From assembly GCA_024653965.1 (NCBI GenBank), contig JANLGW010000143.1, positions 1-49,379 on the forward strand: DNA of 49,379 nt. The letters are read 5' to 3'. Numbering within the stretch: position 1 is the first letter of the stretch; the number at the start of each line of letters is the position of its first letter. The notes below the pieces were generated by a model. That model was not told the origin of the DNA, made no database searches, and worked only from the letters and a program-made list of their open reading frames with translations. The translations under genes and the position numbers were made by a program. This document shows, piece by piece, positions 1 to 49,379 of this stretch. This DNA is from Rhodospirillales bacterium (GTDB lineage: Bacteria; Pseudomonadota; Alphaproteobacteria; Rhodospirillales; Magnetovibrionaceae).

Positions 1-2
1 GG

Positions 3-161
3 GGGGTGTGGAGTCTGCTGCTCAGCTGGGTGCCGATCATCGGCGATCCCATCACCTTTGCCGCCGGATTTTTGCGCGTCAATTTCTGGCTGTTTGCCGC
101 ACTGGTGCTGATCGCCAAGGGTGGGCGTTATGGGGCCGTTCTTGCTGTTGTTTTGCAATAA
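3..161 (+). CDS. YqaA/DedA-family inner-membrane protein, C-terminal fragment
   Basis: This is the last 52 codons of a gene whose start lies before the window, ending in TAA at 159-161. The translation contains SWVPIIGDPITFAAGFLRV followed by a hydrophobic segment and a GGRYGAVLAVV tail. That pattern is typical of the C-terminus of the small YqaA branch of the DedA/SNARE-associated membrane protein family, where a Gly-Asp-Pro turn precedes the last membrane helices. The molecular function of YqaA proteins is not settled. The frame was chosen because it gives a hydrophobic, family-like sequence, whereas the overlapping frame starting at 8 is Arg-rich and looks like a shadow. Confidence 0.7.
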   Translation, partial: GVWSLLLSWVPIIGDPITFAAGFLRVNFWLFAALVLIAKGGRYGAVLAVVLQ

Positions 162-170
162 CAATGTGCA

Positions 171-206
171 AAAGAAAATCGCCCGGAACCGAAATTCCGA
201 GCGATT
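171..206 (-). terminator. Rho-independent terminator after the FadL-like gene
   Basis: On the minus strand AATCGC-x-CGGAA pairs with TTCCG-x-GCGATT across a six-base loop, followed by a T-rich run (TTTTCTTTT). It lies about 25 bases past the stop of the FadL-like gene. It also separates that gene from the converging YqaA-type gene. Confidence 0.65.
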
Positions 207-229
207 AACGAATTGCCTTGGCTTTGATT

Positions 230-1534
230 TTAGAAATCGTAGTTGAAGCCCATTTCCAGATCGTGTTGGTCCATTTTTAGCGCAATCGGAGTGCCGGTGC
301 CGCCAAAGATGTGGTTGATGTTGACGCCGGTGATATCTGCGGCAAACGCGCGGGTATAAGCCAGCGAGAAAGACATGTTCGGCGCAAAGTCGTACGTGCC
401 GCCAACGCTCAGGTGCGTATCGACAACGGCCGGGGCGAGGATGTTGAACAGCGTTTCGGACTTTTTGAAGGCCGCTGTGTTGTGGCTCGCGCCGGTACGC
501 AGCGTCAACGCATCGCTGTATGCGTATTGGAGGCCAATCTTGAACACGTTCATATCCTGCCAACCGAAACCGATACCCTCGCTGTTACCCAGAGAGTTTT
601 CGTTTACGGTGCCGCCCGCACCCGTATGGAACGGTGCGACGGAAATGTTGTGAGAGTTGGAGATGGAATCGACCGTGCCGTAGAAAATGCGCTGTGCATC
701 GGCGGCCACGGTTAGTTTATCGGTGGCTTTGACCGACGCGCCAATGCTGACGGCTGGGGGGATGTCAAATTCGCCTTTGTTGGCGAACAGTCCGGCGTAC
801 TTGTCGAATTTTTGCATGTACATTGTACTTTGGGCCATCGCGCCCAAGGTCAGGGTGTCGCTCATTTCACCGAGCCAGCCCATGCGCAGGCCGTAACCGT
901 ACGAGTAGTCGTACCCGTTATCGGTCAGCTTGGTGCTGTCGGACGAAATGGAGGCAAAGCCCTGAAGGCCGGTCGCTTTGAAACGCTGCGCCGCAACAGT
1001 CGGGGTAATGCCGATGGTGTGGTTCTCATTCAATTTGCGGGCGTAGGTAACGCCAACCAAAAGCTGGGCGAGGTCGATGCCGGTACGGCCGCTGGTGCCG
1101 CCGGTGAAGACATTGGTGGCGTAGTTGGTGTTCATGCCGCCGTTAGCCGTCGCGGTGACACCAAGAGAGTATTCGCCCATGTCTTTGTTGACGCCAAAAG
1201 ACGGAACCAGGAAATATTCCTGAGAGCTTTCTTGGTCGTTGTCATTCATGAAGTTGGTGCCGGCGGCGCCAGACGTCGAGTAGCTGCGGCGCGGCGAGAA
1301 CAGCGACAAGCCCGCATCGAAACGGTTACCGAGCGATTTCATGCCAGCAGGATTGTTTGCAGCCGCTTGCGTGTCTTGCGGAAGCGCAACACTGACCCCG
1401 GCCATGCCCTTGGATGCGGTGCCGTAGCCGTTGGAAAAGTAGCCGTTGGTGGCGTTGGCGGTGCCGGCGGCCATTATCGTTACGGTGGCTGCGGCGACAC
1501 TCGACAGCAGCGTAAATTTAAAGTTGCTCGTCAT
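230..1534 (-). CDS. FadL/OMPP1/TodX-family outer-membrane transport protein
   Basis: Predicted outer-membrane beta-barrel of the FadL family, which lets hydrophobic compounds such as long-chain fatty acids or aromatics across the outer membrane. The 434-residue product begins with a signal peptide (cleavage likely after Ala28 in AGTANA). The mature N-terminus is typical of the family: NGYFSNGYGTASKGMAGVSV followed by ALPQDTQAAANNPAGM, which forms the plug or hatch region. It ends in a terminal Phe (FNYDF), the usual barrel-assembly signal. The start is ATG at 1534 with a purine-rich AAGGGGGA upstream. It is monocistronic, with a terminator downstream and a strong hairpin upstream. The substrate cannot be told from the sequence. 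Confidence 0.9.
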   Translation of the reverse strand: MTSNFKFTLLSSVAAATVTIMAAGTANATNGYFSNGYGTASKGMAGVSVALPQDTQAAANNPAGMKSLGNRFDAGLSLFSPRRSYSTSGAAGTNFMNDNDQESSQEYFLVPSFGVNKDMGEYSLGVTATANGGMNTNYATNVFTGGTSGRTGIDLAQLLVGVTYARKLNENHTIGITPTVAAQRFKATGLQGFASISSDSTKLTDNGYDYSYGYGLRMGWLGEMSDTLTLGAMAQSTMYMQKFDKYAGLFANKGEFDIPPAVSIGASVKATDKLTVAADAQRIFYGTVDSISNSHNISVAPFHTGAGGTVNENSLGNSEGIGFGWQDMNVFKIGLQYAYSDALTLRTGASHNTAAFKKSETLFNILAPAVVDTHLSVGGTYDFAPNMSFSLAYTRAFAADITGVNINHIFGGTGTPIALKMDQHDLEMGFNYDF

Positions 1535-1554
1535 CTCAATGTATTCCCCCTTGA

Positions 1555-1584
1555 GACGACCTTTGTACTCCTGAAAAGGTCGTC
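1555..1584 (-). promoter_or_regulatory. Perfect 10-bp hairpin in the FadL-like gene leader
   Basis: GACGACCTTT (1555-1564) and AAAGGTCGTC (1575-1584) form a perfect inverted repeat with a 10-base loop. The stem ends about five bases before the ribosome-binding region of the FadL-like gene. It could be a leader-RNA structure affecting translation or a repressor operator. There is no T-run, so it is unlikely to be a terminator. The function is inferred from position only. Confidence 0.4.
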
Positions 1585-1800
1585 AGCGTTGCGCTAGTGC
1601 TGGCGCACTGTAGATCGATTTTTATTCTTGAATCGATTCTAAAATGCAAATCCCTGCGGGATGAACTCAAAAGCTTCCATCCAATGTAACGGCAATGTAC
1701 AGGTATTGTGATCCTTATAAGTAGTACCAGTGTAGCACTACATGCTTTTTTGCTTATGTGTTGCCGATTTGCAACAACGCCGAAGTCTTTGTAAGATCAT

Positions 1801-1836
1801 AAAAAAACGCCGGACCCCAGGATCCGGCGTTTTTTC
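1801..1836 (-). terminator. Rho-independent terminator after the lipoprotein gene
   Basis: AAAAAACGCCGGA (1802-1814) pairs perfectly with TCCGGCGTTTTTT (1823-1835) around an eight-base loop. The A-run on one side and the T-run on the other make it usable in both directions. It sits 18 bases past the stop of the leftward lipoprotein gene. Confidence 0.85.
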
Positions 1837-1853
1837 ATTCATCGGGAATGCGA

Positions 1854-3014
1854 TCAACGCAGATAAAGGTGTACCTCGTTGGCGGTGGCGGTAGCGAGGG
1901 TTTTGGCCGATACCGCAACGCGTGCGGGCGGCAGACCCATTTCCGTCAAGGAACGCAAGACATCTTCGGCATGGCGACGCGCTTTGTTGGAGTTCAGCGC
2001 CACACGAGCCGGACCGCCGTTCGTGGGGGCGACGGCCACCAAGTCGAAAGAGGCATCCGGGCGACGTTCTAAAACGCGGCCTACGGCGCTGTATAACGCC
2101 TGTTGATATGGAACCTGATCGCGGTCGAAGCGGATGACCACCAGTGGGCGGCGTCCCGACGTATCCATGGGCTTGCCGGCAATGGGGCCGGGGCCTTCGG
2201 CGGATTGCGCCACGTTGGAAAGGCTTGCACCATAAATTTCACCGGTTTTGATGCCGGCGGCCAGGGTGTTTAAGTTGGACCGCTCGGTCGCGACATATGA
2301 GCTCTGACGGCGGATATCGTCGGTCACTTCGTTGAGCAGGCGATCAATCAAAACCACAGTCTGATCGACTTCGTCTTGTAAGATGGCCAATTGACGGTGA
2401 TCTTCATCAACTGCGCCAGACACACCAAAGGCGGAGCGGGTCGATTCAGAAAGATACGAGCTCATGGTCGAAACGCCCGCAACGGAGGTCGCCAATTTGT
2501 TCATCGCGGCGATGTCGGTGTTTAAATTGTCCAGCGCGCTTTGGGCGGTGTTGAATTGTTGCACCAAGATCGGGTTACCCGGCGTTGTGCCCACCTGCAG
2601 GCGTGTGTTCACGCCGGCCACGGTGTTGTGATAGCCCAGAGAGTTGGCGACCATATTGGCGCGCAACTGCTGCAGTTCACCGTTGTGTTGCCCCACCTGG
2701 TCTTGCATGCGCTGCAATTCGGAACGAAGTTCGATCACCTTTCGACCGACAAACGTGCCGGTATCTTGGCCCGGCGTAACGCCAACGGGCTTGAAGTCGG
2801 TGGTGCCCAATTGCGGTATGGGCGCGCCTGCACCGCCGTTCGCGGCGATCTGCGTCGCCTGAGGTGCCGCCATTTGCTGCGTGGTTTGTGTCTCAGCGCC
2901 GCCAGTGGGATCTTCACCGGTGAGTGAGGGCCACAGTGCAGATTCAGAGAACGAGCAGGCCGGTAACAGTAATGCGGCCCCTACGATCATAGCCCGGAAC
3001 TTCGAACAATTCAT
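1854..3014 (-). CDS. Predicted lipoprotein with OmpA-like C-terminal region
   Basis: Conserved-hypothetical lipoprotein of 386 residues, probably anchored in the outer membrane. The chosen ATG at 3014 gives a compact signal peptide ending in the lipobox LPAC (Cys20), and AAGGCG lies about 10 bases upstream. A longer in-frame reading to 3092 would bury the signal peptide. The middle is rich in Gln/Asn/Leu with heptad-like spacing (ELRSELQRMQDQ, ELQQLRANM), suggesting coiled coil. The last about 100 residues (VVIRFDRDQVPYQQALYSAV through SNKARRHAEDVLRSL) resemble an OmpA-type peptidoglycan-binding fold. It could link the outer membrane to peptidoglycan or act in an envelope secretion system. 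The specific role is unknown. Confidence 0.75.
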   Translation of the reverse strand: MNCSKFRAMIVGAALLLPACSFSESALWPSLTGEDPTGGAETQTTQQMAAPQATQIAANGGAGAPIPQLGTTDFKPVGVTPGQDTGTFVGRKVIELRSELQRMQDQVGQHNGELQQLRANMVANSLGYHNTVAGVNTRLQVGTTPGNPILVQQFNTAQSALDNLNTDIAAMNKLATSVAGVSTMSSYLSESTRSAFGVSGAVDEDHRQLAILQDEVDQTVVLIDRLLNEVTDDIRRQSSYVATERSNLNTLAAGIKTGEIYGASLSNVAQSAEGPGPIAGKPMDTSGRRPLVVIRFDRDQVPYQQALYSAVGRVLERRPDASFDLVAVAPTNGGPARVALNSNKARRHAEDVLRSLTEMGLPPARVAVSAKTLATATANEVHLYLR

Positions 3015-3359
3015 TTCGCGTGTTCGCCTTATAAGCCTTGGAACCGGTGATGGCGCCATTGTTTTGACCCATCGGTTCAGAAAAAAGGTCATCCCCCAGA
3101 GAATGAGGCAAGCGTTTCAACTCAATGAAAATGCTGGCCTCACAGCGATTTTTGCAGCGATCTTACTCAAAGGCCCATGCTCCGGCAAGAAGGGAATTCA
3201 AGAAAAGCCTTGGCCTAGCGAGGCTTTATACACTGGCTAACGAAAAGAACAAATAGAACAAGTGAAGATTTTGGGGGAATAAATCACGATTGAGCACTTG
3301 CGTTTGCCGGATGCGTGGGTTAGTTTCCGCCCGCTTCCGCCCGATTGGGAGGATGTTAA
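3015..3359. other. Intergenic region between lipoprotein gene and tRNA-Arg
   Basis: It contains the ribosome-binding site and presumably the promoter of the leftward lipoprotein gene, and the promoter of tRNA-Arg. The open frames crossing it are continuations of the lipoprotein antisense frames and are not supported as genes. Confidence 0.4.
3298..3326 (+). promoter_or_regulatory. Possible promoter of tRNA-Arg
   Basis: TTGCGT (3298-3303) and TAGTTT (3321-3326) are separated by 17 bases and end about 33 bases before the tRNA. The -10 match is weak (four of six), so this is tentative. Confidence 0.3.
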
Positions 3360-3436
3360 GGACCCTTAGCTCAGCTGGATAGAGCATCTGACTACGAATC
3401 AGAAGGTCGGGCGTTCGAATCGCTCAGGGTCCACCA
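3360..3436 (+). tRNA. tRNA-Arg (anticodon ACG)
   Basis: The acceptor stem GGACCCT pairs with AGGGTCC, followed by discriminator A and an encoded CCA. The D-arm region is TAGCTCAGCTGGATAGAGC. The anticodon stem CTGAC/GTCAG-like arm encloses the loop CTACGAA, with anticodon ACG, read as arginine after A-to-I editing. The T-arm contains GTTCGAAT. A strong terminator follows, so it is a single-gene unit. Confidence 0.95.
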
Positions 3437-3444
3437 TCTATTCT

Positions 3445-3482
3445 AAAGCGCTGCCCCGATAAGGGGCGGCGCTTTATTTTTT
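3445..3482 (+). terminator. Rho-independent terminator after tRNA-Arg
   Basis: AAAGCGCTGCCCC (3445-3457) pairs with GGGGCGGCGCTTT (3463-3475), with one G-T pair and a five-base loop, and is followed by ATTTTTT. Confidence 0.85.
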
Positions 3483-3591
3483 AACCTAAAATCAGTCCTG
3501 ACCTTCGATTTTGCTTTAAATTGGCGTAAAATCGCGGTGGGTGCCGTGTTGGCGGACGCCGCCCGCATATTCATCCGCCGGAGGCGCTGTT

Positions 3592-4146
3592 ATGGACTGC
3601 AAATCGGTTATGGCTCCCATGAAGGTCAGTCTGTACGCGGATCAGACCGTGGGCGATGTTATGGACTTCATGGTTGAAAAGCACATGGGGCTGGTGCCGG
3701 TTATTCATCGCGACGGCGCTTACGCGGGCATGATCAGCGGCGATCATCTCATGAAGTACTTGTTGCCCCGGGTGTTAAGCACGGTCGGCACTGGCGTGCG
3801 GCGTGCTTCGATGCAGACCGCCAGCTATCTCGATGAAAGTGCCATCGAAATCCAAGAGCGTCTGGAAGACCTGCGCCGACGCACCGTTGGCGAGGTGCTG
3901 GAAACCGAAGGCAAAACTGTTGCTCCGGACGCCCCCCTGATCAATGCGCTGATGATGATCAAGGGCAAACAGTATGTCGTGCCTGTCGTGGACGATGCGG
4001 GCAAGTTGCTGGGGGCGGTTTCATTTTTTTCGGTGCTGTATGCGTTGCGTGAGGAATATGACCGTGAAACAGCAGAACGACAGAAAACTGCCGAACGCGC
4101 CAAAAGAGAGCACAAGGGCGAGGAACATATGGAGCGCAATCCATGA
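3592..4146 (+). CDS. CBS-domain pair protein
   Basis: Small cytoplasmic protein of 184 residues with two CBS motifs, a fold that usually binds adenine nucleotides and regulates a partner protein. CBS1 covers about residues 4-60 (TVGDVMDFMVEKHMGLVPVI, then GMISGDHLMKYLL). CBS2 covers about 95-155 (TVGEVLE, LINALMMIKGKQYVVPVVDD, GAVSFFSVLYAL). The tail is charged (ETAERQKTAERAKREHKGEE). The start is the ATG at 3592, with GGAGG at 3580-3584; the longer frame from GTG 3541 lacks a good site. Its stop overlaps the start of the following permease gene by four bases (ATGA), so the two are translationally coupled. A role as nucleotide-sensing regulator of that permease is inference. Confidence 0.85.
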   Translation: MDCKSVMAPMKVSLYADQTVGDVMDFMVEKHMGLVPVIHRDGAYAGMISGDHLMKYLLPRVLSTVGTGVRRASMQTASYLDESAIEIQERLEDLRRRTVGEVLETEGKTVAPDAPLINALMMIKGKQYVVPVVDDAGKLLGAVSFFSVLYALREEYDRETAERQKTAERAKREHKGEEHMERNP

Positions 4147-5507
4147 GCGCTCAAGCCGCCACCAATAACATAGATGTCGCGGCGCACACCGTGATGTTTG
4201 GCCTCGATCCTTTGGTGTTGAGTTCGGTGATCTTGGTGGCTTCGTATGCGGTGTTGCTCAGCGAAAAGGTCAACCGCACGGTGGTGGCCCTTTTGGGAGG
4301 GGCGCTGGTGATTGTCACGGGGCTTGCATCCCAGACACAGGCGTTTGCCGCCATCGATTTCAATACCCTTGCCCTGTTGACCGGCATGATGACCATCGTC
4401 GCCATTACCCGCGCATCAGGTTTGTTTGAATTTGTCGCCATCTGGGCGGCGAAAAAGGTGCAAGCCCGGCCCATGGGCATATTAATCGCGCTGACGTTGG
4501 TTACGGCAGTGTTTTCGGCGTTTCTCGACAATCTTACGACCGTTTTGCTGGTGGTGCCGATTGCGCTGCTGATCGTTGAAAAGTTGAAGGTCTCGCCCTA
4601 TCCGTTTTTATTTGCACAAATTTTTGCATCCAACATCGGCGGCACATCGACGCTGATCGGCGATCCGCCCAATATTTTGATCGGCTCGGCGACCGGGTTG
4701 AGTTTTATGCGGTTTATTACCGAACAAGGCCCCGTCGCGGTGTTGGTCATGCTCGCCATGGTGCCGGTATTTTATGCGCTGTGGCACAAACAGTTGACGA
4801 CCACGGATGAACTGCGCGAACGCATCATGCGGTTACGCGAAGTGGAAAGCATCACGGATAAGGGTCTGCTGATCAAATCGCTCGGCGTGCTGGTGTTGGT
4901 GATCGCGGGTTTTATCATTGGCGAACAATTTCATATTCCGCCGGGTACGGTCGCCATGTTGGGGGCGGCGGTGCTGCTGCTGATTACCGGGTTGGGGTTG
5001 AGTCAGAAAGTGCAGGCGGAAAAAGTTCAAGAGGCGTTGGCGGAAGTCGAGTGGGGCGCCTTGTTGTTTTTTGCGGGCTTATTCGTGATCGTTGCGGGTG
5101 TCGAGCATGCGGGTCTATTGAACATTCTGGGCGGGATGTTGATGGAATTCACCGGTGGTGACGCCATGATGACGGCGTTCGCCACGTTGTGGTTGTCGGC
5201 GCTTGTTTCGGCGGCAGTGGACAACATCCCGTTTGTCGCCACCATGATTCCGTTGGTGGAAAGCATGGAGGCCGGCTTAGGCGGAAAGGCTGCGCTGGAG
5301 CCGGTGTGGTGGTCGCTGGCGCTGGGCGCGTGCCTGGGCGGCAATGGGTCTTTAGTGGGGGCGGCGGCCAATGTGATGGTTGCGGGCTTGAGTGAGCGTG
5401 CGGGCCATCCCATCAGTTTTGCCAAGTTTCTGAAACTGGGTCTGCCATTGATGCTGCTCAGCATCGTGATTGCCAACGTTTATTTATATGTGCGTCACTT
5501 CATGTGA
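4143..5507 (+). CDS. ArsB/NhaD-type ion transporter superfamily permease
   Basis: Inner-membrane permease of 454 residues with about 11-12 hydrophobic segments, belonging to the ion transporter superfamily that includes ArsB, NhaD and the P protein. Family-like marks include the repeat-half motifs DFNTLALLTGMMTIVAI (about 74-90) and SAFLDNLTTVLLVVPIALL. A re-entrant ASNIGGTSTLIGDPPNILIG follows at about 163-182. The second half contains VDNIPFVATMIPLV and GACLGGNGSLVGAAANVM, the characteristic paired hairpin signatures. Substrates in this family are anions (arsenite, sulfate, carboxylates) or Na+/H+; the sequence does not decide between them. It is coupled to the preceding CBS gene. No arsR or arsA lies nearby, and the arsC-like gene is 7 kb away. 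Confidence 0.85.
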   Translation: MSAQAATNNIDVAAHTVMFGLDPLVLSSVILVASYAVLLSEKVNRTVVALLGGALVIVTGLASQTQAFAAIDFNTLALLTGMMTIVAITRASGLFEFVAIWAAKKVQARPMGILIALTLVTAVFSAFLDNLTTVLLVVPIALLIVEKLKVSPYPFLFAQIFASNIGGTSTLIGDPPNILIGSATGLSFMRFITEQGPVAVLVMLAMVPVFYALWHKQLTTTDELRERIMRLREVESITDKGLLIKSLGVLVLVIAGFIIGEQFHIPPGTVAMLGAAVLLLITGLGLSQKVQAEKVQEALAEVEWGALLFFAGLFVIVAGVEHAGLLNILGGMLMEFTGGDAMMTAFATLWLSALVSAAVDNIPFVATMIPLVESMEAGLGGKAALEPVWWSLALGACLGGNGSLVGAAANVMVAGLSERAGHPISFAKFLKLGLPLMLLSIVIANVYLYVRHFM

Positions 5508-5703
5508 TGGAGTGGTGTTGGCAGCGGCGAGCATGAGGGGGTGTTTTGTGGACGGTTCTGACGGACATGAAATTCTCTTGATTTTCATATACAAATGGGC
5601 AGACCGGTGAGTAGGTTGACGTTTGTCCTTCCCCATCCCTTTCGTTGCGCGACAGGGATGAGTTCCATTCGCAACAACTTTTTTTGCTCAAAACGCCAAG
5701 ACC

Positions 5704-6297
5704 ATGCGCCAAGACGATGAACAGCTCTGGTCACAGTGGATGGCCCAAGCCCAAGACGGCGATGGTGAGGCCTATCGGCGCTTGCTCGTTGCCATCGTGC
5801 CGCGCCTGCGCGCCATCGTGTGTAAGCGCGTGTCGGATCCCGATCGCGCCGAAGACGTGGTGCAAGAGGTTTTGTTGTCCATCCACAAAAATCGTCACAC
5901 TTATGATCCAAACCTGCCCTTTGGTCCGTGGATGGGCACCATCGCCCAGCGCCGCACCATGGATTGGCTGCGCAAACACTATCGGCGCGCCGACCAAGAA
6001 GTTTTGGTCGATGAATATCCTGAAACCTTTTTGGCCCATGAAGCGAATGCAGCAGAACAGGATGTTTTGGCGTTCGACGATTTGGACCAATTGCGCCAAG
6101 CCCTGGATCGGCTTCCGTCCGGCCAGCGCCAGGCGGTCGAGTTGTTGAAATTGAAGGAAATGAGCCTTAAGGAAGCATCCGAGGCGAGTGGTATAAGCAT
6201 TGCGGCCCTGAAAGTTGCCATGCATCGTGCGTTGAAAAGTCTGCGTGCGGATATGGCCCCCACCGCGCAGGCACACGAAGGTGAGGTCGAGCAATGA
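5704..6297 (+). CDS. ECF-type RNA polymerase sigma factor
   Basis: Extracytoplasmic-function sigma factor of 197 residues. Sigma region 2 spans about residues 22-95, with the core-binding segment SDPDRAEDVVQEVLLSIHKN and the -10-recognition segment GPWMGTIAQRRTMDWLRKH. Region 4 spans about 122-180 (ALDRLPSGQRQAVELLKLKE, then helix-turn-helix SGISIAALKVAMHRALKSL). The stop overlaps the next start by four bases (ATGA), pairing it with a NrsF-type membrane anti-sigma factor. The pair normally responds to envelope, oxidative or metal stress and drives its own promoter. The ATG at 5704 has only a weak ribosome-binding site. Confidence 0.93.
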   Translation: MRQDDEQLWSQWMAQAQDGDGEAYRRLLVAIVPRLRAIVCKRVSDPDRAEDVVQEVLLSIHKNRHTYDPNLPFGPWMGTIAQRRTMDWLRKHYRRADQEVLVDEYPETFLAHEANAAEQDVLAFDDLDQLRQALDRLPSGQRQAVELLKLKEMSLKEASEASGISIAALKVAMHRALKSLRADMAPTAQAHEGEVEQ

Positions 6298-6959
6298 CCC
6301 GTTCGGGAAAAAATTTGACGGAAAGCCTGATCGCAGATCTGGCTTGCGATTTGCCGCCCGTGAAGCGTCTGGCTCATCCCGCCAAGCGTTTGGTCAAGTG
6401 GCTGGTGATCGCGTTGCCTGTATCCTTGGCGCTGGGTGCGTTGGTTGAACAGCAACATTTGGCGCTGGCGATGGAGCGTATCGTTGACCCACGAATTTTA
6501 TTTGAGCTGGCGGCTATTTTATTAACTGCGCTAAGCGCGGGTTATGCGGCGCTGTGTTGTGTCCAGCCGGGGCGGTCCTTGCGCGCATGGATGCTGCCCA
6601 TCGCGCCATTTGTGTTTTGGCTGTCATTAGTCGGGGAAAATTGTTGGCGTTTGTTTGAGCAGGTGGGGCCGGAACAATTCAGTTTCGCCCCGCATTGGAC
6701 GTGTTTTCCTTCCGTCGCGGCGACGGGTTTTGCTCCTGCTTTGGTGATGGTGGTGTTGCTTAAGCGCGGGGCGGTGTTGACACCGACGCTGACCGTGGCG
6801 CTGGGTACCTTGGCGGCAGCGGCGTTGGGTGCGGTTGGGCTGCGGCTCTATCATCCGCCCGATGCTACGGCATTGCTGATGTTGTGGCAGTTGATCGCGA
6901 CGGTGACGTTTTTAGGCGTTGCGGGCTTAGGCGCGAGGCTTTGGTCGAAGCGCGCCTAA
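6294..6959 (+). CDS. NrsF-family (DUF1109) anti-sigma factor
   Basis: Integral membrane protein of 221 residues with a short cytoplasmic N-terminus (SLIADLACDLPPVKRLAHPA) and six predicted membrane helices. This is the layout of the NrsF/DUF1109 family, which holds a cognate ECF sigma factor at the membrane. Family-like features are the conserved Cys/Trp positions in VGENCWRLFEQVG, followed by HWTCFPSVAATGFAPALVMV, and the late RLYHPPDATALLMLWQL. It overlaps the sigma gene by four bases. Cysteine and His residues near the periplasmic face could sense a metal or oxidant; this is inference. Confidence 0.88.
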   Translation: MTRSGKNLTESLIADLACDLPPVKRLAHPAKRLVKWLVIALPVSLALGALVEQQHLALAMERIVDPRILFELAAILLTALSAGYAALCCVQPGRSLRAWMLPIAPFVFWLSLVGENCWRLFEQVGPEQFSFAPHWTCFPSVAATGFAPALVMVVLLKRGAVLTPTLTVALGTLAAAALGAVGLRLYHPPDATALLMLWQLIATVTFLGVAGLGARLWSKRA

Positions 6960-6966
6960 TACGACT

Positions 6967-8397
6967 TTATTGCCTTTCGTCCTCGCCTTCTAACCACCAC
7001 ATGGCGGCGTCTTTGTCCGTGCCGCGGCCTTCGCCGCCGGGCAGGCGCGACTGGGCGTGTTGGATGTTTTTATCCGTGACTTCGACCATACGAGTGAGGC
7101 CCAAGGATTCGTAAACTTCCCGGGCATCCATGAATGCATCCAGCGCTTTTTGGTAATACGCATCGTCTTTGGACATGCGCCCGAGCAAGAACAGCGCGCT
7201 GCCCATGTTGTTTTTGGTGCTGGCCCACAGGGTTGGATGTTTCTCCAGCGTGCGCACCTTGAGTGCTTGTTCGCATGCCGCGACGGCGCGCCCGATCACT
7301 TCCTTGTTGCCGATTTCGCGCCCCAGCACCTGCGCCGTCTGACCCAGATTGTTCATGGTGTTAGCCCACAGCAGCGGCGTAAAATTTCGGGTCAGGACTT
7401 TGAGCGCACTTTGGTAGGCGGCCAACGCTTCTTTTAAGCCGGCCGTTTCGCCGCTTTTGCTGTCGAGGCGAAACAAGACTTCGCCCAAGCGGGTACTGGT
7501 GGTGGCCCAGGGGAACGGCGTGCTTTCCAGCGTGAACACTTCCAGCGCCGCACGATAGGCGGCGGCGGCTTGTTTTAAGGTCTCGATGTCATCGGTGCGT
7601 TCGCCCAGCGCCTGAAGGACGGTGCCCAGATTGCGTTGTAAGTATGCCCAGTTGGCGGGGCTTTCTTTGCGCAATGTGCCTTTGATGGCCTGACCATAAG
7701 ATAGTGCCGCACGGTGATAGACTTCGCCGCCGGGGAATAGATGACCGAAGGTCGCCAGCGCATTGGCGAACGCCGCATGGACCGAGGCCGTCTCGCGCAT
7801 GGTGAAATCCCTGGGGATGCTTTCCATATTCTGAGCCGCTTGTTGCAGGGCGTCGGCCACCAGGGCGCGGCGTTTTTGCACCTTGGCATCGCCAACGATG
7901 TTCAGGGCCGCCAGGGCGGTGGCGAGCAGCAGTCCGCCGAACTGTTGCGGATCGAAACCCACCGGCAACGTCAGGGCTTGAAACGGTGAAATGATCCCCG
8001 CCGGATCGGCATCCACAGGCGGGGGGGCGGCAAAGTGGATATAGAATGTCGTGCCGGGCGGGGGGATGTCGCCCCACAACACCAAATCGGCCTCGTGTTT
8101 GCTAATCCACCCCATGGCTTGTGCGCAGGCGGCGGGCAGTTGTTCGGTGCGCGCACTTTCAGGCCTTAAAATGGGCTGTTCCTTTAAGGGACGCACCCGC
8201 ACGCCGGTTAAATTTTGTAATGCTTGGGCGATCTCGCGGGCATGATCTTGATCGGCGGCGTCAATGAACGGGGCGATGGCGATCACTAAATCGTCGGCGG
8301 ATTGCCCCATGGTGAACAGACGCTCGAACAGGCCCGGTTTGCGTGCCCTTTTGTTTTCGACGCGAGGGGCGTCGTTATGGTCTGGTCTGTCGCTCAT
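6967..8397 (-). CDS. Tetratricopeptide-repeat protein
   Basis: Soluble protein of 476 residues. The N-terminal part (about 1-200) has no clear family but contains SADDLVIAIAPFIDAADQDH and VLWGDIPPPGTTFYI, reminiscent of a small alpha/beta domain. From about residue 220 there are repeated helical pairs of TPR type, such as WAYLQRNLGTVLQALGERT, WANTMNNLGQTAQVLGREIG and WASTKNNMGSALFLLGRMS. These Trp-x6-LG spaced repeats suit protein-protein interaction. It lies 24 bases behind the upstream TPR/glycosyltransferase-like gene and is probably co-transcribed with it. Its partner is unknown. Confidence 0.8.
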   Translation of the reverse strand: MSDRPDHNDAPRVENKRARKPGLFERLFTMGQSADDLVIAIAPFIDAADQDHAREIAQALQNLTGVRVRPLKEQPILRPESARTEQLPAACAQAMGWISKHEADLVLWGDIPPPGTTFYIHFAAPPPVDADPAGIISPFQALTLPVGFDPQQFGGLLLATALAALNIVGDAKVQKRRALVADALQQAAQNMESIPRDFTMRETASVHAAFANALATFGHLFPGGEVYHRAALSYGQAIKGTLRKESPANWAYLQRNLGTVLQALGERTDDIETLKQAAAAYRAALEVFTLESTPFPWATTSTRLGEVLFRLDSKSGETAGLKEALAAYQSALKVLTRNFTPLLWANTMNNLGQTAQVLGREIGNKEVIGRAVAACEQALKVRTLEKHPTLWASTKNNMGSALFLLGRMSKDDAYYQKALDAFMDAREVYESLGLTRMVEVTDKNIQHAQSRLPGGEGRGTDKDAAMWWLEGEDERQ

Positions 8398-8421
8398 GTC
8401 ATGTTGTTCATGTTTTGCGCG

Positions 8422-9843
8422 TTAAGCGCTTTCTTTCAATATGTCCATCAACGCTTTGCGCACCGCGCTGACGGTGTCCGTCCATCGGTGAGTTGGTTCG
8501 CGTCTAAATAGCCGCATGCTGGGATACCATGGGGTATCGGTGCGGTCCAGAAGCCAGCACCAATCGGCCCCAGGTCCAGACAACATCCATACCGGTTTGC
8601 CCAAGGCGCCAGCCACGTGTGCGGTGGGGGAGTCCACGCAGATCACTAGGTCCAACTGGTCGATCACGCCCGCCAGATCCGCCACGTCCATCAACGACGC
8701 GCCAGCGGATTCGATTAAGGGCTGTAGCCCCAGTTTGGCAATGTCGCCTGCGCCCGCGCCGCGTTCCAGCGAAAAAAGTTGCAGACCGGGAATGCCCAAG
8801 ATTTCGTCGAAGTCTTCCAGCATCATATCTTGGGGACGCGCCGGACCTTTGAGGGGGCGGCCTTCCCAGGTGCCAGACCATACCAGCCCCACCGCGAGAC
8901 GCGTTTCGGGGTGAATATTGAGCGTTTGATCGCCGAGCTTGGGCGCCGACAGATAAGTCGCCTCTGCAGGCAGATTGTCGACCTCTACGTTCAGCCGCGC
9001 GGGCAGGCTGAGCAAGGGGATTTGCGTCGTGACGCCGGGAATTTTCGCCAACGGCGTGCCGATAGGGACGGTGGCGTCAATGTCGGGCGAGGCCGCCAGC
9101 AAGTGCGTCAGGTGCGGCGGGCATTCCATCACTACTTTCGCGCCGATGTGTTTGAGCGCGCTGGCGAAGCGGGCGAACTGTATCAGCGTACCAACCGATC
9201 CTTCATAGTTGACAAGGATGGTGTTGCCTTGCAGGGGCGAGCCGTTCCACAGTGCCAAATCTTTACGTCGTGGGTCACGACCGGGCAACGCAAAGCGGAT
9301 TTCCAGCTCCTTAAAGCCGCGTTTCCAGTCGCCTATTTGCAACAGGGTCAAAGCGTGTTCGACGCGGCACAGTGCGTAGGTGGGTTCTAACTTGATGGCG
9401 TGGCTGAAATGTTCCAGCGCATCTTTGGCATCGCCCACGTCACGCAAGGCAATACCGGCATTGAGCAGGGCCTTGGGCGAATTGGGCGCGTACTTAACGG
9501 CGCGGCGATGTGCTTCGACGGCGCGCGCGGGTTCACCTAAATCGCGCAACGCATTGCCGAGGTTCGTATAAACGCCGCCGCCATTGGGTTTTAACGCCAG
9601 CGAGCGGCGATAACACGCCACAGCGGCATGCGCGCGCCCTGCCGTGCGCAGCGCCACGCCCAAATTGTTATAGACGTCCGCCGACATGGGCGAAAGGCGC
9701 ACCACTTGGGTGTAGTCTTTGATCGCTTCTTCGATGCGTCCCGCGCGGTGATGATTTAAGGCGCGCTCGTAGATGCGCTTGACCTCGGTCACGGGGTCAT
9801 TCGGCGGGGTTCTGAGCGTAGCGGTGGTTTTTGGTGCGATCAT
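8422..9843 (-). CDS. TPR protein with GT9/heptosyltransferase-like C-terminal domain
   Basis: Protein of 473 residues. Residues about 15-190 are TPR repeats (AIKDYTQVVRLSPMSADVYN, NLGVALRTAGRAHAAVACYR, NLGNALRDLGEPARAVEAHR and ALEHFSHAIKLEPTYA). The C-terminal half resembles the GT-B C-domain of ADP-heptose-type glycosyltransferases: VGLVWSGTWEGRPLKGPARP, then FSLERG and LDLVICVDSPTAHVAGALGKPVWML, with the conserved D-S-P-T/A-H segment. Such proteins are common in alphaproteobacteria and are thought to modify glycans or proteins, but the acceptor is unknown. First gene of a leftward pair; ATG at 9843. Confidence 0.82.
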   Translation of the reverse strand: MIAPKTTATLRTPPNDPVTEVKRIYERALNHHRAGRIEEAIKDYTQVVRLSPMSADVYNNLGVALRTAGRAHAAVACYRRSLALKPNGGGVYTNLGNALRDLGEPARAVEAHRRAVKYAPNSPKALLNAGIALRDVGDAKDALEHFSHAIKLEPTYALCRVEHALTLLQIGDWKRGFKELEIRFALPGRDPRRKDLALWNGSPLQGNTILVNYEGSVGTLIQFARFASALKHIGAKVVMECPPHLTHLLAASPDIDATVPIGTPLAKIPGVTTQIPLLSLPARLNVEVDNLPAEATYLSAPKLGDQTLNIHPETRLAVGLVWSGTWEGRPLKGPARPQDMMLEDFDEILGIPGLQLFSLERGAGAGDIAKLGLQPLIESAGASLMDVADLAGVIDQLDLVICVDSPTAHVAGALGKPVWMLSGPGADWCWLLDRTDTPWYPSMRLFRREPTHRWTDTVSAVRKALMDILKESA

Positions 9844-10262
9844 GGTTTAAGCGGCTCCTCCGTCGAGTATCGACTGTAAGCGCCTGAGTTTCAAGGGAAA
9901 GGGAAGGATGCCCGTAGGATAGTAGTGGCTTCTTTTGGACGCAGTAAACCGCCATCGGGCGCGATGGATTTTAGGGTGTATCGGGGCTGCCGTAGATATT
10001 TTGCGACGACGGCGATGGTTTGGCTTTACGGGGGCCTTGCCCAAAGATAGTCAGCGATTGGTGGTGCAGGTACAAGCCGCACAAGCGGATTGCACCGGGC
10101 TGTTACATGCGTATTTTTGCATATTAACGGCATATCATTGGTGCTTTGAGTGTGAATAAAAATCGTGTTACCAATAGGTATGCTGAATCAGGGAGACGCG
10201 GAACGCGCCCGGTTCAACACGATTATTTTAGAAATTTCAGTCCTGCTCGGGGGAACTAAAGC
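9844..10262. other. Divergent intergenic region before the chemoreceptor
   Basis: It holds the promoters for the leftward TPR pair and the rightward chemoreceptor gene. The only marked structure is a long-range inverted repeat: AATCGTGTT at 10161-10169 and AACACGATT at 10216-10224, enclosing a smaller GACGCG/CGCGCC-like stem. It could fold the chemoreceptor leader RNA. The ORF on the plus strand at 9935-10159 begins with TTG and shows no family features. Confidence 0.45.
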
Positions 10263-11987
10263 ATGTCGATTAAAGCACGTTTGATTGCTGTCTTGGCGAT
10301 CATCTTGGCGGTATTTACGGGCGCGGCGATTGCCACGCTGATCAATTTGAATGCGCAAATGCCGAAACTGGAAGTTACCGAAGATTCTGCGAACACGGTT
10401 TCGCATGAAGCCATCCCGTTAATGGTGCTGATCAAAGACATTCAGTTGGACGTGGTGCAGGTCCAGCAGTGGATTTCGGATATTTCCGCGACACGTGGCC
10501 TGCCCGGCTTTGATGATGGCTTTACCGAGGCGGCTAATTTTGCTCAAAAATTTGGCGAAGACGTGTCTAAGGCGCGCGAACTGGCAACTAAGCTGGAGCT
10601 GACGGAAATCGTCACGGCGCTCAATGAGACCGAAAAGGCCTTCAAGCCGTACTACGAAACCGGCGTGAAGATGGGCAAAATCTACGTTGCCGAAGGCCCC
10701 GAACAGGGTAACGTGATGATGGAGCAATTCGACAGCGTGGCCGGCGCCATGGGCGAAAACATGGATGCGCTGACGACCAAGGTCGCCGAAGCGACCAACG
10801 GGCGCTTGGAGGGATTGACGGCCTCTATCCACGACGTGCAGTCCGGTATTGAAGGCGTGGTGCAGTTGAACATGATCCTCACCGCCATCGGCATCGTGAT
10901 CGGTTTGGGCGCGGCGATTTATCTCTTTACCGTGATTAAGGGTTCTATCGAAGGATTGCTGAACGATATCGATCAGATTCAGAGCCGGGATTGGACGTCA
11001 AAAGCCGCCCTCAGCACCGACCGTACCGACGAATTCGGCACCGTGGCGCGAGCCTTGTCTCAGACCAAGGGGATGCTGGCGGACGCTGAACGTCGTGAAC
11101 AAGAGCAAAAAGAGGCCGAGGTGCGTATGGGCGAAGAGCGGCGTAAAGACCGCATGCGCATGGCCGATCAGTTTGAAACCAGCGTCGGCTCGGTGGTGGA
11201 AACCGTGTCCGCTGCGGCTGACGAAATGCAAACGACCGCGCAATCGGTGTCGTCCACCGCTGAACAGACCAGCCGTCAGGCGACCGCCGTCGCGGCTGCG
11301 GCGGAACAGGCGTCGGCCAACGTGCAGACGGTGGCTTCCGCTGCCGAGGAACTGAGCAGTTCAATTTCCGAAATCTCTCGCCAAGTGTCGCAATCGACTC
11401 GTGTTGCAAGCGAGGCGGTGGCCGAGGTTCAAGGCGCCAATGAAAAAGTTCAGGGCCTAGCCGCGGCGGCGCAGAAGATCGGCGAAGTGGTGGCGTTGAT
11501 TACCGACATCGCCGACCAAACCAATCTGCTGGCGCTAAACGCCACCATCGAAGCGGCGCGCGCTGGCGATGCGGGCAAGGGCTTTGCCGTCGTTGCATCG
11601 GAAGTGAAAAACTTGGCCAATCAGACCGCACGGGCGACCGAAGAAATTTCGGCGCAGATCGGCGGCATTCAGGGCGCGACCGAAGACGCGGTGTCGGCCA
11701 TCCGTTCCATCGGCGGCATCATCAACCAGATCAATGAGATCACGTCGACCATCGCGGCGGCGGTTGAAGAACAAGGTGCGGCGACACAGGAAATCGCGCG
11801 TAACGTCGAACAGGCTTCGCAGGGCACGACCGAGGTGTCGTCGAACATTTCCCAGGTGACTCAGGCCGCTTCGGAAACGGGCAGCTCGGCAACGCAGATT
11901 CTCGACGCCGCCACCGAAATGGCGCGTCAGTCCGGCAAGCTGGAAAACGAGGTGCAGAAGTTCCTCGCCACCATTCGCGGCGGCTGA
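10263..11987 (+). CDS. Methyl-accepting chemotaxis protein
   Basis: Transmembrane chemoreceptor of 574 residues that passes signals to CheA/CheW. TM1 is about residues 7-29 and the periplasmic part about 30-195 is mostly helical (four-helix-bundle style). TM2 is about 200-222, followed by HAMP (about 222-280) and the long coiled-coil signalling domain to the C-terminus. The hairpin tip is the usual IADQTNLLALNATIEAARAG. Alanine- and Gln/Glu-rich stretches on both sides (such as QTSRQATAVAAAAEQASANV) supply methylation-site candidates. GGGGA lies upstream of ATG 10263. No CheB/CheR pentapeptide tether is present at the end (FLATIRGG). It stands alone, with a terminator behind it. The ligand is unknown. 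Confidence 0.95.
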   Translation: MSIKARLIAVLAIILAVFTGAAIATLINLNAQMPKLEVTEDSANTVSHEAIPLMVLIKDIQLDVVQVQQWISDISATRGLPGFDDGFTEAANFAQKFGEDVSKARELATKLELTEIVTALNETEKAFKPYYETGVKMGKIYVAEGPEQGNVMMEQFDSVAGAMGENMDALTTKVAEATNGRLEGLTASIHDVQSGIEGVVQLNMILTAIGIVIGLGAAIYLFTVIKGSIEGLLNDIDQIQSRDWTSKAALSTDRTDEFGTVARALSQTKGMLADAERREQEQKEAEVRMGEERRKDRMRMADQFETSVGSVVETVSAAADEMQTTAQSVSSTAEQTSRQATAVAAAAEQASANVQTVASAAEELSSSISEISRQVSQSTRVASEAVAEVQGANEKVQGLAAAAQKIGEVVALITDIADQTNLLALNATIEAARAGDAGKGFAVVASEVKNLANQTARATEEISAQIGGIQGATEDAVSAIRSIGGIINQINEITSTIAAAVEEQGAATQEIARNVEQASQGTTEVSSNISQVTQAASETGSSATQILDAATEMARQSGKLENEVQKFLATIRGG

Positions 11988-12044
11988 GTTTTGCCTTTAC
12001 GCTGCGGCATCAGGCGTTTTGGTGCCGTTGCCGTCGATCCATAC

Positions 12045-12079
12045 AAAAAGGCCCCGGTGCTTTGTCGGGGCCTTTTTTA
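12045..12079 (+). terminator. Rho-independent terminator after the chemoreceptor gene
   Basis: AAAAAGGCCCCG (12045-12056) pairs with CGGGGCCTTTTT (12066-12077), and the T-run continues. The loop has nine bases. Confidence 0.85.
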
Positions 12080-12154
12080 TGCTTTGATCTAATAAAAGTA
12101 ATTACTTACTTACATAAAGAGGCCGGAGTTCAGGGTGGCGGGGCGGGGTGAAAA

Positions 12155-12508
12155 TTAAAGAATTTCCAGCACGCTTTCGGGCGGGCGGCCCAGGCGGGCG
12201 TGTTTGCCCTTCACCACGATGGGGCGTTCGATGGCGCGGGGATGGGCGGCGAGCGCCTCGATCAAGGCGACCTCACTCAGCGCATCGACGTCGATGCCTT
12301 CTTCTTGGGCTTCTTTGCGGCGCACGATGGCGGCGGCGGATTTGCCCAGTTTTTGTAAAATGGCTTTAAGTTCGGCGGCGCTGGGCGGCGTGTCTAAATA
12401 CTCGACGACGTGCGGCTCCACGCCGCGCTCGCGGATCAATTCCAACGTTTGGCGCGATTTGGAACAACGTGGGTTGTGATAGATTGTGACAGGGCTGGTG
12501 GCGGGCAT
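12155..12508 (-). CDS. arsC: ArsC-family (glutaredoxin-dependent type) arsenate reductase
   Basis: Small cytoplasmic thioredoxin-fold protein of 117 residues. The catalytic motif NPRCSKSR is at about residues 12-19, with Cys15 as the nucleophile, followed by LELIRERGVEPHVVEYLDTP. The C-terminal segment RPIVVKGKHARLGRPPESVL matches the conserved ERPIVV...GRPP end of the ArsC family, which reduces arsenate to arsenite using glutathione and glutaredoxin. Uncharacterised relatives such as YffB share the fold, so arsenate as substrate is likely but not certain. It lies three bases after recX and is probably co-transcribed with it. It is not linked to other ars genes. Confidence 0.85.
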   Translation of the reverse strand: MPATSPVTIYHNPRCSKSRQTLELIRERGVEPHVVEYLDTPPSAAELKAILQKLGKSAAAIVRRKEAQEEGIDVDALSEVALIEALAAHPRAIERPIVVKGKHARLGRPPESVLEIL

Positions 12509-12511
12509 GGT

Positions 12512-13141
12512 TTAGGCTTTCTGGGTTGTTGAGGGGGTAAGGGGTTCGGGGGCGAGCAGGTCTTCCAGTTCTTCTGGGCTGTCGGCTTCGATCACGCGTC
12601 TGGCCAGATCGTAACTAAAACCTGCCCGCGCCAGCGTGGCCAAGTGTTTATCTTGTGTTGCGGTGCGTTTAGCGGGGTCGGCATAAGGGCCTAAGCGGCG
12701 GCGGCGCGCCAACGTAACGGCGGCGGCCAGTTCCGGGTCGGCGTGTTCAAGCTCAAGCGCTTCAAGGGCTAGGTCGATGGCATCCGTCTCCAAGCCCTTT
12801 TCCAACAGTTTCATGCGGATTTTATGGGTCGATCCGCCGCGCGACAACAAGGAGCGCGCGCGCGTTTCAGCGTAGGCACGATCATTAAGCAGGCCGGAAT
12901 CGACGTAGCGAAGGATGATGGCATCGATCCAGCCCTTAGCTTCGGTCAAATCCAAATCTTCGTAATGTCTGGCGGCTTTGAACAGGCGGCGTTCCAGCAC
13001 CCGGCGCAGGTTTTCCGCGCTCGTCGCATAACGGTCCAAATGATGTAAAGCGATGTTGGCCAGCCGCTCGGGCGTCGGGCGTTTAGGCAGCTTTTGGGGC
13101 GGCTTAAAGGATTTTTGGGTTTTGGGTTTGCTCTCGACCAT
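12512..13141 (-). CDS. recX: RecX-family regulatory protein
   Basis: Predicted modulator of RecA filaments, 209 residues. After a basic N-terminal tail (KPKTQKSFKPPQKLPKRPTP), three helical modules follow: LANIALHHLDRYATSAENLR with RVLERR, then DAIILRYVDSGLLNDRAYAE with the characteristic RSLLSRGGSTHKIRMKLLEKG, then the LARAGFSYDLARRVIEAD end. These match the order of the RecX fold. It is not adjacent to recA here, which is common outside gammaproteobacteria. ATG at 13141; the promoter must lie in the 51 bases shared with the divergent ABC permease gene. Confidence 0.85.
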   Translation of the reverse strand: MVESKPKTQKSFKPPQKLPKRPTPERLANIALHHLDRYATSAENLRRVLERRLFKAARHYEDLDLTEAKGWIDAIILRYVDSGLLNDRAYAETRARSLLSRGGSTHKIRMKLLEKGLETDAIDLALEALELEHADPELAAAVTLARRRRLGPYADPAKRTATQDKHLATLARAGFSYDLARRVIEADSPEELEDLLAPEPLTPSTTQKA

Positions 13142-13192
13142 GGGGGATGACTATATAAGGCATTGCCGCCAACGCCAATAAGGGCAAATGCT

Positions 13193-13972
13193 ATGAAACA
13201 AATCGCCGCTTCCAATAGCCTCGGGCTTTATACCCTCTATATCCGCGAAGTGCGCCGGTTCTTGAAGGTCTATACTCAGACCCTGGTCGGCCCAGTGGTG
13301 ACGACGCTGTTGTTTTTGGCGGTGTTCGCGTTGGCGTTGGGTCCGGCGGTAAGCGTGGTGGGCGAAGTGCCGTTCATGGAATTTCTCGCTCCCGGCCTGA
13401 TCATGATGGCGATGGTGCAAAATGCATTTGCCAACACCTCCAGCTCGATCATGATTTCCAAGGTGCAAGGCAACATCGTCGATACCTTGATGCCGCCCTT
13501 AAACGCGCACGAACTGACCTTCGGTCACGCCATGGGCGGGGTGACGCGCGGTATCTTCGTCGGCATTGCGGTGGGTTTGGTGTTGACGCTGTTTGTGCCC
13601 ATGGGCGTGTATAACGTCGGTTTGATCGTGTTTCACGCGGTGGGCGCTTCGCTGATGCTGTCGTTGTTGGGGGTGATCGGCGGTATTTGGTCGGATAAGT
13701 TCGATCATATCGCGGCGGTGACCAATTTCATCATTACGCCGCTGTCGTTTTTGTCGGGCACCTTTTATTCCATTCACCGCTTGCCTGAAACGGCGCAGAT
13801 GGTCGCCTTGTTCAACCCGTTTTTTTATATGATCGACGGCTTTCGCTACGGCTTTATCGGCCAAGCCGATGCCTCGATTTGGATCGGTATGGCGGTGGTC
13901 GCGGGTGTGGATGCGGCGCTGTGGTGGGTGAGTTGGCGCATGTTCGACACCGGTTATAAGCTGAAGCCTTAA
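13193..13972 (+). CDS. ABC-2 type transporter permease
   Basis: Inner-membrane permease of 259 residues with about six membrane segments, of the NodJ/ABC-2 exporter type. The N-terminal amphipathic YTLYIREVRRFLKVYTQTLV leads into VGPVVTTLLFLAVFALALG. The family signature region lies in the middle, and LSFLSGTFYSIHRLPETAQM plus NPFFYMIDGFRYGFIG are typical of the last third. The ATG at 13193 has AAGGG upstream; an in-frame TTG at 13163 would add ten residues. The ATP-binding partner usually encoded just before such permeases is absent: the upstream neighbour is divergent recX. The ATPase must be elsewhere. The substrate is unknown. Confidence 0.85.
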   Translation: MKQIAASNSLGLYTLYIREVRRFLKVYTQTLVGPVVTTLLFLAVFALALGPAVSVVGEVPFMEFLAPGLIMMAMVQNAFANTSSSIMISKVQGNIVDTLMPPLNAHELTFGHAMGGVTRGIFVGIAVGLVLTLFVPMGVYNVGLIVFHAVGASLMLSLLGVIGGIWSDKFDHIAAVTNFIITPLSFLSGTFYSIHRLPETAQMVALFNPFFYMIDGFRYGFIGQADASIWIGMAVVAGVDAALWWVSWRMFDTGYKLKP

Positions 13973-14031
13973 GCGCCGTTCGCGGGTTTTCGTTGACAGT
14001 TCGGGGTCGGATTCCCATAATCCCCGGCTTT

Positions 14032-14098
14032 CCGGGCAGCTATGCTGCCCGGTTGTTATTTTTCTGGGCGATTTGCTTCGCCCGGGCGTCGTTTTTTT
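14032..14098 (+). terminator. Tandem hairpins between the ABC permease and argD
   Basis: CCGGGCAGC (14032-14040) and GCTGCCCGG (14044-14052) form a perfect nine-base-pair hairpin with loop TAT, followed by TTGTTATTTTT. A second hairpin, GGGCGA (14066-14071) with TCGCCC (14078-14083), is followed by a T7 run around 14091-14098. They may end the permease transcript or attenuate readthrough into argD. No leader peptide rich in arginine codons was found. Confidence 0.55.
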
Positions 14099-14124
14099 GA
14101 AACCAAGGGAAAGGAACGTCTGAA

Positions 14125-15294
14125 ATGGTCGCGCTGATGCCGACGTATGCGCCTGCAAATCTCGCTTTCGAGCGGGGCGAAGGGGTTTATCTGTATACGG
14201 CGGACGGGCGACGTTTTTTGGACTTCTGCGCCGGCATTGCGGTGAGCTGCATGGGTCATGCGCACCCGCATCTGGTTCAGGCCTTGAAGGCCCAGGCGGA
14301 AAAAGTCTGGCACACGTCGAACCTTTATCGCATTCCCGGCCAGGAATTGTTGGCCGAGCGGCTGGCTGCGGCCTCGTTCGCCGACCGGGTGTTTTTTTGC
14401 AATTCCGGCGCGGAAGCGCTGGAAGGGTCGATTAAGGTTGCGCGCAAATATCAAAAAGACAACGGCAACCCGCAGCGCTATCGCATCGTCGCTTGTGACA
14501 ATGCGTTCCATGGCCGCACGCTCGCGACCATCGCAGCGGCGGGGCAGAAAAAGCTGCTGGAAGGCTTCACCCCTGTGGTTGAAGGCTTCGAGCAGGTGGC
14601 CTATGGCAATTTAAATGAGATGCGCAACGCCATCACCGATGAAACGGCGGCCATCTTGGTCGAGCCAGTGCAGGGCGAAGGTGGCATCAATCCCGCCAGT
14701 GCGGATTATCTGCAAGGCCTGCGCGCGGTGTGCGATGAATACGGCCTGTTGCTGATGTTCGACGAAGTGCAATGCGGGATGGGCCGCACCGGCAAGCTGT
14801 TTGCCCACGAATGGGCAGGCGTGAAGCCGGATGTGGTCGCCACCGCCAAGGGCATCGGCGGCGGTTTTCCGCTGGGCGCGTTACTGACCACCGAAGCGGC
14901 GGGCGTGCTCGGCGTCGGCAATCACGGCACCACGTATGGCGGTAATCCGTTGGCCATGGCGGCGGGTGGCGCGGTACTTGATTTGCTGTTGGCGGACGGT
15001 TTTTTGGATCATGTCAACGCCGTGGCCAAGACTTTGGAACAGGCCCTGCGCGTGTTGGTCGCTAAATTTCCGAACGTCTTCGTCGAAGCGCGCGGCAAGG
15101 GTCTGATGCAAGGCATCAAGTTGCGTGACCCCATCGTCAACCGCGAGTTCAAGACCAAGCTGGAAGGCGAGGGCCTGTTGCTCGCGCCCGCAGGCGACAA
15201 CGTGCTGCGCCTGCTGCCGCCGTTGATCATCACCGATGACCATGTGGCCGAAGCCGTGGCATTGATCGAGAACGTAGCCGCAAGCTACGCCTAA
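14125..15294 (+). CDS. argD: Acetylornithine aminotransferase
   Basis: PLP-dependent class III aminotransferase of 389 residues for arginine synthesis; it makes N-acetylornithine from N-acetylglutamate semialdehyde. It may also serve as succinyldiaminopimelate aminotransferase. Motifs are [19 protein letters not shown] (substrate/PLP phosphate), the [14 protein letters not shown] segment, [21 protein letters not shown] (PLP ring Asp) and [15 protein letters not shown] with the Schiff-base Lys. The length is normal for ArgD. ATG at 14125 with AAAGGAACG upstream. It is followed after 25 bases by argF, forming an arginine operon with hslO behind. Confidence 0.95.
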
Positions 15295-15319
15295 AATAAA
15301 GAACTGAAGGAGAGCCACC

Positions 15320-16219
15320 ATGTCGGCTCCGAAGCATTTTTTGGATTTACACCGTTTGGACGCAGCAACGCTGCGCGCCATTATGAACCTCAGTCTCGAT
15401 ATCAAAGCCGGGCGCAATAAATGCTCGCTCGCGGGCAAGACGCTGGCGATGATTTTTGAAAAGCCTTCAACACGCACCCGCGTATCGTTTGAAGTCGGCA
15501 TGATGCAGATGGGCGGCGGCGTGGTAATCTTGGATGGCGAAGGCAGCCAATTGGGTCGCGGTGAAACCGTGGCCGATACCGCGCGCGTGTTGTCGCGCTA
15601 CGTCAACGCGATCATGATTCGCACCGACGACCCGGCCAAATTGGAAGAATTGGCTGCCCACGCCACCGTGCCGGTGATCAACGGTCTGACCGACGATAGC
15701 CATCCGTGCCAGTTGATGGCCGACGTGATGACGTACGAAGAACATCGTGGCTCCATCAAAGGCAAAAAAGTGACGTGGTGCGGTGACGGCAACAACGTCG
15801 CGGCGAGCTTCGTGCATGCCGCCGAACGGTTTGGTTTTGCGTTGACGTTGGCCACGCCCAATGAGTTGAGCATGAACCAAAGCGTGCTTGATTGGGCGAA
15901 AGCAAACGGGGCGGATGTCCGCACGACCACCGACGCCGATGAAGCTTTCGTGGGCGCGGATCTGATCGTCACCGACGCTTGGGTGTCCATGGGTGATACC
16001 GATGCGGAGCGCCGTCATAAATTGCTCGCTCCCTATCAGGTCGATGCCCGGCGCATGAAATTGGCCAAACCCGATGCGGTGTTTATGCATTGCCTGCCCG
16101 CGCATCGCGACGAAGAAGTAACGGCGGAAGTTCTCGATGGCCCGCAGTCCATCATTTGGGACGAAGCGGAAAATCGCCTGCACGCGCAAAAAGGCATCTT
16201 GGCGTGGTGCATGGCTTAA
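15320..16219 (+). CDS. argF: Ornithine carbamoyltransferase
   Basis: Cytoplasmic enzyme of 299 residues that makes citrulline from ornithine and carbamoyl phosphate. All family motifs are visible: [13 protein letters not shown] (carbamoyl-phosphate binding), SHPCQLMAD (HPCQ), the [10 protein letters not shown] segment (ornithine binding, D-x3-SMG) and [13 protein letters not shown] (catalytic HCLP). AAGGAG precedes the ATG at 15320. Its stop overlaps the hslO start by one base (TAATG), so the two are translationally coupled. Confidence 0.97.
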
Positions 16220-17118
16220 TGAGCCAGGTTCTGGGTAGCGATTTTAGTCAGACCTTCCAAATCGAAGGTCTGGACGTGCGCGGTCGATTGGTGCGCCTTG
16301 GCCCCGAACTGGCCAAGGTCATCGACGCGCACGGTTATCCCGATTCGGTATCCGAAATGTTGGCCGAAACCTTGACGCTGGGCGCGGTGCTGGCCAGCGC
16401 GTTGAAGTACGACGGTCTGTTCACCCTGCAAATTCAAAGCGACGGGCCGATCTCGCTGCTGGTCGCCGACGTGACTTCCGCTGGCGCGGTGCGCGGTTAT
16501 GCGCGCTTTGACGCCGAGCGTCTTGAACAGGCAGCGGCGCGTGAAAGCGCACCGGTGCCGAGGTTGCTGGGCGCGGGGCATTTGGCATTCACCGTCGATC
16601 AAGGTCCCGATATGGAACGCTATCAAGGCATCGCGGCGCTGGATGGCGCCACCTTGGCGGAATGTGCGCACCATTATTTTCGCCATTCCGAGCAGTTGGA
16701 AACGGCGATCTTTATCGCTGCCCGCGTGACGGGCGGCGACATCCGGGCGGGTGCTTTGATGGTGCAGCGCATGCCCCATCAGCATGTGCCGGACGAGGCC
16801 GAAGCCGAAGACGGCTGGCGGCGCACGGTGGCGATCCTGGCCAGTTTAAAGGCCGCTGAATTGTTGGATTTTAATCTTACGCCCGATCAGTTGCTGTATC
16901 GGTTGTACCATGAAGACGGCGTGCGGGCGTTTGCGCCCCAACCACTGGTGCATCAATGCCGCTGTTCGCAGGGGAAGGTCGCCAATACGCTGAAAAGTTT
17001 TCCGCGTGCCGAAGTCGTCGGCGATGATGGCTGCGCACGGGTGGTGTGCGAATTTTGCAAGGCTCACTACGATTTTTCGCCCGTTCAACTCGACGCCCTG
17101 TATGGCGGAACCGAGTAG
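16219..17118 (+). CDS. hslO: Hsp33 redox-regulated chaperone
   Basis: Cytoplasmic holdase chaperone of 299 residues, activated by oxidation. The N-terminal domain includes LVADVTSAGAVRGYARFD and the central GHLAFTVDQGPDMERYQGIA. The C-terminal zinc switch has the four cysteines in CRC (in HQCRCSQGKV) and CEFC (in VVCEFCKAHYDFS), in the usual CxC...CxxC arrangement. The start at 16219 overlaps the argF stop; the frame is open further upstream, but that part is out-of-frame argF coding sequence. The argD-argF-hslO order is common in Rhodospirillales-type genomes. Confidence 0.95.
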   Translation: MSQVLGSDFSQTFQIEGLDVRGRLVRLGPELAKVIDAHGYPDSVSEMLAETLTLGAVLASALKYDGLFTLQIQSDGPISLLVADVTSAGAVRGYARFDAERLEQAAARESAPVPRLLGAGHLAFTVDQGPDMERYQGIAALDGATLAECAHHYFRHSEQLETAIFIAARVTGGDIRAGALMVQRMPHQHVPDEAEAEDGWRRTVAILASLKAAELLDFNLTPDQLLYRLYHEDGVRAFAPQPLVHQCRCSQGKVANTLKSFPRAEVVGDDGCARVVCEFCKAHYDFSPVQLDALYGGTE

Positions 17119-17178
17119 GCGTTAAAATTTAACATCAATCATCTTGAAGAAGATGCGATCGAAGCGCATCATGCGGAC

Positions 17179-17793
17179 ATGATGAATCGTAAACACATTC
17201 TGATGATTACCGGTGCGGCGTTGGGCGCGGTTCTTGCGCTTTCGGCCTGCGCTAACGGTAAGCCCCTGCCCGGCGCCGTGGCCGAGATTGGTTTTTCGCA
17301 TCTTTCTTCGTGGACGTTTAACGTGGCGCGAATTGACATGACATCGGCCTACCAAAGCCCGATGCAAGCGCCCAATGCCGAACATCGTATGCCCACATCG
17401 CCGGAACGCGCCATGCTCGATTGGGCGAAAGCGCGGTTGCAGGCGCAGGGTGCCGCGGCATCCCCGGCGACCGCCATGTTTGTGATCGAAGACGCTTCGG
17501 TGATTGAAACCAAGCTGGATCAAACGAAGGGTTTTAAAGGCCTGTTCATTACCGAACCAACCGAGCGTTACGAAGCGAAAGCGGCGGCGAGCCTAAAGCT
17601 GGTCAATCCGGCGACGGGCAGCGACGGGCTGGTGCGGGCATCCGCCATGCGCTCCATCGAGATCAGCGAAAACGCGACCTTGGCGGAACGTGAACAGGCA
17701 TGGGCCGATCTGGTGGAAAAGTTGATGGCCGACTTCAACACCCAGATGGAATTTCAGGTCCGCGATCACTTGGCAAACTGGGTCTCGCGTTAA
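17179..17793 (+). CDS. Predicted lipoprotein of unknown function
   Basis: Conserved-hypothetical protein of 204 residues. The N-terminus MMNRKHILMITGAALGAVLA ends in the lipobox LSAC with Cys24 as the lipidated residue, so the protein should be membrane-anchored and exposed to the periplasm. The body alternates short beta-like and helical segments (ATAMFVIEDASVIETKLD, LAEREQAWADLVEKLMADFN) without a recognised catalytic motif. It lies 60 bases after hslO and may share its transcript. A role in envelope maintenance is a guess only. Confidence 0.75.
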   Translation: MMNRKHILMITGAALGAVLALSACANGKPLPGAVAEIGFSHLSSWTFNVARIDMTSAYQSPMQAPNAEHRMPTSPERAMLDWAKARLQAQGAAASPATAMFVIEDASVIETKLDQTKGFKGLFITEPTERYEAKAAASLKLVNPATGSDGLVRASAMRSIEISENATLAEREQAWADLVEKLMADFNTQMEFQVRDHLANWVSR

Positions 17794-17955
17794 GGCTTTC
17801 TATTCTCACAATTTTATTTAAATCCCCGTTCTCGTATGACCCATTCATCAAGAGTCATTGAGAGTTCACGGGGCAGTCATGCTGCTGACATATCGGTGCG
17901 TTAGCTTTGGGGCCTACAACCTCAGGTTAACGCCTAGATGAATTGGAAGCGGATC

Positions 17956-18312
17956 ATGTCTTTTTATGTTTATCGTCGCGATGATCTAATGGCTCAATTG
18001 ATAACGGTGGTCGTCACCTTGGCGGTGGAAGGCGAGATTGAAGCCGCATTGCAAAAATGGCAGCAGCATATGGCGGCGAACAAGCGTTGTGGGTGTGGGA
18101 ATGATACTTTTGACCCGGTGAACTGCAGTTATTGTTTGACGGGAAGGCTGTTGCATTTGGAATTGCTGCACGCCGATTCATCTGCAAATGTAGACTGCCT
18201 GAAAACGGGGCGCGCAATTAGCGCCGTCAGTGCGTACGTTCAGAAAAAAAGAGCCGCTGTTCCGAATGGGTTTACCAGCCCAGCAACGCATGAAGCTGAG
18301 TCTCGTACATGA
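17956..18312 (+). CDS. Hypothetical small protein with a cysteine cluster
   Basis: Unrecognised protein of 118 residues. The notable feature is CGCGNDTFDPVNCSYC at about residues 46-61, four or five cysteines spaced like a small metal-binding knuckle. The start at ATG 17956 was chosen because GGAAGCGGA lies about eight bases upstream; an in-frame ATG at 17938 lacks such a site. Just before it an imperfect palindrome (GCGTTA near 17900, TAACGC near 17930) may be regulatory. The 3' end overlaps about 40 bases of the converging nickel/cobalt transporter gene, which is unusual and lowers confidence in the exact end. Confidence 0.5.
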   Translation: MSFYVYRRDDLMAQLITVVVTLAVEGEIEAALQKWQQHMAANKRCGCGNDTFDPVNCSYCLTGRLLHLELLHADSSANVDCLKTGRAISAVSAYVQKKRAAVPNGFTSPATHEAESRT

Positions 18313-18994
18313 TGACTGCGCCGAGGCCTAATGTGGCGAAACCGGTGGCGCCTTGGATCGTGCGGTTGGCCCAGGTGAGAAATTGCGCAGAAAGCGCCAA
18401 CGGCACGGCGATGATTGCGCTTAATGACGCCATGCCGAGCATCGAGCCTAAACCGAATACCGCCACATAACCCAGGCCCATCACGGGCGTCGGTGCGGTC
18501 GATGCGCTGAGCATCAGCAACGCCGCCGAACCCGCCATGCCGTGCATCATGCCGACGGCAAGGGCGCGCAGAGGAAAGGCCTTGTGATCGTGATCATGGC
18601 GTTTGGGGTTGTGCGCTTCGATTTTTTCGCCCAAATGGCTGTGGGCATGGAAGTGGGCATTTCCTCCGGCCCCGGCATGATGGTGGACGTGAAAGTGTAT
18701 GCGTTCGCGCACCAGCCGAAAGATGACCTGCCCGCCGAGCATCACCAACATCACACCGACGCCGAATTCCAGCCATCCGGCCAGACCGTTCGATAGAATA
18801 AGCCCCAATCCGACCGACAGGCCCGCAAAAGTCATCAGCGTCAGCGTGTGGCCTAAGCCCCAAACTGCGCCCAAACGCATGATGGATTTGACTGAAGACT
18901 GACGCGCCGCCATGGAACTGACGGCGGCGACGTGGTCGGCTTCCAGCGCGTGGCTCATGCCGATCAGCAGCGCCAGGGTGAAAAACGAGAGCAT
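18272..18994 (-). CDS. NiCoT/UreH-like nickel or cobalt transporter with His-rich loop
   Basis: Inner-membrane protein of 240 residues with about six hydrophobic segments. It shows transition-metal transporter motifs: GMSHALEADHVAAVSS near the N-terminus (H-x4-D-H signature), WGLGHTLTLMTF in the next helix, and MMHGMAGSAALLML. The central cytoplasmic or periplasmic loop is extremely His-rich (HFHVHHHAGAGGNAHFHAHS, then HDHDHK), a presumed metal-binding store. Such proteins import Ni2+ or Co2+ for metalloenzymes or cobalamin. AAGGAA precedes ATG 18994. It lies downstream of folE in the same direction, 115 bases away. No urease or cobalamin genes are in the window. Confidence 0.85.
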   Translation of the reverse strand: MLSFFTLALLIGMSHALEADHVAAVSSMAARQSSVKSIMRLGAVWGLGHTLTLMTFAGLSVGLGLILSNGLAGWLEFGVGVMLVMLGGQVIFRLVRERIHFHVHHHAGAGGNAHFHAHSHLGEKIEAHNPKRHDHDHKAFPLRALAVGMMHGMAGSAALLMLSASTAPTPVMGLGYVAVFGLGSMLGMASLSAIIAVPLALSAQFLTWANRTIQGATGFATLGLGAVIMYETQLHALLGW

Positions 18995-19109
18995 GCGGGT
19001 TCCTTAAAGTTAAGCCGCGCGGGAAGGCGCGGAAAAACGGAACCCAGATGGTAAACAACTCCCGGCATTCGGGCAACATGCCTGTCATCGGTAAAACGAT
19101 AGGCGGGGA

Positions 19110-19739
19110 TCAGACCAGTTCGATGGTGGACGAAGGATTGGCGATCATCGATAAAAATTCGCGCCGCGTGCGGTCGTCTTCACGGAATGCCCCGATCATT
19201 TTCGACGTGACCATGGAAACGCCCGTTTTGTGCACACCGCGACAGGTCATGCACTGGTGCGCGGCTTCGATCACGACCGCCACGCCTTCGGGCTGCAGCA
19301 CGTCGTTGATGGCGTTGGCGATCTGCGCGGTCATCTTTTCTTGGATTTGCAGACGTTGGGCGTATAGCTCCACCACACGCGCCAGTTTGGAAATACCCAC
19401 CACGCGCTTGTTTGGCAGGTACGCCACATGGGCTTTGCCGATGATGGCGGCCATGTGATGTTCGCAGTGCGATTCGAAGCGGATGTCGCGCAGCAACACC
19501 ATTTCGTCGTAACCCTCGACCTCTTCAAAGGTGCGTTGAAGGATGTCTTGGGGGTCGGCTTTGTAGCCTTGGAAATATTCTTCATAAGCGCGCACCACGC
19601 GCGCCGGAGTGTCGCGCAGGCCCTCGCGATCGGGGTTGTCGCCCGCCCATTCGATTAACGTGCGCACGGCCTTTTCGGCTTGTTCACGCGACGGACGAGC
19701 ATCGGCAATGCCGACGATGGAAAGAGGGTGCTTGGCCAC
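19110..19739 (-). CDS. folE: GTP cyclohydrolase I (FolE type)
   Basis: Enzyme of 209 residues that converts GTP to dihydroneopterin triphosphate, the first step towards folate and queuosine. Zinc and active-site motifs are [20 protein letters not shown] and the later [11 protein letters not shown], with [20 protein letters not shown] between them. The length is typical for the bacterial enzyme. The start is GTG at 19739 (family-like [10 protein letters not shown]) with AAGGA upstream. It sits between apaG and the nickel/cobalt transporter, all leftward. Confidence 0.95.
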
Positions 19740-19846
19740 GGTTTATATCCTTGTTCTGGACCCGGCGGGTGGTTGGGCCGGGCGTCTTAACCCCATATGG
19801 GGGGCCAGGAGGGCGGGTTCAACGCCCAGGGTTATTCAGAGTTATT

Positions 19847-20269
19847 TCAGTGTAGCAGACGGCTTAGCGCAGGGCTATCGAGAGAAAAGGCCGGAATGGT
19901 GGCCTGGAACGTTTCGCCGCTTTCGGTTTGCATGACGTAGTGGCCCTGCATGATGCCCGATGCGGTGCCCAGAGGCGTGCCGCTGGAATATTCAAAGCTT
20001 TCGCCGGGGCCTAAAATGGGCTGTTCGCCGATCACACCCGCGCCGGTTACTTCCTGCACATGGCCCAGTTCGTCGGTGATGCGCCAATAGCGGCTTTTCA
20101 GCTGTATTGTTTGGGTGCCTTGGTTTTCGATGCGCACATGGTAAGCCCACACGAAGCGGTGTTCTTCCGGGTCGCTTTGTTCGTCCAGATACTCCGGTTC
20201 CACCGAAACGGTGATGAATCGGGTGGTTAGGGCGTAAATACCTTCGGCAATCGGGGCGAGGCGCTCCAT
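19847..20269 (-). CDS. apaG: ApaG/CorD family protein
   Basis: Small beta-sandwich protein of 140 residues, related to the C-terminal domain of some F-box proteins. Family motifs are FITVSVEPEYLDEQSDPEEH, RFVWAYHVRIENQGTQTIQL, then SRYWRITDELGHVQEVTGAGV and FEYSSGTPLGTASGIMQGHY. ApaG binds pyrophosphate and nucleotides in other bacteria; its cellular role is unclear. The start at ATG 20269 gives the standard length. The frame stays open upstream to 20734, but that part lies over the radical SAM gene and is not ApaG-like. Confidence 0.93.
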   Translation of the reverse strand: MERLAPIAEGIYALTTRFITVSVEPEYLDEQSDPEEHRFVWAYHVRIENQGTQTIQLKSRYWRITDELGHVQEVTGAGVIGEQPILGPGESFEYSSGTPLGTASGIMQGHYVMQTESGETFQATIPAFSLDSPALSRLLH

Positions 20270-20355
20270 GATGGGGACCTTTCTGGTTATTTCGTTCTCT
20301 ATTATCTGGGGATTTTTGGGTAAATGTCCAGGGGGACGCTGAGCAATTGTCATGA

Positions 20356-21315
20356 TCAGCGCGATGAACACGACGCTCCGCCCAAAACGCAGAACTTGGC
20401 GCAGTGTGGATGGTTGAGGCGCACGGCGCCCTGGGCCTCGGCCAGACGGCTCCCTAAATCGAACGCCGGATCGTAGGGCAACAAGGTGCAGGGCACCACG
20501 CGGGGGCGCAAATCCCCCTTGCGCAGCACCACCATGCGCGACGTGGCGCACATTTGCGCATCGGGGCGCACGTTTAAGATCGCCCAGCACGCGGTGGTGA
20601 TTTCGGGCACGTCTTGGGCTTCGTCCATTTCCGGAAACAGCACCAATCGCGCCGGATTCTGCGCATCGAGGTCCAATCCCCAGGCGCCGAACAGGCGCTG
20701 ATAAGCGGCGCGGGCTTCGCTTTCGCTTTGGCAATACAGCGCACGCCCTGCCACGTCGAGCCTAAAACCGTGTTCAATCAGCCACTTCACGCTGCGTTCC
20801 AGCGGCGCCCAGGTGCCGGGGCCTCGCTCTTGTTCGTGGATGGCGGGGGTGGGGTGGTCGATGGAGACGCGCAGCGTCAGCCGCTCCGCGCCAAAACGCC
20901 GGTTCAGCGCCAGCAGTCGGTCGCGGTTATGCCACAGCGGTTTCATGGCGTTGGTCAGCACCAGGGTCTTGAAGCCGCGTTCCAGCACGTCGCCCAGCAT
21001 GTCGGGCAGGGCTTTATTCATGAACGGCTCGCCGCCGGTAAAACCGATTTCTTCGGTGGGCAGGTTTAGCGCTTTGATTTCATCCAAAAAGCCCCGCACG
21101 TGCGATGCATTCAGATAGGCCAGATCGTCCTTTTTGGGGCCGGAATCCATGTAACAGTTGGCGCAGGTGATGTTGCACAGACTTCCGGTATTGAACCAAA
21201 GTGTGTGCAGGCGTGCCAAATCGACCCAGGCGCGGGCCTCGCCCTTGGCGGTAAACAAGGGGTCTTTGAACTTGGCCGGATCGAGCGGTTTAAAATCGTA
21301 GGCGCCTTCGGGCAT
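20356..21315 (-). CDS. Radical SAM domain protein
   Basis: Iron-sulfur enzyme of 319 residues of the radical S-adenosylmethionine superfamily. The cluster motif CxxxCxxC appears in SLCNITCANCYMDSGP at about residues 46-61, and EEIGFTGGEPFMNKALPDML carries the GGEP SAM-binding motif at about 92-111. The C-terminal end has extra cysteines (CWAIL, AQMCATSR, VPCTLLP, CAKFCVLGGASC) that could ligate an auxiliary cluster, as in SPASM/twitch proteins, although the spacing is not canonical. The reaction is unknown. It is the first gene of a leftward series with apaG and folE. Confidence 0.85.
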   Translation of the reverse strand: MPEGAYDFKPLDPAKFKDPLFTAKGEARAWVDLARLHTLWFNTGSLCNITCANCYMDSGPKKDDLAYLNASHVRGFLDEIKALNLPTEEIGFTGGEPFMNKALPDMLGDVLERGFKTLVLTNAMKPLWHNRDRLLALNRRFGAERLTLRVSIDHPTPAIHEQERGPGTWAPLERSVKWLIEHGFRLDVAGRALYCQSESEARAAYQRLFGAWGLDLDAQNPARLVLFPEMDEAQDVPEITTACWAILNVRPDAQMCATSRMVVLRKGDLRPRVVPCTLLPYDPAFDLGSRLAEAQGAVRLNHPHCAKFCVLGGASCSSR

Positions 21316-21388
21316 GAACGAGTTCCAAACGGTTGTGAATGTTTCTATGTAGGCTTCGCCCGGTGTTGTGGCAAGGTTACGGGCTATC

Positions 21389-21417
21389 TTGCCAGAATTA
21401 AGGCCTTGTCCTATACA
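21389..21417 (+). promoter_or_regulatory. Promoter of tRNA-Gly
   Basis: TTGCCA (21389-21394) and TATACA (21412-21417) are separated by exactly 17 bases, and the -10 ends 13 bases before the tRNA. The positions fit a standard housekeeping-sigma promoter. Confidence 0.6.
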
Positions 21418-21430
21418 GGGGCCTATACAC

Positions 21431-21504
21431 GCGGGTGTAGCTCAATGGTAGAGCAGAAGCTTCCCAAGCTTAAGACGAGAGTTCGATTCTCTTCACCCGC
21501 TCCA
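21431..21504 (+). tRNA. tRNA-Gly (anticodon CCC)
   Basis: The acceptor GCGGGTG pairs with CACCCGC, followed by discriminator T and encoded CCA. The D-arm is TAGCTCAATGGTAGAGC. The anticodon loop TTCCCAA gives anticodon CCC, flanked by AAGC/GCTT. The T-arm is GAGAGTTCGATTCTCT. Confidence 0.95.
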
Positions 21505-21625
21505 GCACTTTCCGCAGAAATCCTCAAGTTTTCCGCCATTCCGTCTTGCCGGGATATGCGCCGTTGGGCCCTTTTTGCCGTGTGGTAACTTACATGAGCA
21601 CTTACATTTCAGGCAGGGTGGAAAA

Positions 21626-22699
21626 ATGGATCGCATATTCATTGATGCCAACATTTGGTTGGATTTTTATGACGGTCGTTTGAAAGACATCGGTCAACTG
21701 CTTGAGACGTTGCAAGCCTTGACGGGCCACTTGATCCTCCCAAAACAAGTTGTTTTTGAAGTTCACAGGAACAGGGTGAATAGGTATCTGAATTCAATAA
21801 ACAGTTCTATGAAACAGGACACCACGTTTGATATGGAATTCGGCAGACTGCCGGATGTGACAGAAGAATGTGCAAGCTGGAATAAAGGCCTGAAAGAGCT
21901 GAGAGAGGAATTCAAGGGTAGGAAAGAGGCTATCTATCAGCAACGCGTAAGAATCGTTTCTGAGCATACGGAAGCTGTATGTCTTGGGACTGACGATGCC
22001 TCGCGGACATTTGAGACGATCTTCAAAAATTGTATAGAGGCTACAGATCCTGAAATTGAGCTTGCTCGCCTTCGGAAAGATCGCGGAAACCCTCCAGGGA
22101 AACGTAACGATTCCTTAGGGGATCAAATTTGCTGGGAACAAATTTTATCTACGTTAAACGATGGCGATCGTCTCTGGATCATTTCGAGGGATGGTGACTA
22201 TACAGTTTCTAATGGTGAAGGCTTGTTCCTTGATCCATTGCTTATGTATGAACTGAGATCAAAATTTGACACCCTTCCAGAGGTTCACTGTTTCACAGAT
22301 TTGCCGAAAGCCCTGAAACACTTCAAGACAAACAAGAGCGAAAGAGAGAATTTTAGTATTCCGTCTGATCAGGATTTGGATAAAATCGCGAATGAGTATC
22401 GCGAGGTCCAAGCTGGAAATATTTCAGCAATGGCGAAGGCGCTTTTGGGTCTTCCTCCATCCGACAACTACGAAGGTCCTCCAGGTTGGATATTTGGTAT
22501 ACCTCCCTATTTACAGAATTCGCGCGTCCGCTTTAGCACCCTTTTGGGGGGCATTAAGCCCGAGGAATGTCCGAACTGTGGGGCAAGCTTAGTGGGCAAT
22601 GGCTGGATTTCTCGGGCATCTTCTTCGCGTGCTGAGACGTATCAGACAGTTTGCGGAAAGTGTCAGGAATGGATTGATTCTGGCATTCCGTGGAATTGA
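21626..22699 (+). CDS. PIN-like domain protein with C-terminal zinc ribbon
   Basis: Predicted metal-dependent nuclease of 357 residues. The N-terminus RIFIDANIWLDFYDG matches the first PIN strand with its acidic residue and Asn. Further candidate acidic positions are Glu in VVFEVHRNRVNRYL, Asp in NDSLGDQICWEQIL and Asp in LWIISRDGDYTV, which together give the usual PIN tetrad. The layout resembles the long PIN-like families such as DUF4935. The end carries two Cys pairs, CPNCGAS and CGKCQEW, typical of a zinc ribbon. The gene begins about 120 bases after tRNA-Gly and is visibly more AT-rich than its neighbours, suggesting acquisition. No antitoxin-like ORF is adjacent. ATG 21626; the start before it at 21575 lacks a site. 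Confidence 0.75.
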   Translation: MDRIFIDANIWLDFYDGRLKDIGQLLETLQALTGHLILPKQVVFEVHRNRVNRYLNSINSSMKQDTTFDMEFGRLPDVTEECASWNKGLKELREEFKGRKEAIYQQRVRIVSEHTEAVCLGTDDASRTFETIFKNCIEATDPEIELARLRKDRGNPPGKRNDSLGDQICWEQILSTLNDGDRLWIISRDGDYTVSNGEGLFLDPLLMYELRSKFDTLPEVHCFTDLPKALKHFKTNKSERENFSIPSDQDLDKIANEYREVQAGNISAMAKALLGLPPSDNYEGPPGWIFGIPPYLQNSRVRFSTLLGGIKPEECPNCGASLVGNGWISRASSSRAETYQTVCGKCQEWIDSGIPWN

Positions 22700-22843
22700 T
22701 CTGTCGAATGGCAAGAATTAAGCTGACAAAGGCTATCGTTGCCGGATTGTCTGTTTCAGAAAAGAGCTAGGTGCTCACGTGGGGTTCCGTGGTCAAAGGC
22801 TTCAGCGTGCGCGGCACTCATGATCTGCGCCCGCGCGTCACCC

Positions 22844-23647
22844 TCACTCCGCCGCAGCGTTGAGCGTGGAGCCGGCATATTCGGCGGTTTCGTTTTGGAA
22901 ATTTTGCCAATAAACGATTTCCAGGCTGCCGTCGGCATTTTCCACCAGCGCCGAGCAGCTTTCCACCCAATCACCGCAGTTGCAGTATAAAACATCGTCG
23001 ATCAGGCGCATTTCCGGGTGGTGGATGTGGCCGCAAATGATGCCGTCGTATCCGTGAACGCGCACCAATCTTGCCACCGCTTCTTCGTATTGGGCGATAT
23101 ATTTTACGGCGTTTTTGACCTTGTATTTCAAATAGGCCGACAACGACCAATACGGAAAACCAAGCCGGTGCCGCACACGGTTGAGCATGCGGTTCAACAC
23201 CAGCGCGAACAGGTATGCGCTGTCGCCGATCTTGGCCAGCCATTTGGCGTAGCGGATTACGGAATCAAACTCGTCGCCGTGGGTGACGATCAGCTTGCGG
23301 CCATCGGGCATGATGTGCACGCCGTTGGCTACGACCTCGACGCCGCCGAATTGATGATCGACAAAATCGCGGGCGAATTCGTCGTGATTGCCTGGCACAA
23401 AAATCACACGCGTGCCCTTGCGCGCCAAACGCAGGATTTTCTGCACTACGTCGTTATGCGGCTGGGGCCAATACCATGAACGCCTCAATCGCCAGCCGTC
23501 GATGATGTCGCCGACCAGATACAGCGTTTCACATTCCATATCGCGCAGGAAATCGAGCAGCAGTTCCGCCTGACACCCCAAACTGCCCAGGTGAATGTCC
23601 GAAAGAAACACGGTCCGGTATCGGCGAGGGCCGCGGCATGTATGCAA
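22844..23647 (-). CDS. LpxH-like metallophosphoesterase
   Basis: Calcineurin-type phosphoesterase of 267 residues, similar to UDP-2,3-diacylglucosamine diphosphatase. Metal-binding motifs in order are FLSDIHLGSLG, YLVGDIIDGWRLRR, FVPGNHDEFARDF, VTHGDEFDSV and IICGHIHHPEMR. Lipid A synthesis in many alphaproteobacteria uses LpxI rather than LpxH, so the true substrate may be another phosphodiester or nucleotide-sugar; no lpx gene is nearby. The start is TTG at 23647 because no ATG or GTG lies before the first motif and a stop is close upstream. Confidence 0.82.
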   Translation of the reverse strand: MHTCRGPRRYRTVFLSDIHLGSLGCQAELLLDFLRDMECETLYLVGDIIDGWRLRRSWYWPQPHNDVVQKILRLARKGTRVIFVPGNHDEFARDFVDHQFGGVEVVANGVHIMPDGRKLIVTHGDEFDSVIRYAKWLAKIGDSAYLFALVLNRMLNRVRHRLGFPYWSLSAYLKYKVKNAVKYIAQYEEAVARLVRVHGYDGIICGHIHHPEMRLIDDVLYCNCGDWVESCSALVENADGSLEIVYWQNFQNETAEYAGSTLNAAAE

Positions 23648-23789
23648 AACATTTCCCCAAGTGAATGGCCCCTAAACGAACAGCCAGTCGAATGGCGTGA
23701 CAAAGCTCAGCAGAGTGAACGCTAAAATTCTTACAAGCAGATGGCAGTTCCACAACATCTTGATGACATTTTCTAATTTTGTGGCTGAA

Positions 23790-25163
23790 TTAGTGGCTGG
23801 CGCCGTCGAATGCCCGCACGATCAGCGAGGCGTTGGAACCGCCGAAGCCGAACGAGTTGGACATTGCGGCCCGCACCTTGCGCTGTTTTGCGACATGCGG
23901 GACCAAATCGATGGTGCATCCATCGACCGGATGATCGAGGTTCAGGGTGGGCGGAACGATGCCGGTTTTGACCGCCAAAATAGAAAAGATGGTTTCGACC
24001 GCGCCGGACGCACCCATAAGATGGCCGATGGCAGATTTGGTCGACGACATAGATAGTGTGCGTGACGCATCGCTGAAAGCGAGCTTGACCGCATCGAGTT
24101 CGATCGTATCGGCCTTCATCGATGTGCCGTGGGCATTGATGTAGTCGATGTCTTCGGGATTTAAGCGTGCGCGTTTCAGCGCGGCCTGCATACAGCGTAG
24201 CGCGCCGCCCATGTCCAGGCCGGACGTCGCGATGGGGTTGTTGCCACCGGCAAGGCCGTAACCGACAACTTCGGCATAAATGCGCGCGCCGCGCCGTTTG
24301 GCGTGTTCCAGTTCTTCCAACACCACGACGCCTGCGCCTTCACCCATGACAAAACCGTCGCGGTCTTGATCCCAGGGGCGCGAGGCCCGGGTGGGGTCGT
24401 TGTTGCGTTTGGTCGAAAGGGCTTTGGCGGCGGCGAACCCGGCAATGCCGATGCGGCAGCAGGTGGCTTCCGCGCCGCCCGCGATCATCACGTCGGCGTC
24501 GTCTGAAATGATCAGGCGCGCGGCGTCGCCGATGGCGTGCGCGCCGGTGGAACAGGCGGTGACGACGGCGTGATTGGGGCCCATGAAACCGAATTTGATC
24601 GATACCTGACCCGACAACAAATTGATCAGGCTGGCAGGAATAAAAAACGGGCTGACGCGGCGCACGCCGCCTTCTTCGGATTCGGCAAATACCGAACCAC
24701 GGCAAACTTCCGACAAACCGCCGTAACCCGATCCGATAAGAACCCCGGTGCGAAAACGATCCTGGTCGGCTTGGGGCATCCAGCCGCTGTCTTCAACCGC
24801 CTGCTGGGCAGCGGCTAGGCCGTAAACGATGAAGTCGCCCATGCGGCGGCGATCCTTGGGCGAGACGTAATCATCGGGGTTGAACAGGCCGGGGCCTTGG
24901 CCCAGCGGAATCTGCCCCGCGATTTTGACGGGAAGGTCGGAAACGTCAAATCGTTCGATGGCATCGATGCCCGATGAACCGTTGATGAGTTTGTTCCAGG
25001 TCGCTTCGACGCCGTTGGCAAGCGGCGATACCATGCCCAAACCGGTGACCACCACGCGCCGTTGACTGGTGATGGGCACGGGCTGTGCGGTGATGCGCCG
25101 TTCCGTCGGCACGGATAACAGGTCTGGTGGAGAAACCGGAAGATGCGACTGATGCAGCGTCAT
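23790..25163 (-). CDS. fabF: Beta-ketoacyl-ACP synthase II (FabF-like)
   Basis: Condensing enzyme of 457 residues that elongates acyl-ACP with malonyl-ACP. The catalytic triad is in VTACSTGAHAIGDAAR (Cys), YINAHGTSMKADTIE (His) and STKSAIGHLMGASGAVE (Lys/His); the glycine-rich SNSFGFGGSNASLIV closes the fold. The first about 33 residues (MTLHQSHLPVSPPDLLSVPT and beyond) precede the normal N-terminus RRVVVTGLGMVSPLANG and are an extension not usual for housekeeping FabF. No acpP, fabG or fabH lies nearby, so this is a solitary copy, perhaps for a special acyl chain. ATG 25163. Confidence 0.88.
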   Translation of the reverse strand: MTLHQSHLPVSPPDLLSVPTERRITAQPVPITSQRRVVVTGLGMVSPLANGVEATWNKLINGSSGIDAIERFDVSDLPVKIAGQIPLGQGPGLFNPDDYVSPKDRRRMGDFIVYGLAAAQQAVEDSGWMPQADQDRFRTGVLIGSGYGGLSEVCRGSVFAESEEGGVRRVSPFFIPASLINLLSGQVSIKFGFMGPNHAVVTACSTGAHAIGDAARLIISDDADVMIAGGAEATCCRIGIAGFAAAKALSTKRNNDPTRASRPWDQDRDGFVMGEGAGVVVLEELEHAKRRGARIYAEVVGYGLAGGNNPIATSGLDMGGALRCMQAALKRARLNPEDIDYINAHGTSMKADTIELDAVKLAFSDASRTLSMSSTKSAIGHLMGASGAVETIFSILAVKTGIVPPTLNLDHPVDGCTIDLVPHVAKQRKVRAAMSNSFGFGGSNASLIVRAFDGASH

Positions 25164-25307
25164 GTTGGGTTCACCGATGCTGTCCGAATGGGTTTCCCGC
25201 AGGGGTGGTTAAGCGGGCGGCACGGGGCCTAAATCGAATCGACCTAATGCCTGAAGCGCCATCGTGCGAGATTTGTGTGAACCTTTGTTGACAGCACGCT
25301 AGGGTCG

Positions 25308-25370
25308 TAGAGGGCGATTCACGTAATAGGTTGAAACAAGAATGCTTCAACCTATTGCGATCGCACTCTA
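25308..25370 (+). repeat. Palindromic repeat element, copy 1
   Basis: A 63-bp element begins TAGAGGGCGATTCAC and ends GATCGCACTCTA, so its ends are imperfect inverted repeats. The core stem AATAGGTTGAA/TTCAACCTATT surrounds the centre ACAAGAATGC. It lies upstream of the CoA-transferase gene. It shares ends and centre with the copies at 29513-29575 and, in reverse orientation, 30200-30263. Confidence 0.75.
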
Positions 25371-25432
25371 AGCGCTTCATTGTCTTTAGCAATTTCGTTG
25401 CGCGGCGGTTTAAGCCCGGCCATGATGGGCGC

Positions 25433-26692
25433 ATGACAAATTCGACCTCCCCCGCTTTTGCTTCTGCTTTGCCCGGCGCTTTAACGGGCCTGCGGGTGCT
25501 CGATTTGTCGCGGGTGCTGGCGGGGCCGTGGGCGACGCAGATGCTGGGCGATTTAGGCGCGGACGTGGTGAAGGTCGAGCGCCCCGGCTGTGGCGATGAT
25601 ACCCGCGCCTGGGGGCCGCATTACGTCACCGATCTTGAAGGCTTGTCCACGCAGGAAAGTGCGTATTTTTTATCCGCCAACCGCAATAAACGCTCCATCG
25701 CGGTGGACCTGGCGCACCCGCAAGGCCAAGCCTTGGTGCGCAATTTGGCGCTTAAAGCCGACGTGGTGGTGGAAAATTTCAAGGTCGGCGGTTTGGCCAA
25801 ACACGGCCTCGCGTATGACGACTTGAAAACCGCTAATCCGGGGCTGATTTATTGTTCCATCACCGGTTTCGGCCAGACCGGGCCGTATGCCCAAAACGCG
25901 GGTTACGATTTTCAAATTCAGGCCATGGGCGGTTTGATGAGCCTGACCGGCGAGGCTGCGGACACGCCGATGAAAACCGGCGTCGCCATTTCCGACATCA
26001 TGTGTGGCATGTATGCTTCCAGCGCGATTTTGGCGGCGCTGCATCACAAAACCGCCACCGGGCAAGGCCAATACATCGATTTAGGCCTGCTCGATTGCCA
26101 GGTGGCGTGGCTGGCCAATCAGGGCCTCAATTATCTGACCTCGGGCGTGGCGCCTGCGCGGTTGGGCAACGCGCATCCCAACATCGTGCCCTATCAGGTG
26201 ATGGCGTCATCCGATGGTTATTTTGTGCTGGCGGTGGGCAACGACGATCAGTTTGCACGCTTTTGCGATTTTGCGGGTCTGCATCATCTGGCCAGCGATG
26301 CGCGTTATGCCACCAACAATGCGCGGGTGAACAATCGCGCCGCGCTGATGTCCCTGATCGAAGCCGCGACGCGCAAACATCCCACCCGTTATTGGCTGGA
26401 AGGGCTGGAGCCGCGTCATGTGCCGTGCGGCCCGGTCAACGATGTGGCGCAGGTATTTGCCGATCCGCAGGTCAAACATCGCGGCTTGGAGATTGAATTG
26501 CCACACGCCCCCGCAGGCGGTAAGGCGGTCAAGATGATCGCCAACCCCATCAAGATGAGCGCCACGCCCGCGCAGCATGCACGCTCCGCGCCGGGTCTGG
26601 GTGAGCACACCAGCGAAGTGCTGGGCGAGTGGCTGAGTTTAAGCGCCGATGACATTGAAAAGCTGGGCCAAGCGGGCGCGTTTGGCGTCTAA
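25433..26692 (+). CDS. CaiB/BaiF-family CoA transferase (class III)
   Basis: Enzyme of 419 residues that moves CoA between carboxylic acids. Family motifs are LRVLDLSRVLAGPWATQMLG, then DLGADVVKVERPG at the N-terminus, NRNKRSIAVDL, VVVENFKVGGLAKHGL and the catalytic aspartate region VAISDIMCGMYASSAIL. CGPVNDVAQVFADPQ and VKHRGLEIEL near the C-terminus are also typical. The substrate cannot be inferred (candidates are succinyl-CoA with dicarboxylates such as mesaconate or glutarate). ATG 25433 is preferred; the open frame reaches back to 25331, but that part is the palindromic repeat. It stands alone and ends four bases from the converging 26697 gene. Confidence 0.9.
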   Translation: MTNSTSPAFASALPGALTGLRVLDLSRVLAGPWATQMLGDLGADVVKVERPGCGDDTRAWGPHYVTDLEGLSTQESAYFLSANRNKRSIAVDLAHPQGQALVRNLALKADVVVENFKVGGLAKHGLAYDDLKTANPGLIYCSITGFGQTGPYAQNAGYDFQIQAMGGLMSLTGEAADTPMKTGVAISDIMCGMYASSAILAALHHKTATGQGQYIDLGLLDCQVAWLANQGLNYLTSGVAPARLGNAHPNIVPYQVMASSDGYFVLAVGNDDQFARFCDFAGLHHLASDARYATNNARVNNRAALMSLIEAATRKHPTRYWLEGLEPRHVPCGPVNDVAQVFADPQVKHRGLEIELPHAPAGGKAVKMIANPIKMSATPAQHARSAPGLGEHTSEVLGEWLSLSADDIEKLGQAGAFGV

Positions 26693-26696
26693 TGCC

Positions 26697-27527
26697 TTAC
26701 ACCATAAACGGCTGGTTGCCTTCGATGACGGGGCCGGGCAGCAGGCTGTCGCAATCCATGTATGCGCCCGACAGCACGGCGGCCTGGGAAATGCGCGCCA
26801 GCTTGGCAAGCTGCAGGGTGGATAGGCCGAAGATCCACATGGGCAGACGGCGCAGTTCCGCGCGCGAGGAAAACAGCTTGAACAGTTGCCCCGCCAGTTT
26901 CAAATCTACGGCTTTGTCACTCAGATCCAGCAATACGCCGGCGTAGTTCAAGTTGGCGAATAGGGTGTAGTCGGTCATGTCCTGGGCGGGGCGGGCGACT
27001 AGCGCATCGAAAAACGGCATCAGGGGAATGGTGATGTCATCCATGTTGTGGACCGACAGGTTTTGCGGAAAATCTGAAATTTCCACCACCACGCATTTGC
27101 GCTGATCCTTGGTCAGCAGGCGAAAGGCGTCGGTGACTTCGGACGCGGCTTCCTGGGTGGCCAAGGCGACCGAATTGATGCGCACCATCAGGCGAAAGCG
27201 CTCGCCGCGATCAAAGCGCAGGGCCAGTGCCTCAAACGCCTGTTTTAAGTATTTGCACTGGCGTTTCATGGTCGCTTCGACGGTATCGAGCCGTACCAAC
27301 GGCATCGAGCCTGGAACTTCATCGCCGCTTTCCAAACGCAAAATGGGCTTGGCATAAAACAGATCGACTGACGGGCGCTCGACTTCCCATACCGGGCGGT
27401 AGACGATGTCGAGCATTGCACCTTCGGGTTCCTTGACGCGGGGGTCTTTGGGCACAGAAATGTCCTTAAAAAATCGTGAGGATAAAGTGAGGTTGTTGCG
27501 GCGTTTGCGAGAGTATATGGTGCGCAA
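26697..27527 (-). CDS. Conserved hypothetical protein
   Basis: Unrecognised protein of up to 276 residues. Visible segments are MLDIVYRPVWEVERPSVDLF, RLDTVEATMKRQCKYLKQAF, KCVVVEISDFPQNLSVHNMD and PMWIFGLSTLQLAKLARISQ. The run of beta-like strands and helices, with VVVEISD, GVLLDLSDK and the late AVLSGAYMDCD, is reminiscent of a degenerate EAL barrel that lost its E-A-L motif; this is weak. The start is uncertain. The ORF opens at TTG 27527 without a ribosome-binding site, while ATG 27416 leaves a more normal divergent gap. It is divergent from the acidic protein gene at 27565. Confidence 0.6.
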   Translation of the reverse strand: MRTIYSRKRRNNLTLSSRFFKDISVPKDPRVKEPEGAMLDIVYRPVWEVERPSVDLFYAKPILRLESGDEVPGSMPLVRLDTVEATMKRQCKYLKQAFEALALRFDRGERFRLMVRINSVALATQEAASEVTDAFRLLTKDQRKCVVVEISDFPQNLSVHNMDDITIPLMPFFDALVARPAQDMTDYTLFANLNYAGVLLDLSDKAVDLKLAGQLFKLFSSRAELRRLPMWIFGLSTLQLAKLARISQAAVLSGAYMDCDSLLPGPVIEGNQPFMV

Positions 27528-27564
27528 ATGTCGAATGCCAATGTCTTAAGAAAGGCAGCCGCCC

Positions 27565-28017
27565 ATGGTGGACCAGGATAGCCAGCCCCCTCAACATCAA
27601 GAGTTCGAAGCGCTTGCTGAAAACGCCGAGGCTCAGGTCTTCGCTACCATTGTGCGTTATTTAGCCGAACGCCTGACCGACGTCGAGCCCGACGTGGATC
27701 CGGGCGATTTGGCTGCGACCGGTGAATTGTTCATCGAGATTGCTGAGGCGTTCGAAACCACCAGCGGGTTTGAGTTTACCAGCGACCAAGCGTTGCCGTT
27801 GTCTCATGCGATGGTGATGCTGGAAGGCGGCATGCGCATCCTAGCCGAGCAGGCCGAAGAGCAAGGCCACTACAACGCCGCCGCTAAAATGGAATGGGCC
27901 GCGCTCAAAGCGCGCAACATGACGGCCAAGCTGGAAACGCACCATCTATCGGGTTCAAATGGCATTATCGCCTTTGATTTGGATGACGGTGACGAAGCGG
28001 ATTCAGTTGACGCTTAA
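27565..28017 (+). CDS. Hypothetical acidic protein
   Basis: Small soluble protein of 150 residues, strongly acidic (start QHQEFEALAENAEAQVFATI; end FDLDDGDEADSVDA). The middle is helical (ELFIEIAEAFETTSGFEF, EWAALKARNMTAKLETHHLS). No family was recognised and there is no signal peptide. The ATG at 27565 sits behind AAAGGCAG. The stop overlaps the converging gene's stop region by four bases. Confidence 0.65.
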   Translation: MVDQDSQPPQHQEFEALAENAEAQVFATIVRYLAERLTDVEPDVDPGDLAATGELFIEIAEAFETTSGFEFTSDQALPLSHAMVMLEGGMRILAEQAEEQGHYNAAAKMEWAALKARNMTAKLETHHLSGSNGIIAFDLDDGDEADSVDA

Positions 28018-28514
28018 TCGTACAGTTGCCGCCCAAGTTTGCGCACCAATTGGCCCAGTTCGCGGCGCTCGAACGTCAGGCTATCGAGTAGGGATGGTTC
28101 GCTGCCGCGTTTGATGGCTAAGTCCATTTCTTGGATCACCGCTTCCAGCGCGGCCTTGGCGGTCAGCATCTCGGCGGGCGTCGCTTCTTCAATCACCACG
28201 TCTTGATCCATCATCATGTCGCTATAGGCGTCCGTATCGCTTTCGGCTAAGCGGGCAAGGTCTTGATCCAGCGGTGCCCAGATGTCGGCCCAGGCGTTGA
28301 GCAGCGCCGTCTCTTCGGCGCGCGGGCCCGGTTTGGCGGTTTGCCGATCTTCCAGATGCACCATCAGGCGCACAAATTGCCATACGGTGAAACGCAGTTT
28401 TGTGTCGTGCATGTCGTCATACATGGCGGGGAGGTTTCCGATTGCGCCTGAAAAAGTGGCGCGATTGTCGGTGAAGGCATCGAGCTTGTCGAGTGTTAAG
28501 GCGTGAATCGCCAA
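28014..28514 (-). CDS. Hypothetical helical protein
   Basis: Unrecognised cytoplasmic protein of up to 166 residues. It is largely helical, with LRFTVWQFVRLMVHLEDRQT, WADIWAPLDQDLARLAESDT and the end LTFERRELGQLVRKLGRQLY. The start at TTG 28514 has no clear ribosome-binding site; an internal ATG at 28424 is possible. It converges tail-to-tail on the acidic protein gene. Confidence 0.55.
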   Translation of the reverse strand: MAIHALTLDKLDAFTDNRATFSGAIGNLPAMYDDMHDTKLRFTVWQFVRLMVHLEDRQTAKPGPRAEETALLNAWADIWAPLDQDLARLAESDTDAYSDMMMDQDVVIEEATPAEMLTAKAALEAVIQEMDLAIKRGSEPSLLDSLTFERRELGQLVRKLGRQLYD

Positions 28515-28646
28515 GCTTTGTTACTGGACAGACAAAATCAAATTATGTATTTATCACATGAATCAATGTGATTCGGCGCGAAGTTCGCGACGAAGCCTAT
28601 AAAGTCATTTTTCTGAGGTTTCGTCTCACTTCTTGAGGGACGAAAA

Positions 28647-28700
28647 GCGTCGCCACCCACCCTGGCGACGCGGGAAAGGGGCCCTTTGGGGCCCCTTTCT
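28647..28700 (-). terminator. Tandem hairpins after the first 65-residue membrane protein gene
   Basis: On the minus strand a GAAAGGGGCC/GGCCCCTTTC stem (28674-28699) is followed by a perfect eight-base-pair stem GCGTCGCC/GGCGACGC (28647-28671) and then TTTTCGT. The second hairpin plus T-run fits a terminator, about 45-95 bases past the stop at 28742. Confidence 0.6.
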
Positions 28701-28741
28701 TATGCGTATGTATGCGAGATTTGGCGACGCGACGGTTTGTT

Positions 28742-28939
28742 TTATGCCACCGAGGCGTAAGCGATCGACGTTATACCGGCAGCGGCCCACATGAAGGCGG
28801 CAATGCCACTGATGACCTTGAGAACGCCGAAGTTCATTGGCGTGCCTTCGTTTTTCATACGACTGTATTGCGCCTGTGCAATGATCACTCCTGCGATCGT
28901 CGCCATCACGGCGTATCCGAGGAAATATATCGAATGCAT
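28742..28939 (-). CDS. Small two-helix membrane protein, paralogue 1
   Basis: Protein of 65 residues with two hydrophobic segments, residues about 3-22 (SIYFLGYAVMATIAGVIIAQ) and 43-62 (ISGIAAFMWAAAGITSIAYA). They are joined by a polar loop AQYSRMKNEGTPMNFGVLKV. It shares about two thirds of its residues with the neighbouring 29231-29428 protein, over its whole length without gaps. AGGATT precedes ATG 28939. Function unknown. The short length with strong conservation between the two copies argues for a real gene. Confidence 0.8.
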   Translation of the reverse strand: MHSIYFLGYAVMATIAGVIIAQAQYSRMKNEGTPMNFGVLKVISGIAAFMWAAAGITSIAYASVA

Positions 28940-29230
28940 AACGGTAATCCTTTATTTCGGGTTCGGGTCCTTTATTGGACCTCTCAACTCTGTAGCACCG
29001 TTATACTACCATCGGGTTGAATGAAGCCTTAAGCCTATGTTGTCTGGGGTTCAGCCGCGATTCAGCTAACGTTCAGGTTAGCTGGCGGATTTCCGCCATT
29101 GTTAAAATGCCGCATGGCTGCCACTCGCTACACGCATAGAGTATTGATCGTGTTGTGTTCAACTCAGCTTAGAAAAACGAAGAAATGATGGGCCGTCGCT
29201 GAGGATGATTCGCATGCCGCCGAATAGGCT
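28940..29230. other. Spacer between the two small membrane protein genes
   Basis: No further gene is seen. It contains a small hairpin AGCTAAC/GGTTAGCT near 29065-29085 and the likely promoter of the first copy. A weak terminator-like stem for the second copy is at about 29213-29240 (CGCATG/CATGCG). Confidence 0.4.
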
Positions 29231-29428
29231 TCATGCGGTGTAGGAGTACGCGACCGAGGTCAAGCCGGCGGCGGTCCACATGAACAGGGCGATGCCGCCG
29301 ATGGCTTTGAGAATGCCCAAGTTCATCGGCGTACCTTCCGTTTTCATGCGGCTGTACTGCGCCTGCGCGATGATTAAACCTGCGACGGTCGCCATTGCGG
29401 CGTAACCCATGAAATAAAGCGCGTGCAT
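29231..29428 (-). CDS. Small two-helix membrane protein, paralogue 2
   Basis: Protein of 65 residues, colinear with its neighbour at 28742-28939: ALYFMGYAAMATVAGLIIAQ, loop AQYSRMKTEGTPMNLGILKA, then GIALFMWTAAGLTSVAY. GGAG lies eight bases before ATG 29428, and the two genes share the bases around the start (ACCGTTATGCA). The loop motif QAQYSRMK-x-EGTPMN is the most conserved part and may be the functional surface. Tandem duplication is the simplest origin. Confidence 0.82.
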   Translation of the reverse strand: MHALYFMGYAAMATVAGLIIAQAQYSRMKTEGTPMNLGILKAIGGIALFMWTAAGLTSVAYSYTA

Positions 29429-29799
29429 AACGGTGCTCCTTTGCTTTTGTTTCTAGGGTCGGATCGTTTTAGCGCTTCCAGCTAAAGCGTGAATCCGCCC
29501 CTATCCATGTGTTAGATGGCGATTCACGGATCAGGTTGAAGCAAGAATGCTTCAGCCTGATCCGATCGCACTCTATGCAGCAAATTTAGCAGCACGCACT
29601 TGAACGGGGCCTGAAACCCTTGTTTATCAAGGCTTCAGCTTTGATTCAGCAACTGTTCACCTTAAGGCGCGGAGTTGCGCCATTTGGGTTGCCGCACGGG
29701 GCCGCCCATATTGTTGAAGACGGAATCGTTGTTGTTTCGCGGTTTGCACGGTACGTTGGTTTGTGGGGGCGCACCCTATTTCCTGCGGGAGGAATGTTT
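29429..29799. other. Intergenic region with repeat copy 2 and response-regulator leader
   Basis: It contains the promoter area of the small membrane protein gene, repeat copy 2 (29513-29575) and the leader of the rightward receiver gene. The response-regulator frame is open back to 29620, but the codons before 29800 carry no family-like residues. Confidence 0.45.
29513..29575 (+). repeat. Palindromic repeat element, copy 2
   Basis: 63 bp, the same length as copy 1. It begins TAGATGGCGATTCACGGATC and ends GATCCGATCGCACTCTA. The stem GGATCAGGTTGAAG/CTTCAGCCTGATCC surrounds the centre CAAGAATG. Stem bases differ from copy 1 on both arms in a pairing-preserving way. Confidence 0.8.
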
Positions 29800-30186
29800 A
29801 TGCACAAACGCGTTTTGCTGATTGAAGATAACGCGCTGGCGCGGTTTGCCATGGTTGAAATCCTGGAAGATGCCGGTTTCGCGGTTGAAGAGGCTTCATC
29901 GGGGGATCAAGGGATCGCGTTGCAACTCAAAAAACCGTTTGATCTGGTGGTGACCGACATCATTATGCCCAAGAAGGACGGTCTCGATACGATCAAGGAA
30001 TTGAAAGAGGCCTTTCCCAGCTTGCTCATCATCGCCGTTTCCGGCGGTGGGCGTAACCGCGACGTCGACTCTCTTGAAGCCGCGCGCAAAGCAGGCGCCG
30101 ATCGCGTTCTTCATAAACCCTTCACCAGCCAGGAATTGGTTGAGATCGTCGGGGACCTTTTCGCCGGTCGCTCCGATCATCCTTAA
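29800..30186 (+). CDS. Single-domain response regulator (CheY-like receiver)
   Basis: Cytoplasmic receiver protein of 128 residues with no output domain. RVLLIEDNALARFAMVEILE gives the first strand and the acidic pair. The phosphorylated aspartate is in DLVVTDIIMPKKDGLDTIKE. LLIIAVSGGGRN supplies the Ser/Thr switch, and RVLHKPFTSQELVEIV has the conserved Lys. ATG 29800 is six bases behind GGAGGA; another ATG at 29794 is too close to that site. It converges on the PAS kinase gene at 30328, a possible partner. The output could be another kinase or the flagellar motor. Confidence 0.9.
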   Translation: MHKRVLLIEDNALARFAMVEILEDAGFAVEEASSGDQGIALQLKKPFDLVVTDIIMPKKDGLDTIKELKEAFPSLLIIAVSGGGRNRDVDSLEAARKAGADRVLHKPFTSQELVEIVGDLFAGRSDHP

Positions 30187-30199
30187 GTGCTTGTCGCGC

Positions 30200-30263
30200 T
30201 AGTGTGATGGTTTCAAAATACGCTGCATCATGCGCAGCGTATTTTGAAAGCTGAATCACCCTA
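30200..30263 (-). repeat. Palindromic repeat element, copy 3 (reverse orientation)
   Basis: Read on the minus strand it begins TAGGGTGATTCAGC and ends CCATCACACTA, like the ends of copies 1 and 2. The stem is TTTCAAAATACGCTGC/GCAGCGTATTTTGAAA, different in sequence from the other two copies but equally perfect. The centre GCATGA resembles the AAGAATG centre only loosely. Confidence 0.6.
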
Positions 30264-30281
30264 GATTTAATATGTTAGCGG

Positions 30282-30324
30282 CCTGCTTATCCCAGAAATA
30301 CAAGACATGTATTTCTGGGGCAGG
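30282..30324. terminator. Strong hairpin between converging response-regulator and kinase genes
   Basis: CCCAGAAATACA (30291-30302) pairs with TGTATTTCTGGG (30308-30319) around AGACA, extended by CCTGC (30282-30286) with GCAGG (30320-30324). It lies between two converging genes but has no clear T-run, so it may act as a bidirectional transcript end or as another structured repeat. Confidence 0.45.
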
Positions 30325-30327
30325 ACC

Positions 30328-32571
30328 CTAGGCTGTCTTGTCGCCGTCGACAAGCGGCAGGTAAATGGTGACCGTGGTGCCTACCTGCGGTGCGCTGAAA
30401 ATTGTTATTAACCCCTTATATTTTTCCACGATGCTATACGCCGTCGAAAGGCCCAAGCCCTTCCCTTGCCCGACTTCCTTGGTGGTGAAAAACGGATCGA
30501 ACACCCGTTCGAGGGTTTGTGCATCCATGCCTGTGCCGGTGTCCGTGATCGTCAGTTTGCCATAACGTCCGGGATGAAGTTTGGAGGTTAGGCCAGTCTC
30601 TTGCTTGGTAATGTCTGCCGCCGAAATCGAGAAGGTCAATTTCCCGGTTCTGCCCTCAAATGCGTCAACGGCGTTGGAAATGACGTTCATGATGACGGTC
30701 GTGATCTGGCCACGATTGACGGCGACGCGCAACCCGGGCTCGTCTAAGTCTTGTGTCACATCGATGGAACTGGGAACGGACACTAAAACCAGATCCAGCG
30801 CATTGATGATGATATCGCGAAGATCCGCCACCTCTGCCTGATCATCTTCGCCGCTCCTTCTGCTGAAGTCCATGATTTGCTGGACCAGGGCTTTGCCTTC
30901 GGTTGCCGCCTCGACTACTTTTCCCAGGCGCTTATGGGCGCGGCTGTCTTCGGGCAAATCTCTGAGGGTCATTTCCGTCAGCGACAGAATCGGCAGCAAC
31001 AGGTTGTTCATGTTGTGGGCGATGCCGCCGGCGAGATTGCCAAGCGAATCGATTTTTTGCGCATAACGAAGGGCGCGTTCGGTCTCGATGCGTTCGGTGA
31101 CGTCGCGGACAACGGCGATGACGACCTCGCGATGGTTCAGCGTGACGACTTTGGCGCTGACTTCAACGGGAAATGATGTTCCGTCCCGGCATAAGGATCT
31201 TCCTAAAAACACGATACCATCCGATTGGCGCACCCTTTCAATATAAGCATTCCAGGAAAAATCGTCGGGAAATTCCGTCTCGATATCCATGGCGGACATG
31301 CCAAGCAGTTCTTCGTGCGAATAACCCAGCCGCGAACAGGTCGTTTCGTTGATGTCGATGAATAGGCCCGTTTCGGCATTGGCGACAAAAATGAGATCTT
31401 TGGATTGATCGATGGTGCTGCGGAATATTTCCAACCTTTCAAACGCATCGCGGATTTTTGCTTCGGACTCTTTGCGTTGGGTAATGTCGAACGTCACGCC
31501 GGTGCTGCGGACGGGCGTGTGCTGTTCATCATAGAAGGTTTGGCCACGTTCGTTGACCCATTTCACCCGGCCGTCCTTCATCAGCAGGCGGTGCTCAATG
31601 TCGTATGGGGTGCGGTTTTTAACAGAACCTTGATAGGCTTGGTTGACGAACTCCCGGTCATCGGGATGAACCGTTTCGAGGAACGTTTCGTATGTTGCGT
31701 CGACCGTTTCGGGGTCGAAGCCAAAGATGCGACAGTTTTCGTCCGACCAAGTGAGTTTGTTGGTCATCAAATCGAGCGTCCAACTGCCCAAGTGGGCGAT
31801 GCGTTGTGCCTCACGCAGCCGCGCCTCGCTTTCCTGCAAGACTTGTGTGGCGAGCACGCGTTCGGTGACGTCTTCGTAAACACCCAGCAATCCGAGGATA
31901 TTTCCATCGGCTTCGTGCAACGGCACCTTGGAGGTGCGCAGCCAGATGGTCTGTCCATCGGGTGTTGTTTGCGGTTCTACATAACCGAGCTTCGGTTTAT
32001 CTAAATCCATGACCTGCTGGTCATCCGCACGATACAGATCGGCCTGATCGCGCCAGCCCATTTGAAAGTCGTCTTTACCGAGCAGATCTTCAGGCATCGA
32101 CATGCCTGCATCCTGAGCAAACAGGGTATTGCAGCCGAGATAGCGCAATTGCCGGTCTTTCCAAAACACCCGGATGGGGATGTTTTCCACAACAGTACGC
32201 AACAAATTTTGCGATTGGCGAAGGTCCGCCTCCCGGCGGGCGAGTTCTTCGGCCATGCGGTTGAAAGCAGTTTGCAGATCGCCAATTTCCGTATCGCTGG
32301 TTTTTTCGATCCGGGTGGAAAGGTTCCCCGTTCCGATAGAACGAATACTTTTTCCAAGCGCCAACAGGGGGCGGACCACCGTCAAATCGAGCAGCGCGCC
32401 CATGGCCACGATGACCAGGACCACCACGCCCCACATGATCATTAGCGGTACAACTGGGCCATGCAGCATCACCGCGGTACTTAGGCTGACATCGACGGCA
32501 TACCAGCCAATGACTGAAACCAGCAACAGGATGATCGCGAAAATCGCGGCGATTATACGGCGCAGGGACAT
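30328..32571 (-). CDS. Membrane PAS-domain sensor histidine kinase
   Basis: Kinase of 747 residues. It has two membrane helices close together near the N-terminus (about 7-28 and 38-60), so almost no periplasmic part. Then HAMP (about 62-112), three PAS/PAC domains (about 115-235, 245-365, 375-495), HisKA (about 510-580) with the unusual H-box GGIAHNMNNLLLPIL, and HATPase (about 605-745). N-box is VIMNVISNAVDAFEG, G1 DTGTGMDAQ, G2 GKGLGLST. No receiver domain is fused. ATG 32571 starts two bases after the stop of the DUF3068-like gene, behind GAGGAA, so the pair is translationally coupled. The partner regulator may be the converging receiver at 29800. Confidence 0.92.
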   Translation of the reverse strand: MSLRRIIAAIFAIILLLVSVIGWYAVDVSLSTAVMLHGPVVPLMIMWGVVVLVIVAMGALLDLTVVRPLLALGKSIRSIGTGNLSTRIEKTSDTEIGDLQTAFNRMAEELARREADLRQSQNLLRTVVENIPIRVFWKDRQLRYLGCNTLFAQDAGMSMPEDLLGKDDFQMGWRDQADLYRADDQQVMDLDKPKLGYVEPQTTPDGQTIWLRTSKVPLHEADGNILGLLGVYEDVTERVLATQVLQESEARLREAQRIAHLGSWTLDLMTNKLTWSDENCRIFGFDPETVDATYETFLETVHPDDREFVNQAYQGSVKNRTPYDIEHRLLMKDGRVKWVNERGQTFYDEQHTPVRSTGVTFDITQRKESEAKIRDAFERLEIFRSTIDQSKDLIFVANAETGLFIDINETTCSRLGYSHEELLGMSAMDIETEFPDDFSWNAYIERVRQSDGIVFLGRSLCRDGTSFPVEVSAKVVTLNHREVVIAVVRDVTERIETERALRYAQKIDSLGNLAGGIAHNMNNLLLPILSLTEMTLRDLPEDSRAHKRLGKVVEAATEGKALVQQIMDFSRRSGEDDQAEVADLRDIIINALDLVLVSVPSSIDVTQDLDEPGLRVAVNRGQITTVIMNVISNAVDAFEGRTGKLTFSISAADITKQETGLTSKLHPGRYGKLTITDTGTGMDAQTLERVFDPFFTTKEVGQGKGLGLSTAYSIVEKYKGLITIFSAPQVGTTVTIYLPLVDGDKTA

Positions 32572-32572
32572 G

Positions 32573-33403
32573 TCATGTTTCCTCACCGCGCCGGAAACTT
32601 ATGGTCAAAATAATTAACCCGCTGAGCAGCAGTGTGGCTGGAATGATGAGTTCGTATAAATTATGACTTCGTCGGTCGTTTTGGGCGAGGATCGTTTGTT
32701 TGGCGATGGTATCGGGTGAAAACCGCATGTGCCCGACGTCAATCGCTAGGCCATCGAATTTGCCCCCGACGATTTTAACAAACCAATTTTCCGTGTGTTT
32801 AACCACGATTCCGGTGGTGGGCTGGAGCCACAGGCTGCCCCAGTCGCGGGCTTCGATTTTTGTCTCTGGTTCGAGCGCATAGTCATAACCGTCGGTCCAA
32901 TCGAGGCCTGCTGCAGCGTAATCGAAGCGATAGGCTAGGGCGCCTTCGACTTGCTCCGTTCCTTTGAACTCAAACAGGACGCCGCTGTCTGGAAGATAGC
33001 TGAACTGTTTGACCAGGTAATCTTTCTGTTTGAGATGGTGGGGAAAAAAGGCGAGCGCTTCGCTGCCTTCTAATTTTAGGGTGGATGAATGAAACCGGAG
33101 TTGGCTGGTTTTTTCGAACTGGAGTTTGCCAGAGATCACGTCAATGACCCGGGTGGACATTTCCAAACGCTTTATCGGCCCATCCGATCCGATAAGCTGG
33201 GTTTTGTGTTCCTCAATAAAGCGGCTATATATTACCGGTGCAGAGGGGTTGGGTCGGCTTTCGCCCTCGTCTTCATAAATCAGCGTGACAGCGTAATCCT
33301 CATCAGAAAACACCAGCAGCGGCGCAAGAACAAACGCCCACACTGCGCTGAACAGCACGAGCGCCATACCCAAACCAAATATGGGAATATTCAACCGCTT
33401 CAT
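32573..33403 (-). CDS. DUF3068-like membrane-anchored extracytoplasmic protein
   Basis: Protein of 276 residues with a membrane helix at each end: about 8-32 (FGLGMALVLFSAVWAFVLAP) and about 250-270 (LIIPATLLLSGLIILTISFR). The long middle part is beta-rich and probably periplasmic. Segments such as TRVIDVISGKLQFEKTSQLR, AFFPHHLKQKDYLVKQFSYL and TGIVVKHTENWFVKIVGGKF resemble the DUF3068/PorA-like family, as far as can be judged by eye. Immediately upstream of, and coupled to, the PAS kinase gene, so a role in presenting an external signal to that kinase is a reasonable inference. ATG 33403 with GGGGAA upstream. Confidence 0.72.
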   Translation of the reverse strand: MKRLNIPIFGLGMALVLFSAVWAFVLAPLLVFSDEDYAVTLIYEDEGESRPNPSAPVIYSRFIEEHKTQLIGSDGPIKRLEMSTRVIDVISGKLQFEKTSQLRFHSSTLKLEGSEALAFFPHHLKQKDYLVKQFSYLPDSGVLFEFKGTEQVEGALAYRFDYAAAGLDWTDGYDYALEPETKIEARDWGSLWLQPTTGIVVKHTENWFVKIVGGKFDGLAIDVGHMRFSPDTIAKQTILAQNDRRSHNLYELIIPATLLLSGLIILTISFRRGEET

Positions 33404-33650
33404 CGGTTCCCCGTGGGTGTTGCAGTGCCCGAATTATCGAAATGAGGATTATGTTTGTTTATGCCGAAACGTGCGCGATTACCGTGCGCGCACGCCCCCC
33501 CGAAGCTCACCGTTGCCCGAAGTTCATCGCGAAGGGGCGAAAACGCCTTGCCAGTATAGCACGAATAATATGGTCATGCTGATCTTACTGTAAGGATCAA
33601 GAGTCTCGATGGGTTTGACCCCGGTTAAAATTTGGCGGTCTGTTTCGCGC

Positions 33651-34016
33651 TTAAAATAAGCCGTGTCCAGGGTGAAATTGATCGTAATCGCAGAGCAGTT
33701 CCTCGCCCGCCGCAATGTCGCGCGTGGCCACCGTGTCGGTCTCGCAGTCGGTGTTGGGCGTAGCGCTGTGGTTCATGAAGCGCGCGTGATCGCCATCCAG
33801 CAGGTGAATGTCGCTGCCCACCCATTCAGGGTAAGAATAGGTCGCGACGAAGCTGCGTGCGGGTTCGGGCAGCGCTTCGCGTTCGGCTTTGGTGAAGCGG
33901 CGGTCGGTGCGCTCGTCGAAGCGCCAGATGGTGGTGCCTTTGGCGATGGCTTCGGTCGCGAACAGGCCGATGCCGTGAATGGAACTCAGGCCAAGATGGG
34001 TTTTAACCAGCAGCAT
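33651..34016 (-). CDS. SET-domain protein, copy 1
   Basis: Protein of 121 residues made almost only of a SET fold, the lysine methyltransferase family of eukaryotes also found in some bacteria. SET motifs are GIGLFATEAIAKGTTIW (N-terminal), the GDHARFMNHSATPNTDCE signature (R-F-x-NHS-x-x-PN) and AGEELLCDYDQFHPGHG (catalytic Tyr region). The length is shorter than most active SET enzymes. ATG 34016 is chosen because the frame upstream overlaps the second SET gene. Lies 20 bases after that gene in the same direction. The substrate is unknown; ribosomal proteins or cytochrome c are guesses. Confidence 0.85.
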   Translation of the reverse strand: MLLVKTHLGLSSIHGIGLFATEAIAKGTTIWRFDERTDRRFTKAEREALPEPARSFVATYSYPEWVGSDIHLLDGDHARFMNHSATPNTDCETDTVATRDIAAGEELLCDYDQFHPGHGLF

Positions 34017-34036
34017 GTTGAAATCCGCCTCAAAGA

Positions 34037-34474
34037 TTAAAGGATGCAGCGTTCTTCGGGCGCTTTGTGATCGCACCAGCACGGACGCCCCAATTTCACC
34101 AAGTCCATATCGTGATAGTTCAGCGTCAATTGTTCGTCCTTGCGTATCGGGCGGGTGGTTTCCACCACCAATACGCCCGCGTCGCAGCGGCAATTGGCTT
34201 CGCAGGAATGGTTGATGAAGTCGATACCTTCGATGTGCACGCCGGGCGGGGGCATGATCGTGTAGAGTTTGTCTTCGGTGAGTTTAAGGTGGATGGACCA
34301 CGCGCCGTTTTGATCGCGCCAATCCACATTGCCCTGTTCATCGACGGTGAAGACTTCTGCCACGCCGTCGAAAACACCGACGACACTGCCTTGTTCAAGA
34401 TCGGTGAGGGCAAATACCCCACACTCACCGGAGACGCTACGCACTTCGATCATCGTGCTATTGGTCCAGCTCAA
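34037..34474 (-). CDS. SET-domain protein, copy 2
   Basis: Protein of 145 residues. SET motifs are SGECGVFALTDLEQGSVVGV, GIDFINHSCEANCRCDAG and KDEQLTLNYHDMDLVKLGR. A post-SET-like Cys pattern follows in RPCWCDHKAPEERC, which can bind zinc near the active site. TTG 34474 was kept as start because GGAGGA lies five bases before it; ATG 34453 is the alternative. The two tandem SET proteins differ strongly in sequence, so they are not a recent duplication and may form a heteromer. Confidence 0.85.
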   Translation of the reverse strand: MSWTNSTMIEVRSVSGECGVFALTDLEQGSVVGVFDGVAEVFTVDEQGNVDWRDQNGAWSIHLKLTEDKLYTIMPPPGVHIEGIDFINHSCEANCRCDAGVLVVETTRPIRKDEQLTLNYHDMDLVKLGRPCWCDHKAPEERCIL

Positions 34475-34645
34475 CTATTCCTCCACAGATGCCCAGTTTA
34501 CGGCGTGTAAACGTGTGGATATTGCCCGGTTAATGAGACGCTTACAATGTCTCTCTTTGGGTTTGTTCTGGGGGCGTAATGCAGGTTGGGGCGGCAGTCT
34601 AACACCATAGTGTTGTTGACTTTTTTTAAGAACAGGCCCCGCCGG

Positions 34646-37573
34646 TCATTGGGGGCGACGTGAAAAAACATCCGTGATCGTGGCGGTTAAATCGGCGACA
34701 TTTATGGGTTTTGTCAGATATGCAAGAAAACCCGCCTCTTTTCCCCGTTGGACTTCTCCCGGCATAGCATCGGCGCTGATGGCGAAGACGGGAATTTCGA
34801 GGGTTTTTTCATGGCGACGCAATTCGGCCAATGCTTCATACCCGTTCATGCCGGGCAGGTTGATATCCATCAAAATCAAATCAGGTTTGTCACGGATGGC
34901 GATGGCTATTCCCAATTCGGCGGTGTGTGCGGTTTTCAACCCGATCCCCGTCAAATTAGCGACGATATATTCCATCAAGGCGATGTTGTCCGGGTTGTCT
35001 TCGATGTACAAAATCAGGCCTTTTTTAGAGTCTGTTACGGGTTGCTTCTTGCCTGCCTGAGATGCCTGGGATGGGTTGATTTGGTGGTTGATCGCCAAAG
35101 GAAACGATATCCAAAATGTCGATCCAAAGCCTTCGGTGCTTTCAAATTCCAGGCGTCCACCCATCGCACGAAGCAGGCGTTGGGTGATCGTCAGCCCGAT
35201 GCCGGTTCCTTCAATATTGGAGTTTTCCGCGCCCAAGCGGGAAAACGGCTTAAACAGCTCGGTTTGAAGTTTTTGGGGAATGCCCAGGCCGGTATCGGCA
35301 ATGGCGATACGCTGCATTTTGTCGTCGGTGATGGTGCTGCTGAGGATTACCTTACCGCCCGTGCGATTATATTTTATGGCGTTGGACAGAAGGTTGAGCA
35401 ACACCTGTTTGAAGCGGGTGCGATCGGCTAAGATAGTTGCCCCGATGAAGCCATCGGCCTCAATGCTTACGTCCAACTTATGGGTCAGCGCCTTGGCCGC
35501 AGAAATGCATTCTTCGATTACCTGCCGAGTTTCGACCGGTTCGATGGAGATGTTCATGTGCCCGCTCTCGATCTGCGCTAAATTTAGCACGTCGTTGATC
35601 AGGTCCAGCAAGTGTTTGCCGCCCTTTAAGATTTGATTGACGGCGTTCGTTTGTTTTTCGCTTAACGGCTCTTGCGGATTTAATTCGAGAACTTGAGCGA
35701 AGCCCAAAATCGCATTTAGGGGCGTGCGCAGTTCATGGCTCATGGACGAGAGGAACTGTGATTTGGCCAAGTTCGCCTTCTCGGCGGCCTCTTTTGCCAG
35801 ATACAATTCATGTTCATTTTGTTTTCTTTTGGTGATTTCGGAAAGGGTGCCCGACATACGCAGCGGCTTGTCGTCATCGGACCATTCCACGACCTTGCCA
35901 CGATTATGAACCCAGACCCATTCACCATTTTTGTGGCGCACGCGATATTCATATTCGTAATGATCGGTATCGTCTGAAAAATAGTTTTTCAATAACGTTG
36001 AATAGGCGGCTTGATCATCGGGGTGGACATACCTCAGCATGGTTTGAATATTAATAGGGGCGAGTTCGTTCAGGGTATAACCGATGATTTCCGCCCACCG
36101 GTCATTGAGGATTATTTCACCGGTCTGGACGTTCCATTCCCATGTGCCGATATTCGTGCTCCAAATGATTTCACTCAGTCGTTGGCGTTGCAGCGCCATT
36201 TCCTGTTCGTATTTTTTTTGTTCGGTAATGTCTTCCTTGACAGCAAGATAATTGGAGATATTGCCGTTGAGATCGCGGATGGGCGAAATTCTTGCCAACT
36301 CCCAGAATAAATGACCGTTCTTTTTGCGATTCAGAAATTCCCCTCGCCACGGTTTGCCGGTTGTGATGTCTTTCCATAGCTGCGCATATTCTTCGTCGGG
36401 CGTGTAGCCGGATTTGAGGATGCTTGGTTTGAGTCCATAAACTTCGTTGCGCTCATAACCGGTCAGTGTGGAAAACCATGGATTGACATATTCGATACAG
36501 CCGTTCGTATCGGTGATCATGATGCTTGCGGAGCTTTGTTCTACGGCAAAGAAAAAACGCCGGATCATCATTTCGCGTTGTTGGTCCTTGCGGATGCGGC
36601 CAAAAGAAAATGCCAGGAAAATAATAATGCTGACGGTCAGGGTAAGCCCGGCAAGAGCGATGTTTCGTCGCTCGGCACTCCATGAGGCCAGAACATTCGG
36701 GAAGGAGCGGGACAGACCGAGGTAAATTGGAAAATGGGGAATTTGATATAGGGTGATGAATTCATCGGCCGCGCTTAGGCGCTGTTTTTGTTCCGGACCC
36801 CCGTGACTTTGCATTGATTTAAAATGGGTCAATATTCTGTCGAGGGCTGGGGGCGACGCGGGTTGCTCAGTGAGCTTGACGGGGGGCCAGGCCGTGATGA
36901 CGACACCATCCGCATCAAATAGAACGGCATTTTCGAAACCGCCGAATTCGTCGTCCGCTACAATAGCCTGTATGGTGGACAGATCGGCCAAGAGCCGAAC
37001 AACTCCCAAAAACTCTCCAGTTGCGCCCACCACGCTCCTGCTCAAGCTGATGAGCGGAGTCTCATCCGGTCGGCTTGCGGGTAGAGGCTTAAAGATAAAA
37101 TCGACGTATTGCTCTTTGTGTTTTAAGAAAAATGGTTCCGTTTCAACAGAACGCACGTCAAGTTTTGGGGAATCGTCTCTTGCAATTGCGCGTCCATCGG
37201 CATTGAAAAAATAGAGGTGATGATGCAAATCCTCTCCTCTGAATCGGCGGTTGATGTCATCAAAAAAAACTGAAGAATTTTTACCTTTGAAAAAATCCTC
37301 AACGTGGGCGCTTGTCAGGGTGTCATTTAGGTCGTGGATCAATTCGTTCAGATTTGAATTAATTTTATCGCCCAAGGCTCTTGCTTGGTATTGGAGCGTG
37401 ATTTCGGCCACGTCTAGGGCCGCACGACGCGATTGCCATAAACTCCATCCCAGAGCGCTGACAATGATGCCCAAAATAGCGACGGACAGGAACATGCTGA
37501 AAACGTAGGGACGACCTACATCCGAGGATTTGATGTCCTTCCAACTTAGCTTTTCGTTATTGGGCGGTTCCAT
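34646..37573 (-). CDS. Hybrid sensor histidine kinase with dCache-like sensor, two PAS and receiver
   Basis: Membrane kinase of 975 residues. TM1 is about 25-47, a large periplasmic region follows (about 48-300, dCache-like with LHHHLYFFNADGRAIA and AVLFDADGVVITAWP), TM2 about 305-328. Then two PAS/PAC domains (about 345-465, 470-590), HisKA with FLSSMSHELRTPLNAILGFA, HATPase (QVLLNLLSNAIKYNR, IADTGLGIP, GTGIGLTITQRL) and a C-terminal receiver (LYIEDNPDN, LILMDINLPGMNGYEAL, FAISADAM, YLTKPI). No Hpt is fused. ATG 37573 overlaps the end of the DctP-like gene by 17 bases; GTG 37582 is an alternative. The overlap ties the kinase to the binding protein. Confidence 0.93.
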   Translation of the reverse strand: MEPPNNEKLSWKDIKSSDVGRPYVFSMFLSVAILGIIVSALGWSLWQSRRAALDVAEITLQYQARALGDKINSNLNELIHDLNDTLTSAHVEDFFKGKNSSVFFDDINRRFRGEDLHHHLYFFNADGRAIARDDSPKLDVRSVETEPFFLKHKEQYVDFIFKPLPASRPDETPLISLSRSVVGATGEFLGVVRLLADLSTIQAIVADDEFGGFENAVLFDADGVVITAWPPVKLTEQPASPPALDRILTHFKSMQSHGGPEQKQRLSAADEFITLYQIPHFPIYLGLSRSFPNVLASWSAERRNIALAGLTLTVSIIIFLAFSFGRIRKDQQREMMIRRFFFAVEQSSASIMITDTNGCIEYVNPWFSTLTGYERNEVYGLKPSILKSGYTPDEEYAQLWKDITTGKPWRGEFLNRKKNGHLFWELARISPIRDLNGNISNYLAVKEDITEQKKYEQEMALQRQRLSEIIWSTNIGTWEWNVQTGEIILNDRWAEIIGYTLNELAPINIQTMLRYVHPDDQAAYSTLLKNYFSDDTDHYEYEYRVRHKNGEWVWVHNRGKVVEWSDDDKPLRMSGTLSEITKRKQNEHELYLAKEAAEKANLAKSQFLSSMSHELRTPLNAILGFAQVLELNPQEPLSEKQTNAVNQILKGGKHLLDLINDVLNLAQIESGHMNISIEPVETRQVIEECISAAKALTHKLDVSIEADGFIGATILADRTRFKQVLLNLLSNAIKYNRTGGKVILSSTITDDKMQRIAIADTGLGIPQKLQTELFKPFSRLGAENSNIEGTGIGLTITQRLLRAMGGRLEFESTEGFGSTFWISFPLAINHQINPSQASQAGKKQPVTDSKKGLILYIEDNPDNIALMEYIVANLTGIGLKTAHTAELGIAIAIRDKPDLILMDINLPGMNGYEALAELRRHEKTLEIPVFAISADAMPGEVQRGKEAGFLAYLTKPINVADLTATITDVFSRRPQ

Positions 37574-38597
37574 CTTTCTCACTCAATTTAGACATCACGG
37601 CGGTTGCGAGTTCCGGATTGATCCCCATCTTCTCGATCAAGCCCGGCTGTTTGGAAATCATCTGCTCTCTCCACCGCGCAAGTTCATCGGAGGAAGGGAC
37701 GACAATTTGCACGCCATTGTCCTTTAGTGTTTGAGACGCCTCTTTCTGCGCCTCTGCGGCCATTAATCGGCCTTCATCGACAACGCTTTCCCATGTTTCG
37801 GAAATGATCTGCTGTGTTTCAGGAGACAGCCGCGTCCAGAATTTTTCAGACATGAGCGGCACATATTGCGGGAAGTATTCTTTGTCTTCGAATGCGTAAC
37901 GAATGCCCCGTTCCCATAACCGGGCGCTCACGACGGTCGCATGCGTCGTTAAAACGCCGTCAACGGTTCCGTGATCCAAAGCTTGCGGCAAATCGGGCCA
38001 TGGAATGATTCTTGGAATTGCCCCCAGGGCTTCAAGGCGTAGTCCGTTGGCTTCCCCTCCCGGCGAGCGGATTTGCATGCCGGAGATGTCTTCATGGCGG
38101 TTGATTTTATGCTTCACGCCATATAAATGCGCAAAGCCGAGATCAATCCACCGTCCCAGAACTTTGACCTTCAGCGTTTCGGCTATTTTGAGATTGATCG
38201 CCTGACCGATTTCGCCATCGTGAAGCTCATAGTTGACGTCGGCTTCCCGACCGTAAAACATCGGAAGCAGAAAAATTCCTATATTGGGCTCATAACGGTC
38301 AAGTTGCCAGGTTCCGGGGACGGCCATTTCGACTTTCCCTTCGCCAATGGCGTCAACCACATTGCTGTCGCGAAACAGGCGGGCACTGTGATGGAGTTCC
38401 ACACGGAGTGAATCTTTCAATTTTTCAGCCAGACGGTCCGCGAACAATTGCACCACGCGCGTCTGGACGTGTTCGGCGCTGTTTTCCGTTGAAATTCTCA
38501 GCAGCGGTAAATTTTCCGCGGGCAACGCATCCGGCGCGATGAATGCCGCCATTAAAATGATCACCCAAAATTTTATGATTTTGATTTTCTTGAACAC
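37557..38597 (-). CDS. DctP/TAXI-type TRAP periplasmic binding protein, orphan
   Basis: Periplasmic solute-binding protein of 346 residues. A signal peptide at 1-26 (FKKIKIIKFWVIILMAAFIA) ends near PAEN. DctP features are LRISTENSAEHVQTRVVQLF at the mature start, VVDAIGEGKVEMAVPGTWQL in the first lobe, and the signature DISGMQIRSPGGEANGLRLE around the conserved Arg of the carboxylate-binding site. DLPQALDHGTVDGVLTTHAT follows. No DctQ or DctM membrane genes lie nearby; instead the gene overlaps a hybrid kinase gene. It is therefore likely a sensory rather than a transport subunit. GTG 38597, with GGGAGA upstream. Confidence 0.88.
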   Translation of the reverse strand: MFKKIKIIKFWVIILMAAFIAPDALPAENLPLLRISTENSAEHVQTRVVQLFADRLAEKLKDSLRVELHHSARLFRDSNVVDAIGEGKVEMAVPGTWQLDRYEPNIGIFLLPMFYGREADVNYELHDGEIGQAINLKIAETLKVKVLGRWIDLGFAHLYGVKHKINRHEDISGMQIRSPGGEANGLRLEALGAIPRIIPWPDLPQALDHGTVDGVLTTHATVVSARLWERGIRYAFEDKEYFPQYVPLMSEKFWTRLSPETQQIISETWESVVDEGRLMAAEAQKEASQTLKDNGVQIVVPSSDELARWREQMISKQPGLIEKMGINPELATAVMSKLSEKDGTAQ

Positions 38598-38925
38598 AAT
38601 GCATCTCCCGCTAAACCGTTTGCACGGTGTTTATGGACAGAAATACCCGCTGCAAAAGATAACCCTTAAAATCATCTTGTTACGATCATGCGCCGCCGTT
38701 TTTTATGGTTGTTGCGCTGAGCCAGAAATAAAATTGCCCTAAATTGTCACATAGGCGGAGAGCGCAAACAACAACGCTGATTTTTCAACTAAAAAGCGAT
38801 CTACGCCGCCAATTTGCAGGTGCCGATGACAGTCCCTTCGCGCTTTTAAACCTTCATGTTGATACTTGACGCATTAATATTCATGGAGCAAATATGAATG
38901 CAGACCTTTTGGAAAAGGAACGGCG
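38598..38925. other. Divergent intergenic region before the hydrogenase-4-like operon
   Basis: It should hold promoters for the DctP/kinase pair and the XRE-hyf operon. No strong -35/-10 pair was fixed. A 21-bp inverted repeat lies at 38879-38899, and a possible 11-codon leader ORF at 38894-38929 ends by overlapping the XRE start (ATGA). Confidence 0.45.
38879..38899 (+). promoter_or_regulatory. Possible operator before the XRE-hyf operon
   Basis: ATTCAT (38879-38884) and ATGAAT (38894-38899) form an inverted repeat with nine bases between, 21 bp in all, 27 bases before the XRE start. The size fits an operator for a dimeric helix-turn-helix repressor, but no comparison was possible. Confidence 0.3.
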
Positions 38926-39222
38926 ATGATCACTGCGGCTCAGTTGCGCGCGGCGCGGGCGCTTCTTGGGATAGACCAAAAAACCCTGGCCGGATTGGCG
39001 GGCGTTTCGGTTCCGACGATTCAGCGCATGGAAGCGAGTCAGGGTAATGTGCGTGGCGTGGTCGACAGCCTGATCAAGGTCGTTGACGCGCTCAACGGCG
39101 CGGGTGTCGAGTTGGTCGCCGATGGCTCGATCAGCGGTCCGGCGGGGTGCGGCGTGCGTCTTAAATCAACGGCGGAACAGAACGCTTCGTCTGAGGGGGA
39201 GGGTGGTCGTGTTGGCGGTTGA
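38926..39222 (+). CDS. XRE-family helix-turn-helix regulator
   Basis: Small DNA-binding protein of 98 residues. The helix-turn-helix covers about residues 1-45: ITAAQLRAARALLGIDQKTL, then AGLAGVSVPTIQRMEAS with the recognition helix VSVPTIQRMEA. The rest is short (VVDSLIKVVDALNGAGVELV). ATG 38926 with AAGGAA six bases before. Its stop lies inside the start of the HyfB-like gene (overlap about 14 bases), so it is translationally coupled to the operon and is likely its own regulator. Signal unknown. Confidence 0.85.
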   Translation: MITAAQLRAARALLGIDQKTLAGLAGVSVPTIQRMEASQGNVRGVVDSLIKVVDALNGAGVELVADGSISGPAGCGVRLKSTAEQNASSEGEGGRVGG

Positions 39223-41221
39223 TTTAGCGATCCTTTGCGTCGGGCTTTTTTTGGCCTTGGCGCTCGCCGCCATCGTCGCAAGCGGCAAGCCTGCCGCATC
39301 GACCTTCATTTATGTAGCCGCCATTGTTCCTTGCGGGCTTGTCGGCATCATCGGACTGACGGTGCTGCTCGGCGGCGTCGAGGTATCCAAAGCCGTATTG
39401 CCGATCGGCCTTCCCTGGCTTGGCGCACATTTTCGGCTTGATGCTCTTTCGGCTTTCTTTCTGTTCATCATCGGCTTAGGCGGCGCCATCACCAGCCTGT
39501 ATGCGATCGGGTATGGCCGCCACGAGCATGAACCGCATCGGGTGCTGCCATTCTATCCCGCATTTTTGGGCGCGATGGTGTTGGTCGTTTTGGCCGATGA
39601 CGCCTTTAGCTTTCTGCTGTCGTGGGAGGTCATGTCGCTTTTATCGTGGGCGCTGGTCTTGGCGCATCACCGCAAGGCGGGCACGCAAAAGGCCGCTTAC
39701 GTCTATTTGGTGATGGCCGGATTTGGCACCATGTCACTGCTGTTGGCGTTTGGTCTGCTGGTCGGCGGCGAAGGCGGGTACGATTTTGAAACAATCCGCG
39801 CAGGCGTGCGCTCCCCCGTTGCGGCGGCGATCATCTTGAGCCTGATGCTGCTGGGCGCCGGATCGAAGGCGGGGCTTGCGCCTTTGCACGTGTGGTTGCC
39901 TTTGGCGCATCCCGCAGCGCCCAGTCATGTCTCGGCATTGATGAGCGGCGTCATGACCAAGGTCGCGCTTTATGGGTTCATTCGCGTGGTTTTCGATTTG
40001 CTCGGTCCGCTGGAGTGGTGGATGAGTCCAGTGGTCATCTTGCTGGGCGCGGCGACGGCGGTGCTCGGCATCTTCAATGCGATGATGGAAAACGACATCA
40101 AACGCGCGCTGGCTTATAGTACGATCGAAAACATCGGCGTGATCTTTGCCGCGCTCGGGTTGGCGTTGGCCTTTCGCGCCAACGGCATGGTGGCCGAGGC
40201 GGCGCTGGCGTTCACCGCCGCCCTCTTTCATATTTTTAACCACATGATCTTTAAAAGCCTACTGTTCATGGGTGCCGGTTCGGTTCTGAATGCGACCGGA
40301 TTGCGTGATCTTGATGGCCTTGGGGGGCTGATCCACCGTATGCCGGTGACGGGCTTGCTGGTTTTAATCGGCGTCACGGCGATTTCCGCGTTGCCGCCGC
40401 TGAATGGCTTTGCTTCGGAATGGTTGATCTTCCAGTCCATTCTGACCAGCCCGAATTTGCCCCAGTCCGGCTTGCAGATCATCGTTCCCGCAACTGGCGC
40501 TTTATTGGCGCTTGCCGCCGCCCTTGCTGCGGCCTGTTTCGTGAGGCTCTATGGGGTTGGTTTTTTAGGCCGACCGCGCAGCGATGCCGCGCGCGATGCG
40601 CTCGAGGTGGATCGGTTCTCGTTGGGCGCGATGATCATCCTGGCTGCGATTTGCGTGCTTGCGGGCGTTTTCCCCGGCATCTTTCTGGATGCCTTTGCGC
40701 CCGCGGTTACGTTGATGCTTGACGGGCGGGTGCCGATGCAGGCCGATCAACCCTGGCTGACGCTGGTGCCTATGGCTGAATCGCGCAGCACCTATAACGG
40801 TCTTTTGGTTCTTGTTTTTGTCGCGTTTTCGGCGATTGTCTCAGCCTGGGCGGTTCACCGCTTCGCTTCCCGCCGTGTGCGCCGCAGTCCTGCTTGGGAT
40901 TGCGGATTTCCCAATGCCGATCCGTTAACGCAATATGGCGCGGGCAGTTTTGCCCAGCCCGTGCGGCGGGTGCTCGGCACGATCTTGTTGCGTGCGCGTG
41001 AAGAAGTTTTGATGCCGCCGCCCGGTGATATGAGCCCCGCGCGTCATACGGTGCATGTCAAAGACCTGATCTGGGATGGCATCTACGCGCAAATCAGTTG
41101 GGCGATCAATACCGTCGCCACACGGATGAACCGGCTGCAATTCCTCACCATTCGCCGGTATCTGAGTTTAGTGATGATGTCGCTGGTTTTACTGTTGTTG
41201 GCGTTGACGATATGGAACTGA
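39209..41221 (+). CDS. hyfB: Hydrogenase-4 subunit B-like (Mrp-antiporter-like) membrane subunit
   Basis: Integral membrane protein of about 670 residues, related to HyfB/HycC and NuoL/NuoN, the proton-translocating antiporter-like subunits. Motifs include FLLSWEVMSLLSWALVLAHH, the GAGSKAGLAPLHVWLPLAHP segment with AAPSHVSALMSG (channel Lys and His), NDIKRALAYSTIENIGVIFA and HIFNHMIFKSLLFMGAGSVL. The start is GTG 39209, five to six bases behind GAGGGGGAGGG; the long open frame before it is out-of-frame XRE sequence. First structural gene of the six-gene cluster. Confidence 0.9.
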   Translation: MLAVDLAILCVGLFLALALAAIVASGKPAASTFIYVAAIVPCGLVGIIGLTVLLGGVEVSKAVLPIGLPWLGAHFRLDALSAFFLFIIGLGGAITSLYAIGYGRHEHEPHRVLPFYPAFLGAMVLVVLADDAFSFLLSWEVMSLLSWALVLAHHRKAGTQKAAYVYLVMAGFGTMSLLLAFGLLVGGEGGYDFETIRAGVRSPVAAAIILSLMLLGAGSKAGLAPLHVWLPLAHPAAPSHVSALMSGVMTKVALYGFIRVVFDLLGPLEWWMSPVVILLGAATAVLGIFNAMMENDIKRALAYSTIENIGVIFAALGLALAFRANGMVAEAALAFTAALFHIFNHMIFKSLLFMGAGSVLNATGLRDLDGLGGLIHRMPVTGLLVLIGVTAISALPPLNGFASEWLIFQSILTSPNLPQSGLQIIVPATGALLALAAALAAACFVRLYGVGFLGRPRSDAARDALEVDRFSLGAMIILAAICVLAGVFPGIFLDAFAPAVTLMLDGRVPMQADQPWLTLVPMAESRSTYNGLLVLVFVAFSAIVSAWAVHRFASRRVRRSPAWDCGFPNADPLTQYGAGSFAQPVRRVLGTILLRAREEVLMPPPGDMSPARHTVHVKDLIWDGIYAQISWAINTVATRMNRLQFLTIRRYLSLVMMSLVLLLLALTIWN

Positions 41222-42168
41222 TCGCGAACTTTTTTATTCAGGGTGTTCAGATGGCGCTGGTGGTGGCGTTGGCGCCGCTGTTGGTGGGGCTTGTGCGCAA
41301 GGTCAAGGCGCGGCTGAACCGTAGGCAGGGTGCGTCCTTGATTCAGCCCTACCGAGATATTTTGCGCCTCATGCGTAAAGATGTGGTGCTGGCGGAAAAT
41401 GCGTCATGGCTCTTTCGCGCTGCGCCCTACATGGTGTTTGCCGCCACTTGGGTGGCGGCGGCTCTGGTTCCGACCTTTGCCATGGGGCTGCAATTTAGCT
41501 GGACTGCCGATATGATCGCGATCGTCGCCCTGTTGGGCAGTGCGCGGTTTTTTCTTGCGTTGGCGGGCATGGACGTGGGCACCAGCTTTGGCGGCATTGG
41601 ATCCAGTCGTGAGATGATGATCGCCACCATGGCGGAACCGGCGATGCTGTTGACGGTTTTTTCGGTGGCCCTGGTTGCGGGGTCCACCCAGTTATCGACC
41701 GTATCTGCGGTGATGACCTCGCCCGAAGTTGGGTTGAGGGTATCGCTCGGTTTAGGTCTGGTTGCCCTGGTGATTGTGGCCATCGCCGAAAATGCGCGCA
41801 TTCCCGTCGATAACCCGGCGACCCACTTAGAACTGACCATGGTGCATGAAGCGATGGTGCTGGAATATTCGGGGCGGCACTTAGCGATGATCGAGATCGC
41901 GTCCGCGCTGAAGCTCTTGCTTTATGTCTCGCTGATCGCCTGCATCTTCTTTCCCTGGGGCATCGCGGAACGCGCTGATAGTTTGTCGAGCTATGCATTT
42001 GGCATGATCGTTTATGTTGGCAAGCTGGCCGTCGGCGGTGTGCTGTTGGCCTTTTTTGAGACGTCGGTCGCCAAGATGCGGGTGTTTCGAGTTCCCGATT
42101 TCCTTGGCGCGGCGCTGATGCTGGGCTTGCTCGGCACCTTGCTGTTGTTTGTGTCTAGGAGTTTGTGA
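41212..42168 (+). CDS. hyfC: Hydrogenase-4 subunit C-like (NuoH-like) membrane subunit
   Basis: Membrane subunit of 318 residues, related to HyfC/HycD and NuoH, the arm that connects the soluble part to the proton path. Segments are RRQGASLIQPYRDILRLMRK at the cytoplasmic entry and LEYSGRHLAMIEIASALKLL near the interface. AIAENARIPVDNPATHLELT, then TMVHEAMVLEYSG, gives the conserved acidic loop (E-x-x-R-x-P-x-D-x-P). ATG 41212 overlaps the previous stop by ten bases. Confidence 0.93.
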   Translation: MELIANFFIQGVQMALVVALAPLLVGLVRKVKARLNRRQGASLIQPYRDILRLMRKDVVLAENASWLFRAAPYMVFAATWVAAALVPTFAMGLQFSWTADMIAIVALLGSARFFLALAGMDVGTSFGGIGSSREMMIATMAEPAMLLTVFSVALVAGSTQLSTVSAVMTSPEVGLRVSLGLGLVALVIVAIAENARIPVDNPATHLELTMVHEAMVLEYSGRHLAMIEIASALKLLLYVSLIACIFFPWGIAERADSLSSYAFGMIVYVGKLAVGGVLLAFFETSVAKMRVFRVPDFLGAALMLGLLGTLLLFVSRSL

Positions 42169-42181
42169 TGGGGAGTCTGTG

Positions 42182-42844
42182 ATGGATCGGCTCGCATTCG
42201 ACATGGCGCATCTGCTGGCCGGCGGGTTGGTGTTGGTCAGCTTCATGATGATCTATCAAGATCGGCTCTATGCGCTGTTGAACGTCTTTGCCTTGCATGC
42301 GGTGGTGCTGTCGATGTCGGTTGCCTGGCAGGCCTGGATTCAAGATGCGCCGCATCTTTATATCACCGCCGGCATCGCGCTGGTTTTTAAGGCGCTTATC
42401 ATTCCGGGCGCGTTGCATCGCATTATTCAGCGTTTAGGCATTCACCGCGAGGTCGAAAATGTCGTGGGCGTGGGGCCGACCATGCTGGCGGGTATGGGGC
42501 TGGTGTCTTTGTCTATCGTTTTGATGCTGCGTCTGACCGAAGTGGCCGATGCCTTCGCTCGTGAAGACTTGGCCTTTTCACTTTCGGTGTTGCTGCTGGG
42601 GCTTTTAATGATGATCACCCGACGTAATGCCGTCAGTCAGGTGGTCGGTTTTATGTCGCTGGAAAACGGCTTGATCTTAGCCGCGACCGGCGCCAAGGGC
42701 ATGCCGCTGGTGGTCGAGATCAGCGTGGCTTTTTCGGTCCTGATCGCCTTCATCGTGATCGGCGTATTTCTGTTTCGCATTCGCGAGCGGTTTGACAGCG
42801 TGGATATCAGCGCGCTTGACGATTTCCGGGGCGACAAAAAATGA
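42182..42844 (+). CDS. hyfE: Hydrogenase-4 subunit E-like (NuoK-related) membrane subunit
   Basis: Membrane protein of 220 residues with about six to seven helices. It resembles HyfE, which carries a NuoK-like half with SVLLLGLLMMITRRNAVSQV and GFMSLENGLILAATGAKGMP (conserved Glu in SLENG). GGGGAG lies six bases before ATG 42182; earlier codons in frame are part of the preceding gene's end. The stop overlaps the hyfF start (ATGA). Confidence 0.9.
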   Translation: MDRLAFDMAHLLAGGLVLVSFMMIYQDRLYALLNVFALHAVVLSMSVAWQAWIQDAPHLYITAGIALVFKALIIPGALHRIIQRLGIHREVENVVGVGPTMLAGMGLVSLSIVLMLRLTEVADAFAREDLAFSLSVLLLGLLMMITRRNAVSQVVGFMSLENGLILAATGAKGMPLVVEISVAFSVLIAFIVIGVFLFRIRERFDSVDISALDDFRGDKK

Positions 42845-44292
42845 CAAGTCTGCTGTTCAATCCGGTTTATGGCGTCATCGCGATCCCGATCATCGCCGCA
42901 GCGTTGCTTGCGGCGTTGCCTGGATATCGTCTGACGGCGCAGTTGAACGTGCTGGCAAGCCTGTTGACCTTTGTGTTTGCGCTGTTTTTGTTTTTTGTCG
43001 GGCGCGCAGCACCTAGTCCTTACCTCTTGATCGATGATCTCAACATCGTCTTCATCGTGCTCAATACATTCGTCGGCTTTACCGCCGCGACGTTTTCCGC
43101 CAGTTATATCGGTCACGAGATCGAGACTGGGCGATTGACGCCGGTCAATGTGCGTTTTTATCACTCCATGTATCAGATCATGATGTTCGGTATGAATCTG
43201 GCGTTGGTATCGAACAATATCGGCCTGATGTGGGTGGCGATCGAACTCGCCACATTGACGACGGTGCTGATGGTCGGCATTTACCGCACGCACGAAGCGC
43301 TGGAGGCGGCGTGGAAATATTTCATCCTCGGCAGCGTCGGCATCGCGCTGGCCCTGTTCGGCACCATCTTGGTCTATGTCGCCGCCCAGCCGGTTTTAGG
43401 CGAGGGCGAGATGGCGATGATCTGGACCAACCTTGTTGCGCACGCGAGCGAGTTTGATGCCTCGATGCTGAACCTGGCTTTCGTTTTTCTGCTGCTCGGT
43501 TACGGCACGAAGGTCGGGTTGGCGCCGTTGCATGCGTGGTTGCCCGATGCCCACGCCGAAGGCCCGACGCCTATTTCAGCCGTGCTGTCCGGGCTTTTGC
43601 TCAACGTGGCGCTCTATGCCGTGTTGCGCTTTAAGATGTTGATGGCGGCGCATCCCGAGGCGCTGGCCCCAGGACCGCTGATGATAACGATGGGGCTTTT
43701 GTCGCTGATTTTCGCCAGCTTCATGCTCTATCGGCGGCGCGATATTAAACGCTTGTTTGCCTATTCTTCGATCGAACATATGGGCATCATCGTGTTTGCT
43801 TTCGGTATGGGCGGGCCGTTGGCCAATTTCGCCGGACTGTTGCACATGGTCATGCACAGCCTGACAAAATCGGCCATTTTCTATTCCGTCGGCCATGTGG
43901 CGCAGATCAAAGGTACGCAGCGGATCGCCGATATTCGCGGCCTGACCCAAAGCCATCCCGTGTTGGGGTGGGGGCTGGCGATTGGCGTTTTGGCGATTGC
44001 GGGCATGCCGCCGTTCGGTTTGTTCATGAGCGAGTTTCTGATCGTCACGACGACTTTCGCCAAATCGCCTATCTTGGCGCTGCTGCTGGTGTTTGGAATC
44101 TTGGTGGCCTTCGGTGCGCTGTTGATGCGCTTAAGCGGATTTATTTTTGGCGAACCCACGGGGGCGGTGAAACCGGCCGAGGCATCTTTTGTGCCGCTTT
44201 ATACGCACATGGCGCTGGTGTTAATGGCCGGTATTTATCTGCCGGGGCCGATGGTCGTGTGGTTCCAATCCGTCGCACGGCTTTTGGGATGA
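42841..44292 (+). CDS. hyfF: Hydrogenase-4 subunit F-like (Mrp-antiporter-like) membrane subunit
   Basis: Second antiporter-like subunit, 483 residues. Motifs are GLMWVAIELATLTTVLMVGI (conserved Glu), then YRTHEALEAAWKYFILGSVG with GTKVGLAPLHAWLPDAHAEG and PTPISAVLSGLLLNVALYAV (proton-channel Lys/His). RRDIKRLFAYSSIEHMGIIV and HMVMHSLTKSAIFYSVGHVA follow. It starts inside the hyfE stop. Together with HyfB it would give the complex two ion-translocating modules. Confidence 0.93.
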   Translation: MTSLLFNPVYGVIAIPIIAAALLAALPGYRLTAQLNVLASLLTFVFALFLFFVGRAAPSPYLLIDDLNIVFIVLNTFVGFTAATFSASYIGHEIETGRLTPVNVRFYHSMYQIMMFGMNLALVSNNIGLMWVAIELATLTTVLMVGIYRTHEALEAAWKYFILGSVGIALALFGTILVYVAAQPVLGEGEMAMIWTNLVAHASEFDASMLNLAFVFLLLGYGTKVGLAPLHAWLPDAHAEGPTPISAVLSGLLLNVALYAVLRFKMLMAAHPEALAPGPLMITMGLLSLIFASFMLYRRRDIKRLFAYSSIEHMGIIVFAFGMGGPLANFAGLLHMVMHSLTKSAIFYSVGHVAQIKGTQRIADIRGLTQSHPVLGWGLAIGVLAIAGMPPFGLFMSEFLIVTTTFAKSPILALLLVFGILVAFGALLMRLSGFIFGEPTGAVKPAEASFVPLYTHMALVLMAGIYLPGPMVVWFQSVARLLG

Positions 44293-44303
44293 GGGAGGAC
44301 GCG

Positions 44304-45815
44304 ATGCCGGAGACCCGTAGAATGATCGCACTTGCTTCACCCGCGTTTCGTGGGCATCCGATGCCTCGCACTTCGGTAACAAAGGCCGAGTGGGAACAAG
44401 CATCTAAGGATTTGAGCCATGGTGAATTGTCGCTGCTCAGCTTGTGGGCCAGCGATGGCGCCGTACACATGGCGCTGCTGAACGAAGAAAGCAAACACAT
44501 CGGCATTTTAAGTCTGGAAAACTGCACCAACACTTTTCCTTCGGTTGGCCGCTGGCATGCTTCGGCGCAACGGTTGGAGCGCGCCATTCAAGATCTTTTC
44601 GGTTTATCGCCAGAGGGTGCAGAGGATATCAGGCCGTGGCTCGATCACGGCCAATGGGGGCTTTCCCAGCCGATGAACGCGAACGGCGCAGCCCGCGAGG
44701 TCCCGCCTTATTCCTTTTTGCCCGTCGAGGGTGAAAGCCTGCATCAGGTGCCAGTCGGCCCGGTTCACGCCGGCATCATCGAGCCCGGCCATTTTCGCTT
44801 CACCGCGCAAGGCGAGACGGTGGTTAGACTCGAAGAACGGCTGGGCTACGTGCATAAGGGCATTGATCGGCTGATGCAGGGTGCAACGTTGAGCCGCGGT
44901 GCCGAGCTTGCCGGACGAATTTCGGGCGATAGTACGGTCGCCTATTCCTGGGCCTTTGCCCAGGCTGCCGAATCCGCGCTTGGCGTTACGGTGCCTGCAC
45001 GCGCGGTGTGGCTGCGCGCTTTGATGGTCGAGATGGAGCGGTTGGCGAACCATCTGGGCGATATCGGCGCGGTCTGCAACGATGCGGCCTTTGCGCTGAT
45101 GCTGGCCCATTGCGGCATTCTTCGTGAACGGATTTTGCGTGTGGCGGATGTTTGTTTCGGCCATCGCATGATGCAGGGTCGGATCGTGCCGGGCGGCGTG
45201 ACGCATGATTTGAGCGCCGAAGGTAAAGACCAACTGGTTGAGGTGCTGGGTTATGTCCGGGGGCGGTTTTCGCCGCTGGTTGATTTGTACGAAAACACCG
45301 CATCGTTAAAGAACCGCACGTTCGGTACTGGCTTTCTTAATCCTAAGCTGGCGCTTGGCTTTGCGGCGGGTGGTTTTGTCGGCCGGGCATCGGGGCGCAA
45401 CTTCGATGCCCGCCGCGACGTCAGTTATGCGCCGTATGATGTCTTAAGCTTTGAGGTGCCGGTGTTGAAGTCGGGTGATGTGAATGCGCGGGTTTGGGTG
45501 CGCATTCAAGAAGTCTATCAGAGCCTTTCGCTGATCGAGCAATGTCTGGGGCGTCTTCCCACTGGGCCTATTTTGACCGAAATCGCGCCGCTGGGCGAAG
45601 CACGCGAAGGGCTTGGCCTAGTCGAAGGTTTTCGCGGCGACATCTTCGTGTGGCTGGCGCTTGATGCCAAGGGGCAGATTTCGCGCTGTCATCTGCGCGA
45701 TCCGTCTTGGTTTCAGTGGCCGTTGTTGGAAGCGGTGATTGAAAACAACATCATCGCCGATTTTCCGCTGTGCAATAAATCCTTCAATTGTTCCTATTCC
45801 GGGCATGATCTTTAA
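44304..45815 (+). CDS. HyfG/NuoCD-like large subunit lacking Ni-binding cysteines (Ehr type)
   Basis: Soluble large subunit of 503 residues. Residues about 1-150 resemble the NuoC part, the rest the NuoD/HyfG part (VVRLEERLGYVHKGIDRLMQ, LMVEMERLANHLGDIGAVCN, GGFVGRASGRNFDARRDVSY). The first CxxC site is replaced: AGRISGDSTVAYSW has Ser207 and Ser210 where group-4 hydrogenases have Cys, and four residues are missing after it. The C-terminus FPLCNKSFNCSYSGHDL has Cys-x5-Cys instead of DPCxxCxxR, and no C-terminal processing tail. So the Ni-Fe site cannot form as in hydrogenases. ATG 44304 with GAGGGAGGA; ATG 44289 overlaps hyfF and is less likely. Confidence 0.92.
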   Translation: MPETRRMIALASPAFRGHPMPRTSVTKAEWEQASKDLSHGELSLLSLWASDGAVHMALLNEESKHIGILSLENCTNTFPSVGRWHASAQRLERAIQDLFGLSPEGAEDIRPWLDHGQWGLSQPMNANGAAREVPPYSFLPVEGESLHQVPVGPVHAGIIEPGHFRFTAQGETVVRLEERLGYVHKGIDRLMQGATLSRGAELAGRISGDSTVAYSWAFAQAAESALGVTVPARAVWLRALMVEMERLANHLGDIGAVCNDAAFALMLAHCGILRERILRVADVCFGHRMMQGRIVPGGVTHDLSAEGKDQLVEVLGYVRGRFSPLVDLYENTASLKNRTFGTGFLNPKLALGFAAGGFVGRASGRNFDARRDVSYAPYDVLSFEVPVLKSGDVNARVWVRIQEVYQSLSLIEQCLGRLPTGPILTEIAPLGEAREGLGLVEGFRGDIFVWLALDAKGQISRCHLRDPSWFQWPLLEAVIENNIIADFPLCNKSFNCSYSGHDL

Positions 45816-45827
45816 GGAGTGAGAGCC

Positions 45828-46343
45828 ATGCGCAGATTATTTCTTGAAGGCTTGTTCCGCCGCCCTTTGACCGAGCCTGCTCCCGAAGCGAGCGCCGAGA
45901 TCGAGGCGCTTGGGCGCGCCGTTCAACAGGCCATGAAGCAGCGGCTGGGGCGCAGTTTGTCCATCCGGCAGGTCGATGCCGGGTCGTGCAATGGCTGCGA
46001 GTTGGAAATTAACGCCCTCAATAATGCCTATTATGATCTCGAACGCTTTGGCCTGCATTTTGTCGCTTCGCCCCGGCACGCCGATGTGTTGCTGGTCACG
46101 GGCCCGGTCACTAAAAACATGGCCGAAGCGTTGCAGCGGACCTATAACGCCACGCCGGACCCAAAATGGGTTTTAGGCGTGGGCGATTGCGCTAAGGGCG
46201 GCGGTTGTTTTGCCGGAAGCTACGCGATTGCCGGGGGCGTCGAGGCGATCATACCGGTCGATCTTCATATCGCAGGTTGCCCGCCGAACCCGCTCGCCTT
46301 GCTCAAGGGGCTGCTGGCCGTTTTGCAAAGCGCGGATGCCTAG
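45828..46343 (+). CDS. hyfI: HyfI/NuoB-like iron-sulfur small subunit
   Basis: Small subunit of 171 residues related to HyfI/HycG and NuoB. Cluster cysteines are kept: Cys54 and Cys57 in DAGSCNGCELEINALNN, Cys121 and Cys127 in VGVGDCAKGGGCFAGSYA, and Cys151 in HIAGCPPNPLALLKGLL; four of these can hold an N2-type [4Fe-4S] cluster. AAGGAG lies eight bases before ATG 45828; an in-frame GTG at 45819 is weaker. Last gene of the operon; its end overlaps the converging XRE gene by four bases. No NuoI/HyfH ferredoxin-like subunit follows. Confidence 0.92.
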   Translation: MRRLFLEGLFRRPLTEPAPEASAEIEALGRAVQQAMKQRLGRSLSIRQVDAGSCNGCELEINALNNAYYDLERFGLHFVASPRHADVLLVTGPVTKNMAEALQRTYNATPDPKWVLGVGDCAKGGGCFAGSYAIAGGVEAIIPVDLHIAGCPPNPLALLKGLLAVLQSADA

Positions 46344-46771
46344 TTTTCGGCGTTTTCTAGGCCGTCTTGGTCGGCGATGGATTTAACCAATTGGAACACC
46401 CGCGCCCGCACGGATGCGCTGGCGATACGGAAATAGTTGTGTACCAATTTGATGGATTCCGGTTGCATCATGGGATCGTGGGAAAAGTGCGCGGCAGGCT
46501 GATCCGATAAGGCCTTGAGTTTTGCGTCGGAGGCCATGTCTTCAAAAAAGTACGAGACATCGACGTTTAACGCCTTGGCCAGCTTATATAAATTGCTGGC
46601 GCCGATGCGGTTCGCGCCGTTTTCGTATTTCTGGATTTGCTGAAAGGTGACGTCCAGGGCGGCACCGATTTCGGATTGACTGATGCGCAAACCCACGCGG
46701 CGGGCCTTTAAACGTTGGCCGACATGAATATCGATGGGGTCGGGGGCTTCTTTGGGCGGGCGTCTGCTCAT
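46340..46771 (-). CDS. XRE-family regulator with extended C-terminus
   Basis: Protein of 143 residues. The helix-turn-helix is about residues 15-75: VGQRLKARRVGLRISQSEIG, then AALDVTFQQIQKYENGANRI, and SNLYKLAKALNVDVSYFFED. This QQIQKYENG type is common in alphaproteobacteria. The C-terminal part (about 80-143) is helical with IASASVRARVFQLVKSIADQ. ATG 46771; its stop overlaps the end of hyfI. Transcribed towards the hyf operon, so read-through antisense is possible. Its target is unknown. Confidence 0.9.
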   Translation of the reverse strand: MSRRPPKEAPDPIDIHVGQRLKARRVGLRISQSEIGAALDVTFQQIQKYENGANRIGASNLYKLAKALNVDVSYFFEDMASDAKLKALSDQPAAHFSHDPMMQPESIKLVHNYFRIASASVRARVFQLVKSIADQDGLENAEN

Positions 46772-47136
46772 CGGGTAAAACTCCTATTCTCTTGGTTCGG
46801 CACGTTATGCCCCGTTGGCGCCCGGGAATTTGTAAGCATAAATATCAACCATTCCGCTTAAGGTTTCAACCGGGCAATACACTTCAAAAGCGTATTTTCC
46901 GGCTCCTATGGTGCACTATCCCTGAATTTTTGAAGATCGAATGCGCTTGAATCCGGTTGACTTTAGGGGCGGGGGTGCGTAGATAACCGCATCCATCAGC
47001 CACATGCGCTGAACTCAATTCGCCCCTTAGCCCTGATCTGGGGGTGCCGTCAGTCCGCGAGATTCGCGCACTGGCGCGTTTTGCGTTTTGCCTGGTGGAT
47101 GGCGATTTGAGTGAATGATTTAGGTGTGTGGTCGGT
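46772..47136. other. Intergenic region between XRE gene and ffh
   Basis: It holds the XRE promoter, the ffh promoter at 46957-46985 and a leader of roughly 145 bases for ffh. No small gene is supported. A T-rich/A-rich stretch near 46830-46860 may be part of the divergent control. Confidence 0.45.
46957..46985 (+). promoter_or_regulatory. Promoter for the ffh-rpsP-rimM operon
   Basis: TTGACT (46957-46962) and TAGATA (46980-46985) are separated by exactly 17 bases. This gives a transcription start near 46992 and a leader of about 145 bases before the ffh ATG. Confidence 0.6.
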
Positions 47137-48522
47137 ATGTTTGAAGGTCTCAGCGATAAGCTTGGCGGTGTATTCGACAAGCTGAGAAAGCGCGGCGCGC
47201 TCAAGGAATCGGATGTTTCCGAAGCCTTGCGCGAAGTTCGTGTTGCGCTGCTTGAGGCCGACGTCGCGTTGCCGGTCGTTAAAGACTTCATCGAAAAGGT
47301 CCGTGTCGCCGCCGTGGGCGAAGCCGTGCTGCGCTCCGTCACGCCGGGCCAGATGGTGGTGAAGATCGTTCACGACCAGTTGGTCGAGATGCTGGGTGCC
47401 GAACCCGAGCCGCTGCGCGTTTATGGCAATCCGCCCAACGTGGTGATGATGGTGGGCCTGCAAGGTTCCGGCAAAACCACCACTACGGCCAAGATCGCGG
47501 CGCGCCTGACCCGTATGGAAAAAAAGCGCGTGCTGATGGCGTCGTTGGATATTTATCGTCCCGCCGCGCAGCAGCAGTTGCAGCAATTGGGCGACCAAAA
47601 CGGTCTGGCGGTACTGCCGATCGTATTTGGCGAGCAGCCAGTGGCCATCGCCAAGCGCGCTCTGCATAAGGGCCGCACCGAAGGTTTTGACGTGGTGATG
47701 CTCGACACCGCCGGTCGTTTGCATATCGACGATGCCTTGATGGCCGAAGTCGCCCAGGTGCGCGACGCGGTCAAACCGGGCGAGACGTTGTTGGTCACCG
47801 ACGCCATGACCGGCCAGGATGCGGTCAACGTCGCCAAGGAATTTTCCGATAAGGTCGGCATTTCCGGCATTGTGCTGACCCGTGTCGACGGCGATGCGCG
47901 CGGTGGTGCGGCGCTGTCGATGAAGGCCGTGACCGGCACGCCGATTAAATTCTTGGGCGTCGGCGAAAAAATCGACGAACTGGATGCCTTTGACGCCCGG
48001 CGTGTAGCGGGGTCGATCTTGGGCCAAGGCGACGTGGTCGGCTTGGTGGAACGCGCCGCTCAGGTGATGGACCAAGAAGAGGCCGAAAAGGCCGCCAAAA
48101 AAATGCTCAAAGGCCAGTTCACCCTGGAAGACATGGGTGCACAACTGGGCCAGTTGCGCAAGATGGGCGACATCAAGGGTTTGATGAACATGCTGCCCGG
48201 TGTCGGCAATCTTAAAAAGCAGATGGCGTCCGCCGATATTGACGACAAAAAAATCGCCCATCAGCAGGCGATCATTCAGTCCATGACGGCGAAAGAACGC
48301 CGCAATCCAAAATTGATCAATGGATCTCGCCGCAAGCGCATTGCCGTGGGGTCCGGCACCTCCGTGCCCGAGGTCAACCGCTTGCTCAAGCAGTACGAGC
48401 TGATGAGCAAGATGATGAAGAAAGTGGGCCAGATGGGCAAAAAAGGCATGCCCGGAATGCCCGGTATGTCTGGAATGCCCGGCATGCCTAAAATGATGCC
48501 ACCGATGCCGCCGTTCAAATAG
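47137..48522 (+). CDS. ffh: Signal recognition particle protein Ffh
   Basis: GTPase of 461 residues that binds signal sequences with 4.5S RNA and delivers membrane proteins to FtsY. N-domain is FEGLSDKLGGVFDKLRKRGA; G-domain has GLQGSGKTTTTAKIA (P-loop), DTAGRLHID, TRVDGDARGGAALS and GVGEKIDELDAFDARRVAGS. The M-domain (RKMGDIKGLMNMLPGVGNLK) ends in a Met/Gly/Pro-rich tail of repeated MPG units, about 30 residues. ATG 47137 gives the standard start; GTG 47128 is upstream in frame. First gene of the classical ffh-rpsP-rimM(-trmD-rplS) group. Confidence 0.97.
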   Translation: MFEGLSDKLGGVFDKLRKRGALKESDVSEALREVRVALLEADVALPVVKDFIEKVRVAAVGEAVLRSVTPGQMVVKIVHDQLVEMLGAEPEPLRVYGNPPNVVMMVGLQGSGKTTTTAKIAARLTRMEKKRVLMASLDIYRPAAQQQLQQLGDQNGLAVLPIVFGEQPVAIAKRALHKGRTEGFDVVMLDTAGRLHIDDALMAEVAQVRDAVKPGETLLVTDAMTGQDAVNVAKEFSDKVGISGIVLTRVDGDARGGAALSMKAVTGTPIKFLGVGEKIDELDAFDARRVAGSILGQGDVVGLVERAAQVMDQEEAEKAAKKMLKGQFTLEDMGAQLGQLRKMGDIKGLMNMLPGVGNLKKQMASADIDDKKIAHQQAIIQSMTAKERRNPKLINGSRRKRIAVGSGTSVPEVNRLLKQYELMSKMMKKVGQMGKKGMPGMPGMSGMPGMPKMMPPMPPFK

Positions 48523-48605
48523 AAGTGTGCAGCCTAGCGGTGTTTTAAGAATACGAGTTTTTTGGATCAACGAACGAACACGATTGAAAAAGGATAGAGA
48601 GAACC

Positions 48606-49058
48606 ATGTCTCTGCGAATTCGACTTTCCCGTAGCGGCGCGAAAAAGCGTCCGTACTATCGCATTGTAGTGGCCGACAGCCGCAACCCGCGTGATGGCCG
48701 TTTTATCGAACGCGTCGGCACCTATAACCCGATGCTGGCTAAAGACGCCGTCGAGCGCGTCACCTTGAACGAAGAACGCATCAAACATTGGATTAGCCAG
48801 GGCGCGTTGCCGTCTGACCGTGTGGCTCGTTTCCTCGCCACTGCGGGTCTGGGCGAAAAGCCTGCTATTCCGCAGCAGACCAAGAAAAACCTGCCCAAGC
48901 GCAAGACTCTCGAGCGTATCGCCGAGAAGGAAGCCAAAGTGCAGAAAGCCGCTGAAGCTGCTGAAGCCGCCGCCGCTGCCGCCGTTGCTGCTGCTGCCGA
49001 AGCTGCTGCCGCACCGGCTGAAGAAGCGGTTGCCGCAGAGGCTCCGGCCGAGGGCTAA
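48606..49058 (+). CDS. rpsP: 30S ribosomal protein S16
   Basis: Small-subunit protein of 150 residues. Residues 1-80 are a typical S16 ([20 protein letters not shown] and [20 protein letters not shown]). From about residue 100 an Ala/Glu/Lys-rich tail follows ([20 protein letters not shown]), making it longer than the usual 80-110 residues; such tails are seen in alphaproteobacterial S16. An AGGATAGAGA site precedes ATG 48606. Confidence 0.96.
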
Positions 49059-49094
49059 GGCCCTGGGTCCGGCGCTTCAGGGTGGATGACGGTC

Positions 49095-49379
49095 ATGGCT
49101 GAACGCCGCACCGCAGCCCCCAAGGAAGACTTGATTTGTGTAGGCGCCATCGGTGCCGCCAAGGGTCTTCGGGGGGAATTGCGGGTAAAGAGCTTCACCG
49201 CCGACATCGAAGCCTTAGGCGACTATGGGCCGCTGACGGACGAAACCGGCACCAAGACCTTCGAGTTGAAGGTCATCGGCCAGAGCAAGGGTCTGGTGGT
49301 GGTGCGCATCAAAGGCGTGAACGACCGCAATGCGGCGGACGCGCTGAAAGGCCAGACGCTCTTTATCGAGCGTTCCCGC
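49095..49379 (+). CDS. rimM: 16S rRNA processing protein RimM, partial (N-terminal domain)
   Basis: The first 95 codons of rimM; the gene runs off the window. LICVGAIGAAKGLRGELRVK is the conserved N-terminal RimM motif, followed by SFTADIEALGDYGPLTDETG and VVVRIKGVNDRNAADALKGQ. RimM helps mature the 30S head together with S19 and is normally co-transcribed with rpsP, 36 bases away here. ATG 49095 chosen; ATG 49086 in the same frame is possible. Confidence 0.9.
   Translation, partial: MAERRTAAPKEDLICVGAIGAAKGLRGELRVKSFTADIEALGDYGPLTDETGTKTFELKVIGQSKGLVVVRIKGVNDRNAADALKGQTLFIERSR

Follow-up and report, generated by a model that had tools for sequence, protein, structure and literature searches.

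Energy-converting-hydrogenase-related (Ehr) complexes, encoded by ehrABCDLS, were reportedly described by Marreiros et al. in 2013. Elsewhere they are annotated as a six-gene hyfBCEFGI cluster, as in Cupriavidus, Acidithiobacillus and Nitrospira, and many of their large-subunit records carry the names of hydrogenase or NADH-quinone oxidoreductase subunits. Ehr subunits are listed as detected in the Geobacter proteome in the consulted part of one report (PMC7894505). The literature excerpts consulted establish no biochemical activity for Ehr, and they agree with an earlier note on the DNA studied here that no substrate is established. We show here that an operon in the window, the whole 49,379-nucleotide stretch of a Rhodospirillales contig that was analysed, joins this known, widespread and functionally unsolved family (Table 1). 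The complex that it encodes is almost certainly a standard six-gene Ehr of the hyfBCEFGI type, an assignment that the note had already made and that is supported alike by the genes present, the lost Ni ligands, the tree and the literature excerpts.

Table 1. Features of the Ehr operon in the window.
Feature	Position	Strand	Details	Basis
XRE-family HTH regulator	38926..39222	+	98 aa	HTH_31/HTH_3 in Pfam
HyfB-like antiporter subunit (EhrA type)	39209..41221	+	670 aa, GTG start	NF005086 hydrogenase 4 subunit B
HyfC/NuoH-like membrane anchor	41212..42168	+	318 aa	PF00146, E 1.1e-38
HyfE-like small membrane subunit	42182..42844	+	220 aa	NF008556
HyfF-like antiporter subunit	42841..44292	+	483 aa	NF005043 hydrogenase 4 subunit F
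HyfG/NuoCD-like large subunit (EhrL type)	44304..45815	+	503 aa, without Ni-Fe ligands	Complex1_49kDa, Complex1_30kDa
Glu160 codon	44781..44783	+	equivalent of HycE Glu193 proton donor	141/142 Ehr rows
S207-G-D-S210	44922..44933	+	replaces hydrogenase CGIC	142 Ehr rows
C-terminal signature ADFPLCNKSFNCSYSGHDL	45756..45812	+	residues 485-503	142 Ehr rows
HyfI/NuoB-like small subunit (EhrS type)	45828..46343	+	one predicted [4Fe-4S] site	Oxidored_q6, E 6.1e-31

Open reading frames and Pfam and NF profiles bear out the gene order HyfB, C, E, F, G, I that had been read at 39209-46343, and likewise reveal no HyfA, HyfD, HyfH or maturation gene in the operon, the only place where HyfA was searched for. 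The HyfB-like and HyfF-like proteins exceed the cut-offs of their NF profiles (825 bits against 667 and 869 bits against 533, respectively), and the HyfE-like protein falls under its own (81.7 bits against 136) and has no Pfam match. The first gene of the operon, which the earlier note overlooked, encodes the XRE regulator and overlaps the start of HyfB by 14 nt; of 84 loci tested, 72 have a homologue immediately upstream in the same orientation, and the R. johnstonii and Methylovirgula annotations show a helix-turn-helix regulator at this position. Comparison with relatives returned the same six-gene set as in the window. The set holds but its order is not fixed, given that HyfI lies upstream on the opposite strand in two genomes (G206 and G286) and off the HyfG contig in a third (G035), where a 66% identical copy is found on another contig. 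Clustering of flanking open reading frames of at least 100 aa gave no recurrent partner enzyme at Ehr loci. Besides the XRE gene and an antisense frame over it, the commonest neighbour family was ABC-transporter ATPase-like (26 loci), on either strand and some 3.4 kb off; a DUF4365 gene, annotated in R. johnstonii, was found at 12 of 80 scan loci.

In the tree, a branch with SH-aLRT 99 separates 42 Ehr-labelled rows from true hydrogenases and NuoD; the tree left out the pocket columns and, among the clusters named in print, took in only the C. metallidurans hyfBCEFGI, without the Geobacter EhrL. The window protein falls into one group with the C. metallidurans copy (L156), and the two share SGDS and NKSFN; a search of the literature for NKSFN together with hydrogenase gave no match. 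Among 289 sampled Alphaproteobacteria genomes, 24 have Ehr-type large subunits, and for the phylum the figure is about 55 of 397 genomes sampled (rows at E <=1e-95). Carriers include the laboratory strains Rhizobium johnstonii 3841 and Cupriavidus necator/metallidurans.

The best solved relative of the large subunit is HycE of formate hydrogenlyase (FHL; 7z0s_E, E 1.3e-59). Read from its start at 44304, the protein has Ser207 and Ser210 where HycE and HyfG have their first two Ni cysteines, as had been noticed before. Across 142 aligned Ehr rows, which are mostly close kin among the Alphaproteobacteria and whose counts are thus not independent events, the motif is near-fixed, with S207 in 138, G208 and D209 each in 141 and S210 in 133. 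Because serine is shared at both positions by the window and its relatives, a sequencing error at the motif is excluded. Two details of the earlier reading did not stand, although its six genes, two serines and five small-subunit cysteines did. The alignment with HycE is gapless through the motif and beyond, the sole local difference being one residue ahead of it, so that the four residues said to be missing after the motif are not missing. At the C terminus, the counterpart of DPCxxCxxR was misread as FPLCNKSFNC; it is FNCSYSGHDL, since S-L-D-P-C-Y-S-C-T-D-R of HycE aligns with S-F-N-C-S-Y-S-G-H-D-L at residues 493-503. In this register Ser497 and Gly500 take the place of the last two Ni ligands, which means that neither Cys490 nor Cys496 is a displaced ligand. 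Conservation of the signature is again high (K492 and N495 each 141/142, S497 137/142, G500 142/142).

Ni-ligand cysteines elsewhere in the protein are excluded, as none of its eight cysteines forms a CxxC, and the operon holds no second large subunit gene. Judged from these alignments, all four cysteines expected to bind Ni-Fe are gone, with S207, S210, S497 and G500 in their columns. The last residue of the protein aligns with HycE Arg537, after which HycE is processed; HycE and HyfG run on past it, and the C-terminal extension is thus absent here. HypD was found in seven of the 24 alphaproteobacterial Ehr genomes and not seen in the other 17, suggesting that Ni-Fe maturation and its cofactor are not needed. 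Ni-Fe type large subunits are present on other contigs of the window's own genome. Cys490 and Cys496 are kept in 88 of 88 rows and give way to Ile/Leu and other residues in several distant members; they are thus not essential to the family, and a new metal site built from them was dropped as a general mechanism.

HyfI contains the five cysteines previously counted (54, 57, 121, 127 and 151), four of which stand in the columns of the HycG and NuoB cluster ligands. The predicted ligands C54-x2-C57, C121 and C151 are present in 80, 79, 78 and 79 of 81 rows, and HyfI by this alignment keeps one putative hydrogenase-type [4Fe-4S] ligand set. In the membrane arm, the charged residues are invariant in every row examined: E140, K220, K251 and K349 of HyfB (73/73), E142, D200, E207, E213 and E218 of HyfC (76/76), E161 and E179 of HyfE (77/77) and E135, K224 and K343 of HyfF (83/83). 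Predicted ion pumping by the Ehr membrane arm, one of the functions that the earlier note had listed, is supported by these conserved residues; the sequence makes a canonical quinone link, also on its list, less likely, as set out below.

The vacated site does not appear to be the empty redox pocket that had been proposed, in view of its near-invariant polar and charged residues and its retained proton path. Position 209 carries an acid and position 492 a base in all 142 aligned Ehr large subunits, a pairing that is missing from hydrogenases, NuoD and two outliers; K492 is a new residue relative to hydrogenases. N495 stands at the canopy Asp529, which is Asp in hydrogenases and NuoD and Asn in 141 of 142 Ehr. 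Along the proton path, E160 is found in 141 rows and H250, R361, E403 and R444 in all 142, and a further set of 13 distant Ehr keeps all five without exception. The alignments thus describe a pocket that is predicted to be rebuilt and is strongly conserved, comprising S207, D209, S210, N249, E160, R444, K492, N495 and S497. A model of HyfG from a 49-row alignment (pLDDT 78.8, pTM 0.85 overall) resembles HycE 7z0s_E (Z 38.4) and the 49-kDa chains of complex I (Z 35-37). Residues 140-184 and 480-503, both pocket loops, have pLDDT <50, and pocket geometry from structure prediction was given up for this reason; a model of HyfG and HyfI as a single chain, with the HyfG stop codon read through, was poor (pLDDT 64.8) and unused.

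Most likely, Ehr is a redox-driven ion pump that uses a soluble donor and carries out proton-coupled chemistry in the rebuilt pocket. As a whole we give this explanation an even chance of being correct, and the mechanism proposed for it, from donor docking through pumping, slightly less than that. A soluble low-potential carrier, e.g. ferredoxin or flavodoxin, would dock straight on HyfI, given that no relay subunit of the HyfA, HyfH or NuoI type is encoded alongside. No second NuoI above the cut-off was found across the 24 Ehr genomes, and a HyfH query of the window's own genome returned NuoI (E 2e-17) and six weak hits at E 1.6e-5 or worse. The electron would then arrive at the rebuilt pocket, where either a small acceptor would take it up together with protons or the D209/K492 pair would balance it. 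The resulting charge change could travel through HyfC, along its E-channel residues, to HyfF and HyfB, and these would move protons or sodium, and the reaction may also go in reverse. A single cluster without a relay is unusual in the superfamily, which counts against this explanation. More speculative, and rather doubtful, is the further idea that the former Ni-Fe site is a new kind of metal-free site in which a D209-K492 acid/base pair, Asn495 and serines in place of ligands, fed by the hydrogenase proton path and lying beside the single [4Fe-4S] cluster, would link the arrival of an electron directly to the movement of charge in the pumps. If true, Ehr would work either as a redox-driven pump of minimal build or as an antiporter under redox gating, and would show how complex I couples without quinone.

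Alternatively, donor electrons could pass to a quinone in the former Ni-Fe pocket, with pumping as in complex I, a link to which the shared 49-kDa fold, the retained E-channel and pump residues and the His, Glu and Arg of the common proton path all point. However, I159 and G208 occupy the columns of T. thermophilus Nqo4 His38 and Tyr87 (in an ungapped alignment stretch with an offset of 121), the two quinone-headgroup residues named in the consulted part of PMC7684303. The CxxC spacing of HyfI is moreover hydrogenase-like, as opposed to the adjacent cysteines of complex I, and the operon has no NuoI-type relay, making this link unlikely. We consider equally improbable a cation/proton antiporter, non-redox or redox-gated, whose head would sense redox through the one cluster while a D209-K492 ion pair plugs the metal site and the arm serves pH or sodium homeostasis. 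Both a relay subunit and a recurrent partner gene are missing at the locus, the pump residues are fixed, the acid/base pair has the distribution described above, and one genome paper (PMC6688271, in the section available) includes ehrABCDLS among possible pH-homeostasis genes. Against this, the retained pocket proton path suggests proton-coupled chemistry there, and the ion pair is itself a candidate.

Production of H2 with formate dehydrogenase (FDH), as in FHL, or energy gain from CO with carbon monoxide dehydrogenase (CODH) was proposed in genome papers, for vent Epsilonproteobacteria (PMC3958643) and Nitrospira (PMC5596200), and the Geobacter report, as far as its consulted part goes, suggested H2 from formate and found Ehr more abundant on formate than in hydrogen-containing conditions (PMC7894505). 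Of the 24 Ehr genomes, 16 have FDH above its cut-off, as do 26 of the 54 genomes that have no Ehr. Yet its model was not reached in the remaining 8 of 24 (at least three with partial hits, maybe from cut contigs) or in the window's own genome, the Ni ligands are gone and HypD is mostly not found. The CO route is opposed by the scarcity of aerobic CoxL, whose cut-off was exceeded by 1 of 24 Ehr genomes versus 3 of 54 without Ehr. The genome counts thus support neither FDH nor aerobic CODH as an obligate partner, and we judge H2 production or energy gain from CO by Ehr highly improbable. Slightly less so, though still very unlikely, is a sulfane-sulfur reductase like MBS, in which a proximal cluster with incomplete coordination would reduce the substrate. 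As a complex I relative without Ni ligands, MBS offers a working precedent for chemistry lacking a Ni-Fe site, and its MbsJ has three cluster cysteines because the motif is three residues shorter (both from the consulted part of PMC7684303). In the alignments, HyfI has four and a full-length CxxC motif, and E160 lies over MbhL Glu21, a residue that the same paper reports absent from MbsL. The FHL paper places one acidic residue on the corresponding MbsL loop. Finally, missing Ni ligands and several missing Hyf subunits relative to E. coli might suggest a hydrogenase-4 operon decaying to a pseudogene. This has a negligible chance of being right and is ruled out by the open frames, the gene set shared with relatives and the altered residues, which are near-fixed in 142 rows and fall in one well-supported group.

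The residue set described here provides a simple test against calling Ehr proteins H2 producers, and D209, K492, N495 and E160 are the residues that bear on whether the pocket is catalytic. If the complex works, a relative of complex I that has six subunits and neither quinone ligands nor metal would inform redox-ion coupling in the superfamily. Like P. furiosus MBS, it is related to complex I and lacks a Ni-Fe site, but MBS has a three-cysteine proximal cluster, an MbsN relay and a Mrp-type sodium module (PMC7684303, in part), whereas the window HyfI has four cysteines, and the six genes showed no counterpart to MbsN or the small Mrp subunits. Complex I (NuoB, C, D, H, L, M, N) has the same fold and energy-coupling residues, and the window operon differs in having no NADH module or NuoI, replaced quinone His and Tyr, and a hydrogenase-type cluster motif. 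E. coli Hyf and Hyc have counterparts of HyfB, C, E, F, G and I, the proton path residues and the CxxC cluster motif. In contrast to them, the window complex is without HyfA, HyfD, HyfH, the Ni ligands and the C-terminal extension, and has Asn for canopy Asp529 together with the new D209 and K492. The closest match is Ehr elsewhere, with the same six subunit types and a large subunit without Ni ligands, to which most alphaproteobacterial loci add an XRE regulator and the window's alphaproteobacterial clade adds C490 and C496, which are not general to Ehr.

All four Ni ligands of the large subunit HyfG are lost in the window's operon, with Ser, Ser, Ser and Gly over their positions, and the earlier note's identification of an Ehr-type (energy-converting-hydrogenase-related) operon without a Ni-Fe site holds. 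Aligned by phmmer to the solved formate hydrogenlyase (FHL) large subunit 7z0s_E (E 1.3e-59), HyfG is ungapped through the CGIC region, where SGDS falls letter for letter on CGIC, as it does again with MAFFT. At the C-terminus, D529-P-C531-Y-S-C534-T-D-R537 of HycE is aligned to N495-C-S497-Y-S-G500-H-D-L503. The four residues reported missing after SGDS, and the matching of FPLCNKSFNC to DPCxxCxxR, were therefore register errors: none is missing, and the true counterpart begins at N495-C-S497. CxxC is absent from the entire HyfG protein, which terminates at the HycE Arg537 column, the hydrogenase processing site, and therefore no protease would be needed.

Judged by its sequence, the operon is a well-formed member of the known Ehr family. 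Seven closely spaced genes at 38926-46343 on the + strand lead from an XRE regulator (98 aa), whose stop at 39222 falls within HyfB, to a HyfI-like small subunit. On the minus strand (34646-38597) the neighbours, judged from sequence alone, are a periplasmic binding protein of the TRAP type and a large hybrid sensor kinase. HyfI lies in HyfG's reading frame in 45 of 80 loci (L004-L083), in which it often starts, as in the window, 12-15 nt past HyfG's last sense codon (stop counted).

Starts of the six Ehr genes in the window
Gene	Start	Start codon	Preceded by	Strand
HyfB	39209	GTG		+
HyfC	41212			+
HyfE	42182			+
HyfF	42841			+
HyfG	44304		AGGGAGGA	+
HyfI	45828		AAGGAG	+

The pocket, previously called empty, is better described as rebuilt, another residue set being near-fixed in 142 Ehr rows (window included, outliers L092 and L159 left out), most of which are closely related and hence not 142 independent events. 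At the CGIC site S207 is found in 138 rows, G208 in 141, D209 in 141 and S210 in 133, and at the last two ligand columns S497 in 137 and G500 in 142. The FHL proton path, given in PMC9474812 as HycE E193, H284, R395, E437 and canopy R478, is retained as E160 (141/142) and as H250, R361, E403 and R444 (each 142/142). Canopy Asp529, called strictly conserved in the same paper (PMC9474812), is replaced by Asn495 in 141 rows; the Ser283 and Gly526 columns hold Asn249 (140) and Lys492 (141). Every row pairs an acidic residue at 209 with a basic one at 492 (D/K 140, D/R 1, E/K 1), and this pair is absent at the same two columns from L092, L159, true hydrogenases and NuoD. Thirteen more distant Ehr proteins (35-44% identity) all carry D and K and all five proton-path residues, with N495 and N249 each in 12. 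Because a different residue set is fixed, these columns show a pocket under selection and not merely vacated. Our searches of open-access papers gave no description of the D/K/N signature. A second non-hydrogenase large-subunit type (L167 and L168, from G080 and G190; 26-28% identity) has ISRINAVDS or ISRINALDS at the CGIC site and a GVDL terminus; its counterparts of E160, H250 and R444 are altered, and R361 and E403 are retained.

Genomes of the class with the operon (24, all at least 90% complete by estimate) were compared with 54 without it, drawn in handle order from 265 negatives. HypD was detected in 7/24 versus 3/54, so that in 17 of the 24 genomes the complex occurs with no Ni-Fe maturation gene detected. 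The window's own genome probably can make true hydrogenases apart from the Ehr operon, because HypD (contig 55) and Ni-Fe large-subunit genes are encoded elsewhere in it. Four such genes were noted, on contigs 121, 55 (two) and 3, and the three inspected all have DPCxxCxxH. Among candidate partners, formate dehydrogenase (TIGR01591 above cut-off) was found in 16/24 versus 26/54 and gave no match above the cut-off in the own genome; of the eight genomes scored negative, three or more show partial matches, possibly from cut contigs. Aerobic CO dehydrogenase (TIGR02416 above cut-off) was found in 1/24 versus 3/54. NuoI exceeded its cut-off as a single copy in 22/24 and as two copies in 0/24, a test that HyfH-like genes under the cut-off may escape in the other genomes. 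A HyfH query of the own genome returned the same NuoI and six weak matches.

Ehr distribution is patchy in the samples from genus to phylum. Matches occurred in 24/289 alphaproteobacterial genomes (E of 1e-80 or better), in 70/397 genomes of the phylum (1e-40 or better) and in 8 of 60 genomes from genus to order, own included (1e-150 or better); at the last threshold none of the four other genus genomes or 13 family genomes, some incomplete, was positive. As read from the match table, the 70 phylum matches comprise 55 full Ehr-like proteins (1e-95 or better, not every one checked residue by residue), one fragment, three of another type and 11 probable true HycE/HyfG (31-33% identity, the match stopping at residue 500), two of which were inspected and have both CGIC and DPC. 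A species-genome scan gave 551 coding relatives, 80 of which were kept, and the six-gene set is present in these wherever the contig extends far enough. Among loci taken from other genomes, HyfI is not next to HyfG in three: in G035 it is on a different contig, and in G206 and G286 (L187, L188) the Ehr operon is rearranged, HyfI having the opposite orientation and a position upstream of HyfB. In a quick 52-row tree, built with pocket columns removed and without bootstrap, 42 Ehr-labelled rows fall on one side of a branch (SH-aLRT 99), adjoining E. coli HyfG/HycE (94) and set apart from NuoD; the placement of L157-L159 and L092, which sit on long branches, is unsure. Two divergent Ehr large subunits lie on opposite strands about 6 kb apart on contig 12 of genome G701 (L169, 23606-24874; L152, 31215-32744). 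A NuoD-like paralogue from the window genome's genus, family and order (L095-L098, L101), with RICVPEPDFN and HTYPPEIER replacing the Ni/quinone motifs, looks like a further complex I relative.

An XRE homologue immediately 5' of HyfB on the same strand accompanies 72/84 tested loci (70/75 from the genome scan, 2/9 on plasmids), five further loci being untestable. Of the loci scored negative, L008, L014 and L019 are cut contigs whose HyfB match was in fact HyfF, and the regulator is genuinely missing from L010 and L036; among plasmid loci it is absent from L155 of Azospirillum and from the six that lie outside Alphaproteobacteria. On the Methylovirgula plasmid pHY1 (L154), the Ehr operon adjoins an F-type ATP synthase operon whose gene order resembles that of N-ATPases.

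The membrane subunits keep fixed antiporter and E-channel residues, taken to be pumping residues by analogy with complex I: HyfB E140, K220, K251 and K349 (73/73), HyfF E135, K224 and K343 (83/83), HyfC E142, D200, E207, E213 and E218 (76/76) and HyfE E161 and E179 (77/77). E. coli HycC has Leu at the K220 position. In HyfI all four cluster-ligand positions known from HycG/NuoB are retained, and the CxxC spacing is that of hydrogenases, whereas PMC7684303 describes a shortened motif with three ligands in MBS and adjacent cysteines in complex I. Earlier papers describe the six-gene cluster of C. metallidurans and H16 as incomplete and unlikely to support growth by lithotrophy (PMC2864759), and that of At. 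ferrooxidans as no hydrogenase (PMC7735108). It is called Ehr, with a function given as unknown or suspected, in Nitrospira (PMC10284858), Sulfobacillus (PMC4378227), Margulisbacteria (PMC6349859), Methylacidiphilum (PMC6688271) and M. tuberculosis (PMC6728331). In Geobacter, Ehr subunits were found by proteomics and were more abundant on formate than under hydrogen-containing conditions, and the authors of that study see in this a possible connection with H2 production from formate (PMC7894505).
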